A stretch of DNA of 52,500 nucleotides from Gammaproteobacteria bacterium (GTDB lineage: Bacteria > Pseudomonadota > Gammaproteobacteria > RBG-16-57-12). Under the pieces are notes generated by a model, which saw only the letters and a list, made by a program, of their open reading frames with translations, was not told the DNA's origin and did not search any database. Positions 1 to 52,500 of this stretch are shown piece after piece (position 1 is the stretch's first letter; each line of letters begins with the position of its first letter). The stretch spans positions 1-52,500 of the forward strand of contig JAKIVC010000018.1 in assembly GCA_021647245.1 (NCBI GenBank). Direction: 5' to 3'. Made by a program: the position numbers and the translations under genes.

Positions 1-63
1 GTGACCTCTTCATTCTGTTGCCATTTATTTTAATAATATTTTTTATGTGGTGTTTTCGGTGTG

Positions 64-112
64 CTTACAGCCGATAAAGCGCCATTGTATTTGGCCGCAA
101 CCTTGTTATGTT
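64..112 (+). promoter_or_regulatory. Putative promoter and GacA-type half-site of the GGA-rich small RNA
   Basis: A -35-like TTGTAT (85-90) and a -10-like TATGTT (107-112) are separated by 16 bp and would start transcription near 118-120, just before the first GGA motif. Upstream, CTTACA (64-69) matches the right half of the GacA/UvrY upstream element TGTAAG-N6-CTTACA. The left half is not recognisable at the right distance. The promoter is plausible but weak, and the GacA link is an inference from one half-site plus the nature of the RNA. Confidence 0.4.
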
Positions 113-117
113 TAATG

Positions 118-264
118 TCGGAAGAGGAGATACAAGGGAGTTTTCAAGGAAGAACCATAAGGATATACAGAGGGATGAATTTTGCACCAGGGAGGTGCTG
201 CGGACAGGATGTCCGGTTTGGAGTGGTAGTTGTACTAAAGGTGGCCGAAAGGTCGCCTTTTTTT
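118..264 (+). ncRNA. CsrB/RsmY/RsmZ-like GGA-rich regulatory small RNA (CsrA/RsmA sponge)
   Basis: Ten GGA trinucleotides fall within 103 bases, beginning at 120, 126, 137, 148, 161, 173, 191, 202, 207 and 220. Several sit in hairpin loops, the preferred CsrA/RsmA site. One hairpin has GCACC (184-188) and GGTGC (194-198) around an AGGGA loop. A second has CGGAC (201-205) and GTCCG (211-215) around AGGAT. A third has a 5-bp stem at 140-144/151-155 around CAAGGA. The RNA ends in a GAAA-loop terminator with seven T. GGA loops plus an intrinsic terminator are the hallmark of RNAs that titrate the translational repressor CsrA/RsmA under GacS/GacA control. Class assignment is by architecture, not primary homology. 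An 81-codon reading frame over the same bases has no protein-like features and is probably spurious. Confidence 0.8.
237..264 (+). terminator. Intrinsic terminator of the GGA-rich small RNA
   Basis: A 10-bp stem (237-246 with 251-260, two G-U pairs) closes a GAAA tetraloop and runs into seven T (258-264). This sets the 3' end of the small RNA. Confidence 0.85.
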
Positions 265-431
265 ATGCCTGCTCGATACTCTTGTGATGGTATCAAGCAG
301 AGGTAGAGTGAAGTCTATAGGTTATGAAACGGTCAAGGACGATCGTCGCCGATTAAACCCTTGTTCCATGTTGCCGATAAATCGTACAGCTTGTGATTGT
401 TTTCCAAGCATTGCACACGATGAGGGCAGCT

Positions 432-833
432 ATGCGAACGAGAATTCATGAAATTCCTGCTTGCTTCATAGAGACGATTGAAATAGATGCTGAGCGTTAT
501 AACTTGATCCAGCGGGCACTCAATCGGCTAGGTAGGCCGCTGCGCTTTCCCTTGGTAGGGCTATGTCATTTGGACATGATACTGGAGTCGGATAGCTGGG
601 TCTGTGTTGATCGTGGTGCGCTGGAGATGCCGGTGGTTGCATGGCACCTGTTCGAAAAAACCAGCCGAAAAAACATCCATTCAGCTGTGTCGTGTGAGTT
701 ACGTCACTATCGGGTTAATACCGATATACTGCTCCCCTTCGTCTGGATGACTCTAGAGAGCATTCTAAAAGCACGTTTATCTGAGGGTGACTCGGCGAAT
801 GCTACATCAGTGACCCCTCTGTTTCCCAATTGA
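432..833 (+). CDS. Hypothetical protein, small soluble, upstream of argH
   Basis: The reading frame can begin at GTG 393, ATG 420 or ATG 432. ATG 432 is chosen because GAGG lies about 6 bases upstream, and it gives 133 residues. The protein begins MRTRIHEIP, has no signal peptide or membrane segment, and contains several Trp and Cys residues (for example WVCVDRG). I recognise no catalytic motif or named family. It stands alone between the small RNA and argH on the same strand, with 123 bases before argH. The region 265-431 before it holds one imperfect hairpin (269-300) and a palindrome (338-347) but no other gene. The amino-acid composition looks like a real protein. The function is unknown. 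Confidence 0.6.
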   Translation: MRTRIHEIPACFIETIEIDAERYNLIQRALNRLGRPLRFPLVGLCHLDMILESDSWVCVDRGALEMPVVAWHLFEKTSRKNIHSAVSCELRHYRVNTDILLPFVWMTLESILKARLSEGDSANATSVTPLFPN

Positions 834-956
834 GCCACTACTTGCCCATCTGCTTTCCTGGCTAGTTGGCTTATTCGTTGTATCCGTTATTCAGATTCGC
901 GTGTCTATTTGTTATCGCTTATACTGGCTTTTTTTAGAATAAGCAGGATATACACC

Positions 957-2354
957 GTGAGCAATCAGTCGATAGATAAACCATGGGGTGGTCGTTTTAA
1001 CGAACCCACTGATGCATTTGTAGAAGCTTTTACGGCCTCTGTCGGCTTTGATAAGCGCCTCTATAAACATGATATTGCCGGTTCGGTAGCCCATGCGAGA
1101 ATGCTAGGGCATGTGGGGGTTTTAAGTGCTGATGACGTGGCGCAGATTTTAAGCGGATTAGAGCAGGTGTTGGTTGAAATTGAACAGGGCGAATTCAACT
1201 GGTCGGTCGCGCTGGAAGATGTTCACATGAATATTGAGGCACGTCTCACGACGATCATTGGTGATGTGGGCAAAAAGCTCCACACCGGACGCTCAAGAAA
1301 TGACCAGGTTGCAACGGATATTCGGCTCTATCTGCGTGAGGAAATTGATGTGATCTCTCAGGAGCTATCACGGGTGCAAGGCGCATTGCTGAGCTTGGCC
1401 GAGGCCGAGGCTGATACGATCATGCCGGGTTTTACTCACCTTCAAACAGCACAGCCAATCACCTTTGGCCACCACATGCTAGCATGGTTTGAAATGTTAA
1501 AACGCGATACAGGGCGTTTAGCCGATTGCCGAAAACGTGTTAATAGTTTGCCGCTGGGTAGTGCCGCACTGGCGGGCACCACCTACCCAATTGATCGCGA
1601 GTTTACCGCTAACGCACTGGGTTTTGAGGCTATTTGTGAAAACTCTCTGGATGCGGTGAGTGATCGTGACTTTGCGATTGAGTTTGTCGCTGCCGCAAGC
1701 TTGATAATGACGCACCTTTCCCGCGCCTCTGAAGAGCTGATTATCTGGTGCTCAGCACAATTCAACTTTGTTGAGTTGGGCGATAGTTTCTGTACAGGCT
1801 CTTCTATTATGCCGCAGAAGAAAAACCCGGATGTCCCCGAGTTGATTCGAGGGAAAACCGGCCGCATAAATGGACACCTCGTCTGCCTGCTGACCCTAAT
1901 GAAAGGCCAGCCGCTGGCCTACAACAAAGATAATCAAGAAGATAAAGAGCCGCTATTCGATACTATCGATAACCTGCGAGGCTGCCTAAAAGTATTTGCC
2001 GACATGATTCCGGCAATCACGGTTAATCGTGATGCTATGCGTGATGCAGCGATTCGGGGCTTTTCAACGGCGACAGATTTAGCAGACTACCTGGTTCGTA
2101 AAGGCGTACCGTTTCGTGATGCCCATGAAATTGTAGGCAAATCGGTACGCTATGGTATCGAGCAGAATAAAGACCTAGGTGAAATGAAGCTGGATGAGCT
2201 GAGTCAGTTTTCAGATGTGATCCAACAAGATGTCTTTGGTGTGTTGACCTTGGAAGGCTCCGTATCGGCGCGTGATCATTTAGGGGGGACTGCACCTCGG
2301 CAAGTGCGTAAGGCGGTGTTGCGCGGGCGTGAGTGGTTGGACGGGGCAAACTAG
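957..2354 (+). CDS. argH: Argininosuccinate lyase
   Basis: This enzyme cleaves argininosuccinate to arginine and fumarate, the last step of arginine synthesis, in the cytoplasm. The fumarase/aspartase superfamily signature [11 protein letters not shown] lies near residue 281, and the N-terminal KPWGGRF is typical of ArgH. Other family motifs are HTGRSRNDQ and FTHLQTAQP. The GTG start at 957 is preferred over an in-frame upstream codon at 909 because AGGA (945-948) is correctly spaced and family homology begins at [13 protein letters not shown]. It gives 465 residues, close to the usual 457-465. The gene stands alone, with a convergent neighbour beyond a terminator-like hairpin. Confidence 0.97.
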
Positions 2355-2439
2355 CCTGTCGACGGTTAGGGAAATATACGCTTCACTAAATATTGTGTTT
2401 TGTGGTGATACCCTACCCCGATAAGGATGCTAACCCCTG

Positions 2440-2467
2440 CCGAAACGGGTCTTTACTCGTTTTTCGG
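2440..2467. terminator. Putative bidirectional terminator between argH and the phosphatase gene
   Basis: CCGAAACGGGT and ACTCGTTTTTCGG pair around a CTTT loop, with two extra T on one side. The hairpin sits in the 157-base gap between convergent genes, with A- and T-rich arms. It is imperfect, so moderate support only. Confidence 0.45.
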
Positions 2468-2511
2468 TATGCCGCTGCCGAAAATTTACCGCGTGTGTTG
2501 CCAGTGCTTGG

Positions 2512-3123
2512 TCACAGTTGCCCAGCGTGAAAATGGAGGCGCGGCAGGTCACCGTTCTCATTATGGTCAATGCTGATGCGGGTGATGCCGGCATTGGGGA
2601 TGTCTAGGCGGAACATGTTCTCTAGTGGCATTCCGAGCACTTCGCGGATGATCATACGCATCATGCCCGCATGTCCGACCATTAGTATGTGTTCTCCTTG
2701 ATGTTGTGCGATGGCATTTCGCCAGCCTTGAAGGATTCTTGTGCGAAAGCAGGCTAGAGTTTCACCTCCGGGTGGTGGGTTTTTGATGGGATCCCGCCAA
2801 AAACTATTCAGTGCATGGGGGGTTTCTGTCATTAGTTGTTGTGCTGTTTTTCCTTCCCACTCACCAAAGCCAAGCTCCATTAATCGAGCGTCCCGCGTAA
2901 GGGGGAGTTGGTAGCGGTTGGCGACTTCTTCAGCATATGCAGCGCAGCGCTGTAAGCTTGAGCTTACGATGGCGCTCCAGGGGTGGTGTTCGGCAATGGC
3001 AGCGCGCATCTGGCTCCACCCTTTGTCACTTAAGGGGTCATCAAGATGGCCGCGATATCTTTTTCCGCCAACCGGTTCACCATGGCGAATAAGGTCGATG
3101 GTGGTGCAGAGGTAATCACTCAT
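2512..3123 (-). CDS. Histidine phosphatase family protein (alpha-ribazole phosphatase-like)
   Basis: This is a phosphoglycerate mutase-like phosphatase of 203 residues. The catalytic LIRHGEP motif puts the phospho-accepting His at residue 14. The second-His motif VGHAGMMR is near the C-terminus, and LGFGEWEGKT supplies the usual acidic residue. GEWEGKT and RYRGHLDDPLSDKG resemble CobC-type alpha-ribazole-phosphate phosphatases of cobalamin assembly. No other cobalamin gene is nearby, so the substrate is uncertain. The start at 3123 (MSDYL) lies 2 bases after the ampE stop; a longer frame from 3207 would overlap ampE and is rejected. It is likely the third gene of an ampD-ampE-phosphatase transcript. 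Confidence 0.85.
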   Translation of the reverse strand: MSDYLCTTIDLIRHGEPVGGKRYRGHLDDPLSDKGWSQMRAAIAEHHPWSAIVSSSLQRCAAYAEEVANRYQLPLTRDARLMELGFGEWEGKTAQQLMTETPHALNSFWRDPIKNPPPGGETLACFRTRILQGWRNAIAQHQGEHILMVGHAGMMRMIIREVLGMPLENMFRLDIPNAGITRISIDHNENGDLPRLHFHAGQL

Positions 3124-3125
3124 GC

Positions 3126-3977
3126 CTAAGATAGCCCAGTCAAAGTCAGTACCGCGATAAGCGTGATCCAGATGATGATTGCTCTGTTTGCCAAGGCGAG
3201 TGTGCACTGTACATTTTGTAGGTCGCTTTCTCTGCCGTTAGGTTCAATTTGTAAAGCGCCCAAGCCGCTACATATCAGGATGCCGCAATTATCATCACAA
3301 TAGGTTTGTGCCCACTCTGTTTGATAGCAGCGCCAGTTTTGCCACGCATCACTCATGCTGCCACCTAATGCATAACTCATGGCAGTCAGCCTTGCAGGTA
3401 ACCAGTTTAAAATAGTGTGTAGCCGTTGCGTTGCTTCCCGTAGTTCTTCGCAATCTTTATTCTGACTGTAGTGCATGAGCTGTTGGTTGCACCGATAGAG
3501 TAGTGCGCCCAATGGCCCCAGGATGAGGAACCAAAATAGAACCGCCGTGATGCGTTCACAGGTGTTGGTGAGGATGGCGTTGATAACGTGTTGGTTAGCC
3601 TGCTCAATTTTTGTCATTTCATGGCGGTAGGGGTGAAGTTTATTTGCATAATGTAGCGCCGCTTCAGTGTCGCCACGCTCAGCAGCATCTGTGTAGTCGG
3701 TTACCTGGATGGCGCTATTTTGGGGGCCGATACTGTAGCTGAGCACGGCGATGGATAATAAAAACCACAGTAGAAGATTGATACTTGAAAGAACCACTAT
3801 TCCAAGAATAATAATGGGGGCAAGTATCAATAAAAGTGTGATTGTGCCGTCAAGGTTCGGGCAGGCGCGATGAAACCACTGCATGTACTGCTTTAGCCAG
3901 TGATAACGACGAAACTGGCTGATGGTGGGGGTGAATTTTTCGACCGCGATGCAGATGAGAATAATGATCAAAGTCAT
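3126..3977 (-). CDS. ampE: AmpE-like inner-membrane signalling protein
   Basis: A 283-residue integral membrane protein that matches AmpE in length and layout. It has hydrophobic segments near residues 1-14, 45-82, 140-162 and 265-281, a cytosolic helical portion, and the conserved stretch LNWLPARLTAMSYALGG. AmpE is a membrane partner of AmpD in peptidoglycan-recycling and beta-lactamase signalling; its biochemical role is unsettled. It lies downstream of ampD with a 134-base gap, and its stop is 2 bases from the next gene. No ampR or ampC is present in the window, so here the pair probably serves cell-wall recycling. Confidence 0.88.
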   Translation of the reverse strand: MTLIIILICIAVEKFTPTISQFRRYHWLKQYMQWFHRACPNLDGTITLLLILAPIIILGIVVLSSINLLLWFLLSIAVLSYSIGPQNSAIQVTDYTDAAERGDTEAALHYANKLHPYRHEMTKIEQANQHVINAILTNTCERITAVLFWFLILGPLGALLYRCNQQLMHYSQNKDCEELREATQRLHTILNWLPARLTAMSYALGGSMSDAWQNWRCYQTEWAQTYCDDNCGILICSGLGALQIEPNGRESDLQNVQCTLALANRAIIIWITLIAVLTLTGLS

Positions 3978-4111
3978 GGAGTGTATTCCGACGGTTGATG
4001 TACTGGCAGATTTTGATGACTATACCACGATGTAGGTATTACCACAGCAGGAGAGAATCTTTATCAACAAGTCATGATTTTGCCCGCTCAATCTGACTAA
4101 ACCAGAACCCT

Positions 4112-4672
4112 TTAAGGCAATATATTTTTGCGATAACGTGGCCAGTCAAAAGCGGGGCCAGGATCTGTTTTTCGTCCGGGAGAGATGGAATTATGCCCGG
4201 TTATGCGTTCTCTGGTAATGGCGGGGTAGTGCTGCATGATGAGGTGGGTGACATCTGCCAGCACCTTATACTGCTCCTTGGTATAAGGGGTGTTGTCGCC
4301 ACCCTCCAGCTCAATGCCAATGGAAAAATCATTACACTCTTCTCGACCTGCAAAGCAGGATTGACCTGCATGCCATGCGCGTTTGTGCAGAGGTACAAAC
4401 TGGGTTAACGCTCCTTTTCGGTCAATAAGAAGGTGTGCGGATACTTTCATATCCTTAATTTGAGAGAAAAAGGGGTGCCGGCTTGAATCGAGTTGATTGC
4501 AAAAGAACTCGGCAATCTCATTACCCCCAAATTTCCCGGGGGGGAGGCTTATATTGTGTATCACCAATAGCGAGACCTCATCAGGGTCAGGACGTCGATC
4601 AAAATTGGGTGAGAGCAGGAGGCGAGCCTGGGGGATGACTCCACGGTTTTTGATTAAGGTGAATTTGGACAT
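4112..4672 (-). CDS. ampD: 1,6-anhydro-N-acetylmuramyl-L-alanine amidase AmpD
   Basis: This cytoplasmic zinc amidase cleaves the peptide from 1,6-anhydroMurNAc-peptides imported during peptidoglycan recycling. The 186-residue protein has the Amidase_2/PGRP fold signatures: zinc ligands His39 (VIHNISLP), His160 (TGHNSISPGR) and Asp170 (KTDPGPAFDW). Glu122 and Lys168 stand at the positions of the catalytic residues in E. coli AmpD. There is no signal peptide, which separates AmpD from periplasmic AmiD/AmiA-type amidases. It is the first gene of the minus-strand cluster and is divergent from the sensor kinase across a 75-base gap that must hold both promoters. A run of seven G occurs at 4538-4544 in the coding region. 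Confidence 0.96.
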   Translation of the reverse strand: MSKFTLIKNRGVIPQARLLLSPNFDRRPDPDEVSLLVIHNISLPPGKFGGNEIAEFFCNQLDSSRHPFFSQIKDMKVSAHLLIDRKGALTQFVPLHKRAWHAGQSCFAGREECNDFSIGIELEGGDNTPYTKEQYKVLADVTHLIMQHYPAITRERITGHNSISPGRKTDPGPAFDWPRYRKNILP

Positions 4673-4747
4673 AGTACAGTTTCCTTTTTAGCTGCCTGCT
4701 AACGGCATTATAAATGGAAAGGTGTTTTAATTAGATAGGTATTCTTC

Positions 4748-7700
4748 ATGTTGTTGGAAGCAAGCCACGATTCTGGCCTTATTATTCTCTCTCTGATTAT
4801 TTCGGTTTGGGGGGTCTACTCTTCGCTGGGTGTGATGGGTAATGTTTTTGCTCTGCAAGGTGGAGCCCGCATGCGGGCTCTCTTATCTGCTGCAGTGCTA
4901 ATGGGTGTTTCGATCTGGACAGTACATTTCGTGGGCGTGCTTTCACATACGCTCCCCACGCTTACCGTATACCTCCCCTCCTATGTTTTTCTCTCTCTCT
5001 TGGTCACTCTTTTTGTCTCGGTGGTGGCGACCTATTTAATGGTGTTGCAGCGGGGTCCTCGGGTGCTGCTTCTTGCGGGTGCCGTGTTAGGGGGAGCGAT
5101 TGCCGTGATGTACCTGACGGGCGTGATGGCACTAAAAGTGAGTGGCCTTATAGAATATAAGATGTCAGTTATTTTAATCTCACTCGCTATTGCATTGGCG
5201 GCTAGCATCACTGGGCTCTATTTAATGTCTCAGCATATTCATTTAGTACGGCAGGGAAAGGGGGAGAAGAATCGCCACTTGCAAGCGTCGCTGGTGTTGG
5301 GCCTTGGAATAGCGGTGGCACATTACACAGCCTTGAGTGGCACAACGGTTACGGTAACAGGGGGCGCGCATCTGATCGATTCATTAGATGGCGTTATTAC
5401 GCGCTCGGAACTTACGCTATGGGTTGTCTTCGTGGTAGGCACCACCATTGCAATAATATCGTTTCTGCTGCGCAATATTAAATTTAATGCTATGACGTTA
5501 GGGGTGGGTGTTAATTACTGGTTGGTGGGTATTGGCGTTTTTGGTATCAGCTTGATGGTGCTGGGGCAGTGGTTTGTTGCGAACTCTTTCCAGAAAGAGT
5601 CGAGCCTGGCCCAGGTGGGTTATCGAATCCAGAGTGACCTCGCACAGATGCGATACATGCAGGAGGTTGCTAATGGTGAGCCTTATCGCTTGGCCAACTG
5701 GCTGGAGCGTGTTGATGATATTGCGCACTCAATTGATGTTGTAATGAATCTGGATGGCGTGGTGACGACTAAAGAGGACGAGCAGCTGCGTAAAGAGTTA
5801 TGGGCGATATCAACACTGGTTGCACGGCTATCAACCACCTTTTCGGCAGAGGCGAAGGGTGAGCCCGCTTCATTTGTGAAGGGTGTAGAGACCGAAAAAA
5901 CACTGAGTGCGCTTCACCTCTTGAGTGAAGACCTGCTGGCTAACTCGTTACTCATGGCGCAGCATAATCAGCGGCTGCTCAGCTTTATAAATGGCGCCAA
6001 TACTATCTGGTTTCTACTTGTTTTTGGAAGCGTCATTGCGGTTATGAGGCGGCGTGAGCAGCAGTTGAGTTGGGTGAATACGGAGATGAAAGAGGCGCTG
6101 CATGAGCTTCAAAGGCAGAAATACGCTATAGATCAGCATGCCATTGTGGCGATGACAGATCCATCGGGTGCGATCACCTATGTGAATGATAAGTTCTGTC
6201 AAATCTCTCAATATTCAGAAGAGGAGCTGCTGGGCGCTAATCACCAAATACTGAATTCAGGGCTTCACTCTCAGACGTTCTGGCAAGATATGTGGCAAAC
6301 CATTGGTGCGGGCAAAGTTTGGCAAGGTGATATTAGAAATCGCAACAAAAGCGGTGAATATTATTGGGTTAACACTACGATTGTCCCCTTTATGGGCAGC
6401 AACAATTTGCCAGAGCGCTATCTCTCTATGCGCACAGACATCAGCCGAAGCAAGCAGGCGGAGATGGAGCTGCGCGAAAAAGAGTATTGGATGAACTCTC
6501 TTATTCAGGCACTGCCGGATGAGGCTCTGCTTCAGGATGTTGATACGCGCTGGTTGATTGCAAATGATATTTTGTTGCGCAACTTAGGGCTAAGCGGAGA
6601 TGAGTACCAAGGGTTGACCACGAAACAGTTGGTAGAAAAAAGCGATATTTTGAAGCAGAGAGTGCTCATTGATGGTGAGGGTGAGCAGGTCTGGGAGCGC
6701 GATGATATAACCCACTGGGAGCTGGAGTACCCGACGTCGCAGGGTAATGCTGTTTTTGAGGTGGTTAATGTGCCGCTCTTTAATGAGGATGGCAGCCGCA
6801 AAGGCGGAGTGAGGGTTGCCAGTGACATCTCTGCTCGCAAGCGGGTGGAGGAGGAGAATCAGATGCTGGCCTCTGCGATTTTTCAGGCCGAAGAGGGGAT
6901 GTTTATTGCCGATGCACAAGGGCAGCTTGAGTACGTTAACCCAGCTTATGAGGAGACCCTATCTTCCGAGGGTGATATTATTGGCACCCAGCTGCCCCTG
7001 CTAAACTCTGAATGCTCAGGAAGCGAGTTCTCAGAGATGCTCTGGGATGCCTTAACCCGAGGGGAGTCTTGGTCAGGACGTTATGAGTGGCATTGTAGTA
7101 AAGATAAGAATGAGCGCAACTTTATGGTGAGTCTTTCACCGGTTGTGACGGTAAAAGGGATGCGTTTTGTGGGGTTGTTGCGGGATGTGACAGACGAACA
7201 AAATCTTGAAAATCAGCTTCAGCAAGCACAAAAAATGGAGTCTATTGGTCGCTTGGCGGGTGGTATTGCCCATGATTTTAATAATATACTGACCGCAATA
7301 ATCGGTTACTCTGACCTGGTTCAGGATGACCTGCCAGTGGGCAGTGATGCATATAGTAATATGTTGGAGATTCAAACCGCCAGCCAGCGGGCTAAAGAGC
7401 TGGTAAAGCAGATTTTAAGTTTCAGTCGGCAGTCATACAATGAACGGCAAATATTTGATGCTGAAACAGTGGTAAAAGAGGCTGTGCGCCTGATTCGTAC
7501 CTCTTCCCCAGCCACTATCACCATTGAAGAGCAGTATGCGGGTATCTCTATGATGGTAGAGATGGACCCTACTCAGCTACATCAAATTATTATGAATCTC
7601 TGTGTGAATGCGATGCAGGCGATGGATGAGAAGGGGCGGCTGGTCATTGCGACACGCCAATGCAGCGCCTCAGAACTTGATATATCAGAGCTGCGTGCGG

Positions 7701-8395
7701 GAGAGCTTGGTTGCTACTTACATTTGTCAGTTGCTGATAATGGGCCGGGTGTGCCGGAAAAGTTACACTCCAAAATATTTGAACCCTTTTTCACCACAAA
7801 AGAGGTGGGTAGCGGAACCGGTATGGGGTTGGCGGCTGTTCACGGTATTGTGAATAACAATCAAGGGGTAATCCGACTCCGCGACTCGTCAGAGAGTGGT
7901 GCCTGCTTTGATATTTATCTGCCACTGGCCAGCCATCAACAACCAGAGAAACTTGTTGCACCGGCACCGGCACCGGCACCGGCCACCAAATCGAAAGCCA
8001 AGCGTACGGTGCATGCGGGCACGGTTCTCTATGTTGATGATGAAGTAGCGTTAACAAATGTTATTCAACTCTTTTTAACCAGTCAGGGGTTTGATGTTGA
8101 TGTGGCAAACGACCCGTTGGACGCCCTGAAGATGATCGTGGCAGCACCTGAAAAGTATGATGTTGTGGTGAGTGACCAGCTTATGCCAAATATGCGGGGC
8201 GACCAGCTGGTGGAAGAGGTACTCAATATCTCTCCCGGGATGCCTTTTGTTTTATGCAGTGGTTACAGTGATTCGGTTAATCTTGAGCGGGCGAAAGAGA
8301 AGGGGGTACGCGAGGTTTTACAGAAGCCGGTCGACTTCAGAAGTTTTTCCGAGCTGCTAAAGGGTATTGTAATAAACAGGCGCAGTGAGGCGTAA
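4748..8395 (+). CDS. MHYT/multi-PAS hybrid sensor histidine kinase with C-terminal receiver
   Basis: A 1215-residue membrane-bound hybrid kinase. About seven hydrophobic segments (residues 8-245) form an MHYT-like module in which the canonical motif survives only as VHFVG, MYLTG and AHYTA. Another membrane segment follows, then a non-membrane helical portion (about 275-410) and a further membrane segment near 412-432. Three PAS regions (about 455-575, 580-705 and 710-825) precede the HisKA H-box IAHDFNN with His842. The ATPase domain shows NLCVNAMQAM, ADNGPGVP and the GTGMGLAAV lid. A linker with four Ala-Pro repeats (7958-7981) leads to a receiver with phospho-acceptor Asp1143 (SDQLMP) and KPVDF. 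It lies 6 bases upstream of a single-domain receiver, suggesting a phosphorelay pair. The signal is unknown; MHYT domains are proposed to sense diatomic gases through metal ligands. Confidence 0.92.
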   Translation: MLLEASHDSGLIILSLIISVWGVYSSLGVMGNVFALQGGARMRALLSAAVLMGVSIWTVHFVGVLSHTLPTLTVYLPSYVFLSLLVTLFVSVVATYLMVLQRGPRVLLLAGAVLGGAIAVMYLTGVMALKVSGLIEYKMSVILISLAIALAASITGLYLMSQHIHLVRQGKGEKNRHLQASLVLGLGIAVAHYTALSGTTVTVTGGAHLIDSLDGVITRSELTLWVVFVVGTTIAIISFLLRNIKFNAMTLGVGVNYWLVGIGVFGISLMVLGQWFVANSFQKESSLAQVGYRIQSDLAQMRYMQEVANGEPYRLANWLERVDDIAHSIDVVMNLDGVVTTKEDEQLRKELWAISTLVARLSTTFSAEAKGEPASFVKGVETEKTLSALHLLSEDLLANSLLMAQHNQRLLSFINGANTIWFLLVFGSVIAVMRRREQQLSWVNTEMKEALHELQRQKYAIDQHAIVAMTDPSGAITYVNDKFCQISQYSEEELLGANHQILNSGLHSQTFWQDMWQTIGAGKVWQGDIRNRNKSGEYYWVNTTIVPFMGSNNLPERYLSMRTDISRSKQAEMELREKEYWMNSLIQALPDEALLQDVDTRWLIANDILLRNLGLSGDEYQGLTTKQLVEKSDILKQRVLIDGEGEQVWERDDITHWELEYPTSQGNAVFEVVNVPLFNEDGSRKGGVRVASDISARKRVEEENQMLASAIFQAEEGMFIADAQGQLEYVNPAYEETLSSEGDIIGTQLPLLNSECSGSEFSEMLWDALTRGESWSGRYEWHCSKDKNERNFMVSLSPVVTVKGMRFVGLLRDVTDEQNLENQLQQAQKMESIGRLAGGIAHDFNNILTAIIGYSDLVQDDLPVGSDAYSNMLEIQTASQRAKELVKQILSFSRQSYNERQIFDAETVVKEAVRLIRTSSPATITIEEQYAGISMMVEMDPTQLHQIIMNLCVNAMQAMDEKGRLVIATRQCSASELDISELRAGELGCYLHLSVADNGPGVPEKLHSKIFEPFFTTKEVGSGTGMGLAAVHGIVNNNQGVIRLRDSSESGACFDIYLPLASHQQPEKLVAPAPAPAPATKSKAKRTVHAGTVLYVDDEVALTNVIQLFLTSQGFDVDVANDPLDALKMIVAAPEKYDVVVSDQLMPNMRGDQLVEEVLNISPGMPFVLCSGYSDSVNLERAKEKGVREVLQKPVDFRSFSELLKGIVINRRSEA

Positions 8396-8401
8396 GAGAG
8401 C

Positions 8402-8776
8402 ATGGCAAAAATATTGGTTGTGGATGATGAGAAGCAGATACGCGATATGTTGACGCAGATTTTAACCCGAGCAAAGCATGAGGTGGAGTTGGCTGAAGAT
8501 GGCGTTATCGCTTTGCAAAAATATCGGGCATCCACATTTGACCTGATTATCACCGACCTTATGATGGCGAAAAAGAATGGACTCGAGTTAATCCGGGAAA
8601 TCTCGCAGGAATTTGGCGAGGTGCGCGTCATTGCTATTTCGGGCGGCATGCCGACATCGCCATCTGATTACTACCTCTCGGTGGCGAAATTGATGGGCGC
8701 ATCCAAAATACTCGATAAACCCTTTACCAAAGTTGAGCTGCTGGCGGCGGTGGATGCCCTGTTGGCTCAGGAATAA
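8402..8776 (+). CDS. Stand-alone CheY-like response-regulator receiver
   Basis: A 124-residue single receiver domain. The acidic pocket is VVDDE (residues 6-10), the phospho-acceptor is Asp52 (LIITDLMM), the switch Ser is at 80 (AISGG) and the conserved Lys is 106 (LDKPF). No output domain is attached, so it must act by protein contact or as a phosphorelay intermediate. It starts 6 bases after the hybrid kinase stop and is almost certainly co-transcribed with it. The kinase is the obvious phosphodonor. Confidence 0.93.
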   Translation: MAKILVVDDEKQIRDMLTQILTRAKHEVELAEDGVIALQKYRASTFDLIITDLMMAKKNGLELIREISQEFGEVRVIAISGGMPTSPSDYYLSVAKLMGASKILDKPFTKVELLAAVDALLAQE

Positions 8777-8809
8777 ACAGCGTGTAGAAATTATTTAAGG
8801 CACGACCCT

Positions 8810-8955
8810 AGCCTGAATAATTCATAAACAATGCACAACCTCATCTGCCTATTGATTCCACAGCCCCCTATCGCCGGTAATCACTGAAGCGGTGAACCCT
8901 CTGTAAAGCCAATACTCTGCATGGTGTTTGCGCAAATTTATGAAATATCCGGGCT
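8810..8955. repeat. Possible 146-bp MITE-like element with imperfect terminal inverted repeats
   Basis: AGCCTGAATAATTCATAAA (8810-8828) and the reverse complement of 8937-8955, AGCCCGGATATTTCATAAA, agree at 16 of 19 positions and face each other across about 108 bases with no gene. The right arm overlaps the 3' end of the HAD phosphatase gene and supplies its stop codon. A related motif occurs at 16598-16625. The arms are visible; mobility is inferred. Confidence 0.45.
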
Positions 8956-9630
8956 GAAGGGTTGGCTTTGGTTGCCATCTCTCAGCGTGATCAACGGCCA
9001 GCCACGCTGGGTGGCATGCTCTGCAAGGCGTGGGTCGGGGTCGACCGCAATCGGGTGGTTTACCCTCTCCAGCAGCGGCAGATCATTTTGTGAATCACTG
9101 TAGAACCAGCTCTCTCCCAGTGTTCTGTTACTCTCCTCCAGCCACTGGTTGAGGCGTTTCACTTTCCCCTCTTGAAAACAGGGTATGCCGGAAACTTTTC
9201 CGCTGTAGTGGTTATTGATCATCTCTGGATCAGTGGCGATGAGTGCGTCCACACCGAGTAACTGCGCGATAGGTGCGGTGACAAAGCGGTTGGTTGCGGT
9301 GATGATCATTAAGAAATGGCCCTGGTCACGGTGCTCTTGCAGCAGGTTTTTTGCTGCTGGCAGCATGATGGGGGCTATTTTTTCTTCCATGAACTGTTTA
9401 TGCAGTGCGTTCAGTGTTGCCAGCGTGAGTTCGGAAAGTGGTTTGAGGCTGAAGTTAAGGAATTCGTTAATATCCAGTTTTCCTGCTTGGTACTCTTCAT
9501 AGAAACGCTGATTCTCTTTGGCATAAAAACCGGCATCAACGACGCCCTGCTCGGCAATGAATGCCCCCCATAATGCATCGCTATCGCCACCTAGCAAGGT
9601 GTTGTCCAAATCAAAAATAGCGATACTCAT
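8938..9630 (-). CDS. HAD-IB family phosphatase (SerB-like)
   Basis: A 230-residue haloacid dehalogenase-superfamily hydrolase. Motif I is FDLDNTLL with nucleophile Asp7 and Asp9; motif II is MIITATN; motif III is KVKRLNQW, followed by WFYSDSQNDLPLLE with the Mg-binding acidic residues. This is the subclass IB layout of phosphoserine phosphatase relatives, and the natural substrate cannot be told. It is divergent from rppH, a common gammaproteobacterial neighbour. The last four residues and the stop are encoded inside the repeat arm at 8937-8955, so the C-terminus may have been altered by that element. Confidence 0.88.
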   Translation of the reverse strand: MSIAIFDLDNTLLGGDSDALWGAFIAEQGVVDAGFYAKENQRFYEEYQAGKLDINEFLNFSLKPLSELTLATLNALHKQFMEEKIAPIMLPAAKNLLQEHRDQGHFLMIITATNRFVTAPIAQLLGVDALIATDPEMINNHYSGKVSGIPCFQEGKVKRLNQWLEESNRTLGESWFYSDSQNDLPLLERVNHPIAVDPDPRLAEHATQRGWPLITLRDGNQSQPFSPDIS

Positions 9631-9797
9631 GCTGTTGTTCCTCGTTGATTATCTTGTTTATTCGCGCACTATAGAGGGTTTCACCCTGTTGTAAAAGATT
9701 TGGCAGTGAGGCGTTGACGTTGCGAGGCTATTTATATTTGCCGAGTATGGGGATTTATGGAAGAATCGTGACAACTCTCTTTAATATTACATGATGA

Positions 9798-10337
9798 ATG
9801 CAAGTGATTGATTTAGAAGGCTACCGAGCAAATATAGGCATCATCCTAGCAAATCAGCATGGCAAGCTGTTTTGGGCGCGGCGTATTGGTCAGCAGTCTT
9901 GGCAATTCCCCCAGGGGGGAATAAAAGAGCATGAGACACCCGAGCAGGCGCTGTTTAGGGAGCTGCATGAAGAAGTGGGCTTATTGCCTGAGCATGTGGA
10001 GGTGCTGGCGCGCACGCCGGACTGGTTGCGTTACGACCTGCCTAAGCACTTGTTACGCCGGGAGAAACTTCCACTCTGTATTGGCCAGAAGCAGATCTGG
10101 TTTGTATTGCGGCTCATTGCGCCTGCTGACCATGTCTCGCTGGATTCCAGTGGTAGACCTGAGTTTGATTTTTGGCGTTGGGTTGATTACTGGCATCCAC
10201 TCAATGAGGTTGTTTTTTTTAAACGCAAGGTTTACGAATCGGCACTGAAAACGTTGGCCCCAACACTCTTTGGCTCTGCTGATAAAGTCCCCCCCCGTGG
10301 CACCCACTCCCCTGCATCAACGAGGTTCAGAGGCTGA
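9798..10337 (+). CDS. rppH: RNA pyrophosphohydrolase
   Basis: RppH removes pyrophosphate from 5'-triphosphate mRNA and so triggers RNase E-dependent decay. The 179-residue Nudix protein has the full Nudix box between Gly40 and Leu62, with REL-HEEVG at its end. It begins with the typical [13 protein letters not shown] and keeps the FPQGG, YDLP and WFVLRL stretches. ATG 9798 is the only well-placed start in frame; no strong ribosome site is seen. Its TGA overlaps the ptsP ATG by one base, so the two are translationally coupled, a widespread gammaproteobacterial pairing. A run of eight C (10289-10296) lies in the poorly conserved C-terminal tail. Confidence 0.96.
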
Positions 10338-12622
10338 TGCCTGTTGTCGGCAACCAAATGCTTGGCACCCTGCGGCGAATCGTTCAAGAGGTTAATAACG
10401 CCCCCACGCTAGAGGTAGCACTTCAGCGTATTGTGCTGCGTGTCAAGCAGGCTGTTGAGGTGGATGCCTGCACCGTCTACCTGCGTGATAGTGAACAGAT
10501 GTATGTGTTAATGGCCACGCTGGGTTTAAACCCAGCGGCGGTTGGTCGTGTCCGCTTAGCCGCAGAAAAGAGCTTGATTGGTCTGGTGGGCAGTCGTGCG
10601 GAGCCTATTAATTTAGATGATGCGCCTTCACACGAGCGTTACCAATATTTTCCCGATACCGGCGAAGAGGTTTATCACGGCTTTCTCGGTGTGCCGATTA
10701 TTCAGCAGAGTCAGGTGCTCGGTGTTTTGGCCGTGCAAGCGATTGAAGGGGTTCGCTTTGACGAGGACAGCGTTAGCTTTCTAATTACAGTGGCCGCTCA
10801 ACTGGCGAACGCTATTACCCATGCTGAGGTGGCGGGTGATGTTGAGCGGCTGCTGGGAAAAGGGCATCGTAGCGACCGCCCTCTACTCGGCCTGGCAGGC
10901 TCTGCTGGCGTAGCATTGGGTACTGCGGTGGTGGTTTACCCAATGGCAGATCTCAACGCGGTGCCCGACCGCATGGTGAGCGATACCGCAGCAGAAGAGC
11001 AGCGGCTGATGGCTGCTATGGACGCAGTACGCAACGATATCAAGCAGCTCTTGGCACGGTTGAAAGAGATGGAAGTGCCGGAAGATGATCGTGTACTGTT
11101 CGAAGTCTATTTGATGATGCTAGACAGCGGCGGCATGCTCGATAAAATCATTGAGTACATTCACCAGGGGCATTGGGCGGCCGGCGCGCTCAAAAAGGCG
11201 GTGTTGGAGCATGTTCGGGTGTTTGAGGAGATGGAAGACCCCTACCTCAGTGAGCGCGCACTGGATATTCGCGATCTCGGTATCCGCGTACTGGCGCATC
11301 TGCAAAATGTGCCAGACCAAAAGAGTGACTATCCGGCAGAGACGGTGCTGGTGGGTGAAGAAATTACCGCCACCCTGTTGGCCGAGGTGCCCGCGAAGAA
11401 ATTAACAGCAGTCGTCTCTGTGCGGGGTTCCAATAACTCCCATGTAGCGATACTTGCCCGGGCGATGGGTATTCCAGCGGTGATGGGGGTTACTGATTTT
11501 CCGATCCGGCGGGTGGATGGGCAGCGTGTCATTGTGGATGGTTACCAAGGTAAGGTATATATCAAGCCATCGGACACCCTTGCAAAAGAGTATGCACGTC
11601 TTGTTGTGGAAGAGAATGAACTGGTCGAATCACTGGATGGGCTGCGTAATGAACCCGCGATAACCACGGATGGCACCCTTATCCCGCTTTATGCTAATAC
11701 CGGGCTGTTGTCTGATATTGGCCCTTCACTGAAATGCGGCGCAGAAGGGGTGGGGCTATACCGCACCGAGTTTCCTTTTTTAATCCGGGACCGTTTTCCA
11801 GGGGAAGAGGAGCAGTACCAGATCTATCGCCAGGTTTTTAATGCGTTTAAAGGCCGTCCTGTGGTGATACGGAGTTTGGATATTGGTGGAGATAAAGCGC
11901 TGAGTTATTTCCCGATCAATGAAGAAAACCCATTTCTTGGCTGGCGTGGTATTCGGGTGACGCTGGATCATCCCGAAATATTTTTGGTACAGATACGCGC
12001 CATTTTCCGTGCTAGCGAGGGTGGTGATAATCTTAATATTCTATTGCCGATGATTACAAACCTCTCCGAAGTTGAATCGGCAAAGCAGTTGATTCGCCGG
12101 GTTGCGAAGGAGTTGAGAGAGGAGGGTGTAAAAGTTGGCCGGTACCGCCTGGGAGTGATGATAGAGGTGCCTGCCACTGTTTTTCAAGCTGATAAGTTGG
12201 CCTGCCAGGTTGACTTCTTATCGGTAGGAACTAATGATTTGACCCAATATTTATTGGCTGTTGATCGTAATAACCCTCAAGTAGCGCACCTGTTTGATAG
12301 CCTGCACCCTTCTGTATTGCAAGCACTGCAACACGTGGTGAAGTGCGCACATGCCCAGAATAAACAGGTCAGCATCTGTGGTGAGATGGCAGGCGATCCG
12401 GCCGCTGCCATCCTGCTGCTGGCCATGGGCGCAGATAGTTTGAGCATGAACGCGGCCAGCCTGCCTCGGGTAAAATGGGCGATTCGTAACTTCTCACAGC
12501 AGCATGCCAGCCAGCTGCTTGATGAAGCGCTACAGGCTGATAATGCGACCACCACTCGAGAGACCTTGAATCTGGCGCTTAATAATATCGGCCTGGGTGG
12601 CTTGCTGCGCGCAGGGAAATGA
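10337..12622 (+). CDS. ptsP: Phosphoenolpyruvate-protein phosphotransferase PtsP (nitrogen PTS enzyme I)
   Basis: PtsP takes phosphate from phosphoenolpyruvate and passes it to NPr, then to PtsN, coupling nitrogen and carbon status to regulation. The 761-residue protein has an N-terminal GAF domain (about residues 15-165), which separates it from sugar-PTS enzyme I. The swivelling phosphohistidine domain follows with GSNNSHVAILARA and active His369. The C-terminal PEP-binding barrel has GAEGVGLYRTEFPF, GWRGIR and SVGTNDLTQYLLAVDRNN. It is the second gene of the rppH-ptsP pair. No NPr or PtsN gene is in the window. Confidence 0.96.
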   Translation: MPVVGNQMLGTLRRIVQEVNNAPTLEVALQRIVLRVKQAVEVDACTVYLRDSEQMYVLMATLGLNPAAVGRVRLAAEKSLIGLVGSRAEPINLDDAPSHERYQYFPDTGEEVYHGFLGVPIIQQSQVLGVLAVQAIEGVRFDEDSVSFLITVAAQLANAITHAEVAGDVERLLGKGHRSDRPLLGLAGSAGVALGTAVVVYPMADLNAVPDRMVSDTAAEEQRLMAAMDAVRNDIKQLLARLKEMEVPEDDRVLFEVYLMMLDSGGMLDKIIEYIHQGHWAAGALKKAVLEHVRVFEEMEDPYLSERALDIRDLGIRVLAHLQNVPDQKSDYPAETVLVGEEITATLLAEVPAKKLTAVVSVRGSNNSHVAILARAMGIPAVMGVTDFPIRRVDGQRVIVDGYQGKVYIKPSDTLAKEYARLVVEENELVESLDGLRNEPAITTDGTLIPLYANTGLLSDIGPSLKCGAEGVGLYRTEFPFLIRDRFPGEEEQYQIYRQVFNAFKGRPVVIRSLDIGGDKALSYFPINEENPFLGWRGIRVTLDHPEIFLVQIRAIFRASEGGDNLNILLPMITNLSEVESAKQLIRRVAKELREEGVKVGRYRLGVMIEVPATVFQADKLACQVDFLSVGTNDLTQYLLAVDRNNPQVAHLFDSLHPSVLQALQHVVKCAHAQNKQVSICGEMAGDPAAAILLLAMGADSLSMNAASLPRVKWAIRNFSQQHASQLLDEALQADNATTTRETLNLALNNIGLGGLLRAGK

Positions 12623-12643
12623 TTGGTAAAGGGTGAGCCGGTA

Positions 12644-13369
12644 TTAAAGGTCGTTTCTATTCATGCCTTGCAGTTTCTTGATTTCAGCATAGTATTCGCC
12701 GCCATCTTTCTCCCTCTGCATGATTTTAATCGGTAGGTAGTTCAGCGCAGGTGCACACCAGATGGTGGTCTCTCGCTTGCCACTTTTGCGCCGCAGCACC
12801 AGCGTCTGGTAACGGCCGATCGCAGTTTCCAGCACCTCTTCTCTGATGCGCTCTATCTCATACTGTTTAAGCTTTCCACCGTCGGCAATTGGATAGCTGA
12901 AACGCTCTTTCTCCCCCGCGTCGAGCATTATCTGCAGCTGATAAGATAATTTGTCTAGCGCCGCCTCCGGAATCTCCATTACCCAGGGATCATCGTTGAT
13001 CCGGTTGGTCACCTTGTTATTTTTCCGGTCAAAACTGAGATCAACATGGCGCTCTTTTTTTCCGCTACGGGCGTAGTGGTAGCTCTCTGGTAGCAGGCGG
13101 TTACCATCGGCTGAATAGAGCAACAGACTCTTCTCATATATCTTATCTTTGATAAAAAAGGCTGCAAAGCCAACACTGCGGGTGCTGGAGTCAAATTGAT
13201 AGCGGCCATCATCCAGACGCTTAAATGTACGCCTGTTTTCACCGTATGTGATGCCCGCACGAGTTAAATCATAAGTGGCATCAAAATCGGGGATGACGGG
13301 CTCTGTAGCAAATGCCGAGGGGGAGATAAGAATCAGCGAGAAGAGAGCAATAAAGGGGATGGTCTGCAT
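12644..13369 (-). CDS. DUF3108 domain-containing exported protein
   Basis: A 241-residue protein with a likely N-terminal signal peptide (MQTIPFIALFSLILISPSAFA), so it is probably periplasmic. The start at 13369 is preferred over one 12 codons upstream because it places the charged/hydrophobic signal correctly. The body matches the DUF3108 pattern: FDATYDLTRAGITYGENRRTF, RYQFDSSTRSVG and a C-terminal stretch with WCAPALNYLPIKI. The family's function is unknown. It is the last gene of the purM-purN-DUF3108 arrangement frequent in Gammaproteobacteria. It is convergent with ptsP, with only about 20 bases between them. Confidence 0.85.
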   Translation of the reverse strand: MQTIPFIALFSLILISPSAFATEPVIPDFDATYDLTRAGITYGENRRTFKRLDDGRYQFDSSTRSVGFAAFFIKDKIYEKSLLLYSADGNRLLPESYHYARSGKKERHVDLSFDRKNNKVTNRINDDPWVMEIPEAALDKLSYQLQIMLDAGEKERFSYPIADGGKLKQYEIERIREEVLETAIGRYQTLVLRRKSGKRETTIWCAPALNYLPIKIMQREKDGGEYYAEIKKLQGMNRNDL

Positions 13370-13545
13370 GGGTGTTTTTGCCTTTTTATCTCGAAATTCT
13401 GTCATGATCGAAATAGCGCTCAGTGCTGAAAGCGATGGAGAGAGGTTTCAGCCGGTCAATCCAGCCACTCTATCTCAGATTACTTTGGTACAAAATAGTT
13501 TCTTTGCTTCTGTGGTGGCCTGGTGATTGATGCCTCGTATATAGC

Positions 13546-14232
13546 TCAAGACTCATTGTCAATACCCCTCTCTTCTTCCATGTTGAAAATAAAAGGTTGG
13601 TGGCGTGGTTCTTTGTTAAATAAAACATGGTTGTCAACCAGTTGGAGTAGCCCCTGGCTAAACCACTGGATCGCCTGCGGGTAGATTTTATGCTCGGCAT
13701 GCAATACCCGCTTGGCCAGTTGTGTGGGCGTGTCACCTGCCTGTATCGCCACCCGGCCTTGTATGATGAGGGGGCCGCCATCAAGCTCTTCGGTGACGAA
13801 GTGGACGCTGGCACCGTGCTCGCTATCTTGTGCTTCGATGGCGCGCTGGTGGGTATTAAGTCCGGGATATTTAGGCAGTAGCGAAGGGTGGATGTTGAGT
13901 AGTCGCCCTTGGTAGTGCCGTACAAAATCGGTGGTGAGAATGCGCATGAAACCGGCAAGCACCAGTAGCTCAGGGTGGTAGCTGTCGATACATTGTTGCA
14001 GTGCACGATCAAACTCGGTGCGGCTGGTGAATGCTTTGTGGTCGAGGGTTTCTGTGGGTATGCCCGCTTTGGCAGCCCGTTGTATGCCTTGTACGCCAGG
14101 GCGGTTGCTGATGACGGCTTTAATCTCAATATCGAGGTCACCACGCTGTGTGGCATCAATAATCGCTTGCAGGTTGCTGCCGCTCCCTGAAATGAGCACC
14201 ACCACTGCGGTGTTTCGCTCTGAGTTGATCAT
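13546..14232 (-). CDS. purN: Phosphoribosylglycinamide formyltransferase
   Basis: PurN transfers a formyl group from 10-formyl-tetrahydrofolate to GAR, the third step of purine synthesis. The 228-residue protein has the nucleotide-binding ISGSGSNLQAI at residues 14-24 and the catalytic triad Asn113, His115 (LLNIHPSLLPKYPG) and Asp151 (ELDGGPLI), equivalent to Asn106/His108/Asp144 of E. coli. It lies 4 bases after purM and is clearly in the same operon. The C-terminal tail (about 15 residues) is longer than in E. coli PurN. Confidence 0.97.
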   Translation of the reverse strand: MINSERNTAVVVLISGSGSNLQAIIDATQRGDLDIEIKAVISNRPGVQGIQRAAKAGIPTETLDHKAFTSRTEFDRALQQCIDSYHPELLVLAGFMRILTTDFVRHYQGRLLNIHPSLLPKYPGLNTHQRAIEAQDSEHGASVHFVTEELDGGPLIIQGRVAIQAGDTPTQLAKRVLHAEHKIYPQAIQWFSQGLLQLVDNHVLFNKEPRHQPFIFNMEEERGIDNES

Positions 14233-14236
14233 AGGG

Positions 14237-15289
14237 TTACTCGATGATGACCTGCTCAGCGCCCGCTTCTATGGTGATGATTTCACCCAGCGTCCACGCC
14301 TTTTCACCGTATTGATTGAGCAACTCCACTGCTTTACTGGCTTGCTCTTTGGGGAGGCAAATCACCATGCCAACGCCGCAGTTGAAGGTGCGAAACATCT
14401 CATTCAGTTCGATATTGCCCTTCTCTTGCAACCACTGAAATATGGCGGGTAGTGATAAGCTGTTTGCATCCAGTTTTGCGGCGCAATTTTCAGGTAAAAC
14501 ACGGGGAATATTTTCCAGCAAGCCGCCGCCGGTGATGTGGGAGAGTGCGTGCACATCAACCTCTTTAAATAGGGCTAACAGTGGCTTGATGTAGATGCGT
14601 GTCGGCGTGAGCAGCGCATCCCCCAGGGTGCTGTCACCAAAGGTATCGCTCAATGAGGCACCGCTAACGGCGATGATTTTGCGTATCAGAGAGTAGCCGT
14701 TGGAGTGTGGGCCGCTCGAGGCGATGCCAATCAGCGTGTCGCCTGCTTTGACTTTGCTGCCATCAATGGCATCATCTTTTTCGACAATGCCGACGCAAAA
14801 ACCGGCCAGATCATAATCTTCGCCTTGGTACATGCCGGGCATTTCAGCGGTCTCACCGCCAATCAGTGCGGCTCCTGATTGCAGGCACCCTTCTGCAATG
14901 CCTTTAACAATGTCGACGCCATTGTCTACGTCGAGCTTGCCCGTGGCATAGTAATCGAGGAAGAAGAGTGGCTCGGCACCTTGAACGATGAGGTCATTGA
15001 CACACATTGCCACCAGGTCGATGCCGATGGTGTCATGTTTTTTCATCTCCATCGCCAGCTTGAGCTTGGTGCCAACGCCATCGGTGCCCGAGACCAAAAC
15101 GGGCTTCTTATAGCGATCCAGTGGAATTTCAAATAGCGCGCCAAAGCCACCTAATCCACCGATCACCTCGGGGCGCTGGGTTTTTGCGACAATCGGTTTA
15201 ATGCGCTCTACCAGACGGCTGCCTGCATCAATATCAACGCCCGCATTGCGGTAGTTTAGTGACGGGTTGGGTGTGGATTTGTCGTTCAC
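14237..15289 (-). CDS. purM: Phosphoribosylformylglycinamidine cyclo-ligase (AIR synthetase)
   Basis: PurM closes the imidazole ring, using ATP to convert FGAM to AIR in purine synthesis. The 350-residue protein shows the hallmark stretches [46 protein letters not shown] and [12 protein letters not shown] of the PurM/ThiL-type ATP-binding fold. It is the first gene of the purM-purN operon and is divergent from the DUF2066 gene across about 120 bases. Confidence 0.98.
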
Positions 15290-15408
15290 TCAAGGACTCC
15301 TGAAGATTCTTGATTACAAGGGGAGTGGGTTGCCCCCACGGCTGCGAATTACCCTGTGTGGGGTGCTATCACTTGACTTGCGTGCCAAGCTTGCTTAGCG
15401 TGCACCTC

Positions 15409-16572
15409 ATGAATCGACTATTTTACCTTTTTTCGTTGTTATGGTGTGGATTATTCTACAGTGGAGTGCAGGCCGCCACTGTAGAGGGGCTTTATGAGGC
15501 AGAGGTGCCGGTGGCAAGGCAAACAGATAGTGAGCGTAGCCGTGTGTTGCCGCTGGCATTTCAACAGGTTTTAATTAAGGTGGTTGGGCAGCACCAGCTC
15601 GATCCCGATGTGGTTAAAGCGTTGTCACGCAAAGCTTCTCGCTTTACACAGCAGTTTCGATTCAAGGTTAACCCGGAGTGGCGCAAGTATCAGGATGCGT
15701 TAACAGCTCCTACGGCTCTGGGCTGGACATCATCCAACCGTTCAGATGATGATCAGTTAGCTGGTGAAGCAGACGCCGTCGCCGTACCACCTGAACCCTA
15801 TTTGTTATGGGTCCGCTTTGGTGAGTCGACAGTGAATCAGGCGCTAATGGATGCCGCACTGCCCATTTGGGGCAAGGAGCGCCCCGCACTGCTGTTGTGG
15901 TTAGTTATAGAACAGTCGGGTGAGCGTATTCTGCTGGGGGGGGAGTTGCTGCCTGAGCTTCAGTCCCAAGTAGTGAAAATATCTCAGCAGCGGGGGGTTC
16001 CATTGTGGCTGCCGTTACTCGATTTTCAGGATCAACAGAGCATTGCAGTGGGTGATCTTATGGGTGGATTTGAGGAGCCTGTTCTTGAAGCCTCTAAGCG
16101 CTACCAACCGGACAAGATAGCGGTTGGCCGTTTACACCAATTGAATGAGACGGTCTGGCGGACTCAGTGGCGGTTGCTAGGTGATGATCAATCTTCTGTG
16201 ATTTACCAAGAGTCAGCCGGACTAGAAGCAGGCCTTGAGGAGGGCCTTAATCTACTGCTGGATCAGTTGGGGGAGCGTTTTGCCCAGTACTTGGATGTTA
16301 ATCAAAAAAACAAAATTGTGCTGCGAGTTCATGGCGTGACTGATTTGGCAGCCTATGCGCGGGTGACTGAATATCTCTCCAGTCTCGATGTTGTGAAGAG
16401 TGTCTTTGTCAAAGAGGCCTCAGAAGGAACACTGCTGGTTGAACTGGAGGCGCTGGGTGATCGCGGGGTAGTTGAGCGGCTGCTGGCCTTGGGGCGGCAG
16501 TTACACCCCCTAGTGAGTGGCAGCGATCCATTTGAAAGTGAAATTGAACGGCACTATCAGTTGAGCCCATAG
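15409..16572 (+). CDS. DUF2066 domain-containing exported protein
   Basis: The start at ATG 15409 gives 387 residues beginning MNRLFYLFSLLWCGLFYSGVQA, a good signal peptide; the upstream extension to 15310 is Cys-rich and unlikely. The DUF2066 signature is seen in VEGLYEAEVPV, SRVLPLAFQQVLIKVVG and the mid-protein PYLLWVRF. Members are found next to purM in many Gammaproteobacteria, and their function is unknown. It is followed after 73 bases by the PerM-family gene. A run of eight G (15936-15943) lies inside the coding sequence. Confidence 0.85.
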   Translation: MNRLFYLFSLLWCGLFYSGVQAATVEGLYEAEVPVARQTDSERSRVLPLAFQQVLIKVVGQHQLDPDVVKALSRKASRFTQQFRFKVNPEWRKYQDALTAPTALGWTSSNRSDDDQLAGEADAVAVPPEPYLLWVRFGESTVNQALMDAALPIWGKERPALLLWLVIEQSGERILLGGELLPELQSQVVKISQQRGVPLWLPLLDFQDQQSIAVGDLMGGFEEPVLEASKRYQPDKIAVGRLHQLNETVWRTQWRLLGDDQSSVIYQESAGLEAGLEEGLNLLLDQLGERFAQYLDVNQKNKIVLRVHGVTDLAAYARVTEYLSSLDVVKSVFVKEASEGTLLVELEALGDRGVVERLLALGRQLHPLVSGSDPFESEIERHYQLSP

Positions 16573-16597
16573 TCGGGCGCGGCTGAGGTGATACACA

Positions 16598-16625
16598 CCC
16601 GGATAACTCATAAAATATCCGGGCT
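16598..16625. repeat. Palindromic REP-like repeat related to 8810-8955
   Basis: CCCGGATA (16598-16605) pairs perfectly with TATCCGGG (16616-16623) around ACTCATAAAA. AAATATCCGGGCT is shared exactly with the right arm at 8937-8955, so the two sites belong to one repeat family. It sits in the short gap between the DUF2066 and PerM genes. Confidence 0.5.
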
Positions 16626-16645
16626 AACATCAGGTATTACATATT

Positions 16646-17725
16646 ATGTCATCCGCAGATAAACACCCACCCTTGAGCAGTATTGACCGGGTGGTATTAC
16701 TTTTGGCGTTGCTGGCAGCGGGTGGATTGCTCTACCTGTTCTCTCCCATATTGACACCATTTGTTGTTTCGGCATTTTTCGCCTATATGGGTGATCCATT
16801 GGTGGACCGCTTGGAGGCACGGGGGGTACCACGGGCGGCAGGCGTTTCAGCTGTTTTTATGGGCATACTGTCGGCCTGCCTTCTGGTTTTACTGGTATTT
16901 TTACCCTTATTGCAGCAGCAGCTCGTGACCTTGCTTGCTAAGCTGCCTCACTATCTGGAATATCTTCAGCAGCACTGGATGCCTGCGGTAGTTGCAAAGC
17001 TGGGTCTTGACCCTGATCTTTTTAATTTGGCCACCGTTAAAACCTTAATAGTTGAACGCTGGCAACAGGCAGGTGGCTTTGCAAAGGCTTTCGTGGGTTC
17101 TGTTTTTAGCTCTGGCTTGATGATGCTGGCGTGGCTGGCAAACCTTATTTTGATCCCGGTGGTGACGTTTTACCTGCTGCGTGACTGGGATTTTTTTATT
17201 GGCCGTTTGCGCGAGCTGATTCCCCGCTCGTGGGAGGGTGATGCGGTAAAGCTGATCGTTGAGTCAGATGTCGTGTTGAGCGCTTTCCTGCGAGGCCAGC
17301 TATTGGTTATGCTGGCGTTGGCGACGGTCTACTCAGCGGGCTTGTGGTTGGTGGGGCTGGAGTTTTCACTGTTGATTGGCGTGATCGCCGGGCTGGTTAG
17401 CTTTGTGCCCTACCTTGGTTTTATTGTTGGCGCAGGCTTAGCGACGGTGGCCGCTTATCTCCAGTTCCAGGAGTTTGGTGTGTTGTTGGCGGTGGTGGCT
17501 GTTTTTGGTGTTGGGCAGTTGCTGGAAAGCTTTGTTTTAACACCGAAGCTGGTAGGTGACCGAATTGGCTTGCATCCGGTGGCCGTTATTTTTGCAGTGA
17601 TGGCGGGCGGGCAGCTATTTGGTTTTTTTGGTATTTTACTCGCACTTCCCGTAGCTGCGGTGCTGATGGTTGTGTTGCGGCATATGCACGAGCGCTATCT
17701 GCGTAGCCGAATTTATGGGCAGTAG
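16646..17725 (+). CDS. AI-2E family transporter (PerM-like permease)
   Basis: A 359-residue membrane protein with about eight hydrophobic segments. Near the N-terminus is LYLFSPILTPFVVSAFFAY followed by GDPLVDRLEARG, the classic start of the AI-2E/UPF0118 family. The conserved LNFIPYVGP region corresponds here to AGLVSFVPYLGFIVGAGLAT. The C-terminal third has LVGDRIGLHPVAVIFAVMAGGQLFGFFG. Substrates differ between members (autoinducer-2 export, Na+/H+ exchange), so none is assigned. It abuts hda with no gap; a PerM-type gene before hda is a common gammaproteobacterial arrangement. Confidence 0.9.
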   Translation: MSSADKHPPLSSIDRVVLLLALLAAGGLLYLFSPILTPFVVSAFFAYMGDPLVDRLEARGVPRAAGVSAVFMGILSACLLVLLVFLPLLQQQLVTLLAKLPHYLEYLQQHWMPAVVAKLGLDPDLFNLATVKTLIVERWQQAGGFAKAFVGSVFSSGLMMLAWLANLILIPVVTFYLLRDWDFFIGRLRELIPRSWEGDAVKLIVESDVVLSAFLRGQLLVMLALATVYSAGLWLVGLEFSLLIGVIAGLVSFVPYLGFIVGAGLATVAAYLQFQEFGVLLAVVAVFGVGQLLESFVLTPKLVGDRIGLHPVAVIFAVMAGGQLFGFFGILLALPVAAVLMVVLRHMHERYLRSRIYGQ

Positions 17726-17740
17726 ATGCTGATGAACTCA

Positions 17741-18445
17741 ATGGCTGACCAACTCACCCTGGGTGTTCAATTAAAAGATAATGCAAGTTTTGCCAATTTT
17801 TACCCGGGTGATAATCAAGAAGCACTACAGGCGTTGATGCTGCTGGCGCGGCAAGCGGAGCCGGGTTTTGTGTTTCTGTGGGGAGGGGTGGGCTCAGGTA
17901 AGAGTCACCTGTTGCAAGCGCTGTGTCATGAGGCAGGCTCTGCAGGCGGTGCAACAGTTTACCTTCCGCTAAGGGATGCGCCTGGCCTCTCTTGCGATAT
18001 CCTCTCGGGGCTGGAATCGATAAGCCTGGTTTGTCTTGATGATGTGGAATCGATTGTGGGTAGTGCCGAGTGGGAAGAGGCGATTTTTCACCTATACAAT
18101 CGAATCCAGATGCAGGGAGGGCGCCTGGTTATTACCGCCAGCGGCACACCTTCATCATTGAACTTCCATTTACCAGACCTAGTGTCACGGTTGACCCATG
18201 GGCTTATATACCGCCTGCAATGTCTGGACGATGAGCAGAAAGGGTATGCGTTGCAGCAGCGGGCAACTTTTCGGGGTTTTGCACTGCCAGAAGAGGTATT
18301 AAACTACCTGCTTAAGCGTGCCCCGCGTAGCGTAGACATGCTGTTTGAGCTCTTTGATCGCCTCGATCAAGCCTCACTGGCTGCAAAGCGTAAGTTGACT
18401 ATTCCTTTCGTTCGGTCATTTTTAGAAAAAGAGCGTAAAGCATAA
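17741..18445 (+). CDS. hda: DnaA regulatory inactivator Hda
   Basis: Hda binds the replication sliding clamp and stimulates DnaA-ATP hydrolysis, preventing re-initiation. The N-terminal QLTLGV fits the QL(S/P)L clamp-binding motif. A single AAA+ domain shows the Walker A GGVGSGKSHLL and Walker B VCLDDVESI, and covers about 235 residues, like DnaA domain III. ATG 17741 (MADQLTL) matches the family N-terminus; in-frame ATGs at 17726 and 17732 would add up to five residues and cannot be excluded, since 17726 directly follows the upstream stop. It is convergent with the WrbA-like gene, leaving 2 bases between stops. Confidence 0.93.
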   Translation: MADQLTLGVQLKDNASFANFYPGDNQEALQALMLLARQAEPGFVFLWGGVGSGKSHLLQALCHEAGSAGGATVYLPLRDAPGLSCDILSGLESISLVCLDDVESIVGSAEWEEAIFHLYNRIQMQGGRLVITASGTPSSLNFHLPDLVSRLTHGLIYRLQCLDDEQKGYALQQRATFRGFALPEEVLNYLLKRAPRSVDMLFELFDRLDQASLAAKRKLTIPFVRSFLEKERKA

Positions 18446-18447
18446 AA

Positions 18448-19074
<627 letters not shown>

Positions 19075-19252
19075 TTATTGACTCCACAGCGAGTATTGCC
19101 AACTACTGGTATGGCGGTTTTTCATGAGTCTCTCTGTAAAGGCAACATGCTACGTGATTTTGCACCGGTTAGTTAACAATTCGGGTTAGGCCGACCTTGG
19201 CTGGGTTTGCGCAAAATTTTCTCTCACAAGTGATAGGCTGACGGATGCTCTC

Positions 19253-19282
19253 TTGACAGCCTTATAGGTGGAGTGCTAGTTT
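19253..19282 (+). promoter_or_regulatory. Putative sigma-70 promoter of the DUF4398 lipoprotein gene
   Basis: A perfect -35 TTGACA (19253-19258) is followed after 18 bases by TAGTTT (19277-19282), which carries the TG extension of an extended -10. It points at the lipoprotein gene. The gap 19042-19316 otherwise holds a TTTGCGCAAA palindrome (19206-19215) also seen at 8927-8936. Confidence 0.5.
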
Positions 19283-19316
19283 CCACACACTGTTATGGGT
19301 AAAGGGAGTGGTGGTG

Positions 19317-19634
19317 GTGATATTTAAGCGAAAAAGCCTTTTTTTAGCTAAAAATATCGCAACTTACGGGTTGGTTTTCTGCTGTTTTTTTGCTCTATTT
19401 GCGTGTGCGGCGGCACCCATTCAAGAGATGAGTGATGCCCGGCAGGCCGTGCAAGCAGCAAAAACATCGGGTGTTGATGTCCAGCAAAGTAAGCTGCTGG
19501 AGCTGGCGGAAGATCACCTAAAATCAGCCGAGCTGAAGTTGCAGCGTCGCTGGTACAACTCGGCCAGGGAAGATGCTATTTTGGCGCGTGATGCCGCGCT
19601 TAAATCTCAGCAGGAGATAGTCGATGTGCGTTGA
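19317..19634 (+). CDS. Small DUF4398-type lipoprotein
   Basis: About 105 residues. The N-terminus is a signal peptide ending in a lipobox-like LFAC, so Cys would be lipidated and the protein anchored to a membrane. The remainder (SDARQAVQAAKTSG... LLELAEDHLKSAELKL...) is a helical Ala/Lys/Glu-rich domain of the DUF4398 type, with a C-terminal AREDAILARDAALKSQQEI helix. Four consecutive GTG codons (19308-19319) can all serve as the start; 19317 is chosen because AGGGAG ends 8 bases before it, but 19308, 19311 or 19314 are possible. Its role is unknown; relatives are envelope proteins. It is convergent with the fumarase gene, with a 5-base gap. Confidence 0.72.
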   Translation: MIFKRKSLFLAKNIATYGLVFCCFFALFACAAAPIQEMSDARQAVQAAKTSGVDVQQSKLLELAEDHLKSAELKLQRRWYNSAREDAILARDAALKSQQEIVDVR

Positions 19635-19639
19635 GTCAC

Positions 19640-21157
19640 TTAGTGTTTCTTCATGGCTTCTATCTTAACCTTCCACTCTTTTGGGCCACTTTGGTGTATC
19701 GACGCACCGCTTGAATCAACCGCCACGGTCACTGGCATATCGACTACCTCAAACTCATAAATTGCCTCCATACCCAGCTCAGCAAAGGCGACAACTTTGG
19801 CTGAACGAATGGACTTCGATATCAAGTAGGCGGCTCCTCCTGTTGCAATTAAATAGACCGACTGGTGCTGTTTGATTGAGGCGATTGTATTGGGGCCGCG
19901 CTCTGCCTTCCCTATCATGCCAAGAATCCCGGTGCTATCGAGCATGACATCGGTAAATTTGTCCATGCGTGTTGATGTGGTCGGCCCAGCCGGGCCGACG
20001 GCTTCACCTTTGACGGGGTCAACAGGGCCAACGTAATAGATAAAGCGATTGGCCAGCTCGACACTTTCCGGTATGCCAGACCCATCGGCTATGAGCTCTA
20101 CCAGTCTTTTATGGGCGGCATCACGAGCGGTTAAAATTGTCCCTGAAAGCAGCAATGTATCGCCGGGACGCCAGCTTTTTGTCTGCTCATGGGTGAGGGT
20201 GTTGAGGTCGATGTGCTGCGAATGCATCTCATTGGAGTGGCTAATGGTGGGCCAGTCACTCAAGCGGGGTGGTATTAGCTTTGCGGGGCCGCGTCCATCA
20301 AGTGTGAAGTGAATGTGGCGAGTGGCAGCGCAGTTTGGAATGATGGCGACAGGGAGTGATGCCGCATGGCAGGGAAACTCCATGATTTTGACATCAAGCA
20401 CCGTGGTTATGCCGCCTAGCCCCTGCGCGCCAATTCCGAGGTTATTGATCTTTTCGTGCAAAGCGAGCCGGAGCGCCTCAGTTTGATTTTGCGCTCCCCT
20501 GCTTTGTAGTTCATGGATGTCAATCGGGGCCATCAGCGACTCCTTTGCCATTAGCATCGCCTTTTCGGGTGTGCCGCCAATGCCAACACCAAGAATTCCC
20601 GGGGGGCACCAGCCGGCGCCAAGTGTGGGCAGGGTCTCTAAAATCCAATCGGTTAGGTTGTCAGTTGGGTTCAATATAGTGAAGCGTGCCTTGTTTTCGG
20701 ACCCGCCTCCCTTGGCAGCGCAGATAATCTCAACGGTGTCGCCAGTAACAACTTCGTAGTGAATGATGGCGGGCGTGTTGTCATGGGTGTTGATGCGCGA
20801 GCCTGAGGGTGGCGAGACAATCGAGGCGCGTAGTGGGTTGTTGGCGTTAGTATATGCACGGCGAACCCCTTCATTGACTAAATCAGCAATCGATCGGTCG
20901 CCATCCCACGAGACATTCATGCCGACCTTTATAAAGACAACCGCTGTCCCTGTGTCCTGACAGATGGGCCGCTTACCCTCGGCACACATCTTTGAATTGA
21001 TGAGGATTTGAGCAATAGCCTCTTTCGCTGCGGGTGATTTTTCGCTGATGTAGGCGTTGTGCATTGCATCGATAAAATCCTGGGGATGATAGTATGAGAT
21101 ATACTGAAAGGCATCGGCAATGCTCTGGATTAGGTCGTGGTTTTTGATGTGTGCCAC
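19640..21157 (-). CDS. Class I (iron-sulfur) fumarate hydratase
   Basis: This enzyme interconverts fumarate and malate in the TCA cycle using an oxygen-sensitive [4Fe-4S] cluster. The 505-residue protein has the class I layout with cluster Cys at about residues 66 (PICQDTG), 184 (GAGWCPPG) and 276 (IPNCAATRH), the GIGGTPEKAMLMAKESL region and the beta-domain GPAGPTTSTRMDKF. The GTG start at 21157 (VAHIKNHDLIQS) has GGGGAG upstream and fits the family N-terminus; a longer frame to 21352 would run into tRNA-Tyr and is rejected. The single-chain form resembles FumA/FumB rather than the two-subunit type. It is divergent from the tRNA operon. Confidence 0.94.
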   Translation of the reverse strand: MAHIKNHDLIQSIADAFQYISYYHPQDFIDAMHNAYISEKSPAAKEAIAQILINSKMCAEGKRPICQDTGTAVVFIKVGMNVSWDGDRSIADLVNEGVRRAYTNANNPLRASIVSPPSGSRINTHDNTPAIIHYEVVTGDTVEIICAAKGGGSENKARFTILNPTDNLTDWILETLPTLGAGWCPPGILGVGIGGTPEKAMLMAKESLMAPIDIHELQSRGAQNQTEALRLALHEKINNLGIGAQGLGGITTVLDVKIMEFPCHAASLPVAIIPNCAATRHIHFTLDGRGPAKLIPPRLSDWPTISHSNEMHSQHIDLNTLTHEQTKSWRPGDTLLLSGTILTARDAAHKRLVELIADGSGIPESVELANRFIYYVGPVDPVKGEAVGPAGPTTSTRMDKFTDVMLDSTGILGMIGKAERGPNTIASIKQHQSVYLIATGGAAYLISKSIRSAKVVAFAELGMEAIYEFEVVDMPVTVAVDSSGASIHQSGPKEWKVKIEAMKKH

Positions 21158-21290
21158 AGATAAAGTCTCCCCTGTTATTATATGGAAAAGCGGCGTTCGG
21201 TTCTGTTGTTTTGGGCGTTGATAAGTGGTTACTTTATAGCATGCTAGAGGGCAGTGCACAGGGGTGTAGGTCAAATTAACATATTGGGTG

Positions 21291-21319
21291 TTGACATGTG
21301 GAATCATCTCGATCAGAAT
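21291..21319 (+). promoter_or_regulatory. Promoter of the tRNA-tuf-secE-nusG transcript, stringent-type
   Basis: A perfect -35 TTGACA (21291-21296), a 17-bp spacer and -10 CAGAAT (21314-21319) are followed by the GC-rich discriminator GCGCAGC. Transcription would start near 21326, about 5 bases before tRNA-Tyr. A GC-rich discriminator is the classical signature of stringent control by ppGpp at stable-RNA promoters. Confidence 0.8.
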
Positions 21320-21330
21320 GCGCAGCACTT

Positions 21331-21415
<85 letters not shown>

Positions 21416-21441
21416 TATTTTAGGTGGGCGTAAAGGTAATT

Positions 21442-21515
<74 letters not shown>

Positions 21516-21542
21516 TTTTTGATTGTGCTCAAAAAGATTTAG

Positions 21543-21618
21543 GCCCATATAGCTCAGTCGGTAGAGCACATCCTTGGTAAGGATGAGGTCACCGGTTCAA
21601 TTCCGGTTATGGGCTCCA
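21543..21618 (+). tRNA. tRNA-Thr (anticodon GGT)
   Basis: Acceptor GCCCATA pairs with TATGGGC. CATCC/GGATG flank the anticodon loop TTGGTAA with GGT at 21576-21578. CCA is encoded at 21616-21618. It immediately precedes the first tuf gene, as in the E. coli tufB transcript. Confidence 0.98.
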
Positions 21619-21671
21619 CGTTTTTTGTTTTTAATATTTATCATTCACTAATCAGCTTAGGGGATCCGCAG

Positions 21672-22862
21672 ATGTCCAAGGAAAAATTTGAACGCACCAA
21701 GCCACATGTTAATGTTGGTACCATCGGTCATGTTGACCACGGTAAAACCACGCTGACTGCGGCAATCACCAAATGTATGGCTGAAAAGCATGGTGGTGAG
21801 TTTAAAGCTTACGACCAGATAGATGGTGCACCTGAAGAGCGTGCCCGTGGTATCACTATTGCTACGGCACATGTTGAATATGAATCAGATGTACGTCACT
21901 ACGCACACGTTGATTGCCCGGGCCATGCTGATTATGTGAAAAACATGATCACCGGTGCCGCGCAGATGGATGGTGCGATTCTGGTTTGTTCGGCGGCAGA
22001 CGGCCCAATGCCACAAACCCGTGAGCACATACTGCTCTCGCGCCAGGTAGGTGTTCCTTATATTGTCGTGTTTCTGAACAAAGCGGACATGGTTGATGAT
22101 GACGAGCTGCTTGAGCTGGTTGAGATGGAAGTGCGTGAGCTTTTGGATAAGTATGAATTCCCGGGTGATGATACACCGGTAATCATCGGTTCAGCATTGA
22201 AAGCATTGGAAGGTGACCAGTCCGATATTGGTGTGCCGGCGATTATTAAACTGGTTGACGCGATGGATAGCTATATTCCAGAGCCTGAGCGGGCGATTGA
22301 TGGCGCATTCCTGATGCCGGTTGAAGATGTTTTCTCAATCTCTGGTCGTGGCACTGTTGTCACGGGTCGTATTGAGCGGGGTATCGTCAAGGTAGGTGAG
22401 GAAGTTGAAATTGTTGGCATCAAAGAGACCGTTAAAACGATCTGTACCGGTGTTGAAATGTTCCGCAAACTGCTTGATGAGGGGCGTGCGGGCGATAATG
22501 TTGGCCTATTGCTACGGGGTACCAAGCGCGAAGATGTTGAGCGCGGTCAGGTGCTGTGTCAGCCCGGTTCAATTAACCCCCACACTAAGTTTGAAGCCGA
22601 AGTCTATGTGCTAAGCAAAGATGAAGGTGGTCGACATACCCCGTTTTTTAACGGCTATCGTCCGCAGTTCTATTTTCGTACCACTGATGTAACCGGTGCG
22701 TGTGATCTGCCAGAGGGTGTGGAGATGGTGATGCCAGGTGATAACGTGCAGATGACGGTATCGCTGATCGCTCCCATCGCAATGGAAGACGGCCTGCGTT
22801 TTGCAATCCGTGAAGGTGGTCGTACCGTTGGTGCGGGCGTTGTTGCTAAGATTATTGAATAG
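21672..22862 (+). CDS. tuf: Elongation factor Tu (copy 1)
   Basis: EF-Tu delivers aminoacyl-tRNA to the ribosome with GTP. The 396-residue protein has the P-loop GHVDHGKT (residues 19-26), DCPGH and NKAD, and the full three-domain length. ATG 21672 with the family N-terminus [20 protein letters not shown] is chosen over longer frames that would overlap tRNA-Thr. It is co-transcribed with the tRNAs upstream and tRNA-Trp downstream. Bases 21681-22858 are identical to 38041-39218 of the second copy; only the first codons and the stop codon differ, which indicates gene conversion. Confidence 0.99.
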
Positions 22863-22878
22863 CAGCCATTCACGACCG

Positions 22879-22901
22879 GAAGCCAAGTATTGCTTGGCTT
22901 C
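22879..22901 (+). other. Hairpin between tuf copy 1 and tRNA-Trp
   Basis: GAAGCCAAG (22879-22887) and CTTGGCTTC (22893-22901) form a perfect 9-bp stem with a TATTG loop. TAAAATTTT follows, so it could be a weak terminator or an RNA-processing signal separating the tuf mRNA from the tRNA-Trp precursor. Confidence 0.55.
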
Positions 22902-22910
22902 TAAAATTTT

Positions 22911-22986
<76 letters not shown>

Positions 22987-23016
22987 TTTTCTTTTTATAA
23001 CACTGGGTTATAAATC

Positions 23017-23364
23017 ATGGCAGAGAAGCTAAAGCTAGCGCTCGCAGTAATGATATTTGTTGCTGGGGTTGCGGTTTTTTATATGTTTGAAGACTCCGCA
23101 CAGTGGATGCGTGTGCTTGGAATGGTTGGGTTTGCAGCGGCCTCATTGGGTGTTGCTTCGCAATCTGTTCAGGGGCGCGCTGCGTTGATGTTTGCGAAAG
23201 AGGCGCGTATTGAAGTACGCAAGGTCGTTTGGCCTACTCGGAAAGAGACTCTGCAAACCACCGGTATTGTGCTGGTGATGGTTATTATTGTTGGCATTAT
23301 GTTGTGGCTTTTGGATATGCTCCTGTTGTGGGCGGTTCAGTTGCTAACAGGTCAAGGGGGCTAG
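23017..23364 (+). CDS. secE: Preprotein translocase subunit SecE
   Basis: SecE is an essential inner-membrane subunit of the SecYEG channel. The 115-residue protein shows three hydrophobic segments (residues about 5-24, 30-48 and 80-110) and the conserved cytoplasmic motif [21 protein letters not shown] between segments two and three. It is slightly shorter than the 127-residue E. coli form. The ATG at 23017 has no clear Shine-Dalgarno; a TTATAAC/GTTATAA inverted repeat lies just before it. It is followed 4 bases on by nusG. Confidence 0.96.
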
Positions 23365-23368
23365 TAAT

Positions 23369-23902
23369 ATGGCTATGCGTTGGTATGTTGTGCATGCCTT
23401 TTCTGGTTTCGAAAATCAGGTTAAGCGCTCCATAGAGGAGCGCATTGCACGTAAAGGTTTGGAAGATCAGTTTGGCCAGGTTCTTGTTCCAACTGAAGAA
23501 GTTGTTGAAATGCGTGACGGGCAGAAGCGCAAAAGTGACCGAAAATTTTTCCCAGGTTATGTGCTTATTCAGATGGATATGGACGATGCCAGCTGGCACC
23601 TGGTGAAAGAGGTGCCTCGCGTTTTGGGCTTTATTGGTGGTACGGGCGATCGCCCAACACCGATATCTGAAAAAGAGGCTCAGATGATTCTTCACCGGGT
23701 GGAAGAGGGTGCAGAGAAGCCACGGCCCAAAGTATTGTTTGAGGTGGGTGAGCTTGTGCGCATCACTGATGGCCCATTCAATGACTTTAACGGTGTTGTT
23801 GAAGAGATCGATTACGACAAGTCTCGCATGCGTGTTGAAGTGACAATTTTTGGCCGCTCGACACCTGTTGAACTTGGTTTTGGTCAGGTTGAAAAAGCCT
23901 GA
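23369..23902 (+). CDS. nusG: Transcription termination/antitermination protein NusG
   Basis: NusG binds RNA polymerase, suppresses pausing, aids Rho and links transcription to ribosomes. The 177-residue protein has the NGN domain ([44 protein letters not shown]) and a C-terminal KOW domain ([27 protein letters not shown]). ATG 23369 gives the family N-terminus. It follows secE by 4 bases and precedes rplK by about 60 bases, a gap that holds the L1 leader. Confidence 0.98.
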
Positions 23903-23918
23903 TAAAGCGTTTTGTTAC

Positions 23919-23943
23919 GGGGAGCTGAGAAGCGTTTGAACCC
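23919..23943 (+). promoter_or_regulatory. Ribosomal protein L1 binding site in the rplK leader
   Basis: Outer GGG/CCC pairs (23919-23921, 23941-23943) enclose a small GCT/AGC helix with a GAGA tetraloop and an asymmetric internal loop ending in GTTTGAA. This follows a GTTAC motif and precedes rplK by 18 bases, matching the arrangement of the L1-binding leader of the L11 operon. L1 uses the site to repress rplKA translation. Confidence 0.6.
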
Positions 23944-23961
23944 ACTGTTTAGGAGTTATCC

Positions 23962-24393
23962 ATGGCTAAGAAAGTCACCGGTTATATCAAACTGCAGGTC
24001 GCTGCAGGAAAAGCAAACCCCAGTCCGCCTGTCGGCCCGGCGTTAGGTCAGCATGGTGTTAACATCATGGAGTTTTGTAAGGCGTTCAACGCAAAAACTC
24101 AGGGCTTTGAAGCAGGCATGCCGATTCCCGTTGTGATCACGGTATACAATGATCGCAGCTTTACTTTTGAAACCAAAACACCGCCAGCATCGTTTTTGTT
24201 GAAAAAAGCGCTCGGTGTTAAGAGCGGTTCAGGCGTGCCTAATCGCGATAAGATTGGTACGGTGACGCGCGATCAGCTAGAAGAGATCGCAAAAGCAAAA
24301 GAGCCTGACTTGACGGCGGCTGACATGGATGCGGCTGTCCGTACAATTGCAGGTACTGCCCGCTCCATGGGTATTGAAGTGGAAGGAGTTTAA
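23962..24393 (+). CDS. rplK: 50S ribosomal protein L11
   Basis: L11 binds 23S rRNA at the GTPase-associated centre and is needed for RelA activation. The 143-residue protein carries the N-terminal Pro-rich stretch [22 protein letters not shown] and the C-terminal RNA-binding TGTARSMGI region. AGGAG lies upstream of the ATG. rplA follows after 3 bases. Confidence 0.98.
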
Positions 24394-24396
24394 GTT

Positions 24397-25092
24397 ATGG
24401 CCAAGCTTTCTAAGCGCAAGCAAGCGATTAATGAAAAAATCAAGGCGGGCTCATTCTACGGCATCGATGAGGCGATTGAGTTGCTTAAGAGTACTCCTGC
24501 GGCGAAGTTTGTAGAGTCCGTTGATGTTGCTGTTAATCTTGGTGTGGACTCTCGTAAGTCTGACCAAACAGTTCGTAGCTCAACCGTTCTGCCGAATGGT
24601 ACGGGCAAAGTAGTGCGTGTTGCGGTATTTGCCCAAGGCGCAAATGCTGACGCTGCAAAAGAGGCGGGTGCTGATATTGTTGGCTTTGACGATCTGGCAG
24701 ATGAGATCAAGAAGGGTAATATGGATTTTGATGTTGTCATCGCAAGTCCAGACGCAATGCGTGTCGTTGGTCAGTTGGGGCAAATACTAGGCCCGCGTGG
24801 ATTAATGCCGAACCCAAAAGTCGGCACGGTGACGCCGGATGTTGCTGGTGCAGTTAAAAATGCAAAAGCAGGTCAGGTTCGATATCGCACAGATAAAAAT
24901 GGCATTATCCATTGCACGATTGGTAAGATCTCATTTGAAGGCGCGGCTCTGCGTGAAAATCTGGTGGCATTGCTGTCAGATCTTCAGAAAATGAAGCCGA
25001 GTAGTGCCAAGGGAATTTATCTTAAAAAGATCACGCTCTCTACCACGATGGGAGCTGGTGTATTGGTTGAGAAATCATCACTCGATCTTTGA
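24397..25092 (+). CDS. rplA: 50S ribosomal protein L1
   Basis: L1 builds the mobile L1 stalk and represses its own operon through the rplK leader. The 231-residue protein shows the RNA-binding stretches [20 protein letters not shown] and [16 protein letters not shown]. It is translationally close to rplK (3-base gap) and ends just before the L10 leader. Confidence 0.98.
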
Positions 25093-25134
25093 GTTAGCCT
25101 GCTGTTCCGATTTTTGAAAATACTTTGGGTCGTT

Positions 25135-25322
25135 AATGGAATAACGATCGTCAAAGACCGTAGGTACCTTCGGGTTTAATTGGCGAAAGCCAGCGTGCGT
25201 AGATGGTGTGCCCAGTCAGAATATCTGTCTGCTCGCCGTACAGGTTGGGTATCATTTTGATGCCTATTAGGGCAAATGGTTAGTTACGTAGGATGAGTTG
25301 GCTAATCTTGCTAGGAGTAAAT
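25135..25322 (+). promoter_or_regulatory. L10 (rplJ) leader: autoregulatory RNA
   Basis: The 232-base gap before rplJ contains TCAAAGACCGTAGG (from 25150) and CGTAGATGGTG (from 25199), conserved marks of the gammaproteobacterial L10 leader, and ends at the rplJ ribosome site. The L10(L12)4 complex binds it to repress rplJL translation. The preceding GGTCGTTA/TAACGATC stem-loop (25128-25148, one G-U) is an upstream hairpin. No convincing internal promoter is seen. Confidence 0.75.
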
Positions 25323-25324
25323 TA

Positions 25325-25852
25325 ATGGCTCTCAATATCGAAGCTAAAAAAGCTATTGTAGCTGAAGTAAGCGAGGTTGCTGCAACGGCGCTTTCTGCCG
25401 TTGCAGCAGAGTATCGAGGGCTGACTGTAGGCCAAATGACTGAATTGCGTGTTAAATCGCGTGAAGCAGGCGTTTACCTTCGTGTGATCAAAAATTCTCT
25501 AGCGCGTCGCGCCGTAGAGGGTACTGATTTTGAGTGCATGCAGGAAGGTCTAACGGGTCCATTGGTTCTGGCGTTCTCGCAAGAGGATCCAGGCGCAGCG
25601 GCGCGAGTCATCTCGGATTTTACCAAAGAAAACAAAAAGCTGGTGGTTCGCCTAGTTTCCGTTGGTGGTAAAATGCTGGATGCAGGTGACATTGATCGCC
25701 TCGCGAAGATGCCAACCAAGGATCAGGCTATCAGTATGCTGATGTCATGCATGCTGCAGCCAGTCGAGAAATTGGCGCGTACACTAAACGAAATTCCTAC
25801 CAAGGTTACTCGTTGTGTTGCCGCTGTTCGTGACCAGAAGCAGTCAGCTTAA
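25325..25852 (+). CDS. rplJ: 50S ribosomal protein L10
   Basis: L10 anchors the L7/L12 stalk to the 50S subunit. The 175-residue protein matches the family in MALNIEAKKAIVAEVSEVA, AEYRGLTVGQMTELR and the YLRVIKNSLARRAVEG stretch. It is about ten residues longer than E. coli L10. ATG 25325 has AGGAG upstream; an in-frame GTG at 25298 lies inside the leader and is rejected. Confidence 0.97.
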   Translation: MALNIEAKKAIVAEVSEVAATALSAVAAEYRGLTVGQMTELRVKSREAGVYLRVIKNSLARRAVEGTDFECMQEGLTGPLVLAFSQEDPGAAARVISDFTKENKKLVVRLVSVGGKMLDAGDIDRLAKMPTKDQAISMLMSCMLQPVEKLARTLNEIPTKVTRCVAAVRDQKQSA

Positions 25853-25908
25853 AGACCACCTTGTCTTTAATTGCATAAACAGATTTGAATTTTTTTGGAG
25901 TTAACATT

Positions 25909-26283
25909 ATGGCCGTATCTAAAGACGATATCCTAGAAACTATTGCTAGCATGTCAGTAATGGAAGTTGTTGAGCTGGTTGAGGCAATGGAAGAGAAATT
26001 TGGCGTTTCAGCTGCAGCTGCTGCCGTAGCAATCGCTGCGCCTGCTGATGCTGCTGGCGCTGTTGCTGAGCAGACTGAGTTTGATGTTGTTATGACAAGC
26101 TTTGGCGCTAACAAGGTTGCCGTTATTAAGGCAGTTCGTGCTCTTACAGGTCTTGGTCTGAAGGAAGCGAAAGCACTTGCAGAAAGTGCACCTAAAGCAG
26201 TGAAAGAAGCGGTTTCTAAGGATGAAGCTGAAGAAGTTAAGAAGGTTCTGGAAGAGGCCGGTGCTTCTGTAGAGCTGAAGTAA
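25909..26283 (+). CDS. rplL: 50S ribosomal protein L7/L12
   Basis: L7/L12 dimers form the flexible stalk that recruits translation GTPases. The 124-residue acidic protein has the N-terminal dimer domain ([29 protein letters not shown]), an Ala-rich hinge (residues about 37-55) and the globular C-terminal domain with [23 protein letters not shown] 25909 follows a GGAG ribosome site; the 25885 extension is rejected. Confidence 0.98.
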
Positions 26284-26295
26284 CTTAGCTTTTTT

Positions 26296-26339
26296 CGCAC
26301 TCTGTTTCGGTGGGCTATATCCATTTGAGGCAGGGTGCG
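26296..26339 (+). other. Hairpin in the rplL-rpoB spacer (possible attenuator or RNase III site)
   Basis: A 13-bp stem (26296-26308 with 26327-26339, some G-U pairs) closes an 18-base loop right after rplL. No T-run follows, so it is not a standard terminator. In E. coli this position holds an attenuator and RNase III site that lowers rpoBC relative to rplJL. A second hairpin, CTGCA/TGCAG flanked by GGC/GCC, lies near 26496-26519, just upstream of the rpoB ribosome site. I see no gene in the 258-base spacer. Confidence 0.6.
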
Positions 26340-26541
26340 TTACTATGTGCGCAACTTTCCCTTTGAAGCGATTTTCGTTTTTGTAAATGGGACATATTTA
26401 ATGAATGGAATGTGCTGGTTGGCTAGTGATATTGGCTTGCCGGCCTTTTGTGCTTTCCGTTTTTCCAGTCTTACCGGGCTGGAGTGGGTTTACGGCCTGA
26501 CTGCACTTAATGCAGGCCAGGTGACTAGCTGAGGATCATTG

Positions 26542-29500
26542 ATGGCTTACTCATTTACTGAGAAGAAACGTATACGTAAGGACTTTGGTAAGCGCCCTAG
26601 TATTCTAGGTGTGCCATATCTGTTGGCAATCCAGAAGAACTCTTATCGTGATTTCTTGCAGGCTGGGATATCTGCGGCGGATCGACATGAGCGTGGTTTG
26701 CATGCTGCATTTAAATCTATTTTTCCAATCAAGAGCTACTCGGGTAACGCAGCTCTTGAGTATGCTGATTATCGTTTGGGGAAGCCCTCCTTCGATGTGA
26801 AAGAGTGTCGGCTGCGAGGTACGACCTACTCAGCGCCCTTGCGAGTAAAAGTTCGCTTGGTTATCAATGACAGAGATGCTCCTGCTGGCTCAGTTGTTAT
26901 CAAGGATGTGAAAGAACAGGAGATCTACATGGGTGAAATTCCACTCATGACAGATACCGGTACGTTTGTGATAAATGGAACTGAACGAGTGATTGTTTCT
27001 CAGTTGCATCGCTCCCCTGGGGTGTTCTTTGACCATGACAAAGGGAAGACTCACTCATCAGGCAAGCTGTTGTATAACACGGTGGTGATCCCTTATCGTG
27101 GTTCATGGCTCGAGTTTGAATTTGATCCAAAAGATAATGTTTTTGTTCGTATAGATCGCCGACGTAAATTACCCGCGACCATCATGTTGCGGGCGTTGGG
27201 ATTTGATAATGAGCAAATTCTGGATATGTTCTTCGATAATAACTACTTTCGAGTAGTTAAAGACGGCACCTTCACGCTTGATTTAGTGCCAGAGCGTCTT
27301 CGTGGCGAGACGGCAATGTTTGATATAAAGGCGGGCGATGAGGTATATGTTGAAAAAGGCCGCCGAATTACGAGCCGTGTTATCAAGCAGCTTGCTGATG
27401 ATAAAGTGACCGCGTTAGATGTTCCCCGTGAGTATCTGATCGGGAAAGTGATTGCTAATAATATTATTGATGAGTCGACAGGCGAAGTACTGGCGAATGC
27501 TAATGATGAAATCACAGAAGAGCTGCTCGCCAAATTAGTGGATGCCGGTGTTGCTGAGATCAACTCGCTTTACATCAATGATCTGGATCACGGCCCATAT
27601 ATTTCAGAGACTATGCGCCTTGATGCCACAACAACGCCGCTAGAGGCGTTGGTTGAGATTTATCGAATGATGCGTCCAGGTGAGCCACCGACCAAAGACG
27701 CCGCTGAGAACCTGTTTGCAAATCTTTTCTTCAATGAGGAGCGCTATGACCTCTCTGTTGTAGGTCGTATGAAGTTCAACCGCCGGGTCGGTTACGAAGA
27801 GATTGTTGGGCCGGGTACGCTTTCGAAAGATGACATTGTCCATGTTCTAAAGACCTTGATCAGCATTCGTGATGGTCGTGGTGTAGTCGATGATATCGAC
27901 CACCTGGGTAATCGCCGTATTCGTAGCGTTGGTGAGATGATTGAAAATCAATTTCGCGCCGGTCTGGTTCGTGTTGAGCGTGCGGTTAAAGAGCGCCTGA
28001 GTCTTTCAGAGACTGAGAGCATGATGCCTCAGGAGCTGATCAATGCTAAGCCAGTCTCCGCAGCCGTTAAGGAGTTCTTTGGTTCGAGCCAGCTCTCGCA
28101 GTTTATGGATCAGAATAACCCCCTCTCTGAGGTGACCCACAAACGTCGCGTATCGGCACTCGGCCCGGGTGGTCTGACCCGAGAGCGTGCTGGCTTTGAA
28201 GTGCGTGATGTTCATCCAACGCATTATGGTCGAGTCTGTCCTATCGAAACGCCGGAAGGCCCAAATATCGGTTTGATTAACTCCCTTGCGGTCTACGCAC
28301 GTACCAATAATTACGGTTTCCTTGAAACGCCCTACCGCAAAGTTATTGACGGCAAGGTGACGGATGATATTGATTACCTCTCTGCCATTGAAGAGTCTAA
28401 CTTTGTAATTGCCCAGGCAAGTGCAGAGGTTGATGATAACAATATGTTGATTGATGAGCTGGTTTCAGCGCGTCATGAGAATGAATTTGCACTGCTGACC
28501 CCTGATCGGGTTCAGTACATGGATGTCTCACCGAAGCAAATTGTGTCGGTTGCCGCATCAATTATCCCCTTCCTGGAGCACGATGACGCAAATCGTGCGC
28601 TGATGGGGTCTAACATGCAGCGCCAGGCAGTGCCTACACTTCGGGCTGACAAGCCGCTGGTAGGTACCGGTATGGAGCGCGTTGTAGCCACCGACTCGGG
28701 CGTTACTGCGGTTGCCAAACGTGGCGGCACTGTCGACTCCGTGGATGCCGCGCGTATTGTGGTGCGAGTAAATGATGATGAGACGATTGCAGGTGAGTCA
28801 GGGGTTGATATCTACAACCTGACTAAATACGTGCGTTCCAATCAAAATACCTGTGTTAATCAGCGGCCACTCGTTAAGTCGGGTGATGTGATTGCGGTTG
28901 GTGACGTGCTGGCTGACGGCCCCTCTACTGACTTGGGTGAGTTAGCGCTCGGCCAAAATATGCTAGTGGCGTTCATGCCGTGGAATGGTTATAACTTTGA
29001 GGATTCGATCCTTATTTCAGAGCGCGTAGTTGAAGAAGATCGCTACACCACAATTCATATAGAAGAGCTGACCTGTGTCGCACGTGACACAAAGCTGGGG
29101 CCAGAAGAGATCTCAGCGGATATTCCAAATGTTGGTGAAGGCGCACTCTCTAAGCTTGATGAGTCAGGTATTGTGTATATCGGTGCTGAAGTTAAACCGG
29201 GCGATATTCTGGTTGGCAAGGTGACGCCAAAAGGAGAAACCCAGCTGACACCGGAAGAGAAGCTGTTGCGTGCCATCTTCGGTGAAAAAGCATCCGATGT
29301 TAAGGATACTTCGCTGCGCGTTTCATCAGGTACAATTGGTACGGTTATTGATGTTCAAGTTTTCACTCGCGATGGTGTGGAGCTTGATAGTCGAGCGGTT
29401 CAAATTCAAGAGACGCAACTCGCCTCTGTGAAAAAAGATTTGAACGATAAGTACCGAATTGTTGAGGGAGATGCCTACTCTCGTGTTGAAAAAATGCTAA

Positions 29501-30627
29501 TAGGCCAGAAAGTAAAAGGTGGTCTACTGGGGCTGAGGTCTGGCGGTATTATAAGCGCCGATAATTTAGCTGAAATACCCCGTGAAAAATGGTTTGAAAT
29601 CCGTCTTTCAGACGATGCGGCGACTGAACAGCTCGAAAAAGTATCGGCTCAACTAAAAGATCTTCGCTTAGAGTTGGACGCCGCCTATGAAGAGAAGCGC
29701 GGCAAAATCATGACAGGTGATGACCTGGCGCCGGGCGTGCTTAAAATGGTCAAGGTCTACATGGCGGTTAAGCGTCGCATCCAGCCTGGCGATAAGATGG
29801 CAGGTCGCCATGGTAACAAGGGTGTTATTTCAAATATTATTCCAGTTGAAGATATGCCGCATACCGCTGAAGGTGAAACAGTTGATATTGTCCTCAATCC
29901 ACTGGGTGTGCCGTCACGTATGAATGTGGGGCAGGTTCTTGAAACTCACCTCGGCTGGGCGGCACGCGGTTTAGGCAAGAAGCTGACTGAAATGCTTCAG
30001 GCGCAGCGTGAGACGATGCTCAAGGAGATTCGAGAGTTCCTCTCTAAGGTTTACACCAATGAGGAGCAGTCACGCGAATTTGCAGCCATGTCTGATGATG
30101 AGGTTATCGAGCTTGCTAAGAATCTAAAAGGCGGCGTGCCGATGGCAACGCCTGTTTTTGAGGGGGCTACCGAGACTGAGATAAAGGAGATGCTGTCCCT
30201 CGCGGGTTTGCCAGAAGATGGTCAAACGATGCTGATCGATGGGTGTACTGGTGATGCCTTTGACCGTCCTGTTACCGTTGGCTATATGTATATGCTAAAA
30301 CTTAACCATTTGGTTGATGACAAAATGCATGCCCGCTCAACGGGGCCATATAGTCTCGTGACGCAGCAGCCATTGGGTGGTAAGGCGCAGTTTGGTGGTC
30401 AAAGATTTGGTGAGATGGAGGTATGGGCACTGCAAGCATATGGTGCAGCTTATACTCTGCAAGAGATGCTCACCGTTAAATCAGATGATGTTAACGGTCG
30501 AACCAAGATGTATAAAAACATTGTAGATGGTGATCATCGTATGGAGCCAGGCATGCCAGAGTCGTTTAATGTCTTGCTCAAAGAGATTCGAGCCTTGGGC
30601 ATTGATATTGAGCTAGAGCAGGAGTAA
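26542..30627 (+). CDS. rpoB: DNA-directed RNA polymerase subunit beta
   Basis: The beta subunit forms one side of the polymerase active-centre cleft. The 1361-residue protein is near full E. coli length (1342). The rifampicin-binding region (about 510-575) includes [20 protein letters not shown] and [14 protein letters not shown], identical to sensitive alleles at the usual resistance positions. The C-terminal [22 protein letters not shown] is intact, and no intein is present. The start is ATG 26542, since TTG 26539 would only add one residue; GAGG lies upstream. Confidence 0.99.
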
Positions 30628-30642
30628 CTCTCCTTTGCCCGC

Positions 30643-30669
30643 CAGTCGGTGAAGATGCTTCGCCGACTG
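30643..30669 (+). other. Strong 12-bp hairpin in the rpoB-rpoC gap
   Basis: CAGTCGGTGAAG (30643-30654) pairs with CTTCGCCGACTG (30658-30669), with one T-G pair, around an ATG triloop, 15 bases after the rpoB stop. There is no T tract. It probably acts in mRNA processing or stability between the two large subunit genes. Confidence 0.75.
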
Positions 30670-30709
30670 AATTAAAGAATTTAAGTGCTGTTCTGCAGGA
30701 GATACATCC

Positions 30710-33700
30710 TTGAAAGATCTATTAAGAATTCTGAAACAACAGAACCAGTCGGAAGACTTTGATGCAATTCGTATTGGTTTGGCATCACCTGAAAAGATTC
30801 GCTCGTGGTCTTATGGTGAAGTAAAAAAGCCTGAAACGATTAATTACCGTACATTTAAGCCTGAACGCGATGGCTTATTTTGCGCCAAAATTTTTGGCCC
30901 AGTAAAAGATTTTGAGTGCCTATGTGGGAAATATAAGCGCCTGAAGCACCGTGGTGTTATTTGTGAAAAATGTGGTGTGGAGGTGACAATCTCCAAGGTG
31001 CGTCGTGACCGTATGGGCCATATCCAGCTGGCGAGCCCTGTTGCACATATCTGGTTTTTGAAATCACTCCCTTCACGAATGGGACTCCTCCTGGATATGA
31101 CACTTCGTGATATAGAGCGTGTGCTCTACTTTGAGGCTTTTGTTGTCGTAGAACCCGGAATGACGACCCTCGAGCGCGGGCAGCTTCTTTCTGATGAGGG
31201 GTTCCTCGATGCAATAGAAGAGTTTGGCGATGAGTTTGATGCTCGTATGGGTGCTGAGGCTGTTCTTGAGCTTTTGAAGGCGATTGACCTCAAGCCCGAG
31301 TCAGCAAAGCTGCGTGAGGATATGGAAGCGACTGCGTCAGAAACCAAGCTGAAAAAATTGGGCAAGCGCCTAAAGCTTATCGAGGCATTTCTTGAGTCCG
31401 GCAACCGTCCAGAATGGATGGTGATGACGGTGTTACCTGTGCTGCCTCCCGAGTTGCGCCCCTTGGTACCTCTTGATGGTGGGCGCTTTGCTACGTCTGA
31501 TCTTAATGATCTCTATCGGCGTGTTATCAATCGTAACAATCGTTTGAAGCGCCTTCTTGATCTCAATGCGCCGGATATCATTGTGCGCAATGAAAAACGC
31601 ATGCTTCAGGAATCAGTTGATGCTTTGATGGATAATGGCCGCCGCGGTCGCGCCATCACCGGTACCAATCGTCGCCCACTCAAGTCGCTTGCAGATATGA
31701 TAAAAGGGAAGCAAGGACGTTTCCGTCAAAATCTACTTGGAAAGCGTGTGGATTACTCTGGCCGCTCTGTCATTGTGGTGGGGCCATTTCTTAAGCTTCA
31801 CCAGTGTGGGTTGCCGAAGAAAATGGCACTTGAACTCTTCAAGCCTTTTATCTTCAGCAAGCTAGAGCGTCGTGGTCTTGCGACTACAATAAAAGCGGCT
31901 AAAAAGATGGTTGAGCGGGAAGGCCCAGAAGTTTGGGATATTCTCGAGGAGGTGATTCGCGAACATCCGGTCATGCTCAATCGAGCGCCGACTCTTCACC
32001 GCCTTGGTATCCAGGCATTCGAGCCTGTGTTGGTGGAAGGGAAGGCTATCAACTTGCATCCATTGGTTTGTGCGGCGTATAACGCTGATTTTGATGGTGA
32101 CCAGATGGCTGTTCATGTGCCACTTTCACTGGAGGCTCAGCTCGAGGCCCGCACCCTGATGATGTCGACAAACAACATATTGTCGCCTGCTAACGGTGAG
32201 CCGATTATTGTGCCATCACAGGACATTGTACTGGGTCTCTACTACATGTCACGCGACCGCATTAATGCCAAGGGCGAAGGCATGGTGTTTGCCGATATTA
32301 ATGAAGTTCACCGTGCCTATGAATCTAAAGTCGTCGACATACATGCGCGGGTAAAGGCACGTATTCAAGAGGTTGACATTGATGAGGAAGGTAACCGCAG
32401 CAGTACGTTCAAACTCTACGATACGACAGTTGGTCGTGCGCTGCTTTCCGGCATACTCCCAGAGGGTCTTCCGTTTGAATTAGTCAACCTGGTGTTGGTT
32501 AAGAAGGCGATATCACACCTGATTAATGAGTGCTATCGAAATGTAGGCCTGAAGGATACGGTTATTTTTGCGGATAAGCTGATGTCAACGGGCTTCACCT
32601 ATGCGACACGCTCTGGTGCTTCATTTGGTGCGGATGATATGATTATTCCGGATGAAAAGGTGACTATCCTTGCCGCTGCTGAGGCGCAGGTTAAGGAGAT
32701 TCAATCACAGTACACATCTGGTTTGGTCACCAATGGTGAGCGTTATAATAAAGTAATCGATATTTGGTCTCATGCCAATGATCAGGTTTCACGCGCCATG
32801 ATGGACAAGCTCTCTAGTGAAGAGGTGGTTGACCGAGAAGGTAATACGGTTCGTCAGGATTCATTTAATCCTATCTTTATGATGGCGGATTCTGGTGCTC
32901 GTGGTAGCGCGGCTCAATTGCGACAGCTGGCAGGCATGCGTGGACTGATGGCAAAGCCTGACGGCTCGATCATTGAAACACCTATCACAGCAAACTTCCG
33001 CGAAGGGCTTGATGTTCTACAGTACTTTATCTCTACCCACGGTGCTCGGAAAGGGTTGGCCGATACCGCTCTCAAGACGGCCAACTCGGGTTACTTGACT
33101 CGCCGTTTGGTTGATATTGCCCAAGACATGGTTGTCAATGAGGACGATTGTGGCACCATCCGAGGCCTGATAATGACGCCGTTGATTGAAGGTGGTGACG
33201 TTGTTGAGCCTTTACATGAGCGTGTTTTAGGGCGTGTTCTTGCTGAAGATGTTATGAATAATAGTGGTAAAAAGCTGATTGCACCCGCGGGCACCCTGCT
33301 GGATGAAGCATGGGTTGCAGTGCTTGAAGAGAACTCAATTGATCAGGTTAAAGCGCGCTCTGCGATTACCTGTGAAGCGCGCTTCGGTATCTGCGCCTCG
33401 TGCTATGGACGCGATCTCGCACGCGGTCATAAGGTTAACGGTGGTGAGGCTGTCGGTGTCATCGCCGCGCAATCCATCGGTGAGCCAGGGACTCAGCTTA
33501 CAATGCGTACATTCCATATTGGTGGTGCCGCCTCACGATCAGCTGCAATTAGTAGTGTCGAAATTAAGTCTGCCGGCACCGTTCGGTTGCACAACATCAA
33601 GACGGTTAAACATATCAAGGGCCATATGGTGGCAGTATCCCGCTCAGGCGAAGTGGCTGTTCTTGATGCCAATGGCCGCGAGCGCGAGCGCTACAAAGTC

Positions 33701-34906
33701 CCTTACGGTGCTGTTTTTAATGTTGAAAATGGTGCTAAAGTTACTGCAGGCCAGATCATTGCAGACTGGGATCCGCACACTCACCCGATCGTAACTGAGG
33801 TTGCTGGTATCGTCCGATTTAGTGACTTTCTAGAGTCAGTCACGGTGTCTCGTGAGGTTGATGAGGTGACTGGGCTGAGTAGTTTGGTGATTATCGATCC
33901 TAAGCAACGCAGTGGCACGGCTAAAGACCTGCGTCCAATGGTTAAACTGCTGGATGAAAATGGCGATGACCTCTGTATTGCAGGAACAAATATCCCCGCA
34001 CACTATTTCCTACCCGCTGGTGCCATCATAGGCCTAGAGGATGGTTCAGAGGTGGGTGTGGGTGACGTTGTCGCTCGTATTCCACAAGAGTCATCTAAGA
34101 CGCGGGACATTACCGGTGGTTTGCCGCGTGTTGCTGATCTGTTTGAGGCGCGCAAGCCAAAAGAGCCTGCAATACTTGCCGAGGTGAGTGGTACTGTTTC
34201 GTTTGGTAAAGAGACAAAAGGTAAGCAGCGCTTAGTGATTACCCCGAATGAGGGGGATGTTTACGAAGAGCTTATTCCAAAGTGGCGCCATGTTACAGTA
34301 TTTGAGGGTGAGCACGTTGAGAAGGGCGAGGTTATTTCAGAAGGGCCTCCCGCTCCACATGATATTCTTCGTCTGCGAGGCATTGCGGCGCTGGCAAATT
34401 ACATTGTGAATGAGGTTCAGGATGTTTACCGTTTGCAGGGGGTGAAAATCAATGATAAGCACATCGAGGTCATTGTTCGTCAGATGTTGCGTAGAGTTGA
34501 AATTACCAATGCTGGCGATACTAAATTCCTTAAGGGTGAGCAGGTAGAGCGCTCTCGTATGCTCGATGAAAATGATCGTATGATTGCAGCAGGAAAGCTG
34601 GTTTGTACTTATGACTCTGTGCTGCTGGGTATTACTAAGGCCTCGCTTGCGACAGACTCATTTATCTCTGCAGCATCATTCCAAGAGACCACGCGAGTCC
34701 TGACCGATGCCGCTGTGAATGGTAAGGTCGATGATCTTCGCGGTCTGAAAGAGAATGTTATTGTGGGCCGCTTGATTCCAGCGGGCACAGGACTTGCCTA
34801 TCATGCTGAGCGTCAGCGTCACCGTCGTGAGCAGTTTGATGCCGAATTGGCACTGGCGGCGGCTGAAGAGTCGGTGCCAGCAGTAGTAGAAGAGAGTGTT
34901 GAGTAA
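30710..34906 (+). CDS. rpoC: DNA-directed RNA polymerase subunit beta'
   Basis: The beta' subunit holds the catalytic Mg2+ in NADFDGDQ, with Asp460, Asp462 and Asp464. The N-terminal zinc ribbon is [20 protein letters not shown]. The downstream-side zinc motif [20 protein letters not shown] and the trigger-loop stretch are intact. The 1398 residues match the family length. The start is TTG 30710 ([11 protein letters not shown]), matching the family N-terminus, with AGGAG upstream. A TTG start on so highly expressed a gene is uncommon. Confidence 0.99.
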
Positions 34907-34925
34907 CTGCGGGTTTTCTCAGCAC

Positions 34926-34954
34926 TTGACACACTAGTGTTTTATCACTAGAAT
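34926..34954 (+). promoter_or_regulatory. str operon promoter
   Basis: A consensus -35 TTGACA (34926-34931), a 17-bp spacer and -10 TAGAAT (34949-34954) are followed by the GC-rich TCCGCG discriminator. It sits 20 bases after the rpoC stop, so rpsL is transcribed from its own promoter. An inverted repeat, CTAGTG/CACTAG, lies within the spacer. Confidence 0.88.
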
Positions 34955-34964
34955 TCCGCGATTC

Positions 34965-34990
34965 AGACAGCTGGCTATATCCAGCTGTCT
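34965..34990 (+). other. 5'-proximal hairpin of the str mRNA
   Basis: AGACAGCTGG (34965-34974) and CCAGCTGTCT (34981-34990) form a perfect 10-bp stem with a CTATAT loop, beginning about 4 bases after the predicted transcription start. No T tract follows. It may protect the 5' end or take part in leader regulation; the role is inferred. Confidence 0.7.
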
Positions 34991-35018
34991 ACTTATTTGT
35001 AGGGTTGGAGCAAAATAT

Positions 35019-35390
35019 ATGACAACTATTAATCAGTTGGTGCGCAAGCCTCGCAAGCGCCAAATTGAAAAGAGCAACGTTCCTGCGTTGGATGCATGTC
35101 CACAGAAACGAGGTGTATGCACTCGCGTGTATACAACAACACCTAAGAAGCCGAATTCAGCATTGCGTAAAGTGGCGCGTGTTCGTCTTACCAATGGTAT
35201 GGAGGTTACTTCATATATCGGTGGGGAGGGGCATAACCTCCAAGAGCACAGTGTTATTTTGATTCGCGGTGGTCGTGTTAAAGATCTGCCTGGTGTGCGT
35301 TATCACACGGTTCGTGGCACCCTGGATTGCGCGGGTGTAACCACTCGTCGTCAAGGGCGCTCCAAATATGGCGCGAAGCGTCCTAAGTAA
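35019..35390 (+). CDS. rpsL: 30S ribosomal protein S12
   Basis: S12 lies at the decoding centre and controls accuracy. The 123-residue protein has [22 protein letters not shown] and [17 protein letters not shown], with wild-type Lys at the positions linked to streptomycin resistance. It is the first gene of the str operon; GGAG lies upstream of the ATG. Confidence 0.98.
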
Positions 35391-35408
35391 TTGTTTCAGG
35401 AATAGATA

Positions 35409-35879
35409 ATGGCTAGAAGAAAAGCGGCAGCTAAACGCGAAGTACTACCCGATCCTAAGTTTGGAAGCGAAACGTTAACTCGTCTTGTTAACGTCTTGAT
35501 GGTAGATGGGAAAAAGTCAGTTGCGGAAAAAATTGTTTATAGTGCACTGGATCGTGTGACTGAGAAGTCAGGTGGCGAAGCACTGGAGTCACTGGATAAG
35601 GCGCTGGAGGCAGTTCGTCCGTCGGTAGAGGTTAAGTCTCGTCGCGTGGGTGGTGCAACTTACCAAGTGCCCGTTGAAGTGCGTGTTGATCGTCGAACGG
35701 CGCTTGCCATGCGTTGGTTGGTTGAGGCTGCGCGTAAACGCAGCGAGAAAGGTATGGGTCTGCGTCTTGCGGGCGAGATTATCGATGCCCTTGAAGGTCG
35801 TGGTTCTGCAGTCAAAAAACGTGAAGATACGCACCGCATGGCAGATGCAAACAAAGCGTTTGCCCACTATCGCTGGTAA
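35409..35879 (+). CDS. rpsG: 30S ribosomal protein S7
   Basis: S7 nucleates assembly of the 30S head and, in E. coli, represses the str operon. The 156-residue protein begins [20 protein letters not shown] and has the family core [27 protein letters not shown] and [14 protein letters not shown]. It follows rpsL by 18 bases. Confidence 0.98.
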
Positions 35880-35905
35880 AAGCCCCTTGCTGGAGTTGTA
35901 TTAAA

Positions 35906-38002
35906 GTGGTGCGTAAAACCCCTGTTGGACAGTATCGAAATATCGGCATTATGGCTCATATTGATGCTGGCAAGACAACGACGACGGAACGCATTCTGTT
36001 TTACACGGGTGAGTCCCATAAAATTGGCGAAGTGCATGATGGCACGGCGACTATGGACTGGATGGAGCAGGAACAAGAACGCGGAATTACAATTACATCT
36101 GCAGCGACAACATGTTTTTGGCGTGGCATGCAAAAGCAGTATGACGAGCATCGAATAAACATTATCGATACGCCAGGTCATGTCGATTTCACCATAGAAG
36201 TTGAGCGTTCACTGCGTGTTCTTGATGGTGCTTGTGCTGTTTTTTGTGCGGTTGGTGGGGTTGAGCCGCAGTCTGAGACTGTCTGGCGGCAGGCGGATAA
36301 GTACGAGGTTCCACGGATTGCTTTCGTCAATAAAATGGATCGCTCTGGTGCGGATTTTTTCCGTGTAATGGGGCAGATTGAAGAGCGGCTCGGAGCGAAT
36401 CCGATTGCCCTTCAGGTTCCGATTGGCGCAGAGGATAATTTCGAAGGGGTTGTAGATCTCATCCTTATGAAAGCGATTTATTGGTCTGAATCCGATATGG
36501 GCCTTACCTATAAATTATGCGAAATACCTGCGGAGATGCTCGAATGTTGTGATGAGTTGCGAGAGCAGCTTGTCGAGTGCGCAGCAGAGTCTACCGAAGA
36601 GTTGATGGATCGATATTTGGAAGATGGTTTTCTGTCTGAAGTAGATGTCAAAAAAGGGATTAGAGCGGCTACTTTGTCGGGTGATCTGGTACCGGTTGTC
36701 TGCGGCTCGGCCTTTAAAAATAAAGGTGTGCAGGCCCTTCTTGATGCAGTGGTTGATTATTTACCCTCGCCACTTGATGTGCCGGCAATTGCTGGTTTGA
36801 GTGAGGATGGTGAGTCGGCAGTGGCGCGTCATCCAAGTGATGATGAGCCATTTTCAGCGTTGGTATTTAAAATAGCCACGGACTCATTTGTCGGTGCGTT
36901 GGCTTACTTCCGTGTTTATAGTGGTAGCCTGAAATCGGGAGATGTTGTTTTTAATCCTGCCAAAGGCAAGCGCGAGCGCATTGGTCGAATTTTGCAGATG
37001 CACGCCAACAGCCGCGAAGAAATCGGTGGCGTACATGCGGGAGATATTGCAGCGGCAGTGGGCCTTAAGTGCACGGTTACCGGCGACACCCTGTGCGACC
37101 AGGCTGATCGGGTGGTTCTTGAGAGAATGGAGTTCCCTGAGTCGGTGGTTTCGGTTGCGATTGAGCCGAAAACGCTCGCCGACCAAGATAAAATGGAGGC
37201 GGCATTGAGTCGACTTGTACAAGAGGATCCTTCGTTCAGAGTGCATGTGGATTCTGATTCGGGACAAACGATAATTTCAGGAATGGGCGAGCTTCACCTA
37301 GAAATAATTGTAGACAGGATGAAGCGGGAGTTTGGTGTGGCGGCAAATGTCGGTACACCAAGAGTCTCTTATCGTGAGTCAATTCGCTCTAGCGTTGAAG
37401 TTGAAGGTAAGTTTATTAGAGATATGGGAGCGCGCAACCAATACGGTCACGTCTCTTTGCGGCTGGAGCCTAAAGAGCCTGGCACTGGCTATGAGTTTGT
37501 GAGTGAAATTGCGGCGGGTACAATACCCGCTGAATACATTCCTGCGGTAGATGCGGGGGTAAAAGAGCAGATGGAGTCAGGTGTCTTCGCAGGTTATCCG
37601 ATGGTTGATGTTAAGGTGGCGCTCATTGGTGGCTCATATCATGAGGTGGACTCCAACGAAATGGCGTTTAAAATCGCAGGCTCAATTGCACTTCGTGATG
37701 GTGCGTTACAAGCATTACCCTACCTCCTGGAGCCGGTTATGAAGGTTGAGGTGGTTACACCCGAAGAGAGTATGGGTGATGTGATGGGTGATATTAACCG
37801 CCGTCGTGGCTTGGTTCAGGGCGTAGATGATGTGCCGATGGGGAAAGTTGTTCGCGCTGAAGTGCCGCTTGGCTCCATGTTTGGTTATGCAACTGAGCTG
37901 AGATCTGCGACTCAGGGGCGAGCCAGCTACTCCATGGAGTTTGAAAAATATGCAGAGGCGCCATCAAACATCTCTGATGAGATAGTGAATAAAGTTTATT
38001 AA
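35906..38002 (+). CDS. fusA: Elongation factor G
   Basis: EF-G drives GTP-dependent translocation and, with RRF, ribosome recycling. The 698-residue protein has [12 protein letters not shown] (P-loop, residues 17-28), DTPGHVDF and NKMDR, then the domain II-V layout through the C-terminal [26 protein letters not shown] 35906 gives [12 protein letters not shown], aligned with the usual MARKTP start; a second GTG at 35909 is possible. It lies in the str operon between rpsG and tuf. Confidence 0.98.
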
Positions 38003-38031
38003 GAATAATTGATTTATCGAGAGGATCGCAC

Positions 38032-39222
38032 GTGTCTAAAGAAAAATTTGAACGCACCAAGCCACATGTTAATGTTGGTACCATCGGTCATGTTGACCAC
38101 GGTAAAACCACGCTGACTGCGGCAATCACCAAATGTATGGCTGAAAAGCATGGTGGTGAGTTTAAAGCTTACGACCAGATAGATGGTGCACCTGAAGAGC
38201 GTGCCCGTGGTATCACTATTGCTACGGCACATGTTGAATATGAATCAGATGTACGTCACTACGCACACGTTGATTGCCCGGGCCATGCTGATTATGTGAA
38301 AAACATGATCACCGGTGCCGCGCAGATGGATGGTGCGATTCTGGTTTGTTCGGCGGCAGACGGCCCAATGCCACAAACCCGTGAGCACATACTGCTCTCG
38401 CGCCAGGTAGGTGTTCCTTATATTGTCGTGTTTCTGAACAAAGCGGACATGGTTGATGATGACGAGCTGCTTGAGCTGGTTGAGATGGAAGTGCGTGAGC
38501 TTTTGGATAAGTATGAATTCCCGGGTGATGATACACCGGTAATCATCGGTTCAGCATTGAAAGCATTGGAAGGTGACCAGTCCGATATTGGTGTGCCGGC
38601 GATTATTAAACTGGTTGACGCGATGGATAGCTATATTCCAGAGCCTGAGCGGGCGATTGATGGCGCATTCCTGATGCCGGTTGAAGATGTTTTCTCAATC
38701 TCTGGTCGTGGCACTGTTGTCACGGGTCGTATTGAGCGGGGTATCGTCAAGGTAGGTGAGGAAGTTGAAATTGTTGGCATCAAAGAGACCGTTAAAACGA
38801 TCTGTACCGGTGTTGAAATGTTCCGCAAACTGCTTGATGAGGGGCGTGCGGGCGATAATGTTGGCCTATTGCTACGGGGTACCAAGCGCGAAGATGTTGA
38901 GCGCGGTCAGGTGCTGTGTCAGCCCGGTTCAATTAACCCCCACACTAAGTTTGAAGCCGAAGTCTATGTGCTAAGCAAAGATGAAGGTGGTCGACATACC
39001 CCGTTTTTTAACGGCTATCGTCCGCAGTTCTATTTTCGTACCACTGATGTAACCGGTGCGTGTGATCTGCCAGAGGGTGTGGAGATGGTGATGCCAGGTG
39101 ATAACGTGCAGATGACGGTATCGCTGATCGCTCCCATCGCAATGGAAGACGGCCTGCGTTTTGCAATCCGTGAAGGTGGTCGTACCGTTGGTGCGGGCGT
39201 TGTTGCTAAGATTATTGAGTAA
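38032..39222 (+). CDS. tuf: Elongation factor Tu (copy 2)
   Basis: The second EF-Tu copy, encoding the same 396 residues as the first (21672-22862). It lies in the str operon 29 bases after fusA. It uses a GTG start where copy 1 has ATG, and GAGGA lies upstream. From the fourth codon to the penultimate base before the stop, 38041-39218, it is identical to 21681-22858, while the flanks are unrelated, so the copies are being homogenised. Confidence 0.99.
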
Positions 39223-39227
39223 TAGAT

Positions 39228-39539
39228 ATGACTAATCAAAGAATTCGTATTCGCCTAAAATCATTTGATCATCGTTTGATTGATCAGTCCGCACGTGAGA
39301 TTGCTGATACTGCAAAGCGCACGGGTGCGCATGTGCAGGGTCCAATTCCCATGCCTACCAAAAAAGAGCGTTTTACTATTCTGACCTCGCCGCATGTTAA
39401 TAAGGATGCGCGTGATCAGTATGAGATTCGTACCCACAAGCGTATGCTGGATATTGTAGATCCGACAGAAAAGACAGTGGATGCATTAATGAAGCTTGAT
39501 CTTGCTGCTGGGGTAGACGTGCAGATTAAATTAAGTTAG
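39228..39539 (+). CDS. rpsJ: 30S ribosomal protein S10
   Basis: S10 is a 30S head protein that also acts in antitermination as NusE. The 103-residue protein begins [19 protein letters not shown] and contains the [29 protein letters not shown] core. It starts 5 bases after tuf copy 2, so it is transcribed as the last str-operon gene, not behind an S10 leader as in E. coli. The S10 promoter candidate lies within its own last codons. Confidence 0.98.
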
Positions 39540-39542
39540 AAT
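39514..39542 (+). promoter_or_regulatory. Putative S10 operon promoter inside the 3' end of rpsJ
   Basis: TAGACG (39514-39519), a 17-bp spacer and TAGAAT (39537-39542), the same -10 as the str promoter, are followed by a GC-rich discriminator CCGCCCC. Transcription would start near 39549, after rpsJ and before rplC. The 3' location within a coding sequence is unusual, so support is moderate. Confidence 0.6.
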
Positions 39543-39553
39543 CCGCCCCTCAT

Positions 39554-39595
39554 TAATAACGCCGTGCTGTCCGCAGTGGGAGTACGGCGTTGTTA
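39554..39595 (+). other. Leader hairpin between rpsJ and rplC
   Basis: A 12-bp stem (39554-39565 with 39584-39595, one T-G pair; core AACGCCGT/ACGGCGTT) closes an 18-base loop just after the predicted S10 start point. No T tract follows. It is a candidate for L4-type feedback or 5'-end protection; the role is not shown by the sequence. Confidence 0.75.
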
Positions 39596-39656
39596 TATTG
39601 AAGTTTTGTTGAATTAAGCGTCGGTCAATCGAAATCGATGCGTGAGGATAACGACA

Positions 39657-40313
39657 ATGACTATTGGTGTAATAGGCCGCAAGCGCGGTATGACTCGGGT
39701 TTTTACGGAAGATGGGTGTTCTCTGCCTGTTACCGTAATCGAAGTTGAGCCTAATCGTGTGAGTCAGCTCAAAGGGCTCGAGAAAGATGGCTACAATGCA
39801 ATTCAGGTGACGGTTGGTACGCGCCGTGCGACGCGTGTAACCAAGGCAATGGCCGGGCACTTTGCAAAAGCAGGTGTTGAGGCTGGAAGAGGGCTTTGGG
39901 AGTTTCGTCTGACTGACGGGGCGACTAATGATTTTGCGACAGGCTCAGAGATCAAGGCTGATATCTTTGAGGTAGGGCAGAAAGTTGATGTGGCAGGTGT
40001 TACGATCGGTAAGGGATTTGCCGGCACCATCAAACGCCACCACTTTGCAGGTAAAGATGCGACGCACGGCAACTCCCTTTCCCATCGTACCCCTGGCTCT
40101 ATCGGTCAGTGTCAAACCCCTGGGCGTGTATTCAAGGGCAAGAAGATGTCTGGTCAGATGGGTAATGTTCAGCGTACAGTTCAAAACCTTGAAGTGGTTC
40201 GTGTGGATATTGAGCGCAATATTCTTTTGGTTAAAGGGGCAGTTCCTGGTGCCAAAGGAAGCAACGTTGTTGTATTCCCGGCGGTTAAAGCGAATTCGCA
40301 GGGGAGTTTGTAA
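39657..40313 (+). CDS. rplC: 50S ribosomal protein L3
   Basis: L3 is an early 23S-binding protein near the peptidyl-transferase centre. The 218-residue protein begins [16 protein letters not shown] and contains the [26 protein letters not shown] loop. ATG 39657 has GAGGA upstream; an upstream in-frame codon at 39642 is rejected. Its stop overlaps the rplD ATG by one base. Confidence 0.98.
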
Positions 40314-40933
40314 TGGAATTGAATTTAGTTACAGCAGCAGGAAAAGAGTCTAAAAAGAGCGTCGAGCTCTCTGATGAGAGCTTTGCGCGTGAGTTTAATG
40401 AGCCGCTAATTCATCAGGTTGTGACGGCCTATTTGGCAGGTGCTCGCCAAGGAAGTCGTGCTCACAAGAATCGCTCGGATGTAAGCGGTGGCGGTGCTAA
40501 GCCATGGCGCCAGAAAGGAACGGGCCGTGCGCGTGCGGGTACTATCCGCAGCCCCTTGTGGCGATCGGGTGGAGTTACATTTGCTGCAGCTCCGCAAGAT
40601 CATTCGCAAAAAGTAAACAAGAAGATGTATCGTGGCGCAATGCGCTCGATCGTCTCTGAGTTGCTGCGCCAGGATCGGCTGATTATCATTGATAAATTTT
40701 CTCTTGAACTGCCAAAAACAAAAGAGCTTGTTGCTAAACTTGCTGCGATGGGTTTGGAAAGTGTTTTGATTGTCCCGGAGGCCATAGACGATAATCTGTA
40801 CCTTGCATCACGCAACCTGCATAAGGTTGGCCTTGTAAGTGCAGCATCGATTGACCCGGTTTCATTGGTAGGTTACGACAAGGTGCTGATGACAGTCGGA
40901 GCGATCAAGCAAATAGAGGAGGCTTTGGCATGA
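40313..40933 (+). CDS. rplD: 50S ribosomal protein L4
   Basis: L4 lines the exit tunnel and, in E. coli, represses the S10 operon. The 206-residue protein has [18 protein letters not shown] in the tunnel-extended loop and the C-terminal Rossmann-like core. Its start overlaps the rplC stop and its stop overlaps rplW, which points to translational coupling. Confidence 0.97.
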
Positions 40934-41229
40934 ACCAAGAGCGTTTGATGAAGGTTCTACTCGGTCCTCATATTACTGAGAAAGCATCGATTGCTGCTGA
41001 GACTAACCAGCAAATCGTATTCAAGGTGGCTACTGACGCAAATAAGACTGAAATTAAGAAGGCTGTAGAGCTTCTGTTTGAAGTTGAAGTCAACTCCGTT
41101 CAGGTGGCCAATGTTAAAGGCAAGCGCAAGCGCTTTGGAGCAATCCAAGGTCGTCGCTCTGGCTATAAAAAGGCGTATGTCCAACTTAAGGCCGGTAGTG
41201 AGATTGATTTCACCAGCGCCGCCGAGTAA
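40930..41229 (+). CDS. rplW: 50S ribosomal protein L23
   Basis: L23 lies at the tunnel exit and docks SRP and trigger factor. The 99-residue protein carries the family core [13 protein letters not shown] and [20 protein letters not shown] overlaps the rplD TGA by four bases. Confidence 0.97.
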
Positions 41230-41248
41230 TTCGTAGAGGATTCGTATC

Positions 41249-42073
41249 ATGGCGATCGTAAAACTTAAACCGACATCACCTGGGCGCCGCTTTGTAGTTC
41301 GAGTGGTTACTCCGGATCTCCATAAGGGCGAACCATACGCCCCTCTTCTGGAGAAAAAGAGCAAGACGGGTGGTCGTAATAATAATGGGCGTATTACCAC
41401 TCGTCATCGTGGCGGTGGTCATAAGCAGCACTACCGTATCATTGATTTTAAGCGTAATAAGGATGGCATCCCTGGTGTAGTTGAGCGCCTAGAGTATGAT
41501 CCAAACCGTAGCGCGAACATTGCACTGATTAAATATGCCGACGGTGAGCGTCGCTACATCATAGCGCCTAAGGGAGTTTCTGCTGGTTCAGATATAATGT
41601 CTGGCCAGCAGTCACCCATAAAGCCGGGTAGCGCGATGGCGCTGCGTGATATTCCAGTCGGTACGACTGTTCATTGTGTTGAGCTTCGTTCTGGTAAAGG
41701 TGCGCAAATTGCGCGCTCTGCGGGAACGTCAGCTCAGCTTGTTGCTCGTGATAGTGAATATGCAACTTTGCGCCTTCGTTCAAGCGAAATGCGCAAGGTG
41801 CGGGTTGACTGCAAGGCGACAATTGGTGAAGTGGGTAACTCTGAGCATGCTCTTCGCTCTTTAGGTAAGGCCGGTGCTGCCCGCTGGGCAGGTCGTCGAC
41901 CTACCGTCCGTGGTGTCGCGATGAATCCAGTGGATCATCCGCACGGCGGTGGTGAAGGTCGTACTTCTGGTGGCCGTCATCCTGTATCTCCTTGGGGTGT
42001 TCCGACGAAGGGTTATAAAACCCGTAAAAACAAGCGTACCGATAAGTTTATCGTACGTCGTCGTAACAAGTAA
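41249..42073 (+). CDS. rplB: 50S ribosomal protein L2
   Basis: L2 is needed for subunit joining and peptidyl transfer. The 274-residue protein has the [20 protein letters not shown] start region and the C-terminal [24 protein letters not shown], including the conserved His. It follows rplW by 19 bases. Confidence 0.98.
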
Positions 42074-42101
42074 TTTCGTTTAACTGGAAAGAGGGCGAGC
42101 A

Positions 42102-42374
42102 ATGCCACGTTCAGTCAAGAAAGGTCCATTCGTCGATCAACACTTAGCCAAAAAGGTGAGTGAGGCGGTTGAGGCTGGCACAAAACGACCAATTAAGACT
42201 TGGTCACGTCGTTCAATGGTACTCCCGGATATGCTCGGGCTCACTATTGCTATACATAATGGTCGCCAACATGTGCCTGTTTTCATTACTGAAAACATGG
42301 TCGGCTACAAATTGGGTGAGTTTGTTCCAACTCGCACATATCGTGGTCATGTCGCCGACAAAAAGTCCAGATAA
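42102..42374 (+). CDS. rpsS: 30S ribosomal protein S19
   Basis: S19 binds 16S rRNA in the 30S head with S13. The 90-residue protein begins [19 protein letters not shown] and has the [29 protein letters not shown] core. Gene order is canonical (rplB-rpsS-rplV). Confidence 0.98.
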
Positions 42375-42385
42375 GGGGTGTGAAG

Positions 42386-42718
42386 ATGGAAGTCATTGCT
42401 AAACATCGTAATGCACGCATCTCTGCGCAAAAAACCCGTCTGGTTGCAGACCAGATTCGTGGTCTGTCAGTAGATCGTGCCTTGCAAATTCTGATGTTCA
42501 GTAACAAAAAAGCAGCATCCATCGTTAAGAAGGTTGTTGAGTCAGCAATTGCAAATGCAGAGCATAATGACGGCGCAGATATTGACGAGTTGAAGATTAC
42601 TCGGATTTTCGTTGATGAAGCGGCGACATTCAAGCGTATTCGTCCGCGTGCAAAAGGGCGTGCAAATCGCATTCTGAAACGTAATTGCCACATTACTGTG
42701 GCGGTTGCTGAAAAATAA
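42386..42718 (+). CDS. rplV: 50S ribosomal protein L22
   Basis: L22 forms part of the exit tunnel wall. The 110-residue protein closely follows E. coli L22, including [19 protein letters not shown] and the [13 protein letters not shown] tunnel loop. ATG 42386 gives the family length; an upstream GTG at 42380 is rejected because AGGGG is better spaced to 42386. Confidence 0.98.
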
Positions 42719-42731
42719 CTGAGAGGCAGGT

Positions 42732-43409
42732 ATGGGTCAGAAAGTACATCCAACGGGTATCCGTCTTGGTATTACTAAGGATTGGACCGCTAAGTGGTAT
42801 GCGAACAGTCGGGATTTCTCCGGCTATTTGTTGGCAGACTTAAGGGTACGTGAATTCCTGAAAAAGCGCTTATCCAAGGCATCAGTTAGTCGCATTCAGA
42901 TTGAGCGTCCTGCGCGTAATGCGAAAATCACCATTCACACGGCCAGGCCTGGTGTGGTGATTGGCAAGAAAGGCGAAGATATTGAACGCCTCAGAGTCGA
43001 ACTCTCTAAAATGATGGGCATTCCAGTTAATGTCAATATCGAAGAGATTCGCAAGCCAGAGCTGGACGCACAGCTAGTTGCTGAGAATGTAGCGCAACAG
43101 CTAGAGCGACGTATTATGTTTCGTCGTGCCATGAAGCGCACCGTTACTAATACAATGCGCCTTGGTGCGAAAGGTATCAGAATTGCGGCTGCTGGGCGTT
43201 TGAATGGTGCAGAGATAGCGCGTACAGAATGGTATCGTGAGGGGCGTGTTCCCCTGCATACTTTTCGTGCTGATATAGACTATGGCTTTGCTGAGGCTTT
43301 GACAACCTACGGTATTATCGGGGTAAAAGTCTGGATATTTAAGGGTGAGGTTATCGGTTTTCACGACCAGGTAGCCACTGCATCCAAGAAATCCGCAGCA
43401 AATAATTAA
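42732..43409 (+). CDS. rpsC: 30S ribosomal protein S3
   Basis: S3 helps the ribosome unwind mRNA at the entry site. The 225-residue protein has [14 protein letters not shown] at the start and a KH domain with [19 protein letters not shown]. It is slightly shorter at the C-terminus than E. coli S3 (233). Confidence 0.98.
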
Positions 43410-43421
43410 AGGAGAAGCGGT

Positions 43422-43835
43422 ATGCTCCAGCCAAAACGAACCAAATTCCGTAAAATGCAAAAAGGCCGTAACCGCGGTCTTGCTCAAAGCGGAAACAAGG
43501 TGAGCTTCGGTGAGTTTGGCCTGAAGTCGACGACGCGTGGTCGGTTAACCGCACGCCAAATCGAAGCTGCCAGGCGTGCTATGACTCGCCACATCAAGCG
43601 TGGTGGAAAGATCTGGATTCGAGTGTTTCCAGATAAGCCAATATCCAAAAAACCTCTTGAAGTCAGGATGGGTAAGGGTAAAGGCAACGTAGAATATTGG
43701 GTTGCTGAGGTTCAGCCAGGTAGAATGTTGTATGAAATGGAAGGTGTTAGTGAAGAGCTTGCTCGAGAGGCATTCGCGCTAGCTGCTGCAAAACTACCTG
43801 TGAATACAACATTTGTAACTCGGACGGTGATGTGA
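43422..43835 (+). CDS. rplP: 50S ribosomal protein L16
   Basis: L16 organises the peptidyl-transferase centre. The 137-residue protein shows [19 protein letters not shown] and the [19 protein letters not shown] loop with its conserved Arg. Its TGA overlaps the next gene's ATG by one base. Confidence 0.98.
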
Positions 43836-44029
43836 TGAATGCAAGTGAGCTTAGAGAAAAATCTGTTGATGAGCTAAATGTCGAGCTTCAGAATCTTTTG
43901 CGCGAGCAGTTCAATTTGCGGATGCAAAAAGGAACTGGAGAGCTTGCAAAGCCAAGTTTGGTTGCTGAAGTCCGTAAGAACATTGCACGCGTTAAGACGG
44001 TTCTGAATCAAAAGACGCAGGAGTCCTAA
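43835..44029 (+). CDS. rpmC: 50S ribosomal protein L29
   Basis: L29 is a small helical protein near the tunnel exit. The 64-residue protein begins [19 protein letters not shown] and contains the family REQFNLRMQ and [12 protein letters not shown] stretches. ATG 43835 overlaps the rplP stop by one base; the GTG three bases before it is an alternative. Confidence 0.95.
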
Positions 44030-44030
44030 A

Positions 44031-44291
44031 ATGACTGAGCAGGCAAAATCTACACGCACCCAGACTGGGTGTGTTATCAGTAGCAAGATGGATAAGAGTG
44101 TCACGGTCATGATTGAGCGTAAGGTTCGTCATCCAGTTTATGGTAAGTACGTTAAGCGCTCCACAAAGCTTCACGTGCATGACGAGCAAAATGTTTGTAA
44201 TGATGGCGATACCGTTACCATTAGTGAGTGCCGTCCTTTGTCTAAGACCAAGTCTTGGACGCTGGTTGAGGTTGTCTCAAAAGCAAAATAA
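44031..44291 (+). CDS. rpsQ: 30S ribosomal protein S17
   Basis: S17 is an early-assembly 30S protein with an OB fold. The 86-residue protein has the family motif [18 protein letters not shown] and the [13 protein letters not shown] stretch. One base separates it from rpmC. It is the last S10-operon gene, before a strong terminator. Confidence 0.97.
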
Positions 44292-44328
44292 TATGCCGTC
44301 CACTGCGGTGGGTGTTGCGTAAATGACT

Positions 44329-44369
44329 AAAAGCCCGAGTTGGCTTTCTTTTCGACTTGGGTTTTTTTT
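44329..44369 (+). terminator. S10 operon terminator, overlapping the spc promoter
   Basis: CCCGAGT (44334-44340) and ACTTGGG (44355-44361), extended by AAAA/TTTT around a bulged G, form an intrinsic terminator with eight T (44362-44369). The second stem arm contains the -35 element of the spc promoter. Confidence 0.9.
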
Positions 44370-44385
44370 GTATTAGTGCTATTAT
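44357..44385 (+). promoter_or_regulatory. spc operon promoter
   Basis: The -35 TTGGGT (44357-44362), a 17-bp spacer and -10 TATTAT (44380-44385) are followed by GCGCGCC, a GC-rich discriminator of the stringent type. It starts transcription near 44392, ahead of rplN. The -35 lies inside the S10 terminator stem. Confidence 0.75.
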
Positions 44386-44439
44386 GCGCGCCCTGAGTGT
44401 GGGGAGAAGTGGTGTGATAGAAAAACTGGAGAAAAGCCA

Positions 44440-44808
44440 ATGATTCAGATGCAATCGCTCCTTGATGTGGCCGATAATAGCGGCGCAAGAAAGTTGATGT
44501 GTATCAAGGTCCTAGGTGGGTCGCACCGTCGTTATGCAGGTGTTGGTGATGTCATCAAGGTGAGCATTAAAGAGGCTATTCCCCGTGGTAAAGTTAAGAA
44601 GGGTGATGTCTATAGTGCTGTCGTAGTGCGTACGCGTAAAGGCGTGCGGCGCTCCGATGGCTCACTGATTCGCTTTGATGGGAATGCAGCCGTTCTGTTG
44701 AATAGCAAGCTAGAGCCAATCGGTACGCGTATTTTTGGCCCTGTTACCAGGGAGTTACGTGGTGATCGTTTCATGAAGATTGTTTCGCTTGCACCAGAAG
44801 TGCTCTGA
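44440..44808 (+). CDS. rplN: 50S ribosomal protein L14
   Basis: L14 sits on the 50S intersubunit surface and contacts 16S rRNA. The 122-residue protein closely follows the E. coli sequence, including [19 protein letters not shown] and [14 protein letters not shown]. It is the first gene of the spc operon. Confidence 0.98.
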
Positions 44809-44826
44809 TTTAAAGAGATAATAATT

Positions 44827-45144
44827 ATGCGTAAGATCAGAAAAGGTGATGAGGTAGTTGTTCTCACAGGTAAGGACAAAGGTAAGCGTGGTGCGGTCAG
44901 TATTGTGCATGCCAATGGTCGCTTAGTTGTTGAGGGCGTGAGTGTTGTTAAGAAGCATGTGAAGCCAAACCCAATGCGTGGTGTTGCTGGCGGGATCGTT
45001 GAACAAGAGGCGTCTATTGATGGCTCTAATGTGGCGATTTTTAATGCGGTAACTGGTAAGGCGGACCGAGTCGGCTTCCGCGTGCTAGAAGATGGTAAGA
45101 AGGTACGCTTCTTTAAATCTAACAACGAATTAATTGATGCTTGA
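44827..45144 (+). CDS. rplX: 50S ribosomal protein L24
   Basis: L24 initiates 50S assembly. The 105-residue protein has the KOW motif [20 protein letters not shown]. It follows rplN by 18 bases. Confidence 0.97.
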
Positions 45145-45158
45145 TTAGGTAGTGAATT

Positions 45159-45698
45159 ATGGCTAGGTTGCAGGAATTTTATCGCGACACTGTTGTTCAG
45201 AAGCTTATGGACCAGTTTGGCTACAAGAGTGTGATGGAAGTGCCGCGTATTACTAAGGTTACCCTTAACATGGGTCTTGGTGAGGCGTTGGTGAATAAAA
45301 AAGTGCTTGAGAGTGCGCTGGGTGATATGACTAAGATTGCGGGTCAGAAGCCTATAGTCCGTAATGCTCGGAAGTCAGTGGCTGGTTTTAAAGTGCGTGA
45401 AGGCTGGCCGATTGGCTGCAAAGTAACGCTGCGCAGTTATCGTATGTACGAGTTCATGGATCGTTTGATCAATGTCTCATTGCCGCGAGTTCGTGATTTT
45501 CGTGGTATGAATGTGAAGTCATTCGATGGCCGCGGAAACTATAGCATGGGCATAAATGAGCAGATCATTTTCCCTGAAATTGACTATGACAAAATCGATG
45601 CTTTACGCGGAATGGATATCACGGTTACAACGACGGCTAAAACTGACGAAGAAGGACGCGCACTACTCGCGGCGTTCAGCTTCCCATTTAAAAGCTAG
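45159..45698 (+). CDS. rplE: 50S ribosomal protein L5
   Basis: L5 binds 5S rRNA and bridges to the 30S head. The 179-residue protein contains [31 protein letters not shown] and the [20 protein letters not shown] stretch. Position and length match the family. Confidence 0.98.
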
Positions 45699-45709
45699 GG
45701 GTTTATCGA

Positions 45710-46015
45710 ATGGCTAAGGTTTCAATGATTAATCGCGAAAGCAAGCGTACCAAGCTTGTTGCGAAGTATGCCACAAAGCGTGCTGAACTGAAAAAGCGCT
45801 CCGTAGATTTGGAATTATCTCCTGAGGAGCGCCGCGATGCTATGCAGGCTTTGCATGCACTCCCACGTGACGCAAGCCCGGTTCGCCAGCGTAGTCGCTG
45901 TCAAATTACAGGCCGTCCGCATGGTGTGTATCGTAAATTTGGTCTCGCTCGTAACAAGCTGCGTGAGGCGGCAATGCGTGGCGACATACCTGGTTTAGTT
46001 AAGTCTAGCTGGTAG
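45710..46015 (+). CDS. rpsN: 30S ribosomal protein S14 (long, zinc-free form)
   Basis: The 101-residue protein is the long S14 form: [31 protein letters not shown] carries the family core, but the CxxC...CxxC zinc pairs of the short form are missing. It contrasts with the zinc-type S4 and L36 in the same series. Confidence 0.97.
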
Positions 46016-46048
46016 GCTGGATACTGATTAACGTTAGGAGAAATTATC

Positions 46049-46444
46049 ATGAGTATGCAAGATCCAATCGCGGATATGCTGACTCGCATCCGCAATGCGC
46101 TGGGTGCAAATAAAGCAACTGTTTCAATGCCGTATTCAGGCAAAAAAATGGCAATAGCTGTCGTTCTGAAAGATGAGGGTTATATTTCAAATGCCTCTCT
46201 TGAGGGTGAGGGAGCTAAAGCCGAGTTGGTTATTGAGCTTAAATACCACTCAGGCAAGCCGGTCATTGACCAGATCAAGCGCGTAAGCCGCCCAGGTTTG
46301 CGTATTTACAGAGGTAAAGACGAACTCCCTAAGGTCATGGCTGGTCTTGGTGTAAGCATCATCTCAACATCTGCAGGTGTTATGTCCGATCGGGCGGCAC
46401 GCAAAGCAGGTTGTGGTGGTGAAGTTCTTTGCTTTGTAGCGTAA
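46049..46444 (+). CDS. rpsH: 30S ribosomal protein S8
   Basis: S8 binds 16S helix 21 and, in E. coli, represses the spc operon. The 131-residue protein begins [17 protein letters not shown] and has the C-terminal [33 protein letters not shown] precedes the ATG. Confidence 0.97.
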
Positions 46445-46453
46445 GGGGTAAGT

Positions 46454-46990
46454 ATGTCACGTATAGCAAATAATCCTGTAGTGATCCCTGCGGCTGTAGA
46501 AGTCTCGCTCAAGGGAAGTCAGGTTTCCATAAAAGGACCGAAGGGCTCCCTAGAGCGTACCGTTCATGATTTTGTTGAGGTCTCGCAAAAAGATAATGAG
46601 TTGAGGTTTTCTGTCCGTAACAGCGCCCAGAAAGGTGCGGTTGCAATGGCTGGGACAATGCGTTCACTGCTCTCAAATATGGTAGTTGGTGTTACAACTG
46701 GTTTTGAGAAAAAATTAAAACTGGTTGGTGTCGGTTACCGGGCTCAATTACAAGGAAAAGTTCTCAATCTCACATTAGGATTTTCTCATCCGGTGAGTTA
46801 TGAGTCACCCGAAGGTATAACCATTGAAACACCTTCTCAGACCGAGATCGTGATAAAAGGTGCTGACAAGCAGGCCGTAGGGCAAGCTGCTGCCGACATT
46901 CGTGCTTACCGTCCACCTGAGCCTTATAAGGGTAAGGGTGTACGCTATGCTGATGAGCGTATCGTAATGAAAGAAGCCAAGAAGAAATAA
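46454..46990 (+). CDS. rplF: 50S ribosomal protein L6
   Basis: L6 lies near the sarcin-ricin loop and the factor-binding site. The 178-residue two-repeat protein contains [14 protein letters not shown] and the C-terminal [19 protein letters not shown] signature. Confidence 0.98.
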
Positions 46991-47005
46991 CCTAGGGGCT
47001 CAGAG

Positions 47006-47359
47006 ATGGATAAGAAACAATCACGCTTACGCCGCGCTCGTCGCGGTCGGGCTAAAATTAAAGAACTGGCAGTGCCGCGTCTGTGTGTATTCCGCACGCC
47101 ACGCCATATATATGCACAGGTTATCGCTCCAAATAGTGCAGAGGTTGTATGTTCAGCTTCTACCGCAGAGAGTAGTGTTGCTGAGCAGATTAAATACACT
47201 GGCAATGCTGATTCGGCTGTTGCAGTTGGCAAGATTGTCGCTGAGCGTGCTAAAAGCGCAGGTATCACCAAGGTTGCTTTCGATCGTTCAGGCTTCAAAT
47301 ACCATGGCCGTGTTAAGGCTTTGGCTGATGCTGCTCGCGAGAATGGCTTGGAATTCTAA
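47006..47359 (+). CDS. rplR: 50S ribosomal protein L18
   Basis: L18 binds 5S rRNA with L5. The 117-residue protein has an Arg/Lys-rich N-terminus and the C-terminal [26 protein letters not shown]. Order and length are canonical. Confidence 0.97.
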
Positions 47360-47369
47360 GGGGTTAATT

Positions 47370-47879
47370 GTGGCTAGATTTGATCAAAATAATTCCAACT
47401 CTGATGATTTGTTGGAAAAACTGGTAGCTGTAAATCGCGTTGCCAAAGTAGTTAAAGGCGGTCGTATTTTCGGCTTTACAGCACTGACGGTTGTTGGTGA
47501 TGGTAACGGCAAAGTAGGATTCGGTCGTGGTAAGGCGCGTGAAGTGCCTGCTGCTATTCAGAAGGCGATGCAGGAAGCGCGTAAAAACTTGAAAAGTGTC
47601 AGCCTCACGAATGGCACCCTTCAGCATCCCATTACCTCAACTCATGGGGCAGCAAAAGTCTTTATGCAGCCCGCATCTGAGGGTACTGGGATTATTGCTG
47701 GTGGCCCTATGCGTGCGGTATTTGAGGCGGTTGGTGTGCATAATGTGCTTGCTAAGTGCATTGGATCCACCAATCCCATTAATGTTGTCCGTGCAACGGT
47801 CAAGGGCCTAGCAGAGATGACTTCTCCTGAAGAAGTGGCTGCTAAGCGTGGTAAAACAGTTAGTGAGATTATGGACTAA
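47370..47879 (+). CDS. rpsE: 30S ribosomal protein S5
   Basis: S5 affects decoding accuracy and mRNA entry. The 169-residue protein has the N-terminal domain [25 protein letters not shown] and [18 protein letters not shown]. The GTG start at 47370 gives the correct N-terminus; a longer frame from 47085 would overlap rplR and is rejected. Confidence 0.97.
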
Positions 47880-47882
47880 ACG

Positions 47883-48068
47883 ATGGCTAATAGTACGATT
47901 AAAGTAACTTTGGTGCGTAGTGCCAGTGGTCGTCTGGCTGCGCACAAAGCGTGTGTTTCTGGTCTGGGTATACGTCGCATTCGCCAAACTGTTGAAGTGC
48001 AAGACACTCCTGAGAATCGAGGCATGATTAACAAAGTGTCTTACATGCTTAAGGTTGAGGACAACTAA
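47883..48068 (+). CDS. rpmD: 50S ribosomal protein L30
   Basis: L30 binds 23S rRNA. The 61-residue protein contains the family signature [24 protein letters not shown]. It lies 3 bases after rpsE and just before rplO. Confidence 0.95.
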
Positions 48069-48069
48069 G

Positions 48070-48504
48070 ATGCGATTAAATACTTTAAAGCCTGCCGAGG
48101 GTGCAAAAAAAGCGGCCAAACGTGTAGGTCGTGGTATCGGCTCTGGACATGGTAAGACATGTGGCCGTGGTCACAAGGGACAAAAATCCCGCTCAGGTGG
48201 TATGCCCAAGATCGGCTTCGAAGGTGGCCAAATGCCACTTTACCGCCGCCTCCCAAAGGTTGGCTTTCGTTCACGCAAGGCAGCCTTTACAGCTGAAGTT
48301 CGTCTCAATGAAATAGACGCTGTTAGTGCTGATGTTATTGATTTATTGTCATTAAAGGCAGCGAATGTGATTCGTGACAATATTAAGTCAGTAAAGATTA
48401 TTCTTTCGGGTGAAGTGACTAAGGCGGTCACAATTAGTGGCTTAGGTGTGACCAAAGGTGCCCGGGCTGCAATTGAAGCAGCTGGTGGGAAAATCGAGGC
48501 GTAA
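48070..48504 (+). CDS. rplO: 50S ribosomal protein L15
   Basis: L15 is a late-assembly 50S protein. The 144-residue protein begins [38 protein letters not shown] and has the [18 protein letters not shown] signature. ATG 48070 is chosen over 48055 because the latter overlaps rpmD. Its TAA overlaps the secY start by one base. Confidence 0.97.
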
Positions 48505-49856
48505 TGGCTGCTCCAGGAATGAATGCAGGTTCATCGACAGGCGGTGGGAATCTTAGCGAGCTAAAGCGCAGGCTGCTTTTTTTGCTCGGTGCGATTATCG
48601 TTTTCCGTATCGGTGCACATATCCCTGTCCCAGGGATTAACCCTGATGCGCTTGCTGCACTGTTTGATCAGCAGCGAGGCACGATCGTCGACATGTTTAA
48701 CATGTTCTCCGGTGGTGCTCTTGAGCGCCTGACACTCTTTGCTTTGGGTGTAATGCCCTATATTTCAGCATCCATCATCATGCAGTTGATGACATCGGTT
48801 GTGCCGAAGTTTGAGCAGCTGAAAAAAGAGGGTGAAGCCGGAAGGCGAAAAATAACCCAATATACACGCTATGGTACATTGGTCTTGGCTACATTCCAGG
48901 CGACGGGCATATCGATTGCACTGCAGTCTCAGAAAATTGGTTCGCTCTCGGTTGTGGTCGATCCAGGTACTGGCTTTATGGTGACTACCATATTGACGCT
49001 GGTCGCTGGAACCATGTTCCTTATGTGGCTGGGTGAGCAGGTAACTGAGCGTGGCATAGGTAATGGTATATCCATTATCATTTTCGCCTCGATCGTCTCT
49101 GGCTTGCCTTCAGCGATTGGTGGGACACTCGAATTGGCAAGGGTTGGTGAGATATCATCGCTGATGGTTATTGCCCTTGTGGTGATGGCGCTTGCAGTTA
49201 CTGCATTTGTTGTTTTTGTTGAGCGAGGTCAGCGTAGAATTACTGTAAACTACGCCCGTCGACAACAAGGACGTAAAATGATGGCTGGTCAGGCAACTCA
49301 CTTGCCACTCAAACTCAATATGGCTGGTGTAATACCACCAATATTTGCTTCAAGTATTATCTTGTTTCCGGCAACAATTGCGGGATGGTTTGCGCAAGGT
49401 GAGGGTATGGGTTGGCTGCAGGATATTGCTACCTTGCTCTCACCTGGTCAGCCGCTATACGTGACTTTTTATGCAGTTGCGATTATATTTTTCTGCTTTT
49501 TTTACACGGCTCTGGTATTTAATCCGCGTGAGACTGCGGATAACTTAAAGCGATCTGGTGCATTCATCCCGGGCGTAAGGCCCGGTGAGAATACGGCTAG
49601 ATATATTGATAAAATCATGTCCCGTCTGACATTTGTCGGTGCAGGGTACATCACTTTGGTCTGTCTACTGCCTGAGTTTCTTATATTGTATTGGAATGTG
49701 CCCTTCTACTTCGGAGGCACGTCATTGCTGATCATAGTTATAGTGATTATGGATTTCATGGCTCAAGTGCAAGCGCATCTGATGTCTATGCAATATGAAG
49801 GCATGATGAAAAAGGCCAACCTTAAAGGTTATGGTCGTGCGGGCAAGCCACGTTAA
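48504..49856 (+). CDS. secY: Preprotein translocase subunit SecY
   Basis: SecY is the core of the SecYEG channel. The 450-residue protein has ten membrane segments, the plug region after the first, [17 protein letters not shown], and the cytosolic loop signature GIGNGIS...[21 protein letters not shown]. It overlaps rplO by one base. Its partner SecE is at 23017. Confidence 0.98.
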
Positions 49857-49887
49857 GTAATTACAAAGTCTATTGGAGTGTATTGAT

Positions 49888-50001
49888 ATGAAAGTACGTG
49901 CTTCTGTTAAAAAGTTGTGCCGTAACTGTAAAATTATACGTCGCAAGGGTGTGGTACGTGTTATCTGTAAAGAACCACGTCACAAGCAGCGCCAAGGTTA
50001 A
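49888..50001 (+). CDS. rpmJ: 50S ribosomal protein L36 (zinc-binding form)
   Basis: L36 is a small 50S protein. The 37-residue product [21 protein letters not shown]... keeps Cys11, Cys14, Cys27 and His32, the CCCH zinc-binding form. GGAG precedes the ATG. This is the last spc-operon gene. Confidence 0.96.
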
Positions 50002-50007
50002 TAGCGC

Positions 50008-50036
50008 TTGCAAGTTATTTAAGTATTGAGTATTAT
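50008..50036 (+). promoter_or_regulatory. Alpha operon promoter
   Basis: TTGCAA (50008-50013), a 17-bp spacer and TATTAT (50031-50036) are followed by a TGCGCGC discriminator, nearly the same -10/discriminator pattern as the spc promoter. It lies between rpmJ and rpsM, as in E. coli. Confidence 0.7.
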
Positions 50037-50079
50037 TGCGCGCTTTCCGGGTCGCAGTGTTAATTAGGAGAACTTTAGA

Positions 50080-50436
50080 ATGGCGCGTATTGCTGGCGTA
50101 AACATTCCAGATAATAAGCATACTGTTATTGCATTGACTGCAATTTACGGTGTAGGTCGTACCCGTGCACATCAAATTTGTGCAAATGCAGGTGTTGCAA
50201 CTGATGCGAAGATTCGTGATTTAGCCGAGTCTGAGCTTCAGCTATTGCGTACAGAGACGGCAAAGTTAACTCTTGAAGGTGACCTCCGTCGCGAAGTTTC
50301 CATGAACATCAAGCGGCTGATGGATATGGGATGTTATCGTGGTATTCGTCATCGTCGCGGACTTCCGCTTCGTGGTCAGCGTACGCGCACCAATGCGCGG
50401 ACACGGAAAGGGCCTCGTCGTCCAATTAAAAGATAA
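50080..50436 (+). CDS. rpsM: 30S ribosomal protein S13
   Basis: S13 contacts the P-site tRNA and the 50S subunit. The 118-residue protein shows [26 protein letters not shown] and the basic C-terminal [25 protein letters not shown] precedes the ATG. Confidence 0.98.
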
Positions 50437-50454
50437 TTTTGGGATTGTATAAGA

Positions 50455-50844
50455 ATGGCTAAGACTCCAGTGCGCGCAAAAAAGCGTGTAAAACGTAATG
50501 TTGTTGATGGTATTGCCCATGTGCATGCCACTTTTAACAATACAATAATCACCATAAGTGATCGTCAAGGTAATGCGCTTTGTTGGGCTACATCTGGCGG
50601 CAGTGGCTTTCGAGGTTCACGAAAAAGCACCCCTTTTGCAGCGCAAATAGCTGCTGAACGTGCTGGTCAGGTAGCGCTCGATATGGGTGTGAAGAACCTT
50701 GATGTAAATGTCAAGGGGCCAGGCCCAGGTCGCGAATCAGCTGTGCGTTCATTGAACTCACTTGGTTTTAAGATTGGTACAATCTCAGATGTGACGCCTA
50801 TTCCGCATAACGGATGTCGTCCACCTAAGAAGCGTCGAGTTTAA
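50455..50844 (+). CDS. rpsK: 30S ribosomal protein S11
   Basis: S11 lies on the 30S platform beside the mRNA. The 129-residue protein has [24 protein letters not shown] and the C-terminal [15 protein letters not shown]. Confidence 0.98.
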
Positions 50845-50857
50845 TAGGAGAGAGATT

Positions 50858-51484
50858 TTGGCTAGGTATATTGGTCCCAAGTGTCGTCAGTGTCGCCGTG
50901 AAGGTGAGAAGCTCTTTTTAAAGGGTGAGAAATGCTATACAGCAAAATGCCCTATTGAGACTCGTGCTTATGCACCAGGGCAGCACGGACAAAAGAATGC
51001 GCGCCTTTCAAATTACGGCGTGCAATTACGAGCTAAGCAAAAGTTACGCCGTATCTACGGTATTCTCGAAGGTCAGTTCCGCCTTTACTACAAAGAAGCG
51101 GATAGAATCAAAGGCGCGACTGGTGAAAACCTATTACGCTTGCTGGAGTGTCGTCTAGATAACGTGGTATATCGTATGGGCTTCGCGGCATCACGCACTG
51201 AAGCACGCCAGTTGGTTAGGCACAACGGTGTAAGCGTTAATGGTCGCCGTGTAAACATTCCATCCTATTCAGTGCTAGCAAATGATGTTGTTGCCGTGCG
51301 AGAAGGGGCGAAGGCTCAGCTGCGCGTTAAAGGGGCTCTTGAGTCTGCACAGCAGCGTGGTTTTGCCGAATGGGTTGAAGTTGATTCGAAGAAGATGGAA
51401 GGTGTGTTTAAGTCTGCGCCTGAACGGTCTGAGTTGCCTTCAGATATCAACGAAAATCTTGTGGTTGAGCTCTACTCTAAATAA
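50858..51484 (+). CDS. rpsD: 30S ribosomal protein S4 (C+ zinc-finger form)
   Basis: S4 nucleates 30S assembly and, in E. coli, represses the alpha operon. The 208-residue protein starts at TTG 50858 ([16 protein letters not shown]), with AGGAG upstream. Cys9, Cys12, Cys26 and Cys31 form a C-x2-C-x13-C-x4-C zinc motif, absent in E. coli S4. The rest matches closely, including GYGVQL-type [13 protein letters not shown] and the S4 domain. Confidence 0.98.
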
Positions 51485-51528
51485 CCGGTTCGTATCACTT
51501 TAGTGGCAACAATGTTGCGAGGAAAATT

Positions 51529-52500
51529 ATGCAGGTAATAACAGATTTGTTGAAGCCGCGTCTGGTAAATGTTCAGCAGGTTAGCCATAATTTGGCGCGA
51601 GTGACATTGGAGCCGCTTGAGCGTGGGTTTGGCCATACTCTAGGGAATGCGCTGCGGCGTATTTTGCTCTCGTCAATGCCTGGTGCGGCTGTGGTAGAGG
51701 CTGAAATTGATGGTGTTCTCCACGAGTACAGCGCCCTTGAGGGTGTGCAAGAGGATGTCATTGAGATTCTTCTTAATCTTAAGGGTCTTGCCATAGTCAT
51801 GCATGAAGGCGACTCTGCTGAGATCGTCCTCTCCAAGAAAGGTGAAGGTCCGGTTACTGCCGCTGACCTTGTGCTTCCTCATAATATAGAGTTGATCAAC
51901 CCTGAACACCTTATCGCGACGCTGTCTAAAAAAGGTGCCCTCGAAATGCGCTTGAAGGTTGAGTCAGGTCGTGGATATCAGCCATCAACACAGCGCCAGT
52001 CAAATGATGAGGGCGACAAGGCAATTGGCCACCTCCTTCTGGATGCCTCTTTCAGTCCGGTTAGTCGCGTTTCATACAGTGTCGAGGCAGCCCGTGTTGA
52101 GCAGCGCACAAACCTTGACAAGCTGATACTTGAGCTTGAAACAAACGGCACAATTGACCCTGAGGATGCAATCCGTAAGGCGGCTACTATTTTGCAAGAC
52201 CAGTTAACCTCATTTGTCGATCTGAAGGCGATTGAAGCTGCAAAGCCAGAAGAAAAAGAGCCAGAGATTGATCCGGTTCTTTTACGCCCAGTTGATGACC
52301 TTGAGTTGACGGTAAGGTCTGCGAATTGCCTGAAGGCAGAGCAGATTTACTATATTGGTGATCTTGTGCAGCGCACAGAAGTGGAGCTGCTCAAGACGCC
52401 TAACTTAGGTAAAAAGTCCCTTACAGAGATAAAGACCGTCTTGGCTCAGAGAGGTCTGTCACTTGGTCTTACGCTCGAGAGCTGGCCGCCTGCAGGTGTT
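51529..52500 (+). CDS. rpoA: DNA-directed RNA polymerase subunit alpha (3' end cut by window)
   Basis: Alpha assembles the polymerase core and binds UP elements and activators. The 324 codons present begin [14 protein letters not shown], with GAGGA upstream. They include the N-terminal dimer domain ([23 protein letters not shown]) and the C-terminal domain [41 protein letters not shown], with the UP-element-binding Arg. Alignment with E. coli alpha (329 residues) suggests only a few codons are missing beyond the window end. Confidence 0.98.

Follow-up and report, generated by a model that had tools for sequence, protein, structure and literature searches.

The beginning of one gammaproteobacterial contig raises the question of what an unusually GGA-rich stretch encodes and why it lies where it does. 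The window that we analyzed is the whole of contig C18 of the genome G000, 52,500 nucleotides long. An earlier note had read positions 118 to 264 as a regulatory RNA that sequesters CsrA/RsmA and had counted ten GGA motifs within 103 bases. Our recount gave the same figure, with all ten (at 120, 126, 137, 148, 161, 173, 191, 202, 207, and 220) falling in the 103 nt from 120 to 222. This GGA density is exceptional. The runner-up 105-nt stretch on either strand of the window holds six GGA. When one strand of the whole window was shuffled with dinucleotide composition preserved, 2 of 200 versions reached ten, as did 34 of 2,000 shuffles of the element's own bases. The features of the locus are listed in Table 1, where the 5' end of the RNA is an inferred, approximate transcription start.

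Table 1. Features at the start of the window (positions count from the first base of the window)
Feature	Position	Strand	Remarks
Block common to the window and the C12 copy of G000	1-343	+	97% identity; C12 side runs upstream into 5S rRNA gene
CTTACA half-site from the earlier note	64-69	+	Present; as part of a GacA box not above chance
Promoter-like TTGTAT (85-90), 16 nt, TATGTT (107-112)	85-112	+	Read by eye; TATGTT -10-like
GGA-rich small RNA gene	118-264	+	~147 nt, inferred 5' end to terminator end
Weak hairpin GTTTT-CAAGGA-AGAAC, loop CAAGGA	140-155	+	Five pairs invariant where present; -0.1 kcal/mol alone
Stable hairpin GCACC/GGTGC, loop AGGGA	184-198	+	~-8 kcal/mol
Stable hairpin CGGAC/GTCCG, loop AGGAT	201-215	+	~-8 kcal/mol
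Intrinsic terminator, GAAA loop	237-264	+	Terminator scan; stem 237-260, seven T 258-264

The note had also placed GGA motifs in at least three hairpin loops. Two of these hairpins are stable, and folding predicted their loop GGAs at 191 and 207 to be open (unpaired probability of 1.0 and 0.97, respectively), but the third, around CAAGGA, is marginal. In the same folding check, which the note had proposed, the GGA at 202 is predicted to be buried in a stem (unpaired probability of 0.01), and the total folding energy of the element is ordinary (z of -1.5, with 18 of 200 shuffles equally stable). The GAAA-loop terminator with its seven T, which the note had described, was called by the terminator scan.

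Each of the three genomes in the genus carries the RNA. G000 has a second copy on contig C12, with 97% identity over 343 bp; the sister genome G002 has two partial copies, each at a contig end; and G001 has a single copy with 76% identity. A 30-nt core, AGTTTTCAAGGAAGAACCATAAGGATATAC, is unchanged in the G001 homologue, in which the stem CGGAC/GTCCG has become CGGGC/GCCCG around an unchanged AGGAT loop. In the terminator, two pairs have compensatory changes among the copies. Across the four helices, three base pairs are altered on both sides, compared with none or one when the pairing was slid, and 98% of cells in the covariation alignment are paired in the true register, compared with 38 to 60% when it was slid. 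This level of covariation was matched by 25 to 29 of 500 shuffles in a comparison of three genomes, so that the four sequences provide modest evidence for the proposed helices. A search of named genomes with the core pattern returned one record, the metagenome-assembled genome Gammaproteobacteria bacterium isolate MC-02, and the locus there is the same as that of G001. Weak extra matches on G000 contig C9 and G002 contig C5, with two and four GGA, were judged by eye to be coding sequence and were rejected.

The second copy shows one setting of this RNA. Read in reverse complement, contig C12 opens within a 5S rRNA gene, which Rfam scores at 82.5 bits. Past this gene come a strong terminator (GACCCCATCC...GGATGGGGTC with a tail of eight T), another hairpin that carries a T run, and then an AT-rich stretch. 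This AT-rich spacer spans some 240 nt, and the C12 copy of the RNA starts approximately 290 nt downstream of 5S. It is thus directly behind an rRNA operon and in the position of the rrn-trailer sRNAs, downstream of 5S and past the first terminator. Since base 1 of the window falls inside the block common with C12, the window copy very probably follows an rRNA operon as well, the assembly breaking at that point. The copies in G002 lie in the same two flanking contexts as those in G000, one on the argH side and one on the acyl-CoA ligase/zapE side, and the contigs break at the RNA in both. No 5S gene was found in the G002 assembly, and its copies are presumably linked to rrn. In the G001 genome, a terminator and then unrelated genes come after the assembled 5S, and the RNA is not beside that 5S; it is flanked by a recC-like gene and by a gene that we read by eye as a lytic transglycosylase. 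Neither an rRNA operon nor a copy of the RNA turned up in the G001 sequence upstream of the argH-side gene. Between the RNA and argH, the window also has a 146-amino-acid open frame (393 to 833) that is conserved at 69% in G001 within the genus and at 30% in G003 within the family, and no NCBIfam model matched it.

Over a 99-nt stretch of the RNA, the two copies in G002 do not differ at all, while orthologues between the species differ by 8 to 14, which suggests that the copies are homogenized with one another. The two G000 copies differ at 8 of the 99 positions of this stretch.

We also looked for control elements upstream of the RNA. The promoter-like elements that the note had described can be read by eye, but a promoter scan of positions 1 to 1000 of the window gave no sigma-70 site at threshold. 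Its CTTACA half-site is likewise present, but the best GacA-box match upstream of the window RNA is no better than in shuffled sequence. The regions upstream of the RNA in G000 and G001 are no more similar than shuffled sequences. We lean toward transcription from the RNA's own promoter rather than read-through from the rrn operon, since the G001 copy stands alone and, at C12, a strong terminator and a long spacer come before the RNA.

G000 encodes one CsrA, 87% identical to that of E. coli, which is the protein that a CsrA/RsmA-sequestering sRNA calls for in its host. It also encodes a UvrY/GacA-like regulator (50% identical) and a BarA-like hybrid kinase (572 bits), both scoring below their NCBIfam cutoffs. 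The RNA itself has what marks the functional class: multiple GGA, some of them in hairpin loops, on a short predicted non-coding transcript with a terminator. The note had seen no obvious resemblance in primary sequence to known members, and Rfam gave no match. At both gathering and permissive thresholds, no family was assigned to the window RNA. With the models that the note had proposed as a check, neither CsrB nor PrrB/RsmZ reached its gathering score: the only related score came from CsrB (RF00018), at 10.1 bits where the gathering score is 71, and PrrB_RsmZ (RF00166) had no listed match to the window copy at an E value of 10. The G001 homologue scored 23.7 bits against PrrB/RsmZ (E value of 0.095; gathering score of 44).

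Similarities to the known RNAs lie in their architecture. CsrB and CsrC of Enterobacteria (RF00018 and RF00084) share with the window RNA the many GGA, hairpin loops with CAGGAUG, and an intrinsic terminator, and their hosts resemble G000 in having CsrA and BarA/UvrY-like proteins. CAGGAUG is the repeated element of CsrB (PMC7652899) and is the same as the loop of the window RNA at 201 to 215. However, CsrB covers more than 350 model positions with about 18 sites, compared with roughly 147 nt and ten GGA here. PrrB/RsmZ of Pseudomonas is closer in length and has a similar series of GGA hairpins, but the window RNA differs from it in having no GacA box above chance and no listed match to its Rfam model. 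The family and its rRNA setting look undescribed, although the type of RNA is already known.

The nearest precedent for the setting, though a partial one, is provided by RrA, RrB, and RrF of E. coli, sRNAs that lie between the dual terminators of three rrn operons (PMC8144298). RrB, which has five GGA, bound CsrA in vitro at a KD of around 100 nM, and its deletion had modest effects only (PMC8144298). In our open-access literature search, this was the only study of CsrA-binding RNAs at rRNA operons. Like the window RNA, these sRNAs are found past 5S after a terminator as near-identical copies, with several GGA, one of them in a GGGCAGGAYGCCC hairpin. The differences are that RrB has half as many GGA as the window RNA, that the E. 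coli RNAs are read-through products while the window RNA probably has its own promoter, and that they lie in rrn while the G001 homologue lies outside it. A search for homology to RrB gave 10.9 bits on the sense strand versus 11.9 for an opposite-strand match to the same stretch. The E. coli rrnB trailer has a hairpin, CGGGCAGGACGCCCG, that resembles that of the window RNA, and only this AGGAY hairpin is alike. Overall similarity to the trailer is not convincing by sequence comparison, and we do not claim homology. The RrB hairpin CGGGCAGGACGCCCG (MG1655 rrnB trailer, L101) also closely matches a hairpin in the G001 homologue, CGGGCAGGATGCCCG, and this near identity may reflect convergence on a favorable CsrA site.

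Taken together, we consider it highly likely that positions 118 to 264 encode a non-coding CsrA/RsmA sponge RNA of about 147 nt, because of its anatomy, its conserved GGA loops on stems with compensatory changes, the lack of coding potential, and a host that has CsrA together with a UvrY/GacA-like regulator and a BarA-like kinase. In this model, the GGAs in the two stable loops and in single-stranded linkers would bind several CsrA dimers, which would be titrated away from their target mRNAs. Most of its transcription would start at a promoter of its own that lies downstream of the rrn terminator and ahead of the RNA, and it may be under BarA/UvrY control; CsrA binding is likewise a prediction. 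The note's reading is thus supported by the anatomy, the conserved loops, and the host proteins, but its statement that this combination is specific for CsrA/RsmA-sequestering RNAs was too strong. The alternative closest to this model keeps CsrA binding and changes the origin of the transcript. The RNA could be an rrn trailer like RrA/RrB/RrF, made by terminator read-through and processing, so that its level would follow rRNA synthesis and link CsrA activity to growth rate. The position of the C12 copy, the CsrA-binding RNAs in the same position in E. coli (PMC8144298), and the way that the copies travel with rrn all fit this alternative, which we nonetheless find unlikely given that two T-run hairpins, the first a strong terminator, and the AT-rich spacer separate 5S from the RNA and that the G001 homologue is not behind the assembled 5S.

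Two further explanations deny the locus any function as a sponge. A purine-rich rrn spacer that arose by chance or was passively copied, then duplicated and homogenized, would account for copies in an rrn-linked duplicated block and for the identity of the G002 copies against diverged orthologues. It is a very improbable account of a G001 homologue that keeps the 30-nt core, the GGA loops, and compensatory stems outside rrn, or of the exceptional GGA density. The locus could also be a small protein or the leader of a downstream gene, as an open frame of 81 amino acids (61 to 306) crosses the RNA. A terminator lies inside this frame, and indels of 1 nt and 5 nt between copies and species, including a 1-nt deletion in the second copy, break any reading frame. 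Thus, we rejected the coding reading, which has next to no chance of being correct, and consider the RNA non-coding.

Returning to the sponge model, a bolder extension is that a full-strength sponge is built into the rRNA-operon unit of this lineage. The operons would take it along when they are duplicated, and recombination would keep its copies alike. The dosage of the sponge, and perhaps its transcription too, would then track ribosome synthesis, CsrA activity would be set by growth rate, and the RNA would partly replace a second sponge gene broken by an insertion sequence in G000. We regard this extension as speculative and rather doubtful. The present analysis adds an unlisted predicted Csr/Rsm-type RNA in a gammaproteobacterial order represented here by four genomes and, beside E. 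coli RrA/RrB/RrF, a second case in which genes for RNAs that probably bind CsrA follow rRNA operons. It could help to test whether cells tie CsrA activity to ribosome production.

The second locus, a putative sponge gene, was found by a search with model R1. G002 has an intact, different GGA-rich RNA (L095; contig C78, 13479 to 13729) with CAGGATG in its terminator loop. In G000, the orthologous gene lies in two pieces at the contig ends C58 (4282 to 4439) and C15 (366 to 401) (L093 and L094), divided by an IS3-family element that parts the RNA from its terminator, with GAAGA on both sides; both flanks are syntenic with G002. With this locus broken, we conjecture that G000 may rely on its two copies of the window RNA.

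The class-wide model search covered 369 genomes. Many of the matches were discarded since they rest on the terminator alone and have few or no GGA. We retain the GGA-rich matches L062, L063, L064, L065, L067, L075, and L078 solely as candidates; the 1.5 kb on either side of each contained no 5S gene. All of these except L064 are candidate unlisted Csr-type RNAs with a GGA-rich body and a GGC-rich terminator, and no Rfam family matched them at the gathering threshold. L065, L067, and L078 (from G278, G024, and G171) are one family. L064, on the minus strand of G188 contig C53, is possibly a cluster of Csr-type RNAs in another gammaproteobacterial family. It consists of two tandem GGA-rich modules, at 1758 to 1501 and approximately 1000 to 840, and, after them, a third GGA-rich RNA that has a terminator of its own.
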